Shown here in pieces: positions 1-43,070 of a stretch of DNA of 43,070 bases. The notes beneath the pieces are model-generated. The model was not told where the DNA came from. It did no database searches and was given only the letters and a program-made list of their open reading frames with translations. The translations under genes and the position numbers were made by a program. Source of the DNA: Caldifarciminota bacterium (GTDB lineage: Bacteria > Hydrothermota > Hydrothermia > Hydrothermales > JAJRUZ01); the NCBI GenBank assembly GCA_024277525.1, contig JAJRUZ010000084.1:1-43070 (forward strand), read 5' to 3'. Position 1 is the stretch's first letter, and each line of letters begins with the position of its first letter.

Positions 1-114
1 CTCAAAAAAGGAATCCATGAAATTCTGCTTCCCGAACTCCCGTCCGGAACCTATTTTGTTGAAGGCAAATTTAAAGGAAAAAGAAAAATAAGAAAATTGA
101 TAAGGGTTAAGTAA
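1..114 (+). CDS. C-terminal end of a secreted protein (partial, sorting-domain-like)
   Basis: An open frame enters from the left edge and stops at TAA 112-114, leaving 37 codons. The end contains LPSGTYFVEG and then a basic tail ending KLIRVK. A leucine-proline turn, G-T-Y-F-V strand, short loop and final lysine-rich strand is the pattern at the ends of FlgD-like or type IX-type C-terminal sorting domains of secreted proteins in Bacteroidetes and related candidate phyla. The rest of the protein is outside the window, so the passenger is unknown. The match is by pattern only; no type IX secretion genes are visible here. Confidence 0.5.
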   Translation, partial: LKKGIHEILLPELPSGTYFVEGKFKGKRKIRKLIRVK

Positions 115-211
115 AAATTTGCAATATTTGTTGATTTTTAACTCTGGTTTACCATTTTTTGAGTAAAAATTTGTAAATTTTGTCTTTCTTGTTTTCAAAA
201 ATTATTGGTTT

Positions 212-370
212 TTAATGATTTCCGTTTTTTATACTTTTAATTTTAAAAAATTCTGTGGGGACAAGCTGAAAAATTATAACAGGAAAAGCACCCGCAAAAG
301 GAGTAAAGGATTTAAAAACAGGCTCGCATTTGATTTTTTTATCTTTTTTAAATAAACTATATTGTTTCAT
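212..370 (-). CDS. Possible small ORF of 52 codons
   Basis: On the minus strand an ATG at 368-370 follows a GGAG six bases upstream and opens 52 codons to TAA at 212-214. The product would be a basic, Phe- and Lys-rich peptide (begins MKQYSLFKKDKK) with a short hydrophobic middle. I recognise no family. The ribosome binding site is the only real support; the gap is AT-rich and the ORF could be chance or a decayed fragment. Confidence 0.22.
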   Translation of the reverse strand: MKQYSLFKKDKKIKCEPVFKSFTPFAGAFPVIIFQLVPTEFFKIKSIKNGNH

Positions 371-424
371 TTTTTGCTCCTTTTTTGCTGTTATTCATGA
401 GACTTTTATTTTACATTGAAACCC

Positions 425-512
425 CGTTGAGGGGTTTCACCCCTCAAACTCCCCGAATAATAAATAAAAAAAATTAAAAACAGGGGGATTGGGGGGACGA
501 AGTCCCCCAACG
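425..512. repeat. REPIN-like pair of inverted palindromic repeats
   Basis: Two G/C-rich palindromic units of about 31 bases face each other across a short AT-rich spacer. The left unit (425-455) folds into a perfect 8-bp stem TTGAGGGG/CCCCTCAA with loop TTTCA at 427-447. The right unit (about 480-512) is an inverted, diverged copy; its stem GGGGGAC/GTCCCCC has loop GAA at 492-508. Read on the opposite strand, both units run CGTTG, hairpin, then a C-rich tail. The left arm can also pair with upstream bases (GAAACCCC/GGGGTTTC, 418-438), giving two mutually exclusive folds. This matches the architecture of REP doublets (REPINs). Confidence 0.45.
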
Positions 513-538
513 AAAGGTGAAAAATTTTTACCCTTTTA

Positions 539-606
539 TTTGACTTTCCCTTTAAATGGTATAATTAAAAAATTTGACTTTCCCTTTAAATGGTATAATT
601 AAAAAA
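539..606 (+). repeat. Two perfect tandem copies of a 34-bp promoter-like unit
   Basis: A 34-base unit occupies 539-572 and is repeated without a mismatch at 573-606. Each copy contains TTGACT and TGGTATAAT, a consensus extended -10 element (TGNTATAAT). The TTGACT to TATAAT spacing is 14 bases, short for a -35/-10 pair, so the extended -10 would carry the activity. Nothing clearly coding lies just downstream on the plus strand; the ORF starting at 608 runs into the opposite-strand gene at 727-1062. The duplication looks recent because the copies are identical. Confidence 0.5.
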
Positions 607-699
607 TATGAAAATTTTTTATTTAAAGATTTGGGATAAAAGAAGGAAATCGTGTCACCATATAGGGGTTCCCTCCCTCTTAAACCCGTATTTTACTCC

Positions 700-718
700 A
701 GGAGGGACCCTCCCTCCT
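700..718 (-). terminator. Hairpin after the ddl operon
   Basis: Immediately past the stop of the last gene in the minus-strand ddl unit, AGGAGGG and CCCTCCT form a 7-bp G/C-rich stem with a 5-base loop. No strong T-run follows on the minus strand, so intrinsic termination is only likely. The purine-rich motif GAGGGAGGG recurs at about 671-681 in the same gap. Confidence 0.3.
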
Positions 719-726
719 TATTCTCA

Positions 727-1062
727 TTACGGATTTAAAAGATTAAATGCATCCTTATCCATAAGTATCAAAACATTAAAAAGTCTTTCATTTTCTTTCT
801 TATCGGGATTCAGGTATAATTTTTGAACACATTCTTTAAATCTCAAAAGTTCTTTTAACTTTCTTTTATCTTCAAGCACTTCAATTGTGAGAAAAATAAG
901 TTCAAGGGCTCTTGCATAACTTTCCTTCACTTCTTCAATGTCATTAATTTTATAAGCAGAATCAGCTCTTTTAAGCTCTGTTCCTATCATTAAAATCTGT
1001 TTATAAAAAGGAAATTTTTTCCATTTTTCCGGCGTTAAATTTTTATGCTGTTTAAGTTTCAT
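727..1062 (-). CDS. Small helical protein of unknown function, partner of DUF5674
   Basis: This is a 111-residue, charged, mostly helical soluble protein with no signal peptide or membrane segment. Its start overlaps the end of the DUF5674 gene by 11 bases, so the two are translationally coupled. A W-K-K-x-x-x-x-x-Q-I-L segment followed by an ...ARALELI... helix resembles small proteins often seen next to DUF5674 genes in uncultured bacteria. That association is from memory and should be treated as a family hint, not a function. It is the last gene of the ddl unit. Confidence 0.6.
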   Translation of the reverse strand: MKLKQHKNLTPEKWKKFPFYKQILMIGTELKRADSAYKINDIEEVKESYARALELIFLTIEVLEDKRKLKELLRFKECVQKLYLNPDKKENERLFNVLILMDKDAFNLLNP

Positions 1063-1405
1063 AAAGAATCCATTTAAAAACTATATTTCTAATTTTTTCT
1101 TTTATCTTATCATCTTGGATTTCCATAGAATTGTTATTTTGATGAGGTCTTATATTAATCAACGCAGTATACTCAATAAAATTTTCTTTTGACTCAAAAG
1201 GTCTTAAATTTATTCCCCATATATCTTCTTGTTTTGAGCCGTTTTTGATTAAAAGTTCTTCCAAATCGGCATGAAGTTCGGCATCAATAGCAATTATTTC
1301 TCTATTTATATCAACTGTTGCTTTTATTACTTTTTTAAAATAGGTCATGAAATTTTTTATTAACTCACTTTTTGTAATTTTTTTGTCAAGGATTTTCATT
1401 TTCAA
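1052..1405 (-). CDS. DUF5674 family protein
   Basis: A 117-residue protein matching the DUF5674 pattern along its length: K-A-T-V-D-I-x-x-E-I-I-A-I-D-A-E-L-H-A-D, then L-L-I-K-N-G-S-K-Q-E-D-I-W-G-I-N, then I-N-I-R-P-x-Q-x-N. The family is widespread in uncultured bacteria and its biochemical role is unknown. The start ATG overlaps the end of ddl by 4 bases, which ties its expression to cell wall synthesis without implying a role there. The conserved D-A-E-L-H-A-D and G-S-K-Q-E-D blocks are acidic and could bind metal or nucleotide; that is speculation. Confidence 0.8.
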   Translation of the reverse strand: MKMKILDKKITKSELIKNFMTYFKKVIKATVDINREIIAIDAELHADLEELLIKNGSKQEDIWGINLRPFESKENFIEYTALINIRPHQNNNSMEIQDDKIKEKIRNIVFKWILYET

Positions 1406-2370
1406 TCAAAGGCGGTATTTAATATAAAAAGAACAAGTTCTTCATAACTCATCCCGTAAGCTCTTGCCTCTGCAGGTAAATCGGATAAATCTGTCATCCC
1501 GGGAAGAGTATTAACTTCAAGCAAATAAGGTTTTCCCTCTTCGGACACAACTCCGTCAACTCTTGAAAAACCCCTGCATTCGATTGCAAGATGTGCCTTA
1601 ACCGAAAGTCTTTGAATCTTTTCTGTCAACTTTTCCGGAAGCTCTGCAGGTAAAATAAATTCAGTTGCTCCTTTTGTATATTTTGCGGTATAGTCATAAA
1701 ATTCTCTTTTTTTCGGTCTTAATTCCAGAATCGGAAGTGCAAAAGCATTTTTACCCGTTCCCAGAACTCCCGTTGTTATTATTTTTCCTTTTATATATTT
1801 TTCAAGAAAAAAATCCTCAAATTTATTTTTACTTTCTTCATAAGTTTGTATAACCTCTTCTCTTGTCTTACAGATTTTCACTCCCAGACTCGAACCTTCG
1901 TCCTTCGGTTTAAACATCATGGGATACCCGAATTTATCTTCCGCCTCTTTTAATTTTTCTTCAAAATCATCATAATGATAAATTGCAACATAAGGGGGGG
2001 TAGGAATTCCTTCATTTTGGAAAATTTTTTTTGTAATTATTTTATTCATTCCTATTGCGGAACCCAGAACACCACTCCCCGTATAAGGAATACCGAGAAG
2101 GTCAAGAAATCCTTGAACGGTGCCGTCTTCACCGGGTTTACCATGGAGAATATTAAAAACAACATCAAAAGGTCTTGCGTTCAGAATTTCTGAAACAAAA
2201 TCTTTTTTAATTTCAAGTAATTCCACATTAAGATCAAAGGATTTAAGGGCATTGTATACATTTCTGCCTGACCTTAAAGAAACCTCCTTTTCTCCCGAAG
2301 TTCCTCCGCAAATGACCAGAATCTTTTTATCCTTAAATTTTTCCAAAATTTGTTCCTTATTAAATTTCAT
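1402..2370 (-). CDS. ddl: D-alanine--D-alanine ligase
   Basis: An ATP-grasp enzyme of 322 residues that joins two D-alanines for peptidoglycan precursor synthesis in the cytoplasm. The N-terminal GGTSGEKEVSLRSG contains the substrate-binding Glu (E29). The central DEGSSLGV supplies the conserved Ser of the omega loop region, and FYDYTAKY carries the Tyr typical of D-Ala-D-Ala rather than D-Ala-D-Lac ligases. The C-terminal RVDG and EVNTLPGMT supply the Mg/ATP ligands. Length is normal for the family. The start ATG has no Shine-Dalgarno sequence; a TATACT box ends 6 bases upstream, suggesting a leaderless message. It heads a three-gene unit with DUF5674 and a small helical protein. Confidence 0.95.
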   Translation of the reverse strand: MKFNKEQILEKFKDKKILVICGGTSGEKEVSLRSGRNVYNALKSFDLNVELLEIKKDFVSEILNARPFDVVFNILHGKPGEDGTVQGFLDLLGIPYTGSGVLGSAIGMNKIITKKIFQNEGIPTPPYVAIYHYDDFEEKLKEAEDKFGYPMMFKPKDEGSSLGVKICKTREEVIQTYEESKNKFEDFFLEKYIKGKIITTGVLGTGKNAFALPILELRPKKREFYDYTAKYTKGATEFILPAELPEKLTEKIQRLSVKAHLAIECRGFSRVDGVVSEEGKPYLLEVNTLPGMTDLSDLPAEARAYGMSYEELVLFILNTAFD

Positions 2371-2376
2371 TTAATA

Positions 2377-2382
2377 AGTATA
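2377..2382 (-). promoter_or_regulatory. -10 box of ddl, probable leaderless mRNA
   Basis: On the minus strand TATACT is followed by only 6 bases (TATTAA) and then the ddl ATG. A start site 6-8 bases past the -10 would fall on or next to the ATG. The -35 region is poor. Confidence 0.35.
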
Positions 2383-2416
2383 AAAAAGACTTTCCACTTA
2401 TTTCATATAAATCTCT

Positions 2417-2446
2417 TTGAAACTGCTGGCAGGAAAATCTTAATAT
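2417..2446 (+). promoter_or_regulatory. Promoter of the M16 peptidase pair
   Basis: TTGAAA (2417-2422), an 18-base spacer and TAATAT (2441-2446) form a good sigma-70-type promoter. The predicted start of transcription is at about 2453, the first bases of the T-arm-like hairpin at 2454. Confidence 0.5.
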
Positions 2447-2453
2447 AAAATTC

Positions 2454-2466
2454 GGGTTCAAATCCC
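2454..2466 (+). promoter_or_regulatory. T-arm-like leader hairpin, copy a
   Basis: GGGTTCAAATCCC: a 3-bp GGG/CCC stem closing the seven-base loop TTCAAAT, identical to the core of a tRNA T-arm. No D-arm or anticodon arm precedes it. It ends 20 bases before the M16 start codon at 2487, and no Shine-Dalgarno sequence lies between. Confidence 0.55.
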
Positions 2467-2486
2467 TTTTTACTCCCCTTAAAAAA

Positions 2487-3755
2487 ATGGCTGTATTTCT
2501 TGCAATCTTGTTTACATTTAACATAAAACACATAATTTTAAAAAATGACATGAATGTATATCTTGTCCAGAATAAAATTTCCCCTATTGTTACAATTGTA
2601 CTTGCTTTCAGAGCCGGAGGCTAATATCAGAGTCCCGAAGATGCAGGGCTTTTCCATCTTGTTGAACATATGTTCTTTAAAGGAAACAAAAAATATAAGA
2701 CACAGGAAAAATTCATGGAAAGGGTAAGGGAACTCGGAATAGTATACAACGGAGCAACATCACATAATTACGTGGTATATTATTACACATTACCTTCTGA
2801 TAAATTAGAAGAAGGGCTTTCATTTGCATATCATGCAATGACAGGAATTTTATTTGATAAAAAAGAATTGGAAAAGGAAAGAACGGTGGTATTGGATGAA
2901 TATAACAGGAGATATTCTGATCCGGTATCAAGCTTTTACACCGATATGGGAAGGCTTTTTTATGAAGAACTTTTTTATAGAGACAATATAATAGGTCCGA
3001 AACATAACATCCTTAAAGCAGACAGAAAAATTTTACTTGAGCAATATAACAAATTTTACGGTCCTGCAAATTGTAATCTTATAATAAGCGGAGAATTTGA
3101 ATTTGAAAAAGCAGAGAAATTAGTAAAAAAAATATTTGAAAAATGGGAGAAGAAAGTCGAATATAAAAAACCCGAAAAAATTCCTCCTTTAAGAACAAAA
3201 AAATTTTACCATACCTATTCAAAGGAAATTAAAACAGCGAGAATACTGGTTCAGTTTCGCGGACCGGGTACTTTATATGAAAGAAAGGATACATATATCG
3301 GAGACCTTGTAAGTAAAATTTTCTCACTCCCCTACTCTCCTTTTCAAAAGAAATTTGTGGAATCAGGGATTGCCATAAATGCAACATTTTCCTATTATAC
3401 AAAGCCTTCAACAGGAGAAATTTCAATAATGATGGAACTGCCTAAGGAAAACATTGAAAAAGCGAAGGATTTAATTTTTGAATTTATCGATAAACCCGAT
3501 GACGATGAATGGTTTCCTGACCAGATTATAGAAGATGCAAAAAAGGGTATAGAAAATGATTTTTTACTTTCAACCGAAAATCCGAGGAAATTTGCGCTCG
3601 AGTTATCTTTTTGGATATGTTCTGCGGATTATGAATATTTCAAAAATTATGTGGATGAAATAAAAAAATTAAAAAAAGAAGATATAAAGGAATTCATGAA
3701 AAATTACATAAAAGGTCAAAACTTTGTGTTCGGTATTCTTGAACCGGAAAAATAA
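2487..3755 (+). CDS. M16 zinc peptidase, catalytic subunit, interrupted by an in-frame TAA
   Basis: From ATG 2487 the frame reads a short hydrophobic leader, then the start of an M16 peptidase as far as A-G-G, a TAA stop at 2622-2624 (codon 46), then Y-Q-S-P-E-D-A-G and the zinc motif HLVEH (residues 57-61). The family's third ligand, a Glu about 77 residues after the second His, is present as E138. The frame is otherwise open to 3755, about 422 codons, the normal size for a one-domain M16 subunit. Translation from the next in-frame ATG (2670) would lose the whole HxxEH site. The Ser usual at this spot (G-G-S) suggests TCA to TAA. Either a nonsense mutation, a consensus error or readthrough. 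It pairs with the non-catalytic subunit 12 bases downstream. Confidence 0.8.
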
Positions 3756-3767
3756 GGAGGAACAAAA

Positions 3768-5024
3768 ATGAGGAAAAAAATAATTATTCTCGGTGTTTTA
3801 TTCTCTTTTGTTTTATCAGCAACAGAAATATTTGAACTTAAAAACGGTGTAAAAGTTATATTTAAAAAGGTATCAGGTATTGAGACTTTTGCATGCGGTG
3901 TTCTTTTTCCCGGAGGAAGTGCAAAATATAAAAAAGGGCAGGATGGACTTGAGTTATTTGCCCTTAATTCTCTTTTAGAGGGCACAAAAAAAGCACCCTT
4001 TCCCGAACTTTCCAAAATTTTTGCAATTCAGGGAATAAGTCCCGGTGTTTTTGCGGATTATGATTTTTCTGCTCTCATTTTAAAATCACCTGCAAAAAAT
4101 TTTGAAAAAACTTTAAATATTCTTTTTGAATTATTTTCAGAGCCTGAATTAAATAAAAAAAGAATCCTCATCGTAAAGAATAAACTCACAGCGTCTGCAA
4201 AGAGAAGGAGGGAAAATCCGACTTTAAAGCTTTTGGATCTTTTGAACGAGGTATTTTATCGAAATCATCCTTATGCTGTTGACCCGCAGGGAAAGCCTGA
4301 AACTTTTGAAAAATTTACCAAAGAAGATGTGCTTAACTTTTTGAAACAGAACTTTGTATCAGGAGGGATAGTAGTCGGAATAGTCGCTCCTTTTAATAAG
4401 GACAAAATCTTATCCCTTCTTGAAAACACATTCGGTAATATTGCGAAAGGTGAGATTAAAATTCCTTCTATTCCTGATTTCAGTGCTCCTGAGACTTTGA
4501 TAATAAAGAGAGAGCCGAATTATAAAACAAGTTATATTGCTTGTAAATTTCCGATTCCGGAGGTAACTCATCCCGATTTTCCTATTTTGCTTGCCGGTTC
4601 CGAAATCCTATCAAACAGATTTGAGGAAAGGGTCAGGACAAAAGCAGGAATTTCGTACGCGGTGTGGGCAGGAATTTCCATCAGAAAAAAGAACTACGGA
4701 TTTTTTTATGTATCGTCTTCATATCCGGATTCCGCATGGAAACTGATGATGGATGAGGTTGAAAAAATAAAAAAAGAGGGTGTAAAGGGAAAGGAAATAA
4801 AAGAGACTTTAAATATGTGGAAAACTTATAAATTTTTGCAGGTTTCTTCGACTGATGGGGCTCTTCTGTCGCTTTTCAGGTCGTACATCCTGACGGGCAA
4901 ACCCGATTACATAGATTCAATATTAAAAAGAATTGAAAAGGTAAAACCGGGTGATATCAAGAGATGTGCAATAGAATATTTTAAGAATTACACAAGAATT
5001 AAATTGGGTCCCTTAAACCCTTAA
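3768..5024 (+). CDS. M16 peptidase family, non-catalytic partner subunit
   Basis: A 418-residue M16 homologue with an N-terminal signal peptide (MRKKIIILGVLFSFVLSA). The zinc site is missing: where HxxEH is expected the sequence reads L-F-A-L-N-S-L-L-E-G. The C-terminal half keeps the R...Y substrate-binding element (VRTKAGISYAVWAG, near residue 285). This division of labour, one subunit with HxxEH and one with R/Y, is known for mitochondrial processing peptidase and bacterial two-gene M16 pairs. A GGAGG lies just before the ATG. With the upstream gene it should form a periplasmic heterodimeric peptidase; if the upstream stop is real, this subunit would be left without a catalytic partner. 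Confidence 0.85.
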   Translation: MRKKIIILGVLFSFVLSATEIFELKNGVKVIFKKVSGIETFACGVLFPGGSAKYKKGQDGLELFALNSLLEGTKKAPFPELSKIFAIQGISPGVFADYDFSALILKSPAKNFEKTLNILFELFSEPELNKKRILIVKNKLTASAKRRRENPTLKLLDLLNEVFYRNHPYAVDPQGKPETFEKFTKEDVLNFLKQNFVSGGIVVGIVAPFNKDKILSLLENTFGNIAKGEIKIPSIPDFSAPETLIIKREPNYKTSYIACKFPIPEVTHPDFPILLAGSEILSNRFEERVRTKAGISYAVWAGISIRKKNYGFFYVSSSYPDSAWKLMMDEVEKIKKEGVKGKEIKETLNMWKTYKFLQVSSTDGALLSLFRSYILTGKPDYIDSILKRIEKVKPGDIKRCAIEYFKNYTRIKLGPLNP

Positions 5025-5047
5025 GCAGTAGATCTAAATCACAATTC

Positions 5048-5098
5048 AGTAAAAAATTCGTAGCCGTATCTTAATAGAATTGACTTTCAATTTTTACT
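5048..5098. terminator. Possible shared terminator between convergent genes
   Basis: AGTAAAAAATT (5048-5058) and AATTTTTACT (5089-5098) are near-perfect inverted arms separated by 30 bases, placed between two genes that converge. The right arm lies in the last codons of the lipoprotein gene. The stem is A/T-rich and weak. Confidence 0.2.
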
Positions 5099-5968
5099 AA
5101 TCTTCAGGCTCACTTCCTTATCTACATAATTACCTGCTTTATCTGTGAACCGGACAATAAGGCTTATATCATTCACTTCTTCTTCATAAGGAAATATGAT
5201 ATAGAAAGAATCAGACAATACCTTAATCGGCTCGGTATTTGAAAATAAAATTTCCATTTTTACTTTATCCCCATCAGGATCATAAATATTGAATTTAACA
5301 AAAATTTTTTTATTTTTATAAAACACGGAAGGCTCATCATTTATTTCAGGAGGGGAATTTAAAACAACGGTTTCCAAATCATATCCTTTATAAGATCTTG
5401 ATTCGTTATCATAAGCATAAACAAGTGCCTCAATGGTATCCCCTGCTTTTATATTATCCAGAGATATTTCAAGACTTGAATCCCTCAAAAATAATCTGTT
5501 AATCCTCCACCTCGCGAAGAATTTTATCTCGTCACCGTCAGGGTCATATCCGCGCGGAATGACCCTTATTTTTTTTGTATTTGAAAAAATTTTCTCTGGT
5601 TCAAATTTTGCGAATTCAACAACCGGAGAACTGTTTTTTATAACAATCTCCTCTGTTTTAAAAACCTTTCCCTTTCTATTTTTGAAATAAGGAGTAATAA
5701 CTGCATATATTTTATCCCCTTTCCTAACATCCACCAATCTACATGTATCTCCTGTTCCTATTTTTTTGTTATTCAAATACCACTCAATTTTTACCTCGGC
5801 TTTTTTATCAGAAACGGAATAAACAAGTTTTAAAAGCTCATTAGCCTTGGGTATCTTTGGAAGAATGTATGCATATTCAATATAAGGAACAGAAACTTTA
5901 TTTTTTTCCTCCTTACCGCAACTCAGGAAATAGAGAAAACCGAAAAGAAAAAAAATCCTTAACCTCAC
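5087..5968 (-). CDS. Lipoprotein with repeated Ig/cadherin-like domains
   Basis: A 293-residue lipoprotein: a hydrophobic signal ends in the lipobox L-S-C-G at residues 15-18, so Cys17 would be acylated. The mature part is beta-rich, with two domains marked by D-P-D-G-D (near residues 138 and 224), as in calcium-dependent cadherin-like or PKD-like folds. No enzymatic motif is seen. The start overlaps the preceding gene by 4 bases (ATGA). Lying downstream of the pilus genes and the 122-residue secreted protein, it may be an envelope or adhesion component. Function unknown. Confidence 0.75.
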   Translation of the reverse strand: MRLRIFFLFGFLYFLSCGKEEKNKVSVPYIEYAYILPKIPKANELLKLVYSVSDKKAEVKIEWYLNNKKIGTGDTCRLVDVRKGDKIYAVITPYFKNRKGKVFKTEEIVIKNSSPVVEFAKFEPEKIFSNTKKIRVIPRGYDPDGDEIKFFARWRINRLFLRDSSLEISLDNIKAGDTIEALVYAYDNESRSYKGYDLETVVLNSPPEINDEPSVFYKNKKIFVKFNIYDPDGDKVKMEILFSNTEPIKVLSDSFYIIFPYEEEVNDISLIVRFTDKAGNYVDKEVSLKISKN

Positions 5969-6333
5969 TTTGAAAATTCTTTTATAATCTTTATGTATAT
6001 TATCTTAATATCCTTTTTGGGGTCAGATTTTTCTCCGATGTACTTTTTGACAAGAAACTTTATTTCAATGAGTGCAGGAAGGGAAATATCGGAGACAGGA
6101 GAATCAGTGGAAGACAGAATTTTTCCTTCTTGAACAAGTGCAGAAAAGTCTTTATCCATAATAAAGGGTTTTAATTCCAGTTCTTCAAAATAAAGAGTAT
6201 CTGACTTTATTTCTTTCAAAACAAACCTCTCAACTACACATTCCATATCAGAGAGAGACATTTTCTCATAGCCCTTTTTCATTTGAGCATTTATTAAAAG
6301 GGGAAAAATAAATAAAAAAATTATCCTTTTCAT
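5965..6333 (-). CDS. Secreted protein of unknown function
   Basis: A 122-residue protein with a signal peptide (MKRIIFLFIFPLLINAQ, cleavage likely after the Ala) and a charged mature part with no recognised domain. It is the first gene of a pair with the lipoprotein downstream, overlapping by 4 bases. Upstream is a T-arm-like hairpin rather than a Shine-Dalgarno sequence. The pair follows pilY1 by 43 bases and could be cotranscribed with the minor pilin operon or have its own start at the hairpin. Confidence 0.65.
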   Translation of the reverse strand: MKRIIFLFIFPLLINAQMKKGYEKMSLSDMECVVERFVLKEIKSDTLYFEELELKPFIMDKDFSALVQEGKILSSTDSPVSDISLPALIEIKFLVKKYIGEKSDPKKDIKIIYIKIIKEFSK

Positions 6334-6354
6334 TTTTAAAAACAGGGGTTATAA

Positions 6355-6367
6355 GGGATTTGAACCC
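6355..6367 (-). promoter_or_regulatory. T-arm-like leader hairpin, copy b
   Basis: Read on the minus strand: AAGGG-TTCAAAT-CCCTT, a perfect 5-bp stem with the seven-base T-loop (13-base core 6367 to 6355). It ends 21 bases before the ATG at 6333, with no Shine-Dalgarno sequence between. It begins 9 bases after the pilY1 stop codon. No convincing promoter is seen in front of it. Confidence 0.55.
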
Positions 6368-6376
6368 TTTTCATTT

Positions 6377-9300
6377 TTATCTCCCTTTCCAGAATATAAT
6401 TTTGCTTTGATAAGGAGAAAAAGGCAAAGCAGTTTCTATTTCCACAATCCCGCCTGTCCCTGTTTGTACAAACACTTTCTCTCCTTCCGCACTTACATAT
6501 ACCGTTGGTTCTGCGGGTAATCCGGGTCCTGTTGATATAGAAGGTATGTTTTCACCCGAAGGAAGTTCACCGAGAATGGGCTCATAATATGCTGTTCCTG
6601 TGAGATAATAAAGTGCATAAAGTCTTCCTTCGCCTCCTGCTTTACACGGTGCGAATTCAGGTGTATAAGTTGTAAACAAAACACTTCCGCCTATGACAGC
6701 AGAAGATGTAATACATCTTTCTCCGGTATTCTCAAGAATTCTGTACCAGCCTTTATAAGAGGTGGTAATAAGATTCTGCAATTCTCTAAAAGTTAACACA
6801 CTTCCTCCTACTACAACACTATCAAAATTAAAAACCTGAACATTTGTTACATCCATCAAATCAATATAACTGTACATGACATCCTCATCTTTCACTCCGA
6901 CAAGGTACTGTGTCTCAAGATAATCTGCATCATCCCTTATGAAAAATCTACCCGTTCCGAAATAGACCCATATTTTTCCTGTCGCATCCATCGCAACGGA
7001 CGGAGCACCTACTATCGGTTCTCCTGCGTCAAATATAGGAATAAGCCTCCAATTAATCGGATCCGGACTGTTATTTGTTTTTATCTTATAAAGTTTTCCA
7101 CCGTATGTGAGCGTTACAGGATCCTCCAGAATGGTTGTTCCGAAATAAACTGCATCAACGGAAAAATCAATATCAAAATCAACCGAAATTATGTCTCCTA
7201 TGAAAGAGTTTGCGTCAGGCAAGGTAAAAGTCCTTATTATTTCACCAGTCTTATAATCAAGAACATAAATATGAGCATATTGATATGAATTTACATCAGA
7301 AAGTTTTGTCGGACCCGAGCCTATTATAAGATACCATGCTGTATCAACTTTAACGGTCGCAGGAAATGAGGTGGTGAAAGAAGAATCCGGAAGTCTTCTC
7401 TCCCATAAGAGAGTTATATTATCAGGGTCTGTCACATCAAGAGTAAAAAAGGCAGAGGAATATACATTTGTAAGAGTGCTACACGGTAAGCCACCGAGTC
7501 TCATACCTCCGATGATTACCGTTCCCCATCCTTCTGGATGTTTTATATCATTTGGAAAGATTTGCACATCCGTAGGATAAGGCTTTAAATCAACATAGTA
7601 AACATGACAGTATTCCGTTAAAGGAAGCCATTTCAAATGCGGTAAAAGATTAAAAGGAACATAGGCATATATTTCGCCTCCCAAAGATATTCCAGCAGGG
7701 TCAATTCTCAGAGGCTCAACATCAACTCCTGTCTCAATCAGTTTACCGGAATTAAAAACATGTAACATTCCGTCATTTGCTCCTACATAAACCGCAACCC
7801 TTCGGTCTTTATATGCATCATAGAATGTTTTATATGTTTCATCTCCATAAATTAAATCATATCTTTCTGCCGGTTCACCTACAACAAGGGGAGTTGAAAA
7901 TATAATGTCTCCGAGCTTCCATACATTTCCGTCAGGAGTTGTTCTTTTTCTTAAATTCTCAAAGTCCTCTCCCCTTATATATCTAATTAAAGTATCCGCA
8001 AAGGTTGTTCTTGAAAGGTCAAGATGAGGTAAAATTAAGTCCTTATTTAATGTGTTAAATTCAATATATTCACCCGCATCAACCCTTCCGTTAAGATTTG
8101 CATCAACAAAAGTCCATATATTCCTTCCGGATGGTGAAGTACTGAGAAGAACCTCCGAACCATCCCATACAGGTGCCAAGTCTTCAACCGGAACCCTCTC
8201 AATTTCCACAAGTGAATCTCCGTTGCCCAAGACATCCCTGTATCTTATGATATATGTTTGATTTACGGTGGTATCAAAATAAAAGGAAATTACATAATCA
8301 TTAAGAAGATTTAACCTCAGGTTGTAGTCGTTGTCTTCCCTTATAAAACCGAATTTATCAACCCATAAAGCTTTTAAAGTTCCTATCCAGTCTATATCAA
8401 TTGTACCGAAGAATCTTTTCGGATAATAAGAAGCAAATGCAGCAATACCTTCTGCTTTTGATGTCTGTGTTATAATTGAAACTGCGGTCCCGGATGTAAC
8501 CCTTGCCATTATTTCATAAATGATTTTTTTAATTGCATCTTCAAGTTCTTGTCCTGTAGTTGCTTCATAGTAACGGTCAGGGATTCCGTCACCGTCTCCG
8601 TCATACTCGTCGGGCTGCGGTATAAGGTCTCCGTTTTTGTCCTCAAACCCACCATCTTTTGCTATTTCCATAAAAAGAGTCGAGCCTGTTCCGAAAGAGA
8701 AAACTGTGTAAAACTCAATATTGTTAAAATAATCCGGTATGTCCGGTCTTACATCGGTTATATGACCGTAATAAGCATAATCATCAGCAGGATGATCATA
8801 ATCACCTGAACTCTGTGTTGTATTGCAATCCCAAGAATTCCCGTCATCATCATAATCACATAATGACCTTGAAAACGGCGGGTCATGGTCAAAATGGTTA
8901 TCCGATGTTATATTCGGGTCATCCGAATTTGACTCTCCGTCTCCTATTAATATGACAAAATTCTTCCTACAAGGAATCAGCACAAGCGAAGCTCCTTGTC
9001 CTGAATACATCGGGTCTTGCATTGAGCCTCTCCCGAAGAAGGTATATAGATTCCAGTGAGGCGGAACATAACTTATATAGTGAATTGCTTCAAGAACAGC
9101 ATTTCCGACAGGTGTTCCGCCTTCCGGATCTGTATTATTTATTGCATTCAAAAAGGGTTCCATATCAGGGTCCTCTTCTGTTTCATAAAACTCTATCGGC
9201 AAATCCCATATTCTTGTTGAAAAGAAAAACAAACCGAATCTCGGAATTTCTTTTCCTTGGTCCCAGTTACCGTCTAAATCCTTATCCGCTATTTGTCTTA

Positions 9301-9991
9301 TAACGCCCGCCTTGTATTCCACAGGAACCTTTGATACATCAACCCATGCATGATAGGTTCCGACTTCCGCCCACCTTCTTCCGCTTTCTACTTCTATTAT
9401 AATTTCATCATTTGTTCCGGGATACACTCTGGAAATCGGTTTATTAAATCTGTAATTTATACCGCCTATACTAATGGAAGGTGTAGGCCATCCCGTGACA
9501 CCCGCCTGATACCAGGAATAATAATTACTTCCTTCGGCAATCAGGGTATTTTTATCTATTAAAACAGTTGGAACACCTGCTCCGCCCGTCAAAACCCTTC
9601 TTGCAACATCAATCCTTGACATTATTGCCCAATTTAAAATATTCCCGGAAATTGAAGGACTCGTTGGATCTGCAACATTGAAATAAGTATGTGAGGTATC
9701 ATATCCCACTGCTACCCATTGAAGGGCAGAATATTGGTAAATTGAATCAGGATGAAAGTATCCGTAATAAGTAAAATCAGGGGAATATTCTCCTGTTGTG
9801 TAAGAAGTACCGCTACCGTCGGGGTCAATATCCCTGGCAGCCCTCCATAGCATTGAACCTGTCATATCAAGGGTAATCAGAACATTTGCCTTCTCAACCA
9901 TTGAAACCTGAGGCGGAGCTGAACAGGGCATTTCTTCTGCCTTTATATTTTGAAATAAAAGTATAGCAAAAATTAACATTAACTTTTTCAT
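6377..9991 (-). CDS. pilY1: PilY1-like type IV pilus tip/assembly protein
   Basis: A 1204-residue secreted protein with a signal peptide (cleavage near A18). Residues 36-47 hold the von Willebrand A metal site (D42-M-T-G-S46). Later come calcium-type loops (D-G-D-G-D-G-I-P-D, then D-A-N-L-N-G-R-V-D-A-G-E) and the PilC/PilY1 beta-propeller, marked by VYVGANDGMLHVF. PilY1 proteins sit at the pilus tip, prime pilus assembly and mediate adhesion and surface sensing. The gene is last of the minor pilin set; its ATG overlaps the stop of the PilX-like gene by one base and has a GGAGG site. Length and domain order are normal for the family. Confidence 0.9.
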   Translation of the reverse strand: MKKLMLIFAILLFQNIKAEEMPCSAPPQVSMVEKANVLITLDMTGSMLWRAARDIDPDGSGTSYTTGEYSPDFTYYGYFHPDSIYQYSALQWVAVGYDTSHTYFNVADPTSPSISGNILNWAIMSRIDVARRVLTGGAGVPTVLIDKNTLIAEGSNYYSWYQAGVTGWPTPSISIGGINYRFNKPISRVYPGTNDEIIIEVESGRRWAEVGTYHAWVDVSKVPVEYKAGVIRQIADKDLDGNWDQGKEIPRFGLFFFSTRIWDLPIEFYETEEDPDMEPFLNAINNTDPEGGTPVGNAVLEAIHYISYVPPHWNLYTFFGRGSMQDPMYSGQGASLVLIPCRKNFVILIGDGESNSDDPNITSDNHFDHDPPFSRSLCDYDDDGNSWDCNTTQSSGDYDHPADDYAYYGHITDVRPDIPDYFNNIEFYTVFSFGTGSTLFMEIAKDGGFEDKNGDLIPQPDEYDGDGDGIPDRYYEATTGQELEDAIKKIIYEIMARVTSGTAVSIITQTSKAEGIAAFASYYPKRFFGTIDIDWIGTLKALWVDKFGFIREDNDYNLRLNLLNDYVISFYFDTTVNQTYIIRYRDVLGNGDSLVEIERVPVEDLAPVWDGSEVLLSTSPSGRNIWTFVDANLNGRVDAGEYIEFNTLNKDLILPHLDLSRTTFADTLIRYIRGEDFENLRKRTTPDGNVWKLGDIIFSTPLVVGEPAERYDLIYGDETYKTFYDAYKDRRVAVYVGANDGMLHVFNSGKLIETGVDVEPLRIDPAGISLGGEIYAYVPFNLLPHLKWLPLTEYCHVYYVDLKPYPTDVQIFPNDIKHPEGWGTVIIGGMRLGGLPCSTLTNVYSSAFFTLDVTDPDNITLLWERRLPDSSFTTSFPATVKVDTAWYLIIGSGPTKLSDVNSYQYAHIYVLDYKTGEIIRTFTLPDANSFIGDIISVDFDIDFSVDAVYFGTTILEDPVTLTYGGKLYKIKTNNSPDPINWRLIPIFDAGEPIVGAPSVAMDATGKIWVYFGTGRFFIRDDADYLETQYLVGVKDEDVMYSYIDLMDVTNVQVFNFDSVVVGGSVLTFRELQNLITTSYKGWYRILENTGERCITSSAVIGGSVLFTTYTPEFAPCKAGGEGRLYALYYLTGTAYYEPILGELPSGENIPSISTGPGLPAEPTVYVSAEGEKVFVQTGTGGIVEIETALPFSPYQSKIIFWKGR

Positions 9992-10443
9992 TATCCACCT
10001 CCCTTTATTCCGGTCGGGACCATTTTTAAAACCTCAACTATTCCCCTTTGACCCCTGGGATGAATTGCATCAGATAGAATCAGGAAAATCTGTCCTACAC
10101 CTCCGCCTTTTTCCGAATATCCGAGACCAAGATAAGCAGCAGCAAACCTCAGATTAAATCCGGACCTCACAAAAACACCGATCATTTTAGGGTCAATCTT
10201 AACATTATAAGAGGCTATCTTTATTTCCTCTGCACTCAGCACATCCTCGCCAAGAAGGTATTTCTTTACTTTCCATATACCTTTCTCAATCCCACCTTCT
10301 GCTGCTTCAAATGCAGAAGCAAATCTTTCCTCTCCGCCTGTCACAAATATAGCCTTTGATGCGAGAAACATGGCAGTCCCCACTAACACCGTCAATAGGG
10401 CTGCCATCATTATGGTTGTTACAAGCGCTATGCTCTTTTTCAT
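9991..10443 (-). CDS. PilX-like minor pilin
   Basis: A 150-residue protein with a short basic start and one N-terminal hydrophobic helix (SIALVTTIMMAALLTVLVG), then A-E-G-G-I-E-K typical of PilX-type pilin-like proteins, which have a poor prepilin signal but keep the pilin-like helix and the A-x-x-A-A/E-x-G segment. It likely forms part of the initiating complex with the other minor pilins and PilY1. A GGAGGTG site precedes the start, and the gene is 11 bases from the PilW-like gene upstream. Confidence 0.7.
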   Translation of the reverse strand: MKKSIALVTTIMMAALLTVLVGTAMFLASKAIFVTGGEERFASAFEAAEGGIEKGIWKVKKYLLGEDVLSAEEIKIASYNVKIDPKMIGVFVRSGFNLRFAAAYLGLGYSEKGGGVGQIFLILSDAIHPRGQRGIVEVLKMVPTGIKGGG

Positions 10444-10454
10444 AACACACCTCC

Positions 10455-11405
10455 TTATTCAAAGTTTAAATTTCTGGGGTATACAACCCCTTGTAAAATT
10501 AATCTATCAAATCTTTTATCAGCCGAAGTTAAATTTATTACTCTGTTTTCACTCACAATTCTGTCTTTTCCGTATTTAAATCCCGGAATACCTTTTGAAC
10601 GCACAATTAAAGTTACCCTTATTGCAAACTTTCTGTTAAATAATTCACTTTGAGGTATACCGGTTATATCATCCGTCCATTCGTCAGGGTCAATCTCACC
10701 ATCCGGTTCGGTGCCTGTCAATCCGTCTATTCCGTAAGCAAATTGAATATCCTCAACATTTTCAAGAAAAATCGTATTATTTCTCCATAATATGTTATTT
10801 GAGTCAAGATAATATGTAACACCCGTGTTCAATAAAGATAAGTCTTTTACACCGAGAAAAATTGTTCCTGTTTTATATGTTATATTTCTGTCTATTATGA
10901 TGTGATAAATAGAATCAGGGGTTAAATATGTTGTTTCAACATAAGAGCCTGTCACATTATCAAGCAACAATCTTGTATCAGGTTCAATTCCTATTATGTA
11001 ATCTCCTGATCGGATATTCCTCACGGTATCTTCACCCCACCAATAAGTTGTTAAGAGTTCATTTGTTGCACTTCCTATTGCCGAGAAATTGCTTATGTTG
11101 AAGTGGGTCGTGGCAAGTTCAAGACCCAACGCAGCACCATAGATGGTAATTTGGTCCGCAGAATCCGCTCCCCCATCCTTAGAAATAATGATTGTATTTT
11201 CCGGCCCGAGACCGAAGCCCGCCATTCTTAGATCCCATTTTAAAATTTCAAAAGCAACCTGTGCATCAGTTTGTAAGGAGGAAACATTTTGAACCTGAAT
11301 TGTTTTCCTGTGCTGAGAAACAAACACGGTTATCACAGCAGCAATAACCAAGGTGAATATCAACATACTGACCAAAAGCTCAACCAATGTAAATCCCCTT
11401 TTCAT
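10455..11405 (-). CDS. PilW-like minor pilin, prepilin-type
   Basis: A 316-residue prepilin. The N-terminus MKRGFTLVELLVSMLIF is a class III signal cut after the Gly by PilD, with the conserved Glu at +5. The following Q-x-D-A-Q-V-A-F-E-I-L-K-W-D-L-R-M-A-G-F-G is characteristic of PilW-type minor pilins. The large C-terminal part is beta-rich and likely a head domain. A GGAGGG ribosome site precedes the ATG; spacing to both neighbours is 3-11 bases, so it belongs to the pilus operon. Confidence 0.8.
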   Translation of the reverse strand: MKRGFTLVELLVSMLIFTLVIAAVITVFVSQHRKTIQVQNVSSLQTDAQVAFEILKWDLRMAGFGLGPENTIIISKDGGADSADQITIYGAALGLELATTHFNISNFSAIGSATNELLTTYWWGEDTVRNIRSGDYIIGIEPDTRLLLDNVTGSYVETTYLTPDSIYHIIIDRNITYKTGTIFLGVKDLSLLNTGVTYYLDSNNILWRNNTIFLENVEDIQFAYGIDGLTGTEPDGEIDPDEWTDDITGIPQSELFNRKFAIRVTLIVRSKGIPGFKYGKDRIVSENRVINLTSADKRFDRLILQGVVYPRNLNFE

Positions 11406-11408
11406 TTT

Positions 11409-11831
11409 CTACCCTCCTTTATAATATATTGTTTGCGAATTCACAAAAAATCTGTTATCCCTCCATAATACATAGACCCTTATATGAAGCAAATCAGAAT
11501 CCAGAGAATCAGTCTTTATATTCCAAACAATTCTCCATCTCAAACCGAATGTATCCACAAAAATTTCATTGTCAGGGTTCGTTAAATCATCAAGTGTATT
11601 AGATGGGTTATTGTCTATAAGATAGGGGTGTTCGGGAGGGAGATTTTTTAATTCGTCCATAAAGGTTGTCAAAATTTGCCTTGCCCTCACTCTTTGACTG
11701 TTAAGCAGGTTTGCTTGCATTCCGAAAAAGACCCCGTTAAGAAGCCCGACAAAAAGAATCCCGAATATCACAAGGGCAACCAAAAGCTCTATCAATGTAA
11801 AACCTTTTTTTGCTCTTTTAATACCATCCAT
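11409..11831 (-). CDS. PilV-like minor pilin, prepilin-type
   Basis: A 140-residue prepilin with MDGIKRAKKG/FTLIELLVALVIFG at its N-terminus (processing after the Gly, Glu at +5). The short C-terminal domain has the R-A-R-Q-I-L-T-T-F-M-D-E-L helix common in PilV/PulI-type minor pilins. The start overlaps the upstream FimT/GspH-like gene by 14 bases and has a GGAGGTG site. Order and sizes match the fimT-pilV-pilW-pilX-pilY1 arrangement of type IV pilus minor pilin operons. Confidence 0.75.
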   Translation of the reverse strand: MDGIKRAKKGFTLIELLVALVIFGILFVGLLNGVFFGMQANLLNSQRVRARQILTTFMDELKNLPPEHPYLIDNNPSNTLDDLTNPDNEIFVDTFGLRWRIVWNIKTDSLDSDLLHIRVYVLWRDNRFFVNSQTIYYKGG

Positions 11832-12306
11832 TTCCCCACCTCCATAATTTTATTCTTCCGGAGGATGAAACTCCTATTGCAAAGTCTCTTTCTCCGTCAG
11901 TTAAATAAAAAGCCCCCTGCGTTGCAGCTCCCCTTCTGTCCACAATTAATACATCTCCTTCAAATGCAACCCCATCAACATCAAGATTACCGCCTGCTTC
12001 TGTGACACCCACGGTTGCTTTTGAATAACCGAATCTTAATTTGCTTAAACTCCTTCTATTTCTTTCTACTCCGTTTATTTTTAAAACAAAATTATTACCA
12101 ATTCTTATTATCTCAACCTGATTCTGAGTTGAAATTGCTAATTCTCTCCATGTTTTTAGGACTTGTGTTATCCTCTCCGCCTCTCCTTCCGAACTTACCT
12201 CTCCCAAATTACCAAGTGAAATAATCGCGATTCCGAATAAAACACCAAATATCGTTATCACAATCAGCATTTCAACCAAGGTAAATCCTTTCTTTTTTGT
12301 TTTCAT
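11818..12306 (-). CDS. FimT/GspH-like minor pilin
   Basis: A prepilin of 162 residues starting MKTKKKG/FTLVEMLIVITIFG. I choose ATG 12304-12306 because GGGAGGTGGG lies just upstream; an in-frame ATG 15 codons earlier (12351) would place a non-helical extension before the signal and has no ribosome site. The C-terminal half contains the GspH/FimT pattern: W-R-E-L-A-I-S-T-Q-N-Q-V, V-D-R-R-G-A-A, then the glycine/serine-rich end S-S-S-G-R-I-K-L-W. It is first in the minor pilin operon. Confidence 0.8.
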   Translation of the reverse strand: MKTKKKGFTLVEMLIVITIFGVLFGIAIISLGNLGEVSSEGEAERITQVLKTWRELAISTQNQVEIIRIGNNFVLKINGVERNRRSLSKLRFGYSKATVGVTEAGGNLDVDGVAFEGDVLIVDRRGAATQGAFYLTDGERDFAIGVSSSGRIKLWRWGNGWY

Positions 12307-12405
12307 TTTCCCACCTCCCTTTATATATAAAGCAAAATCTATTCCACCCATTTTTTCTTAAAAATTTTGTCAAAATGCGAAGAAAATGTTTACTTTGGGT
12401 AACAC

Positions 12406-12430
12406 ATTATTATTATTATTATTATTATTA
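12406..12430. repeat. (ATT)8 microsatellite upstream of the pilus operon
   Basis: Eight uninterrupted ATT units plus one base lie about 100 bases upstream of the first minor pilin gene. On the minus strand a TTGACA (about 12372-12367) lies between the repeat and the gene, with no clean -10 at 17 bases. Trinucleotide slippage would change the spacing of upstream elements but no reading frame. Confidence 0.6.
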
Positions 12431-12492
12431 CATTTGCATTGTTTAATTAAAGAAACAGTGGAATTTCTGCACCTATTTTAAAATCATTTGCT

Positions 12493-13509
12493 CTATATAT
12501 TCTTAACTAAAGGGGCTCTATAGAGGGGAAAATAAAAGTTCTCCGGTAAAGGACCCTTCTTTTTTCTCTCTTCTACCAATCTGTTATAAACTTTTTCATT
12601 ATGCACAACTCCATACACATAATAAGGAAAATATAAGTCAGAAAAACCTGATTTAAATAAAAAAAGTGAATCTTTTCCTTTCATTCCTCCTCCGAGATGA
12701 AGTATTTCAAATCCCTTTTCTTTTGCGAATTTAATGGCAGAATAAATGATAAGGTGAGAACCTCCGAGTTTTCTGTGATTGAAATCAGAACCGGAAAGAT
12801 AATAATGGAAAAATTTATTATATCCCAGAAACATAGAAGCAGCTATGGGAACATCTTTATAATATGCAATAAAAATATAAGAATGTTTAAATTTTTTAAA
12901 AAATTCCTTTATAAACCATAAAGGGAAAAAATAAAATTCTGATGCATTTCTCCTTTTCATTGTTTCAGTATAAAGTTTATGAAAAATCTCTATATCCTTT
13001 TCATCTCTTGATATCTTAATTTCAAATCCTTCTCTTATTGCTTTTTTGATTAAGGCTTTATGACCTTTCCGAAATTTTTTCTCGATTGTTTTTTCTTTTT
13101 CTGTGAGTTTTATAAAAACACTGTACGTAACAAGATTATAAACAAAATTTTTCTGTATAATTGAATCATCAAAAAAATAGGGATGAATCCTTGTAAATTC
13201 AGACACAATATTTTCAGAATAACAGAAATCTGTAAATTCTTTATAAAATTTTTTAACAAGTGATTTTTTGTTTTCTCCTTCCAAATGGATACCCCCGCAT
13301 CCATAAGGAGAGGTAATATCATAAAAATTACTTTTACCTATTTTTCTTTTAATAAAAACTAAAAAAATTTTCCCCGATTCATTCTCGAATAAAACAATCT
13401 TAGGTACCCCGTCCATATATTTTGCCCATAAATTAAGATAATCTGATGAATAAAAAATATCGGGTAAAATCTCCTCCCATTTATCCTTTTTGTTAAAAAT
13501 TTTAAACAT
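12493..13509 (-). CDS. FemAB-like GNAT-fold acyltransferase
   Basis: A 338-residue soluble protein of the FemAB/peptidoglycan-bridge and Acetyltransf_6 type: a double GNAT arrangement with F-R-K-G-H-K-A-L-I-K-K-A near residue 150 and, in the C-terminal GNAT domain, A-A-S-M-F-L-G-Y, H-Y-Y-L-S-G-S-D and G-G-S-H-L-I-I-Y. Known relatives transfer amino acids or acyl groups to peptidoglycan or to cell-surface sugars. The gene directly follows the NeuC-like epimerase gene (1-base gap), so modification of an amino sugar in a surface glycan is the more likely job. Substrate unknown. Confidence 0.7.
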   Translation of the reverse strand: MFKIFNKKDKWEEILPDIFYSSDYLNLWAKYMDGVPKIVLFENESGKIFLVFIKRKIGKSNFYDITSPYGCGGIHLEGENKKSLVKKFYKEFTDFCYSENIVSEFTRIHPYFFDDSIIQKNFVYNLVTYSVFIKLTEKEKTIEKKFRKGHKALIKKAIREGFEIKISRDEKDIEIFHKLYTETMKRRNASEFYFFPLWFIKEFFKKFKHSYIFIAYYKDVPIAASMFLGYNKFFHYYLSGSDFNHRKLGGSHLIIYSAIKFAKEKGFEILHLGGGMKGKDSLFLFKSGFSDLYFPYYVYGVVHNEKVYNRLVEERKKKGPLPENFYFPLYRAPLVKNI

Positions 13510-13510
13510 T

Positions 13511-14695
13511 TCAAATATCCCTGTATTGTAAAGAAAGATTTGCTGTTATATTCAATTTTTTATCGAAAATTTCTTCTTTTGAATATTTATCAAAAAATTC
13601 AAGAACAACCCTTTTAATCTTTAAATCTCCTCTTATTCTCTTAAAAGGTAAAGGAATAAACCTTGGTAGTTTTCCTTTAAGAATCTTTTTTATATAAATC
13701 CCAACCTTTTGAACATCATAAACATCGTAGATATACCCTCCCCTTTCCCTCATTTTCTGCCTTCTCCCCATATTAATCACAGGAATTTTAAACACACATG
13801 CCTCATAAAGGGCACTTGAAGAATTACCTATCATGAATTTTGCATTTCTCATCAGGGAAAGATAATCCATAAAAGGAAAATTATTAAACAAAAGAAAATT
13901 ACCTTTTAAACTTTCTGAATAAAGGAAATTATACATCTCTCTTCCACCCGGGTCAGTATTCGGAGAAATTGCGACAAAGGGAACATTGTATTTATATAAT
14001 ATATTCACAATAACTTTTAATTCCTCCAGTGACCTTTCCTTTTCATAAGGATGAGGATGATGAATCAAAAGGGCATATTTCTTTCTTTCATACAAATTAT
14101 ATTTTTTCTTAATTTCCTTATAATCAGGAATTTTCTTAAAATCAAGGGAATATACCCCGAGATTTCCCACCACAAAAATTCTTTTTTTATCCTCTCCCAT
14201 TTTTATAAGATTTCTCTTACTATTTTCGGTCGCAGGAAAATGAATATGCGCAAGTTTTGAAACGGAATGTCTTATATATGTATCAGGTATTAAAAAGGAG
14301 GTGTTATCTCCTCCGTGAATATGGGCTATCGGGATCTTCAAAAAAACAGCTGCAAGTGAAGCAGATAAAATTTCTATTCTGTCTCCGAGAACAAAGATAA
14401 TATCTGGATTTAAATTTTTAAAAACTTGAACAAACTGAATTATTCCCTGTCCGAGGGAAAGAGGTAAGGAATCATCAAGATCTGAGTCAATATGAAAAGG
14501 AACCTCGGCAGAAATTTTAAAACCATCATTTATAATTTCCTTTTTTGTTAAACCGAAAAAAGGAGAAAGATGTGAACCTGTAACCACAAGCTTAAAATCA
14601 AATTCTTTTGAATTCTTAAATGTTTTCAAAACAGGATATAAAAGTCCATACTCCGATCTTGAACCTGTAATAAAAAGCGTTTTTATTCTTTTCAT
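13511..14695 (-). CDS. neuC: Hydrolysing UDP-GlcNAc 2-epimerase (NeuC/LegG type)
   Basis: A 394-residue enzyme with the epimerase fold. The opening ITGSRSEYGLLYP is typical of the hydrolysing NeuC-type branch, followed by V-L-G-D-R-I-E-I-L and H-I-H-G-G-D (catalytic Asp/His region), and G-N-S-S-S-A-L-Y-E-A near the nucleotide site. NeuC makes ManNAc from UDP-GlcNAc for sialic acid; LegG does the equivalent step on a diacetylated sugar for legionaminic acid, and sequence alone does not separate them. ATG 14693-14695 is chosen; TTG 14702-14704 would add three residues and run into the shared -10 box. It forms a unit with the FemAB-like gene. Confidence 0.85.
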   Translation of the reverse strand: MKRIKTLFITGSRSEYGLLYPVLKTFKNSKEFDFKLVVTGSHLSPFFGLTKKEIINDGFKISAEVPFHIDSDLDDSLPLSLGQGIIQFVQVFKNLNPDIIFVLGDRIEILSASLAAVFLKIPIAHIHGGDNTSFLIPDTYIRHSVSKLAHIHFPATENSKRNLIKMGEDKKRIFVVGNLGVYSLDFKKIPDYKEIKKKYNLYERKKYALLIHHPHPYEKERSLEELKVIVNILYKYNVPFVAISPNTDPGGREMYNFLYSESLKGNFLLFNNFPFMDYLSLMRNAKFMIGNSSSALYEACVFKIPVINMGRRQKMRERGGYIYDVYDVQKVGIYIKKILKGKLPRFIPLPFKRIRGDLKIKRVVLEFFDKYSKEEIFDKKLNITANLSLQYRDI

Positions 14696-14703
14696 AAGTT
14701 TCA

Positions 14704-14711
14704 ATTATAAT
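14704..14711. promoter_or_regulatory. Palindromic -10 element shared by divergent genes
   Basis: ATTATAAT is its own reverse complement, so it presents TATAAT to both strands (plus 14706-14711, minus 14709-14704). The distance to the ATG is 9 bases for the FkbM gene and 8 for the epimerase gene. The two start codons are only 25 bases apart, so both promoters must lie here or inside the opposing gene. Both messages would be leaderless or nearly so. Confidence 0.5.
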
Positions 14712-14720
14712 GAAAAAATC

Positions 14721-15638
14721 ATGCGGATTTTAAATTTAAAAATAAAAAATGTTGGTAGAAAAATAATAGATAACTTTCTCGGAGTAAAAAATAAAATTAT
14801 AAAAATTAAATTTTCGGAAAATAATAAGCAATTTAATTGCTTTATTCCGGATGATCAGTTATGGATTTCTATAAAAGAAATATTACTCATCGGAGAATAT
14901 GAAAGAAAAAAAGAATTTGCTTTGGATAAGATATCCGGAAATGTATTGATAGATGCAGGAGCTCACGCCGGATTATATTCTCTGAAAGCTTCTCCTTATT
15001 TTAAGAAAATAATAAGTATTGAACCGCATCCCGAAATTTACAGGCTCCTGACTCAAAATATCAAGATTAATAAAGTAAAAAATATATCACCTCTGCAAAA
15101 AGCTCTATGGTATGAAGAAGATGAAGAAATGAAATTAGTGGAATCACCTTACAATACTGCTAACAGTTCATTAGTATCAGATAATACAGACTCCCGGAAC
15201 AAAATATTTTCGGTGAAAACCCTCTCTTTAAAAGACCTTGTTTCTAAATACGGAAAAATCAATTTATTAAAAATGGATATTGAAGGAGCCGAACTTGAGG
15301 TAATTACTCAAACCCCCTGTGAAATACTCAAATGTATAGATGCGATTGTGGCAGAGATTCATGCCTGTAGGACCCCTGTTTTATTGTCTCAAATTGTAAA
15401 TAAACTTAAAACATGTGATTTTGAAGTGGAGATTCTTAAGAGGCCTCAATTCTATTATAAAGAGTCCGTGAAAAAAATAATAAAAAATTGGAAAAAAGTA
15501 AAAGGCTTGACAAAACTGAAATTATTATCAATTTTTTCATTCACTTTTTTTAAAATTTTAGAAAAGTCCAGAATGATTCATATTTCGGAATTCGAAGGCA
15601 CTAAGATGTTATTTGCAAAAAGAAAAAAGAATACATAA
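14721..15638 (+). CDS. FkbM-family methyltransferase
   Basis: A 305-residue SAM-dependent methyltransferase. The central domain has L-I-D-A-G-A-H-A-G-L-Y-S (SAM motif I, near residue 75), I-S-I-E-P-H-P-E (motif II), and K-M-D-I-E-G-A-E (the FkbM signature, near residue 190). Lys-rich segments flank it. FkbM enzymes methylate hydroxyl groups of sugars and polyketides; placed next to NeuC- and FemAB-like genes it probably O-methylates a surface glycan. No Shine-Dalgarno sequence precedes the ATG. It is transcribed away from the epimerase from a shared -10. Confidence 0.8.
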   Translation: MRILNLKIKNVGRKIIDNFLGVKNKIIKIKFSENNKQFNCFIPDDQLWISIKEILLIGEYERKKEFALDKISGNVLIDAGAHAGLYSLKASPYFKKIISIEPHPEIYRLLTQNIKINKVKNISPLQKALWYEEDEEMKLVESPYNTANSSLVSDNTDSRNKIFSVKTLSLKDLVSKYGKINLLKMDIEGAELEVITQTPCEILKCIDAIVAEIHACRTPVLLSQIVNKLKTCDFEVEILKRPQFYYKESVKKIIKNWKKVKGLTKLKLLSIFSFTFFKILEKSRMIHISEFEGTKMLFAKRKKNT

Positions 15639-15653
15639 GTTTTACATAATTTT

Positions 15654-15683
15654 TTGAAAAAAGAAATAAAAAATCCTTAAAAT
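15654..15683 (+). promoter_or_regulatory. Promoter of the V-ATPase B/gdh unit
   Basis: TTGAAA (15654-15659), 18 bases, TAAAAT (15678-15683). The predicted start is near 15690, a few bases before the T-arm-like hairpin. Confidence 0.45.
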
Positions 15684-15696
15684 GAATAATTAAATT

Positions 15697-15713
15697 GCGG
15701 GTTCAAATCCTGT
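15697..15713 (+). promoter_or_regulatory. T-arm-like leader hairpin, copy c
   Basis: GCGGG-TTCAAAT-CCTGT: a 5-bp stem (two G-U pairs) and a seven-base loop, exactly the dimensions of a tRNA T-arm. Nothing resembling D or anticodon arms lies upstream. The 13-base core ends 21 bases before the ATG at 15733. The bases between are nearly all A with no ribosome binding site. Confidence 0.6.
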
Positions 15714-15732
15714 AAAAAAATAAAAATAAAAG

Positions 15733-17142
15733 ATGGAAAAACTTTCAACAAAAGAATACCAGACCGTTTCTTATATTTCCGGCCCGCTCCTTTTTCTGGA
15801 AGGAGCAAAAGACTTTTCCTATGCTGCTCTTGTTGAAATAATAATGCCGGACGGCTCAACCAGAAAAGGACAGGTTCTCGAGGTATCAGAAAAATATGCG
15901 GTAATTCAGGTTCTTGAAGGGACACTCGGACTCGATGTTGCTTCTACAAAAGTGAGATTTCTGGAAGATCAAGTTCATCTGGGAGTTTCAAAAGAAATGG
16001 TAGGAAGAATTTTTAACGGAAGAGGAGAACCCATAGACGGACTACCTGCTCCTACACCCGAAAAAAGACTTCCCATTGTAGGTGCTGCAATAAATCCTAT
16101 TGCAAGGGATAAACCCTCCGATTTTATTCAAACGGGAATTTCTGCAATTGACGGATTTAACACCCTGGTAAGAGGACAAAAACTTCCCATATTCTCGGGT
16201 GCAGGACTTCCTGCAAATGAAATTGCTGCAATGATAATGAAATATGCTAAGGTAAGGGGAGAGGGTGAAGAATTCTTAATCGTGTTTGCAGCAATGGGCT
16301 TGACATCAAGAGAATACGCATATTTTATGAAGGAATTTAAAGAAAGCGGGGCACTGGGAAGAATAGTCGCATTTGTTAATCTTGCGGATGACCCTGCTGT
16401 TGAAAGATTATTAACACCGAGATTTGCCCTAACGGTTGCAGAATACTTCGCCTTTGAACTTGATTATCATGTGCTTGTTATTCTCTCAGACATGACAAAT
16501 TACTGTGAAGCATTAAGGGAAATAGGTGCTGCAAGGGAAGAAGTTCCCGGTAGAAGGGGTTATCCGGGCTACATGTATACCGACCTTGCAACAATGTATG
16601 AAAGAACAGGAAGAATTAAAGGTAAAAAAGGTTCTATTACACAGATTCCCATTCTCACAATGCCTGACGATGATATTACTCACCCTATTCCTGATTTAAC
16701 AGGTTATATAACCGAAGGACAAATCGTTTTGTCAAGGGAATTACACAGGAAAGGAATTTTTCCTCCTATTGATATTCTAATGAGTCTATCACGACTGATG
16801 AATCTCGGAATAGGTGAAGGAAAGACCACCGCATATCACAGAGAATGGAAAGACCAACTTTACGCTTGTTACGCAAAAGGAAGAGATATGAGGAGACTTG
16901 TTGCAATTGTGGGTGAGGACGCATTAAGTGATATAGATAAGAAATATTTGAGACTGGCTGATGAATTTGAGCACATAATGCTCAATCAGGGTGACAAAGA
17001 AAGGTCAATAGAAGAAACCCTGGAAATAGGTTGGGAAATAATGGGAATGCTTCCAAAGACCGAATTATCAAAAATCAAAAGAAAATACCTTGACGAATTT
17101 TACAAAGAATGGATACCAAAACAGGCAAAGGAAGCTTATTAA
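15733..17142 (+). CDS. atpB: V/A-type ATP synthase subunit B
   Basis: The 469-residue non-catalytic nucleotide-binding subunit of the V1/A1 head. Family blocks seen: [15 protein letters not shown] near residue 90, [14 protein letters not shown] (the degenerate P-loop of the B subunit) near residue 155, and [19 protein letters not shown] near residue 300. Length is typical. V/A ATPases normally come from one operon with A, D, E, F, C, I and K subunit genes; none flanks this one. It is the first gene of a unit with glutamate dehydrogenase and a glycosyltransferase. Its start lacks a Shine-Dalgarno site and is preceded by the T-arm-like hairpin. Confidence 0.95.
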
Positions 17143-18410
17143 AAGAAATAGAAAAAGACGAAGTCTGGGGAGATGTTTTCCGAATGGTAGCCCAGCAAGT
17201 GGAGAAAGCTTTTATCATAGGAAATATAAATGAAAAATACTTTGAGACTCTTTTAGAACCGGAAAGAGTCTTAAGGGTTTCAATCCCCGTGGTAATGGAT
17301 AACGGTGAGATAAAATGTTTTGCAGGTTACAGGGTTCAGCATTCAACAGCAAGAGGACCTGCTAAAGGAGGGATAAGATATCATCCGAATGTCACACTTG
17401 ACGAAGTCTCTGCACTTGCTGCTTGGATGAGCTTTAAAAATGCTCTTGTGAATATTCCTTTCGGTGGAGGAAAGGGAGGAATCAAAGTAAATCCTTCGGA
17501 TTTAAGTGAAGGGGAGTTAATCAGACTGACAAGGAGATATACATCCGGAATCCTTCCGCTTATAGGACCTTATAAAGATGTTCCTGCACCTGATGTAAAT
17601 ACAAATCAACTTATTATGGATGTGATTATGGATACCTATTCAATGTTTCAGGGATTTACGGTGCCGAGTGTGGTCACAGGAAAATCGGTATCATTGGGAG
17701 GCTCGGTCGGAAGAAGAGAGGCTACAGGCAAAGGAGTATTCTTTGTCACAAAAGAATATCTTGAATTGAAAAATAAGAAAATAGAAAATTTGAAAATCGG
17801 AATCCAGGGATTCGGTAATGTGGGTTCTGTTGCAGCACTTTCTTTTTATTCCGCAGGAGCAAAGGTATGTGCAATTACAGATGTATCAGGCGGAATTTAT
17901 AATGAAAAAGGTTTGGATATAAATAAGATTTTAAATGAAATCAAAAATAAAAAATTTCTTAAAAATATAAAAGGAGAGGGAGATTTTATCGAAAACAAAG
18001 AACTTTTTGAACTTCCGGTTGATGTTTTAATTCCTGCTGCAATTGAAAGACAGATAACAGAAGAAAATGCGGATAAAATAAAAGCATTCTTAATCGTAGA
18101 GGGAGCAAACGGACCCGTAACCCCGGAAGCAGAGAAAATTTTACTTGATAAAAATATTGTAATAATACCCGATATTCTTGCAAATGCAGGGGGAGTGATT
18201 GTTTCATATTTTGAATGGGTACAGGACCTCCAGTTTTATTTCTGGAAAGAAGAAGAAATATTTGAAAAACTTGAAGAAATACTCAAAAATGCCCTTCATG
18301 AAGTCATTAAAACCTCCGAGAATTTTAAGACTGATTTAAGGACATCCGCACTCATAATAGGGATCTCGAGAATAATTGATGCAATAGAAAAAAGGGGTAT
18401 TTTCCCATAA
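17109..18410 (+). CDS. gdhA: Glutamate dehydrogenase
   Basis: A 433-residue hexameric-type glutamate dehydrogenase, interconverting glutamate and 2-oxoglutarate plus ammonia. Visible are K-G-G-I-R-Y-H-P (substrate binding), P-F-G-G-G-K-G-G-I with the catalytic Lys, P-A-P-D-V-N-T with the catalytic Asp, and the Rossmann motif G-I-Q-G-F-G-N-V-G near residue 237. The ATG at 17109 overlaps the end of atpB by 34 bases, long for coupling, but no better upstream or nearby start is seen before residue 26. The stop TAA shares two bases with the ATA that appears to start the next gene. Confidence 0.95.
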
Positions 18411-19333
18411 AAAAAGAAGTAAGTGTTTTAATTCCGGGTTATAACGAAGAGGAAAATATTGATGATTTAATAAAAGAAATAGAAGAATTTATAAATAAGT
18501 ATAACCTGAAAAACTGGGAATTTATTTATATAGATGACGGTTCAACTGATAATACAAAAGAAAAAATCAAACCTTATCTTGAAAAATATGACTGGCTCAA
18601 GTTCGTATCATATAAAAGAAATATGGGAAAAACCTATGCACTTCAGAAGGGCAAAGAGGTTGCGGAAGGAGAGATTTTTGTAATATTTGATGCGGACCTT
18701 CAGTTTTCCTTAGAAGATGCAAAAAAACTTGTTGACAAAGTTAAAGAAGGATACGATATTGTATGCGGTAAAAAGGTGGGAAAATATCAGAAAAAATTTG
18801 TCTCTTTTGTTTATAACAATTTAACACGACTTCTTTTCGATGTTCCTGCAACGGATATGAATTCAATGAAGGCAATAAGAAGAGAAGTTCTTGAAGAAGT
18901 TCCTTTAAGAAAAGATTGGCACAGATACATAGTTGTATGGGGATGGGAATACGGATTCTCTGTATCAGAATTACCTGTAGAACTGAGACCGAGAAGGCAC
19001 GGTGTGAGCAAATACAGGGGATTAAAAAGAATATTAATAGGTTTTCTTGACCTTATAGCAGTGAAAATACAACTATCCTTTATGAGAAAACCGATGCTTT
19101 TATTCGGGACTCTGGGAATATTATCCTTTACAATCGGAATCGCAGGAGCACTTATAGGTCTTTACCTCAAATATTTCTTACATAAAAAGGTAAGGTTAAT
19201 ATCCATAATCTTCTTACTTGCTCTATTTTCGATACTAAGTATTTCACTTTTTGTAGTCGGTTTTCTCGGTGAGGCAATAGCGGGTATTTATGACAGGCTT
19301 GATAAAATTGAAAAAGATAATCTCAAATCTTAG
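18407..19333 (+). CDS. GT2 polyprenyl-phosphate-type glycosyltransferase with apparent ATA start
   Basis: From 18407 the frame encodes a complete GT-A glycosyltransferase of 308 residues: V-S-V-L-I-P-G-Y-N-E-E-E-N (near 6), Y-I-D-D-G-S-T-D-N (near 41), F-D-A-D-L-Q (near 94), and two C-terminal membrane helices (about 235-255 and 265-285), as in dolichol-phosphate/undecaprenyl-phosphate sugar transferases. No ATG, GTG or TTG lies between the upstream in-frame TGA (18377) and ATG 18623, which would delete the first 72 residues and the D-D-G motif. ATA at 18407-18409 stands where ATG is expected, overlapping the gdhA stop as ATAA, with AAGGGG nine bases upstream. Substrate unknown. Confidence 0.8.
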   Translation: MKKEVSVLIPGYNEEENIDDLIKEIEEFINKYNLKNWEFIYIDDGSTDNTKEKIKPYLEKYDWLKFVSYKRNMGKTYALQKGKEVAEGEIFVIFDADLQFSLEDAKKLVDKVKEGYDIVCGKKVGKYQKKFVSFVYNNLTRLLFDVPATDMNSMKAIRREVLEEVPLRKDWHRYIVVWGWEYGFSVSELPVELRPRRHGVSKYRGLKRILIGFLDLIAVKIQLSFMRKPMLLFGTLGILSFTIGIAGALIGLYLKYFLHKKVRLISIIFLLALFSILSISLFVVGFLGEAIAGIYDRLDKIEKDNLKS

Positions 19334-19734
19334 TTTACAAAATATGCCGCTCCCCTTACAGTAGTGCAATTTCCGTTTTTTTTGATATTTTTTAAACTTT
19401 TTCCGCTTGAGAGGCATATCTCTGTAACAGTTGCATTTATGCGACTCAAATTATTTTTATTCCAATTCAATAAATATAACTACGAAACCTAATAACAATT
19501 TGACATCCAAATTTGCAACAGCCCTACGGAAAAGTATATTCTATGAAAAAATGCGGTTGAGAAAATCATTCTTATATTCAGGATAAAAAAGACGTTTGTG
19601 CAATAGATCACACTGCTACCTATATTTCACTTTTAAATGTGCTCAGGTAATCCAAACTGTCCAGCAGATTCATGTTCTATGGCCTCCTTATCTTTTTATA
19701 TATCTGTTTAAGGTCCAAAAGAAAAAAATTGTAT
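19334..19734. other. 401-base gap between convergent genes, no gene recognised
   Basis: All six frames are broken by stops. A hairpin AGTTGCAT/ATGCGACT (19429-19446, one mismatch) followed by a T-rich stretch could end transcription of the glycosyltransferase unit. A short frame around 19504-19650 reads like decayed protein (broken at 19558) but matches nothing I recognise. Confidence 0.4.
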
Positions 19735-22005
19735 TTATATCAAATTTGCTCCTATTATAATCTGTCCTACAGAAATTCCACCATCATTCGGAGGTATTCT
19801 TGAATGCATATAAACTTTTTTTCCTTTTATTTTTCTGAAAACAAGTTCTGTTAAAAGTTTGTTCTGAAAAACACCTCCGCTTAAAATAATTTTATAATTT
19901 CCCGCAATTTCACTTATTTTTTTTATGATTTCCGAAAGGGTTAAATGGAATTTATAGGCAATAAAGGATTTTTCCTTTTTATTTTTTAAATCATCAATTA
20001 TACCTTTAAATAAGAGAATCCAGTCTATGACATAATATTCATATTTTTTTATTTCAAAATCATAAAAGGAATTTAAATTACCTTTATAATTCTCTGCAAG
20101 CCATTCCAACATCATTGCCGACTGTCCCTCATAGGTTATCTTCTGTCTTAAACCCAGAATTGAAGAAACGGCATCAAAAAGACGACCCGCAGATGTTGTC
20201 CTGAATATTGAGAGATTTTTCCTGTATGCACTTTTAAAGATTTTTTTCTCATTTTCACTTAAACTTCTTACAGGCTCAAAATCCGTATCAAAAATATCTT
20301 CTCCGAAAATTTCATATAAAACCCCTATTGCACTTCTTCTCGGCTCCTTAATCGCCCTATCACCACCGAGCAAACCGAATTCCCTGAAAGTTGCAAATCT
20401 TTCAAAATCTTTAAAATCACATATTAAAAATTCACCACCCCATATCTTTCCGTCCCTTCCATATCCTGTTCCATCCCATGAAACTCCTAAAACCTTTTCC
20501 TCAGTTTTATTCTCAATCATACAGGATGCAATATGGGCGTGATGATGAAAAACCTTTATAAGAGGAATATTCTCTTTTTTACTTATTTCCTCTCCGTATT
20601 TTGTTGATAAATATTCGGGATGGGCATCACACACAATAAGCTCCGGTTTGAATTCAAAAAGTTTTTTAAAATCCTCTATGACCTTTTTAAAGGCATTGAA
20701 GGACTTTTCATTATCCAGATCACCTATATGCTGGGAAACAATTATTCTGTTAAATTTTGAAATTGCAATTGTGTTTTTCAAATAGGGACCGAGGGCAAGA
20801 ATCTGAGGAAGGGTTTTTTTTAAGATGAAGGGCATAGGAGCATAACCCCTTGCCCTTCTTGTAATCACCGGCTTTTCATTAATAATTTTCACAACAGAAT
20901 CATCAATATATCTTTCAATGGGTCTGTTGTTCATCAGAAAATAATCTGCTATATTTTTCAATCTTGAAAGAGCCTCTTCATTTTTAAAAGCAATCGGTTC
21001 TTCTGTTAAATTTCCTGATGTGCATATTAAAGGAAAATCTATTTTACTCATTATTAAATGATGTAAAGGAGTATAGGGAATCATAACCCCTATATACGGA
21101 TTATCGGGTGCGCAGTATTTTGATAAATCAGTATTCCTTTTTGCCTTGACAATTAAAATGGGTGCCTGGGGTGATAAAAGAACTTTTTCTTCAATTTCTG
21201 AAATAAAAGCATATTTTTTAATATGTTCTATATTCTTAAACATTATTGCAAAGGGTTTTTCATCCCTTTTCTTTCTTTTTCTCAATTCCAGAACACATTT
21301 GTCAGAAAGGGCATTTGTTAAAAGCTGAAAACCTCCTATTCCTTTTAATGCAATTATTTTACCTTCTTTTAAAAACTGAACGGTTTTTTCAATTGCGGAT
21401 TTTCTTTTACATATAAGTTTTCCTTCAGAATCAGTTAAATAAACATAAGGACCGCAGACAGGGCAGGCATTGGGCTGTGCATGAAATCTCCTTTCAAGGG
21501 GATTTTCATATTCTTCTTTGCATTCAGGACACATTTTAAAAATCTTCATTGTTGTATTTTTTCTGTCATAAGGAATATTTTGAATTATGCTGAATCTCGG
21601 GCCGCAATTTGTGCAGTTTGTGAAGGGATAATTAAATCTTCTGTTTTCAGAATCAAAAATTTCCTTTACACATTCATCACATGTTGCAATGTCAGGCAAA
21701 ATAAGGGCAATCTTTTCGCCTTTTTCCTCTGATTTTAAAATCAAAAAGTCTTTATCATTTTTTAAATTTATTTCTTTTATTTCAAAAAAAGTATATTCTG
21801 AAAGGGGAGGTTTTTTTGTTTTGAGGTCGGAGATAAAACTTTTTAAATCCTCTTCCTCTCCTTCAACTTCAATTAAAACTCCTTCAGGATTATTTCTTAT
21901 AAAGCCCTTTAAATTCTTTTCCTTTGCAATTCTGTAAACAAAAGGTCTGAATCCGACACCCTGGACAGTTCCCTGAATTTGAATTTTTAATCTTTTCAAG
22001 GACAT
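19735..22005 (-). CDS. hypF: Carbamoyltransferase HypF, hydrogenase maturation
   Basis: A 756-residue four-part enzyme that turns carbamoyl phosphate into the cyanide ligand precursor for the [NiFe] site. In order: an acylphosphatase domain with Q-G-V-G-F-R-P-F (1-90); a zinc-finger pair with repeated CxxC (C-D-E-C, C-T-N-C, C-P-E-C, C-P-V-C, about 105-190); a YrdC-like adenylation domain with L-K-G-I-G-G-F-Q-L (about 195-385); and a Kae1/TobZ-like domain with H-H-A-H-I-A and G-T-G-Y-G (about 390-756). Complete and of normal length. TATAAT ends 7 bases before the ATG, so it may have its own leaderless promoter at the end of the hyp cluster. HypE, its partner, is not in the window. Confidence 0.95.
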   Translation of the reverse strand: MSLKRLKIQIQGTVQGVGFRPFVYRIAKEKNLKGFIRNNPEGVLIEVEGEEEDLKSFISDLKTKKPPLSEYTFFEIKEINLKNDKDFLILKSEEKGEKIALILPDIATCDECVKEIFDSENRRFNYPFTNCTNCGPRFSIIQNIPYDRKNTTMKIFKMCPECKEEYENPLERRFHAQPNACPVCGPYVYLTDSEGKLICKRKSAIEKTVQFLKEGKIIALKGIGGFQLLTNALSDKCVLELRKRKKRDEKPFAIMFKNIEHIKKYAFISEIEEKVLLSPQAPILIVKAKRNTDLSKYCAPDNPYIGVMIPYTPLHHLIMSKIDFPLICTSGNLTEEPIAFKNEEALSRLKNIADYFLMNNRPIERYIDDSVVKIINEKPVITRRARGYAPMPFILKKTLPQILALGPYLKNTIAISKFNRIIVSQHIGDLDNEKSFNAFKKVIEDFKKLFEFKPELIVCDAHPEYLSTKYGEEISKKENIPLIKVFHHHAHIASCMIENKTEEKVLGVSWDGTGYGRDGKIWGGEFLICDFKDFERFATFREFGLLGGDRAIKEPRRSAIGVLYEIFGEDIFDTDFEPVRSLSENEKKIFKSAYRKNLSIFRTTSAGRLFDAVSSILGLRQKITYEGQSAMMLEWLAENYKGNLNSFYDFEIKKYEYYVIDWILLFKGIIDDLKNKKEKSFIAYKFHLTLSEIIKKISEIAGNYKIILSGGVFQNKLLTELVFRKIKGKKVYMHSRIPPNDGGISVGQIIIGANLI

Positions 22006-22012
22006 ATCTTTA

Positions 22013-22018
22013 ATTATA
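22013..22018 (-). promoter_or_regulatory. -10 box of hypF, probable leaderless mRNA
   Basis: Consensus TATAAT on the minus strand with 7 bases before the hypF ATG and no Shine-Dalgarno site. No strong -35 is present, and hypF could also be read through from upstream. Confidence 0.35.
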
Positions 22019-22023
22019 AAGTT

Positions 22024-22575
22024 TTAAATTTCTTTGAGTATTTTCTCAAAGACCTCTACAAGGTTCCGATTTAACACTTTATTAAAAGTTCTAAGCCATT
22101 TTCGGATATATTTTTTATCAAAATCAGGATTTTTTAAAATCATTTTTCTTGCGTCCTCGATGTCAACGGGTCTTCCAGAGACAATTTTATGTATTATCAC
22201 ATCCTCCAAGGAGGCAAACTTGATATATTTTTTGCCTATCTTCACTTTTTTTACTCTTTTCATTGCTTCTTTTTCATAATCTGAAAATGAAAATATAAAA
22301 TCTATTCTTATTTTTGTCCTCTTGTCAATTACCGGAAAAACAAAAGTTTTTTTTACAAATTCCCTATGATTTTTAATAAGCGCAGAAAAGTTTAATTTTT
22401 TACATATTTTTTCTATTCTTTCTATTTCTGAAGGTGTTAAGTTGAGCGTTATATCAATATCTTTTGTAAGTCTCGGTTCTCCGTATATAAGAACTGCCTG
22501 TCCTCCTATTATCATATATGAAATTTTATCTTTATCCAGTTCTCTTCCGATTTTTTCAAGAAGTGTCCTAAACAC
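22024..22575 (-). CDS. Nucleotidyltransferase-fold protein (MNT/AbiEii-like)
   Basis: A 183-residue protein with the minimal nucleotidyltransferase signature: I-I-G-G-Q-A-V-L-I-Y-G, then R-L-T-K-D-I-D-I (the two metal-binding Asp residues) near residue 40. The remainder resembles DUF6036/AbiEii-type proteins. It starts with GTG at 22573-22575 and overlaps the 64-residue partner gene by 8 bases. Such pairs resemble nucleotidyltransferase toxin-antitoxin modules but can also be solitary housekeeping pairs. It is inserted between hypB and hypF, with no known role in hydrogenase maturation. Confidence 0.7.
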   Translation of the reverse strand: MFRTLLEKIGRELDKDKISYMIIGGQAVLIYGEPRLTKDIDITLNLTPSEIERIEKICKKLNFSALIKNHREFVKKTFVFPVIDKRTKIRIDFIFSFSDYEKEAMKRVKKVKIGKKYIKFASLEDVIIHKIVSGRPVDIEDARKMILKNPDFDKKYIRKWLRTFNKVLNRNLVEVFEKILKEI

Positions 22576-22762
22576 CGTTAATCACCCTCGCATATTCAAT
22601 ATCTTTTTCAATATCCTCAAGCGGATTTTTTAAAGGAAAAATTTTAAGAAATCTTGCTTCTTCGTACAGAGCCTCAACCACTTCAAAATTTTCTTTTATA
22701 CTGTTTTTCTTTTTATATATTTCCCTTTCGAACTTTTTCCATGTTTTATTGTTCTTAATCAT
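22568..22762 (-). CDS. Small partner protein of the nucleotidyltransferase
   Basis: A 64-residue charged, helical protein. It contains N-F-E-V-V-E-A-L-Y-E-E-A and F-P-L-K-N-P-L-E, a pattern I associate with small ORFs placed just before nucleotidyltransferase genes in thermophilic bacteria. Its ATG overlaps the hypB stop as ATGA and its end overlaps the next gene, so three genes are translationally chained. It could be an antitoxin-like or substrate-presenting partner. No proven function. Confidence 0.6.
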   Translation of the reverse strand: MIKNNKTWKKFEREIYKKKNSIKENFEVVEALYEEARFLKIFPLKNPLEDIEKDIEYARVINGV

Positions 22763-23421
22763 TTCATTATTTTTTCTTTAGCATTTTTTATAAAATCCAC
22801 AACTTCTTTTATTCCTTCATTTTTAAGGGCAGAAATAAAGAAAATTATCAGTTCTTTTTTTATTTTAAAAATATCCTGTTTAACTTTTTCAGAATCAAAG
22901 GATAAATAAGGCAGAAGGTCTGTTTTATTTATAATTATTGCATCAGCAGTTAAAAATGCTTTCGGATATTTCAAAATCTTATCATCTCCTTCTGGTGTTG
23001 AAATTATAACTATTCTCAAATGTTCACCTAAATTATAAGAAGCAGGACATACTAAATTTCCAACATTTTCAATGAAAAGATACTCTGTATCTTCCGGAAT
23101 CAAACTTAAAGCCTGTTTTATCATTATTGCTTCCAGATGACAAACACCTTGGGTCACTATTTGAAATGCTCTAATTTTTGCTTTCCTTAATCTTTGCGCA
23201 TCCCTTTCTGTCTGAACATCACCCACCAAGACACATATCTTCTCTTTTTCGAAATAGTGAGCAAGTTTTTCAATTAATGTAGTCTTTCCCGAACCCGGGG
23301 AAGATAGCATATTTATCACAAAAATCTTTTTTTTATTGAAAAAATCCCTTAATTCTTTTGCAATTGCCTCATTTGCCTTTAAAAGTGAAATTGAAACATT
23401 TTCCGAAATTATTTCAGGCAT
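22759..23421 (-). CDS. hypB: Hydrogenase nickel incorporation GTPase HypB
   Basis: A 220-residue SIMIBI-class GTPase that delivers nickel to the hydrogenase large subunit together with HypA. The P-loop S-S-P-G-S-G-K-T-T-L is near residue 40; G-D-V-Q-T-E-R-D-A (switch), N-V-G-N-L-V-C-P-A (metal-site Cys) and N-K-T-D-L-L (guanine specificity) follow in order. There is no N-terminal His-rich nickel-storage stretch. hypA lies 15 bases upstream. No Shine-Dalgarno site is obvious, so coupling to hypA is likely. Confidence 0.93.
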   Translation of the reverse strand: MPEIISENVSISLLKANEAIAKELRDFFNKKKIFVINMLSSPGSGKTTLIEKLAHYFEKEKICVLVGDVQTERDAQRLRKAKIRAFQIVTQGVCHLEAIMIKQALSLIPEDTEYLFIENVGNLVCPASYNLGEHLRIVIISTPEGDDKILKYPKAFLTADAIIINKTDLLPYLSFDSEKVKQDIFKIKKELIIFFISALKNEGIKEVVDFIKNAKEKIMK

Positions 23422-23436
23422 TGTTAAATTTATACT

Positions 23437-23778
23437 CTACGGAACGATGAATTCAATCCTTTTTATCATAAGTGAATCACCTTTAATTATTTTACCGCCG
23501 AATTCTTCACATTCAGGACACTGAAAGGGAAAGGTATCAGGCTGAAACACCTTACCACAATTTTCACATTCTATTTCTATTTCCTGCATGTGTATATCCA
23601 GTTTCGCCTCCTCAAATTCGGTTCCCTTTTTCAAGGCTTCAAATGCCTCTTTTAAAAGAACAGGTTCTGCACCCGATATTTTTCCAACTTCAATTTCTAT
23701 CTTTAATATTTTTGCCTGCCTTTGAATTTTCTCCTTTACTATCTCAAAAAGATTCTGAATCAAAGAAAATTCATGCAT
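23437..23778 (-). CDS. hypA: Hydrogenase nickel incorporation protein HypA
   Basis: A 113-residue metallochaperone. It begins M-H-E, with His2 as the conserved nickel ligand, and carries a zinc-binding loop of two CxxC pairs (C-E-N-C and C-P-E-C) in its second half. It works with HypB to insert nickel into the large subunit. The gene lies 3 bases from the end of the maturation protease gene and 15 from hypB. Confidence 0.93.
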   Translation of the reverse strand: MHEFSLIQNLFEIVKEKIQRQAKILKIEIEVGKISGAEPVLLKEAFEALKKGTEFEEAKLDIHMQEIEIECENCGKVFQPDTFPFQCPECEEFGGKIIKGDSLMIKRIEFIVP

Positions 23779-23781
23779 GAT

Positions 23782-24222
23782 TCATAATTTTTTATAATAT
23801 TTGAGAAAGATGTCTTTAAGAAAACAGAGTTTTTCTTTTAATTCAGGAGATAACCCGAGACCGGGAGCAATTGACATGGGTCTTATTCCGAACACAAAAA
23901 TTCTCTTCGGAGATTTACCCATGAGTTCAAGGATTCCTATTAATTCCCTTATACCTATTTCATGAAAGGAAAACTTTACGGGTATCTTTTTATCTTTTAT
24001 TTCAAACCAGACAAATTCTTCTGGATAATCCATTCTTATTGCATCCACAAAAATCACACAATCTTTGTTTTCAATTTCAGAAACCAGGGAAAGATTTATA
24101 TTACCTGCTTCTATAACATCCGCATCAGGAATTTCTTTTTTAATATAATTTACAAAATAAGTTCCCACTCCCTCATCCTGCATTAACGGGTTTCCTATAC
24201 CTATAATCAGTTTTTTCCTTAT
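23782..24222 (-). CDS. Hydrogenase maturation endopeptidase with apparent ATA start
   Basis: A 146-residue HyaD/HybD/HycI-type protease that trims the C-terminus of the large subunit after nickel insertion. From 24222 the frame reads (M)RKKLIIGIGNPLMQDEGVG, the family's N-terminus, with nickel-ligand Glu17; further ligands are the Asp in F-V-D-A-I-R-M-D and the His in S-F-H-E-I-G. ATG 24183 would remove the first strand with G-I-G-N. Between the upstream in-frame TAA and this point no ATG, GTG or TTG exists. ATA at 24220-24222 stands in the start position, with AAGGA seven bases before it. Ten bases separate it from the large-subunit stop. Confidence 0.85.
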   Translation of the reverse strand: MRKKLIIGIGNPLMQDEGVGTYFVNYIKKEIPDADVIEAGNINLSLVSEIENKDCVIFVDAIRMDYPEEFVWFEIKDKKIPVKFSFHEIGIRELIGILELMGKSPKRIFVFGIRPMSIAPGLGLSPELKEKLCFLKDIFLKYYKKL

Positions 24223-24232
24223 ACCCTTTTCC

Positions 24233-25822
24233 TTAAATTGCTTTTATTTTATATACTTCATTTGTTTCAGGGTCAATTACATGAACCGCACATGCAATAC
24301 ACGGGTCAAAGGAATGCACAACCCTTAAAATTTCAAGGGGTTTCTTCGGGTCTGCAACAGGTGTTCCGAGCAATGCTGTTTCGAGCGGTCCTTTTTGTCC
24401 TTTATCATCTCTTGGACACGCATTCCAGGTTGTAGGCACCACGCATTGATAATTTTCTATTTTATAATTCTTTATTCTCACCCAGTGTCCGAGTGCACCC
24501 CTGGGTGCTTCCCATAATCCCACACCCTCTCCGTTTTTCGGAATCTTATAATCATTAAATACCTTTACATTTCCTTTTTTCACTTCTTCTACAAGTTCAT
24601 TAATCCATTCTTCCATTTTTTCTGCAATGATTTTTGATTCAATGACCCTTGCTGCAAGTCTTCCGACTACGGATTTAAGAATTCCGATATTTCCTTTTTG
24701 TCCGAGTTTTTCAAGAAGGGTATCAACCTCTCTTTTAACCGGTTCAACACCTTTTAAATATGCAATAAGCACCCGTGCCAAAGGACCCACTTCCATGGGC
24801 TTTCCTTTATATCTCGGTGCCTTTAACCAGGAATATGTGGTATCCGTGTCATATTTCTTATATTCCGGTTCGGTGCGTCCTTTCTTTGGATTTAAGGGTT
24901 TTGTGTATTTATAAAAGGAATGTTTTACATGTTCGGTAACCTCATCAGGAGAGACATTTTCAACCTTCATTTTTTCTTTGAATACCGCACCGCTGGGCAA
25001 TAATCTTTTTTCCATTTTTCTTGATTTGTCATCAAAAACACCCCATGAAAGATAATTCTCAACACCCTTTCCGATTTTTGCCCATTCAAGATAATAGGGA
25101 GCAAGAGCAAGCAAGTCTTGATACATAACCTTATTCACAAAGTCCTTAATTTTTTGAAGTTTATACATAAAGGTTCTGATTTCCCTTATTTCCGGAATCT
25201 TCGTTAATCCGCCCGGCGGGGTATTCATGTGCATGGGCATTTTACCTCCGAAAATGGCGGTAAGTTTTGATGCCTCTGCCTGTATTTCAAGTGCCTTTAA
25301 ATAATGGGAAACAACCAGGAGATTCAGATCAGGAGGAAGTTTATATTCAGGATGACCCCAGTAACCGTTTGTAAATGGACCGAGTTGACCTGCTTCAACA
25401 AAACTATTTAATTTTTGTTTTAATTCCTTGAGGGATTTTTCTTTCGGTTCTGCTTTGAGTGCGGATACAATGTCAACATAATCAAGACCGTTGAGATGAT
25501 AGAACCATAAAATATGAGAATGAAGATACTGCGTTCCTTCAATTAAGTTTCTTACAATCCTTGCAATTTCAGGTGGTTCAACATTAAATGCTTTTTCAAG
25601 TGCAAAAACGGATGTCAAACCATGCGGGATAGGACATACCCCGCAAATTCTCTGTGTAATAATCCATGCATCCCTGGGGTCCCTTCCCTTTAATATTATT
25701 TCAATTCCCCTGAAGAGTGTACCGGAACTCCATGCATTTTTTACCTTACCTTTTTCAATTTCAACCTCAATTCTTAAATGTCCTTCAATTCTTGTTATCG
25801 GGTCAATTATTAATTTTGTCAT
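24233..25822 (-). CDS. [NiFe] hydrogenase large subunit, group 1-like
   Basis: A 529-residue catalytic subunit for hydrogen oxidation. The N-terminal RICGVC provides two nickel Cys ligands (C60, C63); the C-terminal DPCIACAVH supplies the other two (C508, C511). The last 15 residues after H514 form the extension removed by the neighbouring protease. All four ligands are Cys; none is a selenocysteine codon. The protein is carried across the membrane with the Tat-signal small subunit. A GGGAGG site inside the end of the small-subunit gene drives its start. No cytochrome b gene is adjacent. Confidence 0.95.
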   Translation of the reverse strand: MTKLIIDPITRIEGHLRIEVEIEKGKVKNAWSSGTLFRGIEIILKGRDPRDAWIITQRICGVCPIPHGLTSVFALEKAFNVEPPEIARIVRNLIEGTQYLHSHILWFYHLNGLDYVDIVSALKAEPKEKSLKELKQKLNSFVEAGQLGPFTNGYWGHPEYKLPPDLNLLVVSHYLKALEIQAEASKLTAIFGGKMPMHMNTPPGGLTKIPEIREIRTFMYKLQKIKDFVNKVMYQDLLALAPYYLEWAKIGKGVENYLSWGVFDDKSRKMEKRLLPSGAVFKEKMKVENVSPDEVTEHVKHSFYKYTKPLNPKKGRTEPEYKKYDTDTTYSWLKAPRYKGKPMEVGPLARVLIAYLKGVEPVKREVDTLLEKLGQKGNIGILKSVVGRLAARVIESKIIAEKMEEWINELVEEVKKGNVKVFNDYKIPKNGEGVGLWEAPRGALGHWVRIKNYKIENYQCVVPTTWNACPRDDKGQKGPLETALLGTPVADPKKPLEILRVVHSFDPCIACAVHVIDPETNEVYKIKAI

Positions 25823-25827
25823 TTTAT

Positions 25828-26814
25828 TTACCTCCCTTTAATTTTATGAGGGATTAGTTCATGACAATCCGTACATGTTGCTCCTTCCGGAATTTCAATT
25901 AAAGGCAGTGCGACATAGAAGGGCATGAATTTATCCGGGAAACCGGGTTCCACACATCCTATGCACGGTGAACCTGCTCCCACACACCAGTTTACCCTTC
26001 CGTTCCATTTAACAATCGGGCAATTTGAATAGGTTTCAGGTCCTTTACATCCCAATTTATGAAGGCAGTAATTCTGATTTATGACCACATCTCCGAATTT
26101 TTCCGCATATTCTCCGTTATCATAATGAGCCCTTCTTTCACAGGCATCATGTACCCTTTCACCGTAAATTTTCTTGGGTCTCCCGTATCTGTCAAGTTCG
26201 GGAACCCTTCCGAACATGAGAACATGAACAATAACAGAAAGAACCCATTCCGGATTAACAGGACAACCCGGAAGATTCACACATTTTATTTTTAAAGCCT
26301 CTGCAACTCCTTTTGCACCCGAGGGATTGGGTTTTGCTGACGGAATCCCGCCGAAGGAAGCACATGCACCGATTGCAAGAACTTTTTTTGCTTTTGAAGC
26401 AACCTCCTTTGCAATTTCCAGCATATCTTTTCCTGCTATTGTTCCGTATCCTTTTTTTGTCGGAATTGCACCTTCAATTATGCAGATATAACCTCCCTGT
26501 TTTACAAATTCTTCAATAATGCTTTCTGCGGATTCACCTGCAGGAGCCATGATTGTTTCATTAGAATCAAGGGAAATAATATCCAAAACAATTTTTGCAA
26601 TTGAAGGAGATTCTGCTTTAATAAAACTTTCGGTGCAACCTGTGCATGCAGCGAAATTGAGCCATAAAACAGAGGGTTTTTTCATTGCCTTTTCAAGAGC
26701 ATGGGCAATTTCCGGAATCCATAGTTTTGAAAGCCCGAGAAGGGCCGTGATTTTCCCGCAAAGGGCTAAGAACTCCCTGCGGGAATAATTTTCTATTTTA
26801 GAAATTTTAGCCAT
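25828..26814 (-). CDS. [NiFe] hydrogenase small subunit with Tat signal and C-terminal CxxCH
   Basis: A 328-residue iron-sulfur subunit. The N-terminus has a Tat motif (S11-R-R-E-F-L) and hydrophobic stretch. The proximal cluster begins at C57-T-G-C60, with later ligands in G-A-C-A-S and P-G-C-P; the distal ligands are near H-D-A-C-E-R-R and Y-C-L-H-K-L-G-C. The medial cluster Cys are C265, C284 and C287, plus a Cys at 277 where [3Fe-4S] enzymes have Pro. Instead of the usual C-terminal membrane helix, the protein ends in C314-T-D-C-H318 with a further His at 323, a covalent haem c motif in a protein that is exported. First gene of the hydrogenase operon, with a GGAGGG site. Confidence 0.93.
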   Translation of the reverse strand: MAKISKIENYSRREFLALCGKITALLGLSKLWIPEIAHALEKAMKKPSVLWLNFAACTGCTESFIKAESPSIAKIVLDIISLDSNETIMAPAGESAESIIEEFVKQGGYICIIEGAIPTKKGYGTIAGKDMLEIAKEVASKAKKVLAIGACASFGGIPSAKPNPSGAKGVAEALKIKCVNLPGCPVNPEWVLSVIVHVLMFGRVPELDRYGRPKKIYGERVHDACERRAHYDNGEYAEKFGDVVINQNYCLHKLGCKGPETYSNCPIVKWNGRVNWCVGAGSPCIGCVEPGFPDKFMPFYVALPLIEIPEGATCTDCHELIPHKIKGR

Positions 26815-26844
26815 ATTTCCCTCCTTTTTCTTTGGCTGATTAAA

Positions 26845-26874
26845 ATTTTAATAAAAGATTTCTCAAAAATTCAA
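26845..26874 (-). promoter_or_regulatory. Promoter of the hydrogenase operon
   Basis: On the minus strand TTGAAT (26874-26869), 18 bases, TAAAAT (26850-26845), giving a short leader that contains the small-subunit GGAGGG site. Confidence 0.45.
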
Positions 26875-26924
26875 TTAAATTGTTAAATTAAATTGTTTTT
26901 TAGATTATTTTTTTAATTTTTTTT

Positions 26925-26930
26925 TATAAT
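26925..26930 (+). promoter_or_regulatory. -10 box of the aminotransferase gene, probable leaderless mRNA
   Basis: TATAAT is followed by five T and then the ATG at 26936. There is no Shine-Dalgarno site. The -35 region is a run of T and A with no clear match. Confidence 0.3.
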
Positions 26931-26935
26931 TTTTT

Positions 26936-28009
26936 ATGGAAAAAAGAAAACTTTTTATCCCGGGTCCGACCGAAGTAAGGGAGGAGGTGTTAGAGGTTCA
27001 AAGAAAATGGATGATAGGTCACAGGGAGAAAGACTTTTCAGAGCTTTATGAGAGAATTATAAATAAATTAAGAAAAGTTTTTAACACAAAAAACGAAATT
27101 ATGGTATTCACCTCCTCCGCAACCGGTGTAATGGAAGGTTCTGTACGAAATCTTATAAACGATAAGCTCCTTTCTACAATTTGTGGTGCATTTTCAAAGC
27201 GATGGGCCGAAATTGCTGAAAGATGCGGAAAAAAGGTGGAAAAAATTGAAGTTGAATGGGGCAAAGCGATTAAACCGGAAATGGTTGAAAAAGAATTAAA
27301 AAAAGAAAACTATGAGGCGATTTTAATAACCCATAATGAAACATCAACGGGTATTACAAATCCTTTAAAAGAGATCTCGGAAGTCGTAAAGAATGTATCT
27401 CCTGATACTCTGATTCTTGTTGATGCCGTTTCTTCACTTGCAGGAATAAAGATTGATATAGATGAATGGGGTATTGATTGCATATTTGCAAGTGTTCAGA
27501 AATGTTTTGCTTTGCCTCCGGGTCTTACCGTATGTATAATAAGTGAGAAAGCTCTCAAAAAAGCAGAAAAAGTTAAAGGAAGGGGTTATTATTTTGACTT
27601 TCTTTTAATGAAAAAATATTTTGATGAAAGGAAACAGACACCTGCAACTCCTGCGATTTCCCTTTTATATGCTCTTGATTATCAATTAAATAGAATGCTT
27701 GAAGAGGGAATGGAACAAAGATTCAGAAGACATAAAGAGATGGCTGAAAAGGTCAGGAATTGGGCTTTAAATAAAGGATTTGAGTTATTTCCTGAAAAAG
27801 GATATGAAAGTAATACCGTTACTGTTATAAAGAATAACAAGAATATTGATGTCCCAGGACTTATAAATAATTTAAAGCATAGAGGATTCACAATTGCAAA
27901 CGGATACGGAAAATTAAAAAATATCACTTTCAGAATAGGACACATGGGAGATCTAACTGTAGCTGAAATAGAGGAACTTTTAAAAAATATTGAAAATTTA
28001 TATAATTAA
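26936..28009 (+). CDS. Class V aminotransferase (serine-pyruvate/alanine-glyoxylate type)
   Basis: A 357-residue fold-type I PLP enzyme. The start L-F-I-P-G-P-T-E-V is typical of the alanine-glyoxylate/serine-pyruvate branch; S-S-A-T-G-V-M-E-G (near residue 60) binds the phosphate, L-V-D-A-V-S-S-L-A-G positions the ring, and S-V-Q-K-C-F contains the Schiff-base Lys (near 193). Related enzymes include soluble hydrogenase small subunit-like (so-called) aminotransferases, which are misnamed homologues; the hydrogenase next door is divergent and unrelated. Substrate is uncertain among serine, alanine and phosphoserine. Confidence 0.85.
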   Translation: MEKRKLFIPGPTEVREEVLEVQRKWMIGHREKDFSELYERIINKLRKVFNTKNEIMVFTSSATGVMEGSVRNLINDKLLSTICGAFSKRWAEIAERCGKKVEKIEVEWGKAIKPEMVEKELKKENYEAILITHNETSTGITNPLKEISEVVKNVSPDTLILVDAVSSLAGIKIDIDEWGIDCIFASVQKCFALPPGLTVCIISEKALKKAEKVKGRGYYFDFLLMKKYFDERKQTPATPAISLLYALDYQLNRMLEEGMEQRFRRHKEMAEKVRNWALNKGFELFPEKGYESNTVTVIKNNKNIDVPGLINNLKHRGFTIANGYGKLKNITFRIGHMGDLTVAEIEELLKNIENLYN

Positions 28010-28133
28010 TTTTTATTAAAAACATAATATCTTTTAACCGTAAATCACCGTATTCCAACTAACTACACCTTAAAATACCGAAAAAACGAACTTTATATTA
28101 CCAGAAAACTGAAATTACCCCGTAATTATCCCT

Positions 28134-29429
28134 TTATTTCACATTTTCCTTAAGCCATTCAAGGGTCACACTTTTCGGTCTTTCAATGGGTAAACCGAGC
28201 GCCCTATCCCATATTATCTGAACAGCAATACCTATTGATCTTGATACACCGAAAAATACGGTATAATAAGGAAATTCCCTAATACCGTAATGATAAAGCA
28301 AACAACCTGAATGGGCATCGACATTTGGCCAGGGATTCTTTGCTTTACCCTGCTTCTGCAAAACGGGAGGCACAACCTCATAAAGCAAAGAAACAACTTT
28401 GAAGATTTCATCATCAGGCATATGCTTTAATGCAAATTCTCTGAATGCGGTATACCTGGGGTCAGTCTGTCTCAAAACAGCATGTCCGAATCCAGGAATT
28501 ACCTGCCCCGCATTTAATGTGTCCCAGCAATATTGCTCAAGTTCTTCTTTTGTAGGCGTTCTGTCAGGGTATTTTTCCTTTATTTTTAAAATCCATCTCA
28601 AAACTTCCTGGTTGGCAAGTCCGTGTAAGGGACCAGCAAGACCGTTCATGGCAGAAGAAATTGCATAATAAACATCCGAAAGAGCCGAAGCAACAAGATG
28701 TCCGGTATGAGCCGAAACATTACCGCCTTCGTGATCACAATGCAAAACCATATAAAGCCTCATAAGATCATAAACTTCCGGCTCATCAAAACCCAGCATG
28801 TGCGCAAAATTTGCAGCCCAATCAAGCGAAGGATCAGGATCAATTTGCTTATCGTCTTTATAAAGATACCTATAAACAAACGCAGCAACCCTGGGCAATC
28901 TTGCAAGAAGGTCAAGAACATCTTCATATACATATTCCCAGTATTGTGCCTTTGAAATCCCTTCCCAGTATGCCTTTGTGAATTTTGACTCCTTCTGCAT
29001 TGCCAGAATTCCCATTGAAAAGAGACACATGGGATGTGAATCTTTTGGCATTTTCCTTATTGCATCAAATACATAAGAAGGGACATCCATCCTCTTTTTA
29101 AATTCCTCCTGCACCTCTCTTACATTTTCCTCCGTAGGAATGTCACCGGTCAAAAGTAGATAAAATATTCCCTCTGGAAGTGGTTCAGAACCCCCTTCTG
29201 CCTTTGGCAATTTTTCCCTGATTTCAGGAATTGTGTATCCTCTGAATCTTATTCCTTCCATAGGATCAAGAAGTGAACCTTCCCACACCATGCATTTTAC
29301 ACCTCTCATTCCACCATACGCCTGATTTACTGTGACTTCGGATATTACCTTATCACCATGTTTTTCCCTGAATTCCTTGGTTTCCGCAAATCTTTTATTT
29401 ATTTTTTCTCTTAAAACTTCTTTTAACAT
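28134..29429 (-). CDS. gltA: Citrate synthase, eukaryote-like type
   Basis: A 431-residue citrate synthase condensing oxaloacetate and acetyl-CoA. The sequence is strikingly close to mitochondrial enzymes: D-H-E-G-G-N-V-S-A-H-T-G-H-L, A-M-N-G-L-A-G-P-L-H-G-L-A-N-Q-E (catalytic His), G-H-A-V-L-R-Q-T-D-P-R-Y (second His), and K-N-P-W-P-N-V-D-A-H-S-G (catalytic Asp), ending G-L-P-I-E-R-P-K-S. Eukaryote-like citrate synthases are known in some bacteria such as Geobacter. It stands alone, divergent from dapF, with a GGAGGG site. A 5-bp/7-base hairpin lies at the predicted transcript start. Confidence 0.95.
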   Translation of the reverse strand: MLKEVLREKINKRFAETKEFREKHGDKVISEVTVNQAYGGMRGVKCMVWEGSLLDPMEGIRFRGYTIPEIREKLPKAEGGSEPLPEGIFYLLLTGDIPTEENVREVQEEFKKRMDVPSYVFDAIRKMPKDSHPMCLFSMGILAMQKESKFTKAYWEGISKAQYWEYVYEDVLDLLARLPRVAAFVYRYLYKDDKQIDPDPSLDWAANFAHMLGFDEPEVYDLMRLYMVLHCDHEGGNVSAHTGHLVASALSDVYYAISSAMNGLAGPLHGLANQEVLRWILKIKEKYPDRTPTKEELEQYCWDTLNAGQVIPGFGHAVLRQTDPRYTAFREFALKHMPDDEIFKVVSLLYEVVPPVLQKQGKAKNPWPNVDAHSGCLLYHYGIREFPYYTVFFGVSRSIGIAVQIIWDRALGLPIERPKSVTLEWLKENVK

Positions 29430-29453
29430 TTTTTTCCCTCCTTGATTTAAATA

Positions 29454-29470
29454 AAGGGAATATAACCCTT
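29454..29470 (-). promoter_or_regulatory. Transcript-start hairpin of the citrate synthase gene
   Basis: On the minus strand AAGGG-TTATATT-CCCTT, a 5-bp stem with a seven-base loop. The stem is identical to that of T-arm-like copy b (AAGGG/CCCTT), but the loop is TTATATT instead of TTCAAAT. It starts 7 bases after the -10 box and ends 24 bases before the ATG. Unlike the T-arm copies, a GGAGGG site follows it. Confidence 0.4.
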
Positions 29471-29475
29471 AAAAT
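29470..29475 (+). promoter_or_regulatory. -10 box of dapF, probable leaderless mRNA
   Basis: TAAAAT followed by 7 bases and the dapF ATG; no Shine-Dalgarno site. It overlaps the expected transcript start of the divergent citrate synthase gene. Confidence 0.35.
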
Positions 29476-29477
29476 CA

Positions 29478-29507
29478 ATTATATGAATAAATCATATCAA
29501 AATTCAA
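29478..29507 (-). promoter_or_regulatory. Promoter of the citrate synthase gene
   Basis: On the minus strand TTGAAT (29507-29502), 18 bases, TATAAT (29483-29478). The -10 includes the first base of the dapF start codon, so the two divergent genes share a promoter region of about 50 bases. Confidence 0.5.
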
Positions 29508-30298
29508 TCAAATTTGTAAAAATGGAAGGAACGGGAAATGACTTTATAATTATTGAAGAAAAATTGAATGTCAAAAAAATTCAAAAATTGACCCCTTTTT
29601 TATGTAATAGAAAAAAAGGAATAGGTGCGGACGGTATCCTAATTCCTTTGAATAATAGAAAATATGACTTTAAGATGATTTATTTCAATTCTGACGGCTC
29701 AAGAGCAGAATTTTGCGCAAACGGAGCAAGATGTCTTGTCTATTACATGTTCCTTAAAAATAGAAAAAAAAGATTTAAATTTATTGCAGATGATGGAATC
29801 CATGAGGGAGAAGTTATTGATGAGAAAAATAAATTAATAAAGATAAAATTAAAAAATCCGGAATTTAAAGGTGAATTTTTAATAAAAGAATTTAAAAATG
29901 AAAAGTTTTTTCTCATAAATTCAGGTGTCCCTCATCTTATACAAGAAACAAGCAATTTATTAAAAATAAATGTTAAGGAAAAAGGGAAATTTTTGAGATT
30001 TCATCCGTTTTTTAAACCTCATGGAACAAATGTTGATTTTATTAAGATAAAAGGAAATAAGATTTTTATAAGAACATACGAAAGGGGGGTTGAAGATGAA
30101 GTATCATCATGCGGAACAGGTGCGGTTGCCTCTGCTTTTTTTGCAAAGATGAAAAGTAATTTAAATGAGTTTGAAATTTATACAAAAGAAGGAGAAGTTC
30201 TTAAAGTGGAATTTAATAAAAAGGGTACATTTCTGACAGGACAAGTAAGAATTGTTTTTAAAGGAAAAATTGAACTTTCTTATTTTCCTATAAGATAA
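29483..30298 (+). CDS. dapF: Diaminopimelate epimerase
   Basis: A 271-residue PLP-independent racemase that converts LL- to meso-diaminopimelate for lysine and peptidoglycan. The two catalytic Cys are in F-C78-A-N-G-A-R and S-S-C210-G-T-G-A. The N-terminal K-M-E-G-T-G-N-D-F-I is the family signature. ATG 29483 gives 10 extra residues before the usual start point, acceptable for the family. Its 3' end overlaps the convergent M16 gene by 19 bases. Together with ddl it indicates a meso-DAP peptidoglycan wall. Confidence 0.93.
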   Translation: MNKSYQNSIKFVKMEGTGNDFIIIEEKLNVKKIQKLTPFLCNRKKGIGADGILIPLNNRKYDFKMIYFNSDGSRAEFCANGARCLVYYMFLKNRKKRFKFIADDGIHEGEVIDEKNKLIKIKLKNPEFKGEFLIKEFKNEKFFLINSGVPHLIQETSNLLKINVKEKGKFLRFHPFFKPHGTNVDFIKIKGNKIFIRTYERGVEDEVSSCGTGAVASAFFAKMKSNLNEFEIYTKEGEVLKVEFNKKGTFLTGQVRIVFKGKIELSYFPIR

Positions 30299-32676
30299 AC
30301 CTTTGAAAATTTATCAAAATCAAGTATTTTATTTGCGAGCAATTTTATGTCCTTAGATTTTATATTCTTAAAATTGTTTAATAAAAACTCATCAAAGTCC
30401 TCTCCGAGTCCTGTATAAATATAAAAACCTTCATAAAAACTTCTGGTTTCCGGATTTTCAAGACGCCTTGACATATTTCCGATAAAGGAATTAATCGCAA
30501 TTTCAAATTCGTCTTTATTTATCCTTCTTTTTATGTTATTAAACTCTTTTTTTAAAGCATTTATCACTCTATCTATACCCTGTTTTGAAGTCCCAATCTC
30601 AAAATAAAAAATAAGATAACCTGGGAAAATTTTTATTCCTGAATATAATCTATATGAAAGACCGAGTCTCTCCCTTATGCCTTCCTGCATTTTATCACTT
30701 AAAATCAAAGCAAGTGCAATATACTTCAAAACATCCTCTCTTTTTTCAAATTTAAAAATGCGTCCGCCTATTATGTAACTTTGTAATCTATCCGTGTAAA
30801 TGGTATCATTAAATATTGTATTATTGAATTCTAAAGTCCTTCCTTTTCTATTTTCCGAGAATTTCAAAAGTTCTTTTTCAAAATTTTTATCTTTTTTTGA
30901 AGATTCATAAGTTATAATAATGTTTTCTTTTTTAAATATATTTTTCGCATAACCATAAAGGTCATCGGGTGTTATGCTTTCAATTTCATCTATCTCACCG
31001 TATAGGGACCTTTTCAATCTTTCTTTAAAAATCCTCTTTTCAAATTCATCCCATGCTTCTTGTCTCGGATCATTCTCTGCAAGGTTTTTGACAAAAATTG
31101 CCTCCTTTTTCGCCTTATTGAAAGAAAAAGAATCAATTTCGGGATTTAAAATTTCTCCGAGAATATCCAACACATCTTTTCTTTTATCCGAGGGAAATAC
31201 AATCCTTATATATGCAAAATCTCTTCTGTGATAATAGTCATCAAACGGAATATAAGGATTATCGCAACTTTTTATCTTTAAACCGAGTGAATCAGTTTTA
31301 TCTTTTATTTTTTCATTCCAGATTGCTCTGAAAAACACTTGAGAGAGACCGTTTTTGCCCTTCGGCTCATAAAAGATTCTCTTTTTTAAAAGAATATGAA
31401 TTGCCTCAGGGAATATTTCTGCCTTTTTTTCCTCCTCGGGTTTATTTATTACAAAAATTGTCCTTTTATTTTTAAACACTTCTTTCCAAAAATCCGAAAA
31501 GCTTTCAAAATTAATGTTTTTAATTTGAGAATAAATCTTTTCCTTAATAAAAGGGTCATCATAAATAAGGTAATCAGTTTCATAAAAGATTGAATAAACA
31601 GGGTCAAGGTCTTCATAAATTTTTCTGCTTAAAATTTTGTTTTTTATCTTCTTGAAATCACTTTTTTTCAAATTTTTTAAAAATTCAATCACAAATTCTT
31701 TAAGTTTCACCTCATAAATAAAAAGGGAATCAAAATTATTAAATTTTTTAAGGGTAATTTTAAAAAGTGAAATACCGAATTTCCTTTTTGTTTCATATGA
31801 AAAGCCTGCATTCATGACTTTTTTATTTTCCTGAACAAATTTTTTCAATCCTTTGTCAGAATTCAAAAGCTCTTCAAGTATGATAAAATAAGGAGAAGAG
31901 GGATGATTTAAAGGAACGGAATTGTATGCAACAAAAATATATGAATTTTTAAGGTCAGGGATTTTAAAAAAAATTTTTTCATTCAAAAACTTTTGAATTG
32001 CAGTATTTTCTTTTATTGTAATTTCTCTCGGTTTTTCTTTACCGTAAACTTTTTTTAAAAAATCAACAAATTTTCTTTCATCTATATCCCCTTTTGCAAG
32101 AATTATCATGTTATTCGGGACATAAAATTTCTTATAAAATTTGATTAATCTTTCCTTTTTAAGATTTTTAATAGTTCTTTCATAACCGATTACAGGGTGA
32201 GAATAATTTGTTCCTTGGTATATAATGGAATCTACTTTTTCTTTAACCACATTAAATTCTCTTGCTCTGTCCTGAATCATCTCCTGAATCACAACTTCCT
32301 TTTCTTTTGCAAATTCTTTATCAGGAAATGTTGATTTAAAAAGCATTAAATATAAAAGATATACCCCTTCCTTCCAGCTTTTATCAGGACCTGAGAAAAA
32401 ATAAGCAGTATAATCTTCCCTTGTAAAAGCATTTACATATAATCCGAGTTTATCAAAATTTTTTCTCAATTCTTCTCTTGAGAATCTTTCATTTCCGTCA
32501 AAAAGCATGTGTTCTAAAAAATGTGTGAGTCCTTCGTTTCCTTTTTCTTCGTTAAAGCTTCCTGAATTTACGAGAATGAGAAATGTAAAAACCTTCGTAT
32601 TTTCTCTTTTTTCATAAAATACTTTTAGACCGTTTGAAAATTCAAAAGTTAAAAAAGAAAAAAGAATTAAAAACAT
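30280..32676 (-). CDS. Two-domain M16 zinc metallopeptidase
   Basis: A 798-residue secreted protease with both M16 halves on one chain. A short hydrophobic N-terminus serves as signal. The zinc site H-F-L-E-H lies near residue 50, with the third ligand Glu in the later K-E-V-V-I-Q-E-M segment. The second half has the R/Y element (I-R-E-R-L-G-L-S-Y-R-L-Y-S-G). This contrasts with the split pair at 2487-5024 and gives three M16 genes in the window. A GGAGGTG site precedes the ATG. Four bases (32677-32680) separate it from the acyltransferase gene's end, so it is third in the fabI operon. Confidence 0.88.
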   Translation of the reverse strand: MFLILFSFLTFEFSNGLKVFYEKRENTKVFTFLILVNSGSFNEEKGNEGLTHFLEHMLFDGNERFSREELRKNFDKLGLYVNAFTREDYTAYFFSGPDKSWKEGVYLLYLMLFKSTFPDKEFAKEKEVVIQEMIQDRAREFNVVKEKVDSIIYQGTNYSHPVIGYERTIKNLKKERLIKFYKKFYVPNNMIILAKGDIDERKFVDFLKKVYGKEKPREITIKENTAIQKFLNEKIFFKIPDLKNSYIFVAYNSVPLNHPSSPYFIILEELLNSDKGLKKFVQENKKVMNAGFSYETKRKFGISLFKITLKKFNNFDSLFIYEVKLKEFVIEFLKNLKKSDFKKIKNKILSRKIYEDLDPVYSIFYETDYLIYDDPFIKEKIYSQIKNINFESFSDFWKEVFKNKRTIFVINKPEEEKKAEIFPEAIHILLKKRIFYEPKGKNGLSQVFFRAIWNEKIKDKTDSLGLKIKSCDNPYIPFDDYYHRRDFAYIRIVFPSDKRKDVLDILGEILNPEIDSFSFNKAKKEAIFVKNLAENDPRQEAWDEFEKRIFKERLKRSLYGEIDEIESITPDDLYGYAKNIFKKENIIITYESSKKDKNFEKELLKFSENRKGRTLEFNNTIFNDTIYTDRLQSYIIGGRIFKFEKREDVLKYIALALILSDKMQEGIRERLGLSYRLYSGIKIFPGYLIFYFEIGTSKQGIDRVINALKKEFNNIKRRINKDEFEIAINSFIGNMSRRLENPETRSFYEGFYIYTGLGEDFDEFLLNNFKNIKSKDIKLLANKILDFDKFSKVYLIGK

Positions 32677-32679
32677 GCT

Positions 32680-33309
32680 TTACACCTCCTTTTTAAGGTG
32701 TTTTTCTGCAATTTTATTTACTTCTTTAAGGAATTCTGTAAAAAGTTCCGGTTCTATCATTTTTTTATCATAAATGTAAAAAGGAGAAGAAATAAAAATA
32801 AGACATTTTGAAAATGGTAAAGGTATTTTAAATTTATCCCATGATTTAAGTTCAATTTTTTTATCACATGCAACTCCTACAAGATAAATCGGAGTTTTGG
32901 ATAGATATGATATATAAAGTGCCCCTTCCTTAAAAACTTCGCGCGGTCCCCTGGGTCCATCAGGAGTTATAGCAGCATATCCTTCATTTTTTAACACTCT
33001 TATCATTTTTTTCAGACCTTTGTCTCCTAATTTTGAACTTGAACCCCTTACAGGTACAAATCCAAAAGTTTGTAAAGGTTTGATTAAAAGTTCTCCATCT
33101 TTTGATAAAGAAACAAGTATATGAATTTTTTTATTTCTATACATGTAAATCAAGGGGAAAAAAGAAGAGTGCCAAAAACAGAAAATAGCTCTTTTATCAG
33201 GAAATTTCCCTATTTGTTTAAATTTTATTGTTTTGCAGATAAAATAATAAATAAGTTGCGCAAAACCTTGAGTTAAACGTACCAAGAAAGCATCTTTTCG
33301 TGAATTCAT
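32680..33309 (-). CDS. DUF374 lysophospholipid acyltransferase-like protein
   Basis: A 209-residue protein of the DUF374/LPLAT group. It shows C-F-W-H-S (in place of the H-x4-D acyltransferase box), S-L-S-K-D-G-E, F-V-P-V-R-G-S-S-S and I-T-P-D-G-P-R-G-P, which is the DUF374 signature. Members are thought to acylate lipid A precursors or lysophospholipids at the inner membrane; an amphipathic N-terminal segment may anchor it. The start overlaps the enoyl reductase gene by 4 bases, a sensible pairing of fatty acid synthesis and use. Confidence 0.8.
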   Translation of the reverse strand: MNSRKDAFLVRLTQGFAQLIYYFICKTIKFKQIGKFPDKRAIFCFWHSSFFPLIYMYRNKKIHILVSLSKDGELLIKPLQTFGFVPVRGSSSKLGDKGLKKMIRVLKNEGYAAITPDGPRGPREVFKEGALYISYLSKTPIYLVGVACDKKIELKSWDKFKIPLPFSKCLIFISSPFYIYDKKMIEPELFTEFLKEVNKIAEKHLKKEV

Positions 33310-34085
33310 CCTGAAAGGGACTCTCCTCCGTCAACCTTTATCACATTTCCCGTAATCCATTGAGCTTCGGGTAAGGAAAGGATATAAATAGCTTTTGCAA
33401 CATCCATGGGCTGTGTTAATCTGCCAGAAACATTTATTCTTTTTGCAAATTCAAGCATTTCTTTCCAGTTAGGAAGTTTCCTTAAAGCAGGGGTGTCGGT
33501 TATACCTGCCTGAATAGCATTGCAGGTTATCCCGTATTTTGCGAGTTCAAAGGCGAGTTGTCTTATATGTGCTTCAAGAGAAGCCTTTGCAGCAGAGACG
33601 GCACCATAATAATCCCATACCTTATGAGCTCCCATACTTGTCATTGCGAAAATTCTTGAACCTTTTCCGAGTAATCTTTTCTCAAAAAGGTCAGCAACCC
33701 ACCACACAAGGGAATGCCCCATTACCTCAACAGTCATTACCATATCCTTGGGTCTCAGTCTATTTTCACCTGTATAATGCTTTAAAGTACCGAAGGCAAG
33801 TGAATGTAAAAAAATTTTTATATATTTATTCTCTTTTTTCAAAATTTTTTCAATCTCATTTATAACCTTTTTTCTTTTCTCATGATCAGCTGCATTTATA
33901 TTAAAAAATTTAACAAATACACCCTTGGATTCTATCTCTTTTATAAGTTCTCTAACCTGCTTCATTGTGCTTTTTCTGTCTAAATGAACACCGAATATAT
34001 TCATGCCTTTTTCAGCAAGATAAAGAGAAGTAGCCTTTCCGAAGCCACTTGAGGAACCGAGTATTAAAGCGAATTCTCCTTTCAT
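33306..34085 (-). CDS. fabI: Enoyl-ACP reductase of the SDR type (FabI/FabL-like)
   Basis: A 259-residue Rossmann enzyme reducing enoyl-ACP in the last step of fatty acid elongation. The nucleotide motif is G-S-S-S-G-F-G-K-A near residue 10. The active site reads D-Y-Y-G-A-V-S-A-A-K, a Tyr-x6-Lys spacing that marks enoyl reductases rather than Tyr-x3-Lys ketoreductases. The G-S-S-S-G-F-G loop and G-x-L-T-Q-P-x-D-V-A end look more FabL-like than classical FabI. The gene heads an operon with DUF374 and M16 genes. The start has no Shine-Dalgarno site and is preceded by T-arm-like copy d and a good promoter. Confidence 0.8.
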   Translation of the reverse strand: MKGEFALILGSSSGFGKATSLYLAEKGMNIFGVHLDRKSTMKQVRELIKEIESKGVFVKFFNINAADHEKRKKVINEIEKILKKENKYIKIFLHSLAFGTLKHYTGENRLRPKDMVMTVEVMGHSLVWWVADLFEKRLLGKGSRIFAMTSMGAHKVWDYYGAVSAAKASLEAHIRQLAFELAKYGITCNAIQAGITDTPALRKLPNWKEMLEFAKRINVSGRLTQPMDVAKAIYILSLPEAQWITGNVIKVDGGESLSG

Positions 34086-34102
34086 GATTTTTTCAATTTT
34101 GG

Positions 34103-34115
34103 GGGATTTGAACCT
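34103..34115 (-). promoter_or_regulatory. T-arm-like leader hairpin, copy d (degenerate)
   Basis: Minus strand AGGTTCAAATCCC: the T-loop is intact but the outer pair of the GGG/CCC stem is A/C, so only two pairs form. It ends 17 bases before the fabI-like ATG and begins 5 bases after the -10. Confidence 0.45.
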
Positions 34116-34120
34116 TTTTA

Positions 34121-34149
34121 ATTTTAATATAGCAGGAACATCAACTCAA
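34121..34149 (-). promoter_or_regulatory. Promoter of the enoyl reductase operon
   Basis: On the minus strand TTGAGT (34149-34144), 17 bases, TAAAAT (34126-34121). The predicted start coincides with the first bases of the T-arm-like element. Confidence 0.5.
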
Positions 34150-34178
34150 AACAAGATTACAATCAAATTATTAAAGAA

Positions 34179-34368
34179 TGAAGCCCCCCTTAAATTGGAC
34201 AAAATTAAGATTATGGTTATAAAATAAAAAGGGAGAAGAAAAATGAGAAGGAAATATAAAATAGAACTGAATAAACTCCTTTCAAAATACACCCGGTACT
34301 ATAACTCAAAAAGACCACACTCAAGTTTAAACTTTAAACCCCCCAATGAAATATTTTATAATAAAAAT
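34179..34368 (+). mobile_element. Internally deleted insertion sequence, transposase remnant
   Basis: A short ORF (ATG 34243, with GGGAGAAG upstream) encodes N-terminal residues that could come from an IS orfA (MRRKYK) joined directly to the C-terminal DDE-integrase block Y-Y-N-S-K-R-P-H-S-S-L-N, followed by P-P-N-E-I-F, of IS3/IS481-type transposases. The catalytic core is missing. TGAAGCCCCCC and TTGGACAAAA at 34179-34204 look like an IS left end. After about 34368 the frame is probably not coding, because the rplT promoter lies in it. Dead element, probably a deletion derivative. Confidence 0.55.
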
Positions 34369-34422
34369 ACTAATTTTAAATGTCCAAAAATATATATTAT
34401 TTGTTTTAAATCCCACAACATA

Positions 34423-34451
34423 TTGAAATTTTCTCTTATTAAAGATATAAT
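34423..34451 (+). promoter_or_regulatory. Promoter of the rplT-pheST operon
   Basis: TTGAAA (34423-34428), 17 bases, TATAAT (34446-34451), the best consensus promoter in the window. AAAGAT and ATCTTT flank the -10 as inverted arms (34441-34464) and could be an operator. It sits inside the 3' part of the transposase remnant's open frame. Confidence 0.6.
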
Positions 34452-34494
34452 AAAAATCATCTTTTTATAAAAAAAATTAAAAAAGGAGGTGAAA

Positions 34495-34848
34495 ATGCGC
34501 GTTAAAGGCGGACCACACACAAAACGAAGACATAAAAAAATCAGAAAAATGGCTCGTGGCTATTACGGACAAAAATCAAGCACATTTAAAAAAGCCAATG
34601 AGGCTGTTCTTAAATCATTAAGATATGCCTACAGACACCGAAAAGAAAGAAAAAGAGAATTCAGAAGACTCTGGATAACAAGGATAAATGCGGCATGCAG
34701 AAATCTGGGAGTTAAATACAGTGAATTTATTAATAAACTGAAAGAAAAAGGAATTGAAATAAACAGAAAAATGCTTGCATACCTTGCAGTAAGTGAACCC
34801 GAAAGTTTTAAAGAAATTGTAAATAAAGCATTCGCAGATGGAAATTGA
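34495..34848 (+). CDS. rplT: 50S ribosomal protein L20
   Basis: A 117-residue ribosomal protein: M-R-V-K-G-G, H-T-K-R-R-H-K-K-I, A-R-G-Y-Y-G-Q-K-S, then L-W-I-T-R-I-N-A-A, all L20 hallmarks. L20 binds 23S rRNA early in 50S assembly. ATG 34495 is chosen because AAGGAGG lies at 34483-34489; the GTG at 34489 is within the ribosome site. infC and rpmI, usually just upstream, are absent here; an IS remnant takes their place. The end overlaps pheS by 11 bases. Confidence 0.97.
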   Translation: MRVKGGPHTKRRHKKIRKMARGYYGQKSSTFKKANEAVLKSLRYAYRHRKERKREFRRLWITRINAACRNLGVKYSEFINKLKEKGIEINRKMLAYLAVSEPESFKEIVNKAFADGN

Positions 34849-35821
34849 AAGATTATTAGAAGAAGCAAAAAAAGAACTCGAAGAGATAAAAAGCCCGGAG
34901 GATTTAGAAAAAATCAGAATTAAGTATCTCGGAAGAAAAGGAGAACTTAAAAAACTTTTTGAGAATTTAAAAAATATTCAACCCGAGAAAAGAAAAGAAT
35001 ACGGAAGAAAATTAAATGAATTGAAAATTTTTCTTGAAGAAGAAATCAGAAAAAGAAGGGAAAGATTTGAAAAAAAAGAAAAGAAGGAAATTGACCCGAC
35101 TTTACCCGGTGTTTATAAGGAAAGAGGCTATCTGCATATTTTAAAAGAAGAAATAAAAAGAATAGAAGAAATCCTTGTAGGACTCTGCTTTGAAATTGAA
35201 AAGGGACCGGAAATTGAAACAGAGTTTAATAATTTTGAAGCACTTAATATTCCGGAACATCACCCTGCAAGGGATATGCAGGCAACACTCTTCCTTGAAA
35301 AAGAAAAAATAATTTTAAGAACACATACTTCACCCATTCAGATAAGAACCATGCTTAAAAAGAGACCACCCATAAGAATATGCGCTCCCGGAAGGGTATA
35401 CAGAAGGGATGCGTTTGATGCCTCTCATTCACCTGTCTTCCATCAGGTTGAAGGTCTGTATATTGATAAAGATGTAACATTTTCAAATTTAAAAGGAACA
35501 ATGGAAATTTTTTTAAGAGAATATTTTGAAAAAAAAGACCTTGAAATAAAATTTGCACCTTCTTATTTCCCTTTTACAGAACCATCTGCAGAAGTTGCTA
35601 TTCTATGGGAAAGAAACGGAAAAAAGGAATTTCTTGAAGTTGCGGGATGCGGGATGGTCCATCCGAATGTCTTAAAAAATTGCAATATTGACCCTGAAGA
35701 ATGGAACGGATACGCATTTGGCATGGGAGTTGAAAGATTATGCATGGTAAAATACTCAATACCTGATATAAGACTGTTCTTTGAAAATGAAAAAAGATTC
35801 TTAAAACAGTTTTCTTTTTAA
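34838..35821 (+). CDS. pheS: Phenylalanine--tRNA ligase alpha subunit
   Basis: A 327-residue class II synthetase catalytic subunit. An N-terminal coiled coil (about 1-85) binds tRNA; motif 2 lies in the segment P-G-R-V-Y-R-R-D-A-F-D-A-S-H; motif 3 is G-x-G-V-E-R-L; F-P-F-T-E-P-S-A-E-V and V-A-G-C-G-M-V-H-P are PheS-specific. Length is normal. Coupled to rplT and followed one base later by pheT. Confidence 0.96.
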   Translation: MEIERLLEEAKKELEEIKSPEDLEKIRIKYLGRKGELKKLFENLKNIQPEKRKEYGRKLNELKIFLEEEIRKRRERFEKKEKKEIDPTLPGVYKERGYLHILKEEIKRIEEILVGLCFEIEKGPEIETEFNNFEALNIPEHHPARDMQATLFLEKEKIILRTHTSPIQIRTMLKKRPPIRICAPGRVYRRDAFDASHSPVFHQVEGLYIDKDVTFSNLKGTMEIFLREYFEKKDLEIKFAPSYFPFTEPSAEVAILWERNGKKEFLEVAGCGMVHPNVLKNCNIDPEEWNGYAFGMGVERLCMVKYSIPDIRLFFENEKRFLKQFSF

Positions 35822-35822
35822 A

Positions 35823-38147
35823 ATGAGAATAACTTATAACTGGTTAAAGGAATATATAGACCTTTCGGCTTCTCCCCATGAATTAATTGACATTTTTGAG
35901 AATCTCGGAATGCCGGTTGAGGAATTTGTTGATTTTAGAAAAGGGAAAGAGAATATAAAAGTTGCGGAGATAACAGAAATAAAAAAACACGAAAGAACTG
36001 ATAAACTTTTTGTGCTTAAGTTGAAAACAAAGGATGAAGAAGTCCAGGTTGTATCGGGTGCTCCTTATCTTGAAACAGGTAAAAAAGTTATTTATGCTCC
36101 GCCCGGAACAGAACTTTTAAATTATAAAGTTGATGTAAGGGAAATAAGAGGGATTAAATCTTTCGGCACTCTCTTATCCGAAGAGGAATTGGGACTTGCG
36201 GATAAAAGTAAAACAATAATTTACCTTGATAGGTCAGTTAGTCTGAAGGCTGACCCCTTTGAAATTCTCGGCATAAACGATTATATCTATGAGCTTGAAA
36301 TATACCCGAACAGACCCGATCTTCTCGGAATTATCGGAATAGCAAGGGATTTATCTGCTTATTTGAATAAAGAATTGAAAATCCCGGAAATTAAAAAAAT
36401 TAAAGAAGAGGAAATTGATTTTAAAATTGAAATAGATGAAGATGCACCGTGTTACAGGTACATCGGACTTTTAATTAAAGATTTAAAAGTAAAGAAAAGT
36501 CCACAGAAAATAAAATATCGCTTACATCTTGCGGGTCTGAGAAGTATAAATTCTGTTGTGGATGCAACAAATTATGTGATGCTTGAAACAGGGCAACCCC
36601 TTCATGCTTTTGATTTAGCAAAGATAGAAGAAAAAATTGTTGTAAGAAATGCAAAAAAGGGAGAGAGGTTATTGTGCCTTGATGAAAAAGAAAGAATTTT
36701 AGATGAAAACATAATGGTAATTGCGGACAAAGAAAAACCTCTTGCAATTGCCGGAATTATAGGAGGAGAAGATTCGGGTGTAAATGAAAGTACCGTATCC
36801 ATCCTTTGTGAGAGTGCATTTTTTGATAGAATAAACATAAGAAAATCTTCAAAATCCTTGAATATTCAAACGGAATCTTCATACAGATTTGAGAGAGGGG
36901 CGGATTTTGAAATGGTAAAATATGCAATTTACAGACTAAGGGATATTATTCTTGAAACATCGGGAGGTATTCCATATAAGCCTGTTGATGTTATTAAAAA
37001 AGAAATAAAAAGCAAAAAAGTGTTTCTCAGGGAAGATAAGTTAAAGAAAATTCTCGGACATGAGTTTAATTTAAATATCGCAAACAGAATATTGAAAAGG
37101 CTTTATTTCAAAACCGAAATTAAGGATAAGAAAATAGAAGCCGAAGTTCCGACTTTCAGAAGGGATATTGAAATTGAAGAAGATTTAATTGAAGAAATAG
37201 CCAGGTTACACGGCTATGAAAAATTTAAATCAGAGCCTGAAAAAGTGAGCGGATTTGTGGGAAAAAGAGAGAATTTTGAAGACAGAATAAGGGAACATTT
37301 CAAAGGTGAGGGCTTTCTCGAGTGTTTCTCCTTGTCCCTCATAGATGAAAAAGAAGCAAAACTTATATGTGATAGGTATTTGAAAATTAAAAATCCGCTT
37401 TCGGAAAGATTCTCGGTCCTAAGACCTTCGCTTTTACCTTCCCTGCTCTTCAGTTTAAAAAACAATTTAAGAAAAGGAGAAAAAGTGAGCAAGCTTTTTG
37501 AAACAGGAAAGGTCTTTTATGCGGATTATTCTTAAAAAGAAAAATTAGGACTGCTTTTGATTTCTTTAAATTATGAAAACTGGATTAAAGAAGAAAAAAA
37601 AGACATATATTTTGAACTGAAAGGAATTATAGAGAGTTTTCTTGAAAAATTTGGTGAAGAGATTGTTTTTGAGGAAAGTGAAAGAACTTATTTTGACTTT
37701 TGTGCAAAAATAATAATGAAAAATGAAGAAATAGGTGTTATAGGAATCGTCTCTGAAGATATTAAAAAGTTTTATGACCTAAAGGACGAAATTGCATTCG
37801 GAGAGATAAGCATTGAAAAATTGAGGAAGAAAGGAAGGGTCATTTACGAGCCCCTTCCGGTTTACCCTTCTCTTTCAAGGGATCTTTCATTTGTAGGACC
37901 TGAAAATGTGAAAGCTTCTGTTTTCTTAAAATTGCTAAAAGAATTAAAAAAGGAAACCCTTATAGAAGAATTCAGGTTAATAGATGTTTATAAAGGAAAA
38001 CCTTTAAAGCAGGGAGAAAAAAATTTCACATTCAGGGTATATTTCAGAAGTCCTGAGAGGACGCTCAAGGAAAGAGATGTGGACAAAGAGGTGGAAAAAA
38101 TAGTAAAATATATAAAGGAAAAAACCGGATTCAGGCTGAGGGGATAG
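35823..38147 (+). CDS. pheT: Phenylalanine--tRNA ligase beta subunit, interrupted by an in-frame TAA
   Basis: The frame opens at ATG 35823 with R-I-T-Y-N-W-L-K-E-Y-I, then the EMAP-like tRNA-binding domain (near 40-150), B3/B4 editing domain and B5 domain. At codon 571 (37533-37535) it meets TAA after F-Y-A-D-Y-S, then continues in the same frame with K-E-K-L-G and the rest, including the C-terminal FDX-ACB anticodon-binding domain (Y-P-S-L-S-R-D-L-S-F), to TAG 38145-38147. Total 774 codons, normal for PheT. The second part could only start at TTG 37557, with no ribosome site. The gene is essential, so readthrough, a split protein or a consensus error (GAA to TAA) must be considered. Confidence 0.92.
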
Positions 38148-38159
38148 GGTTCGAATCCC
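38147..38159 (+). promoter_or_regulatory. T-arm-like hairpin, copy e
   Basis: GGGTTCGAATCCC begins on the last base of the pheT stop codon: GGG/CCC stem, T-loop TTCGAAT. The preceding 60 bases are pheT coding sequence, so it cannot be a tRNA. It ends 15 bases before the GTG and 18 bases before the ATG of the next gene. No promoter is visible, so here the element would be internal to an operon or a site of processing. Confidence 0.5.
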
Positions 38160-38174
38160 GAAACTTTTACTTTC

Positions 38175-38372
38175 GTGATGGAGGAGATGAAAATGGATGA
38201 AATTTTAATCAAACTTGAAGGCAAAATTGAGGAACTGGTTTCCAAAATCAGAGAATATAAGACAAAATGTGAAAATCTTGAAAGGGAAAACTCCGAATTA
38301 AAGGAAAAACTGGAAACAACCCAGAGAAAAATAGAAGGATTGCTTGAAAAAATGAAAGACATAGAGGTTTAA
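38175..38372 (+). CDS. ZapB-like coiled-coil protein
   Basis: A 65-residue protein that is almost entirely one heptad-repeat coiled coil (E-L-V-S-K-I-R-E-Y-K, then E-N-L-E-R-E-N-S-E-L-K-E-K-L). Position immediately before zapA and its size suggest a ZapB-type division protein linking ZapA-FtsZ. The start is unclear: GTG 38175 and ATG 38178 come right after T-arm-like copy e, whereas GGAGGAG would serve ATG 38187 or, with better spacing, ATG 38193. Confidence 0.65.
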   Translation: MMEEMKMDEILIKLEGKIEELVSKIREYKTKCENLERENSELKEKLETTQRKIEGLLEKMKDIEV

Positions 38373-38374
38373 GT

Positions 38375-38638
38375 TTGGAAAGAATAAGGGAGATAAACAT
38401 CCGGGGTAAAACATATGAAGTAAGGACGGATTTAAGTGATGAGGACTTATTAAATGTGGTTAAAATTGTGAATGAGGTTCTTGAAGAAAGTGAAAAATCC
38501 CTTGATACGCCTGACTTTGAAATAAAAAGCATAATGGCTTTGCTTACACTTGCTGAGAAGGTATATCTTTGTGAGAAAAGATTTAACTTAACCCAGCAAA
38601 GAATATATGGCTTAATAAAAAGAATAGAAGATATATGA
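38375..38638 (+). CDS. zapA: Cell division protein ZapA
   Basis: An 87-residue protein with the ZapA pattern: I-N-I-R-G-K-T-Y-E-V-R-T (beta hairpin), D-E-D-L-L-N-V-V-K-I-V-N-E, then a long C-terminal helix with K-S-I-M-A-L-L-T-L-A-E-K-V. ZapA cross-links FtsZ filaments at the division site. It starts at TTG 38375, two bases after the coiled-coil gene. Presence between pheT and rny is a common arrangement. Confidence 0.85.
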   Translation: MERIREINIRGKTYEVRTDLSDEDLLNVVKIVNEVLEESEKSLDTPDFEIKSIMALLTLAEKVYLCEKRFNLTQQRIYGLIKRIEDI

Positions 38639-38659
38639 TAAAAAAAAGGGAGAAAAAAA

Positions 38660-39946
38660 ATGTTTTTGAATGGAGAAGAAAAAAAGAAAAATTATTTGCC
38701 CTTAGCCTGGCGGATTGCACCGAAAAAATTAGAGGATTTTGTTGGACAGGAGCATATTGTCGGAGAGAAGGGAGTATTAAAGAAGTTACTTGAAAAAGGA
38801 AAGATATTTTCATCCATATTTTACGGTCCGCCGGGTGTAGGAAAAACAACCCTTGCCAAAATTATAGCAAATTATATAAATGTGCCTTTTTATCATTTGA
38901 ACGCCTCCACATGTGGAGTAAAGGAAGTAAAAAAAGTTCTTGAAGAAAGCAAAAGATATTTAAGAAGTCAGGGAAAAACTCCGATTCTCTTTATTGATGA
39001 GATCCACAGATTTAACAGATTGCAGCAGGAAATTCTTTTATCCCATGTAGAGGAAGGGAAGGTTATATTCATAGGAGCACTCGTTTTAAATCCCTTCTTT
39101 GTCTTGGATAAAGCCTTACTTTCAAGGACAAGAGTCTTTGAATTTAAGCCTCTAAAAGATGAGGATATTGTAAAAATTCTTAAACGCGCTCTTATGGAAT
39201 ATAAGGATATTAAAATTGAGGGAAAAGTCTTGGAAAGAATAGCTCATTTTTCAGAAGGAGATGCCAGAAGGGCATTAAACACACTTGAACTTTTGCTCGA
39301 AATGAAAGAAAAAGATGAAATCGGATTAAAAGACTTAGAAGAAATAAACATCCAATTCAGGTATGACAGAAAAGGGGACGAGCATTATGATAATATTTCT
39401 GCATTTATAAAATCCTTAAGAGGTTCTGATGCGGATGCTGCGCTTTATTATTTATTCAGAATGCTGGAAGCACGTGAGGATCCGAGATTTATTTTAAGGA
39501 GAATGCTTATATTTGCAAGTGAAGATGTGGGGCTTTCGGATCCGAACGCCATCGTTTTAATAAGCTCACTTGCCGGTGCTTTTGAAATTGTCGGAATGCC
39601 CGAGGGTGAATTCTTTTTGGCAATGGGAACAATTTATCTTGCTTTAACGTCAAAATCAAATAGTGTATTGCAATCCATGATAAGGGCAAAAAAATATATT
39701 AAAGAAGAACCTTTAAAGGAAGTTCCCTCTCATTTGAGGGATTCCCATTATGCATCTGCTAAAAAACTCGGTCGGGGTGTGGGATATTTATACCCGCATT
39801 CCGACCCTTCTGCTGTTTATCAGAAATACATGCACAAATTCTTACCCATTGCTTTTCTCAAAGGTATCGGAAAGGAAAAAGAACTGTTGGTAAAATTAGA
39901 TGAAATAAGAAAAAAAAGGTATAAACAGAAAGGAGGTGAAATATGA
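38660..39946 (+). CDS. rarA: Replication-associated AAA+ ATPase RarA (MgsA)
   Basis: A 428-residue clamp-loader-related ATPase acting at stalled forks. Walker A GPPGVGKTTLA (near 53), Walker B L-F-I-D-E-I-H-R-F-N (near 107), arginine finger L-L-S-R-T-R-V (near 157), and the family C-terminal block S-E-D-V-G-L-S-D-P-N with G-E-F-F-L-A are present. The usual G-A-T-T-E-N-P-S-F of sensor 1 reads G-A-L-V-L-N-P-F-F here, so the Thr pair and Glu are lost. GGGAG precedes the ATG; the end overlaps rny by 4 bases. Confidence 0.93.
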   Translation: MFLNGEEKKKNYLPLAWRIAPKKLEDFVGQEHIVGEKGVLKKLLEKGKIFSSIFYGPPGVGKTTLAKIIANYINVPFYHLNASTCGVKEVKKVLEESKRYLRSQGKTPILFIDEIHRFNRLQQEILLSHVEEGKVIFIGALVLNPFFVLDKALLSRTRVFEFKPLKDEDIVKILKRALMEYKDIKIEGKVLERIAHFSEGDARRALNTLELLLEMKEKDEIGLKDLEEINIQFRYDRKGDEHYDNISAFIKSLRGSDADAALYYLFRMLEAREDPRFILRRMLIFASEDVGLSDPNAIVLISSLAGAFEIVGMPEGEFFLAMGTIYLALTSKSNSVLQSMIRAKKYIKEEPLKEVPSHLRDSHYASAKKLGRGVGYLYPHSDPSAVYQKYMHKFLPIAFLKGIGKEKELLVKLDEIRKKRYKQKGGEI

Positions 39947-41496
39947 CAGCAGTAATCATCGGTATTATCGGTATTTTGATAGGAGCTTTTGCAGGATATT
40001 TTTTAGCAAGAAAAAAAATTGAAGAAATTTTAAGAGAAAAAGGAGAAGATGCAAAATCAATAATTGAAAAGGCAAGAAAAGAGGCGGATGAAATTGTAAA
40101 AAGGGCAAGAAAAGAGGCGGAAAGTATCGTGAAAAAAGAAAGGCAAAAAGTGGATATTCAATATGCAAAAGCACGAAAAGAACTTGAAAAATTCAAAAGG
40201 GAATTACAGGAAAAAGAATATCAGGTTGAAAGGAAAGCGGAGCTTGTTTTGAGAAAAGAAGAAGAAATCAGATTAAGGGAGAGGGAAATATCCGAAAAAG
40301 AGAGGGTTTTAAAGGCAAAAACGGATAAGGTCAATCAACTGCTGGATGAAGAAATAAGAAAACTTGAGGAAATATCCGGAATGACAAGGGAGCAGGCAAA
40401 AAGGGAACTGATGAGAACAATAGAAACAGAGGCAAGACTGGAAGGTGCTCAATTGATACACAGAATAAGGGAGGAAGCAAAAAGGAATGCGCAAAAAGAG
40501 GCAACAAAGATTATTATTCAGGCAATGCAGCGAATGGCATCCGCGATTTCATCCGAATCCTCTGTAACCGTCATACCCCTTTCTTCGGACGAAATGAAAG
40601 GAAGGATAATCGGAAGAGAAGGAAGAAACATCAGGACTTTTGAATCCTTAACAGGTGTTGAAGTCATAGTTGATGACACACCCGGTGCCGTAATTCTTTC
40701 TTCTTTTGACCCTGAAAGAAGGGAAATAGCCAGAATTGCGATGGAGCGTCTTATTGCTGACGGAAGGATTCATCCTGCAAGGATTGAAGAAGTAGTTAAA
40801 AGGACACAGGAAGAATTCGGAGAGTATATAAGAATTATAGGTGAAGAGACAATTCTTGAACTCGGATTAAGGGGTATGCATCCCGAACTTTTGAAATATA
40901 TAGGAAGGCTTAAATTCAGAAGTTCTTACGGTCAAAATCTACTTTTACATTCGAAAGAAGTAGCTCAGATTGCAGGAATGATAGCAGGGGAACTTGATCT
41001 TGATGTTGAAATAGCCAAAAGGTCTGCACTTCTTCATGATATAGGAAAAGTTGCGGATCCTTCCTATGAAGGACCGCATGCTCTTGTCGGTGCACAGATT
41101 GCTAAAAGGTACGGTGAGAGTGACTTAGTTGCAAATGCAATTGCTTCTCACCACGAGGATGTTGAAGCAATTTCTCCTTACGGTCCGCTTGTTGCAGCAG
41201 CAGATGCCATCTCCGGTTCAAGACCCGGAGCAAGAAGGGAAACGGTCGAGGCTTATATAAAGAGAATTGAGAAACTTGAAGAAATTGCTTCATCTTTTGA
41301 TGGTGTTGAAAAAGCTTATGCATTACAGGCAGGAAGGGAGTTAAGAATAATGGTTCAATCAGAAAGAATATCGGATGCAGAAGCCTATGAACTTTCAAGA
41401 CAGATTGCAAAAAGAATAGAGGAAGAAATCAAATTCCCCGGACAAATCAAAGTGACTGTCATAAGGGAGGTGAGAGCGGTTACATATGCGAGATAA
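39943..41496 (+). CDS. rny: Ribonuclease Y
   Basis: A 517-residue membrane-anchored endoribonuclease that initiates mRNA decay. Order: an N-terminal membrane helix (4-24), a long charged coiled coil (25-190), KH domain with G-R-I-I-G-R-E-G-R-N-I-R (near 220), HD domain with L-L-H-D-I-G-K (near 365) and S-H-H-E-D (near 405), and the RNase Y C-terminal block ending V-T-V-I-R-E-V-R-A-V. AAGGAGGTG precedes the ATG, and the start overlaps rarA by 4 bases. As RNase Y senses 5' ends, it is relevant to the leader hairpins seen in this window. Confidence 0.97.
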   Translation: MTAVIIGIIGILIGAFAGYFLARKKIEEILREKGEDAKSIIEKARKEADEIVKRARKEAESIVKKERQKVDIQYAKARKELEKFKRELQEKEYQVERKAELVLRKEEEIRLREREISEKERVLKAKTDKVNQLLDEEIRKLEEISGMTREQAKRELMRTIETEARLEGAQLIHRIREEAKRNAQKEATKIIIQAMQRMASAISSESSVTVIPLSSDEMKGRIIGREGRNIRTFESLTGVEVIVDDTPGAVILSSFDPERREIARIAMERLIADGRIHPARIEEVVKRTQEEFGEYIRIIGEETILELGLRGMHPELLKYIGRLKFRSSYGQNLLLHSKEVAQIAGMIAGELDLDVEIAKRSALLHDIGKVADPSYEGPHALVGAQIAKRYGESDLVANAIASHHEDVEAISPYGPLVAAADAISGSRPGARRETVEAYIKRIEKLEEIASSFDGVEKAYALQAGRELRIMVQSERISDAEAYELSRQIAKRIEEEIKFPGQIKVTVIREVRAVTYAR

Positions 41497-42666
41497 ATGA
41501 AAGCAAAAAAAAGAAAATCCTTGGAAGTAAAGATAGGAAATTTAAAAATAGGAGGAGGAAATGAAATAATAATTCAATCAATGACCGATACAGATACATC
41601 AAATATTAAAGATACTGTTAGCCAGATAATTGAACTCATTGAAGCAGGGAGTGAAATGGTAAGAATAACAGTTAATACAGAAGAGGCGGCGAAGAGTGTA
41701 CCTGAAATTATGAAAATTTTAAGAGATAAAGGATACAGAACACCTATAATAGGGGATTTCCATTTTAACGGTCACAGACTTCTAATGAGGTATCCTGAAA
41801 CAGCAAAACTTCTTGACAAATACAGAATAAATCCCGGAACCACTCTAAAAGATCGAAACTTTGAAACAATGATAAAGATAGCGATTGATAATAATAAACC
41901 CGTAAGAATAGGTGTTAACTGGGGTTCAATTGATAAAGAATTATTGACAAAAAAGATGAATGAAAATGCAAAATTAAAAACACCTTTGCCTTTTAAAAAA
42001 ATTTTATTGGATACCGTTGTAGAGTCCGCGATAATTTCTGCTGAAAAGGCGATTGAAATCGGATTAGAGGAAAGCAAAATTGTTTTATCAGCAAAGGTAT
42101 CCGAGGTGGATGACCTTGTGTACGTTTATAGAGAACTTGCAAAAAAAACGAAATTTCCTTTACATTTGGGTTTAACCGAGGCGGGTATGGGTTTAAAAGG
42201 CATTATTTGTTCTGCAATAGGTATAGGTTCTTTGCTTCTTGAGGGAATAGGAGATACAATAAGGGTTTCTTTAATGCCCGTGCCCGGAGAAAAAAGAACA
42301 AAGGAGGTTGAGGTTGCCAAGGAAATTTTACAGGCTCTCGGTTTAAGGAACTTTAAGCCTTCGGTGGTATCCTGTCCCGGTTGCGGAAGGACAAAGTCAA
42401 ATCTTTTCAGAGAAATTGCGTATAGAATCAGTGAATTTTTAGAACAAAAAATAAAAGAGGATAAGAAATTTTTGAATTTAAAAGTAGCAATAATGGGATG
42501 TGTAGTGAACGGACCCGGTGAATCAAAGTTTGCGGACATAGGTCTTTGCTTACCGGGAACAGGGGAGAGAAAGGCAGCAATCTATGTAAAGGGTAAATTT
42601 AAAAAAAGTATTGACATTGAAAAAGCGGAAGAGGTTTTAAGGCAGGAAATAGAGAAATTTCTTTGA
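41497..42666 (+). CDS. ispG: (E)-4-hydroxy-3-methylbut-2-enyl-diphosphate synthase IspG
   Basis: A 389-residue [4Fe-4S] enzyme of the MEP isoprenoid pathway. The N-terminal TIM barrel has I-Q-S-M-T-D-T-D-T, I-G-D-F-H-F-N-G-H and N-P-G-T (metabolite binding); the C-terminal cluster domain has S-C-P-G-C-G-R and M-G-C-V-V-N-G-P-G-E with the three Cys and the Glu ligand. It starts directly after the rny stop, and is the last gene of the operon. It lacks the long insert found in plant-type enzymes. Confidence 0.96.
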   Translation: MKAKKRKSLEVKIGNLKIGGGNEIIIQSMTDTDTSNIKDTVSQIIELIEAGSEMVRITVNTEEAAKSVPEIMKILRDKGYRTPIIGDFHFNGHRLLMRYPETAKLLDKYRINPGTTLKDRNFETMIKIAIDNNKPVRIGVNWGSIDKELLTKKMNENAKLKTPLPFKKILLDTVVESAIISAEKAIEIGLEESKIVLSAKVSEVDDLVYVYRELAKKTKFPLHLGLTEAGMGLKGIICSAIGIGSLLLEGIGDTIRVSLMPVPGEKRTKEVEVAKEILQALGLRNFKPSVVSCPGCGRTKSNLFREIAYRISEFLEQKIKEDKKFLNLKVAIMGCVVNGPGESKFADIGLCLPGTGERKAAIYVKGKFKKSIDIEKAEEVLRQEIEKFL

Positions 42667-42675
42667 GATGGAGTT

Positions 42676-42704
42676 TTTTGGCGGTTAAGAGACCGCTCCT
42701 ACGG
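42676..42704 (+). terminator. Hairpins after ispG
   Basis: GCGGT/ACCGC (42677-42691) with a short loop, followed by a small CTCC-TAC-GGAG hairpin, 10 bases after the ispG stop. The T-run lies before rather than after the stem, so a REP-like palindrome or factor-dependent terminator is as likely as an intrinsic one. Confidence 0.35.
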
Positions 42705-42821
42705 AGACAAATATGCATCAGTGAATTTCAAAAATATTAAGATATATATAAAAACTTCCTGTTGCACAACAACTTACATAAAAACCAATCAACTTGCATT
42801 TTTTATTTTTTGATGGTATTG

Positions 42822-42827
42822 TATAAT
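42822..42827 (+). promoter_or_regulatory. Candidate -10 box
   Basis: TATAAT within TTGTATAATAC, about 40 bases before a small ORF with a GGAG site. No well-spaced -35. Confidence 0.3.
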
Positions 42828-42866
42828 ACAAACCCGAATTAGGCGGACAAAAAAGGAGTAGTTTTG

Positions 42867-43043
42867 ATGAAATTTTTTATTTTGTATTTTCAATTTGCAA
42901 AAACTGGAAAAAGGGAGGTATTATTCAAATATGAGAGTTTTCTCTCTCTCTCTCTCTCTCTCGGTGAAATTTATTCAATTTTTCCTTTCGGATTTTTACA
43001 TCCATGGTTGACGCATCTTCCTCCGCCATTCGGTAAATTTTGA
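42867..43043 (+). CDS. Possible small ORF of 58 codons containing a (TC)11 tract
   Basis: ATG 42867 follows AAAAGGAG by 8 bases and opens 58 codons to TGA 43041. The peptide begins MKFFILYFQF, has a Ser-Leu repeat from the TC tract in the middle and ends in a Pro-rich segment. A second frame starts at ATG 42931 after GGGAGG, also crosses the tract and ends at about 43010. I recognise neither product. The tract makes the frame unstable by slippage. Confidence 0.3.
   Translation: MKFFILYFQFAKTGKREVLFKYESFLSLSLSLGEIYSIFPFGFLHPWLTHLPPPFGKF
42941..42962. repeat. (TC)11 dinucleotide microsatellite
   Basis: Eleven uninterrupted TC units lie inside two overlapping open frames, close to their start codons and ribosome sites. 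Loss or gain of one unit shifts the frame. Simple repeats of this length are rare in bacterial genomes outside phase-variable loci. Confidence 0.8.
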
Positions 43044-43069
43044 GAAAAGGCTTGCGGAGTTAAAGATAA
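42971..43069 (-). CDS. Possible C-terminal part of an ORF running in from the right edge
   Basis: A minus-strand frame enters from the window edge and runs 32 codons to TAA 42971-42973. It contains N-G-G-G-R-C-V-N-H-G-C-K-N-P-K-G-K, with two Cys and a His in a spacing that could bind zinc. It overlaps the plus-strand 58-codon ORF. Too short to name and its start is outside the window. Confidence 0.25.
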   Translation of the reverse strand, partial: LSLTPQAFSQNLPNGGGRCVNHGCKNPKGKIE

Positions 43070-43070
43070 G

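Follow-up and report, generated by a model that had tools for sequence, protein, structure and literature searches.

A CxxCH motif in the C-terminal tail of a periplasmic-type [NiFe] hydrogenase small subunit is a candidate haem c site

The small subunit of a [NiFe] hydrogenase from a Caldifarciminota bacterium ends in a short tail that contains the sequence CTDCH. The tail is real and a haem function for it is plausible, on the strength of one sequence. We read the enzyme as a soluble, Tat-exported periplasmic hydrogenase resembling those of Desulfovibrio, with a tail that may carry one covalent c-type haem, and from the sequence we give this reading a probability of about 0.52. We put it at roughly even odds that such a built-in haem would act as a fourth relay past the distal cluster and wire the enzyme into a multihaem network without a cytochrome subunit.

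The gene lies in the window, by which we mean the whole 43,070-nucleotide stretch of DNA that was analysed. Its features are the following.

25828..26814, minus strand: [NiFe] hydrogenase small subunit, 328 aa (TIGR00391, PF14720, PF01058, PDB match 1h2a)
25831..25914, minus strand: 28-residue tail (residues 301 to 328) after the conserved FMPFY, from an alignment of 111 small subunits and a tail survey
25861..25875, minus strand: CTDCH, residues 314 to 318, candidate covalent haem c site, from the translation and a chance estimate
25846..25848, minus strand: His323, possible second axial ligand (unproven), from the sequence only
25984..25986, minus strand: codon of Cys277, fourth medial-cluster Cys, from the alignment of 111 small subunits

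The protein exceeded the curated model cut-offs for a [NiFe] hydrogenase small subunit. It scored 316.4 bits with TIGR00391 (cut-off, 179.5) and 115.6 with PF14720 (cut-off, 27), and it also matched PF01058. The top PDB match was 1h2a, from D. vulgaris, with an E value of 2e-85. The C terminus reads VALPLIEIPEGATCTDCHELIPHKIKGR, also written ...GFPDKFMPFYVALPLIEIPEGATCTDCHELIPHKIKGR, and translation of the open reading frame confirmed the CTDCH at residues 314 to 318 and the His323 that the original prediction had placed in the tail. The tail is short and charged, and it ends at a stop codon at 25828. The ATG of the large subunit is at 25822, with 5 bases between it and that stop codon, and the Shine-Dalgarno-like GGGAGG of the large subunit overlaps the final codons of the small-subunit gene. 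Therefore, the small-subunit gene is complete, with no truncation and no room for a lost helix. A frameshift or a lost membrane helix was ruled out from the DNA, in which the frame is intact to the stop codon. The hydrogenase with the CTDCH tail is the sole copy in its genome.

The large-subunit gene and a set of maturation genes follow on the same strand where a strand is given.

24233..25822, minus strand: large subunit of the [NiFe] hydrogenase (529 aa); motifs RICGVC and, at the C terminus, DPCIACAVH (NF033181, PF00374)
23782..24183, minus strand: hydrogenase maturation endopeptidase (TIGR00072, 79.6 bits, cut-off 47.45)
23437..23778, minus strand: HypA nickel insertion protein (PF01155, above the cut-off)
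22759..23421, minus strand: HypB-like GTPase, named from its sequence and operon position
22024-22575: nucleotidyltransferase-like open reading frame between the hypB-like and hypF-like genes, named from its sequence and position
19735..22005, minus strand: HypF-like carbamoyltransferase, named from its operon position and its sequence, which has Cys-rich zinc motifs and begins like an acylphosphatase

The large subunit scored 645.6 bits with NF033181, against a cut-off of 600. Its nickel site contains Cys in DPCIACAVH, and the reading frame has no internal TGA. A selenocysteine enzyme was ruled out, because the nickel site has Cys and not Sec; the NiFeSe models scored well under their cut-offs on this hydrogenase. 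Upstream of the small subunit is a divergent aminotransferase-like gene, and we found no cytochrome b gene among the neighboring open reading frames on either side. The original statement that no cytochrome b gene is adjacent thus holds for the operon but does not extend to the genome as a whole, where PF01292 cytochromes b are encoded beside multihaem cytochrome genes, away from the hydrogenase. Elsewhere in the window, positions 6377-9991 encode a 1,204-aa PilY1-type-like pilus protein that adjoins type IV pilin-like genes.

The N terminus of the small subunit carries a twin-arginine motif, S-R-R-E-F-L, which lines up with the Tat signal of the D. vulgaris enzyme (1h2a). The score of 14.8 bits with the Tat HMM was slightly below the cut-off of 16.7. 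The Tat-type signal that had been predicted was thus borne out by the motif, and the small subunit is apparently exported by this route. The predicted lack of a C-terminal membrane helix also stood. Only 28 residues follow FMPFY before the stop codon, which leaves no space for a helix, and in the alignment of 111 small subunits and the tail survey the tail begins where anchored relatives run on into their C-terminal helix. The enzyme thus has a Tat signal (with the Tat HMM below its cut-off), a helix-free C terminus and an operon free of cytochrome b, which are group 1b-like traits. However, a further trait of that group, a Pro at the fourth medial position with a [3Fe-4S] cluster, is replaced here by Cys277.

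We examined the ligands of the Fe-S clusters by alignment with D. vulgaris. The proximal ligands (C57, C60, C151 and C184), the distal ligands (H222, C225, C250 and C256) and the medial ligands (C265, C284 and C287) are all present. These columns were invariant across the 111 aligned small subunits, except for the C60 column, which has Asn in 48 relatives. Because the full set of usual ligands lies upstream of the tail, the usual clusters do not need the Cys pair in the tail; ordinary Fe-S ligation by the tail cysteines was ruled out on the same alignment. The proximal motif, CTGC, we take to be of the standard kind and not of the O2-tolerant type. Residue 277 is a Pro in 104 of the 111 nearer relatives and a Cys in the enzyme studied here. 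The other six Cys at this position belong to a set of homologues, L015-L020, that come from Eggerthellaceae or Adlercreutzia apart from one bin, and in the more distant enzymes of a separate alignment (A1) the residue is nearly always a Cys. According to a summary in PMC3701524, the P238C substitution in D. fructosovorans converted the medial [3Fe-4S] cluster to a [4Fe-4S] cluster and raised H2 evolution about two-fold. Since Cys277 is equivalent to that substitution, we predict a medial [4Fe-4S] cluster in the enzyme.

The original prediction had cautioned that a five-residue motif can arise by chance. CxxCH was found once in the 35 main open reading frames (12,695 aa) of the window, as the CTDCH of the small subunit. 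The number expected in a 28-aa tail was 2.8e-5 when the composition of the window was used and about 1.1e-3 when the small subunit was shuffled, the latter being higher because this protein is rich in Cys. A CxxCH anywhere in the shuffled small subunit occurred in 1.6% of cases. A chance origin of the motif is therefore unlikely. However, the caution keeps some force, because a chance origin is conceivable, and not absurd, for a motif that was chosen by a scan of many genes.

We then looked for relatives that share the tail. Homologues of the small subunit were present in 13 of the 147 genomes of the same phylum, the source genome included, with a best identity of about 52%. The tails in the other genomes are long, helix-like and without CxxCH, except in one homologue with 35% identity and an internal stop (L014). 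Three sampled genomes of the same family had no homologue. Five further search centers gave homologues with about 39 to 51% identity. In all, about 1,900 genomes around six centers were searched, with the phyla where relatives would be likeliest (sulfate reducers and the like) lying outside this set, and none of them had a homologue with more than 52% identity or one whose alignment reached into the CxxCH. Viral contigs had no small-subunit homologue, and homologues on plasmids were all below 60% identity. A contig search with the single protein, the peptides of which discriminate poorly, recovered mainly distant group 1 enzymes. Across all loci, CxxCH occurred in 1 of 222 distinct small-subunit tails. 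The other 221 come from homologues with at most 52% identity, and the better-matching ones are mostly of the membrane-anchored, helix-bearing type; therefore, they cannot serve as a proper orthologue comparison. Selection on the CxxCH is not demonstrable from this set, because none of the relatives found in the genomes searched has the tail. In the tree, the small subunit stands alone on a long branch and groups weakly with L015-L020 (support, 0.81); by distance, it is nearest to that of D. vulgaris.

The original prediction had also called for a check for cytochrome c maturation genes, and this check, which took in PF01578 proteins and left CcmA, B, E, G and H outside, turned up three proteins. 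Two are of the CcmF/NrfE type and carry PF16327, the CcmF C-terminal domain; the third is CcmC-like. All three scored under the NCBIfam cut-offs. The objection that the genome might have no maturation system at all thus falls away. A CcmF/NrfE-type lyase, at G000:C10:1-2167 (L116), is cut by the contig end; beside it is encoded a small protein that has one CxxCH and, close to the C terminus, a hydrophobic segment. The genome also encodes clusters of multihaem cytochromes on contigs C9, C25 and C72, with 4 to 18 CxxCH per protein and dozens overall. The multihaem loci are as follows.

G000:C9:59000-70500: multihaem cytochrome locus (L113)
G000:C25:66000-72200: multihaem cytochrome locus (L114)
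G000:C72:26000-31000: multihaem cytochrome locus (L115)
G000:C9:2794-4965: multihaem cytochrome locus (L265)

The multihaem genes on C9 are surrounded by NrfD-like, Rieske-type and cytochrome b genes, an NrfH-like protein is encoded as well, and one multihaem cytochrome of the genome carries an identical CTDCH. This set suggests a complex chain of electron carriers, periplasmic or extracellular. Genes for branched-chain amino acid-type periplasmic binding protein-like products adjoin the multihaem genes at L265:1673-2797 and L113:5509-6348.

Several known systems resemble the enzyme in part. The periplasmic [NiFe] hydrogenases of Desulfovibrio (1h2a, and 4upe from D. fructosovorans) have the Tat signal, the soluble two-subunit form and the cluster ligands in common with it, and their small subunit likewise ends shortly past the conserved PFY. 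However, their medial cluster has a Pro and they lack a CxxCH tail, whereas the enzyme studied here has Cys277 and its 28-residue tail. Desulfovibrio hydrogenases donate electrons to type I cytochrome c3. The membrane-anchored group 1 uptake enzymes (Hya/Hyb type), including those of the same phylum, belong to the same small-subunit family with about 50% identity, but they have a C-terminal segment like a membrane helix where our enzyme has the CxxCH tail. The L015-L020 enzymes (Eggerthellaceae type) share its medial Cys and the weak tree grouping, but their small-subunit reading frames span 429 to 451 aa, extend far at the C terminus and contain no CxxCH. As in Ccm-matured c-type cytochromes, a CxxCH lies in an apparently exported protein, judging here by the Tat motif, and CcmF-type lyases are encoded in the genome; however, those cytochromes are exported by Sec, whereas this enzyme is probably exported by Tat and has a short tail in place of a cytochrome c domain. 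Finally, the [NiFeSe] enzymes of sulfate reducers have a Cys at the medial position and a [4Fe-4S] cluster there (PMC3701524), as is predicted for our enzyme, but the selenocysteine of their large subunit is absent here. We found no description in the open-access literature of a haem motif in the small subunit of a [NiFe] hydrogenase, a search which leaves most subscription journals outside.

We propose the following route. Electrons from H2 would pass from the NiFe site to the proximal [4Fe-4S] cluster and the medial cluster, which is probably [4Fe-4S], then to the distal His-ligated [4Fe-4S] cluster, the tail haem and the multihaem cytochromes, or would run in reverse. Group 1 [NiFe] hydrogenases are usually said to hand their electrons to a separate protein, which is a cytochrome b in the membrane or a soluble cytochrome c3; in anchored enzymes, the helix lies beside the cytochrome b, whose haem accepts electrons from the distal cluster. 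The complex of E. coli Hyd-1 includes its cytochrome b (PMC4771823). In the enzyme studied here, the tail would replace both the membrane helix and the cytochrome b of the anchored relatives as the exit point. The original proposal of a built-in haem is supported in part, by an apparently exported, helix-free subunit with an intact frame, a canonical CxxCH with a spare Cys pair, haem lyases and multihaem cytochromes. The attachment itself we infer, together with export, the distance from the haem to the distal cluster, the partner and the direction of electron flow. His323 is a possible second axial ligand but not an assured one, because it lies only five residues past His318. An AlphaFold model of the small subunit had a mean pLDDT of 61.9, and about 25 to 35 in the tail, which is too poor to give a haem distance.

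The main objection to a tail haem is that Tat carries folded proteins, whereas haem joins an unfolded apocytochrome. The tail would have to stay open after Tat export, and if flexible it might remain accessible; the Ccm system requires little more than CxxCH. This objection lends weight to another account, in which an ordinary soluble periplasmic [NiFe] hydrogenase passes electrons from its distal cluster directly to a multihaem cytochrome, and the CxxCH is accidental or free of haem. The best solved relatives, the Desulfovibrio enzymes, have no such tail; the motif is unique among the 222 distinct tails; and the genome offers many candidate partner cytochromes. However, the chance of the tail motif is only 3e-5 to 1e-3, and an organism that encodes Ccm-type haem lyases should make use of a CxxCH that is exported and exposed. 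We consider direct transfer rather unlikely.

The Cys-x-x-Cys-His(-x4-His) sequence may instead bind zinc or iron (a mononuclear site or a small Fe-S cluster) or form a disulphide, as a structural or docking element. Its spacing is compatible with a Cys2His2-like site, and the tail is short and charged. We regard this as quite improbable, because a periplasmic CxxCH is as a rule a haem site in organisms that possess Ccm-type haem lyases, and the tail matches no metal-binding family. It is less probable still that the tail is a functionless remnant of a lost membrane helix or an assembly artefact. The tail does come from a single genome, a draft of 102 contigs, but the frame is intact and runs without a frameshift to a stop codon that overlaps the large-subunit ribosome-binding site, and a helix would not fit in; this makes such an origin very doubtful.

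If the tail carries a covalent haem as we propose, the enzyme would represent a minimal hydrogenase-cytochrome fusion that occurs in nature, and haem addition would be possible on the short tail of a folded metalloenzyme exported by Tat. It would also offer a simple design for connecting hydrogenases with cytochromes or electrodes. With this tail, known from one genome, the hydrogenase would bring its own plug for the haem wiring of the cell, and a bacterium rich in multihaem cytochromes would use H2 as electron donor or release it as a product.
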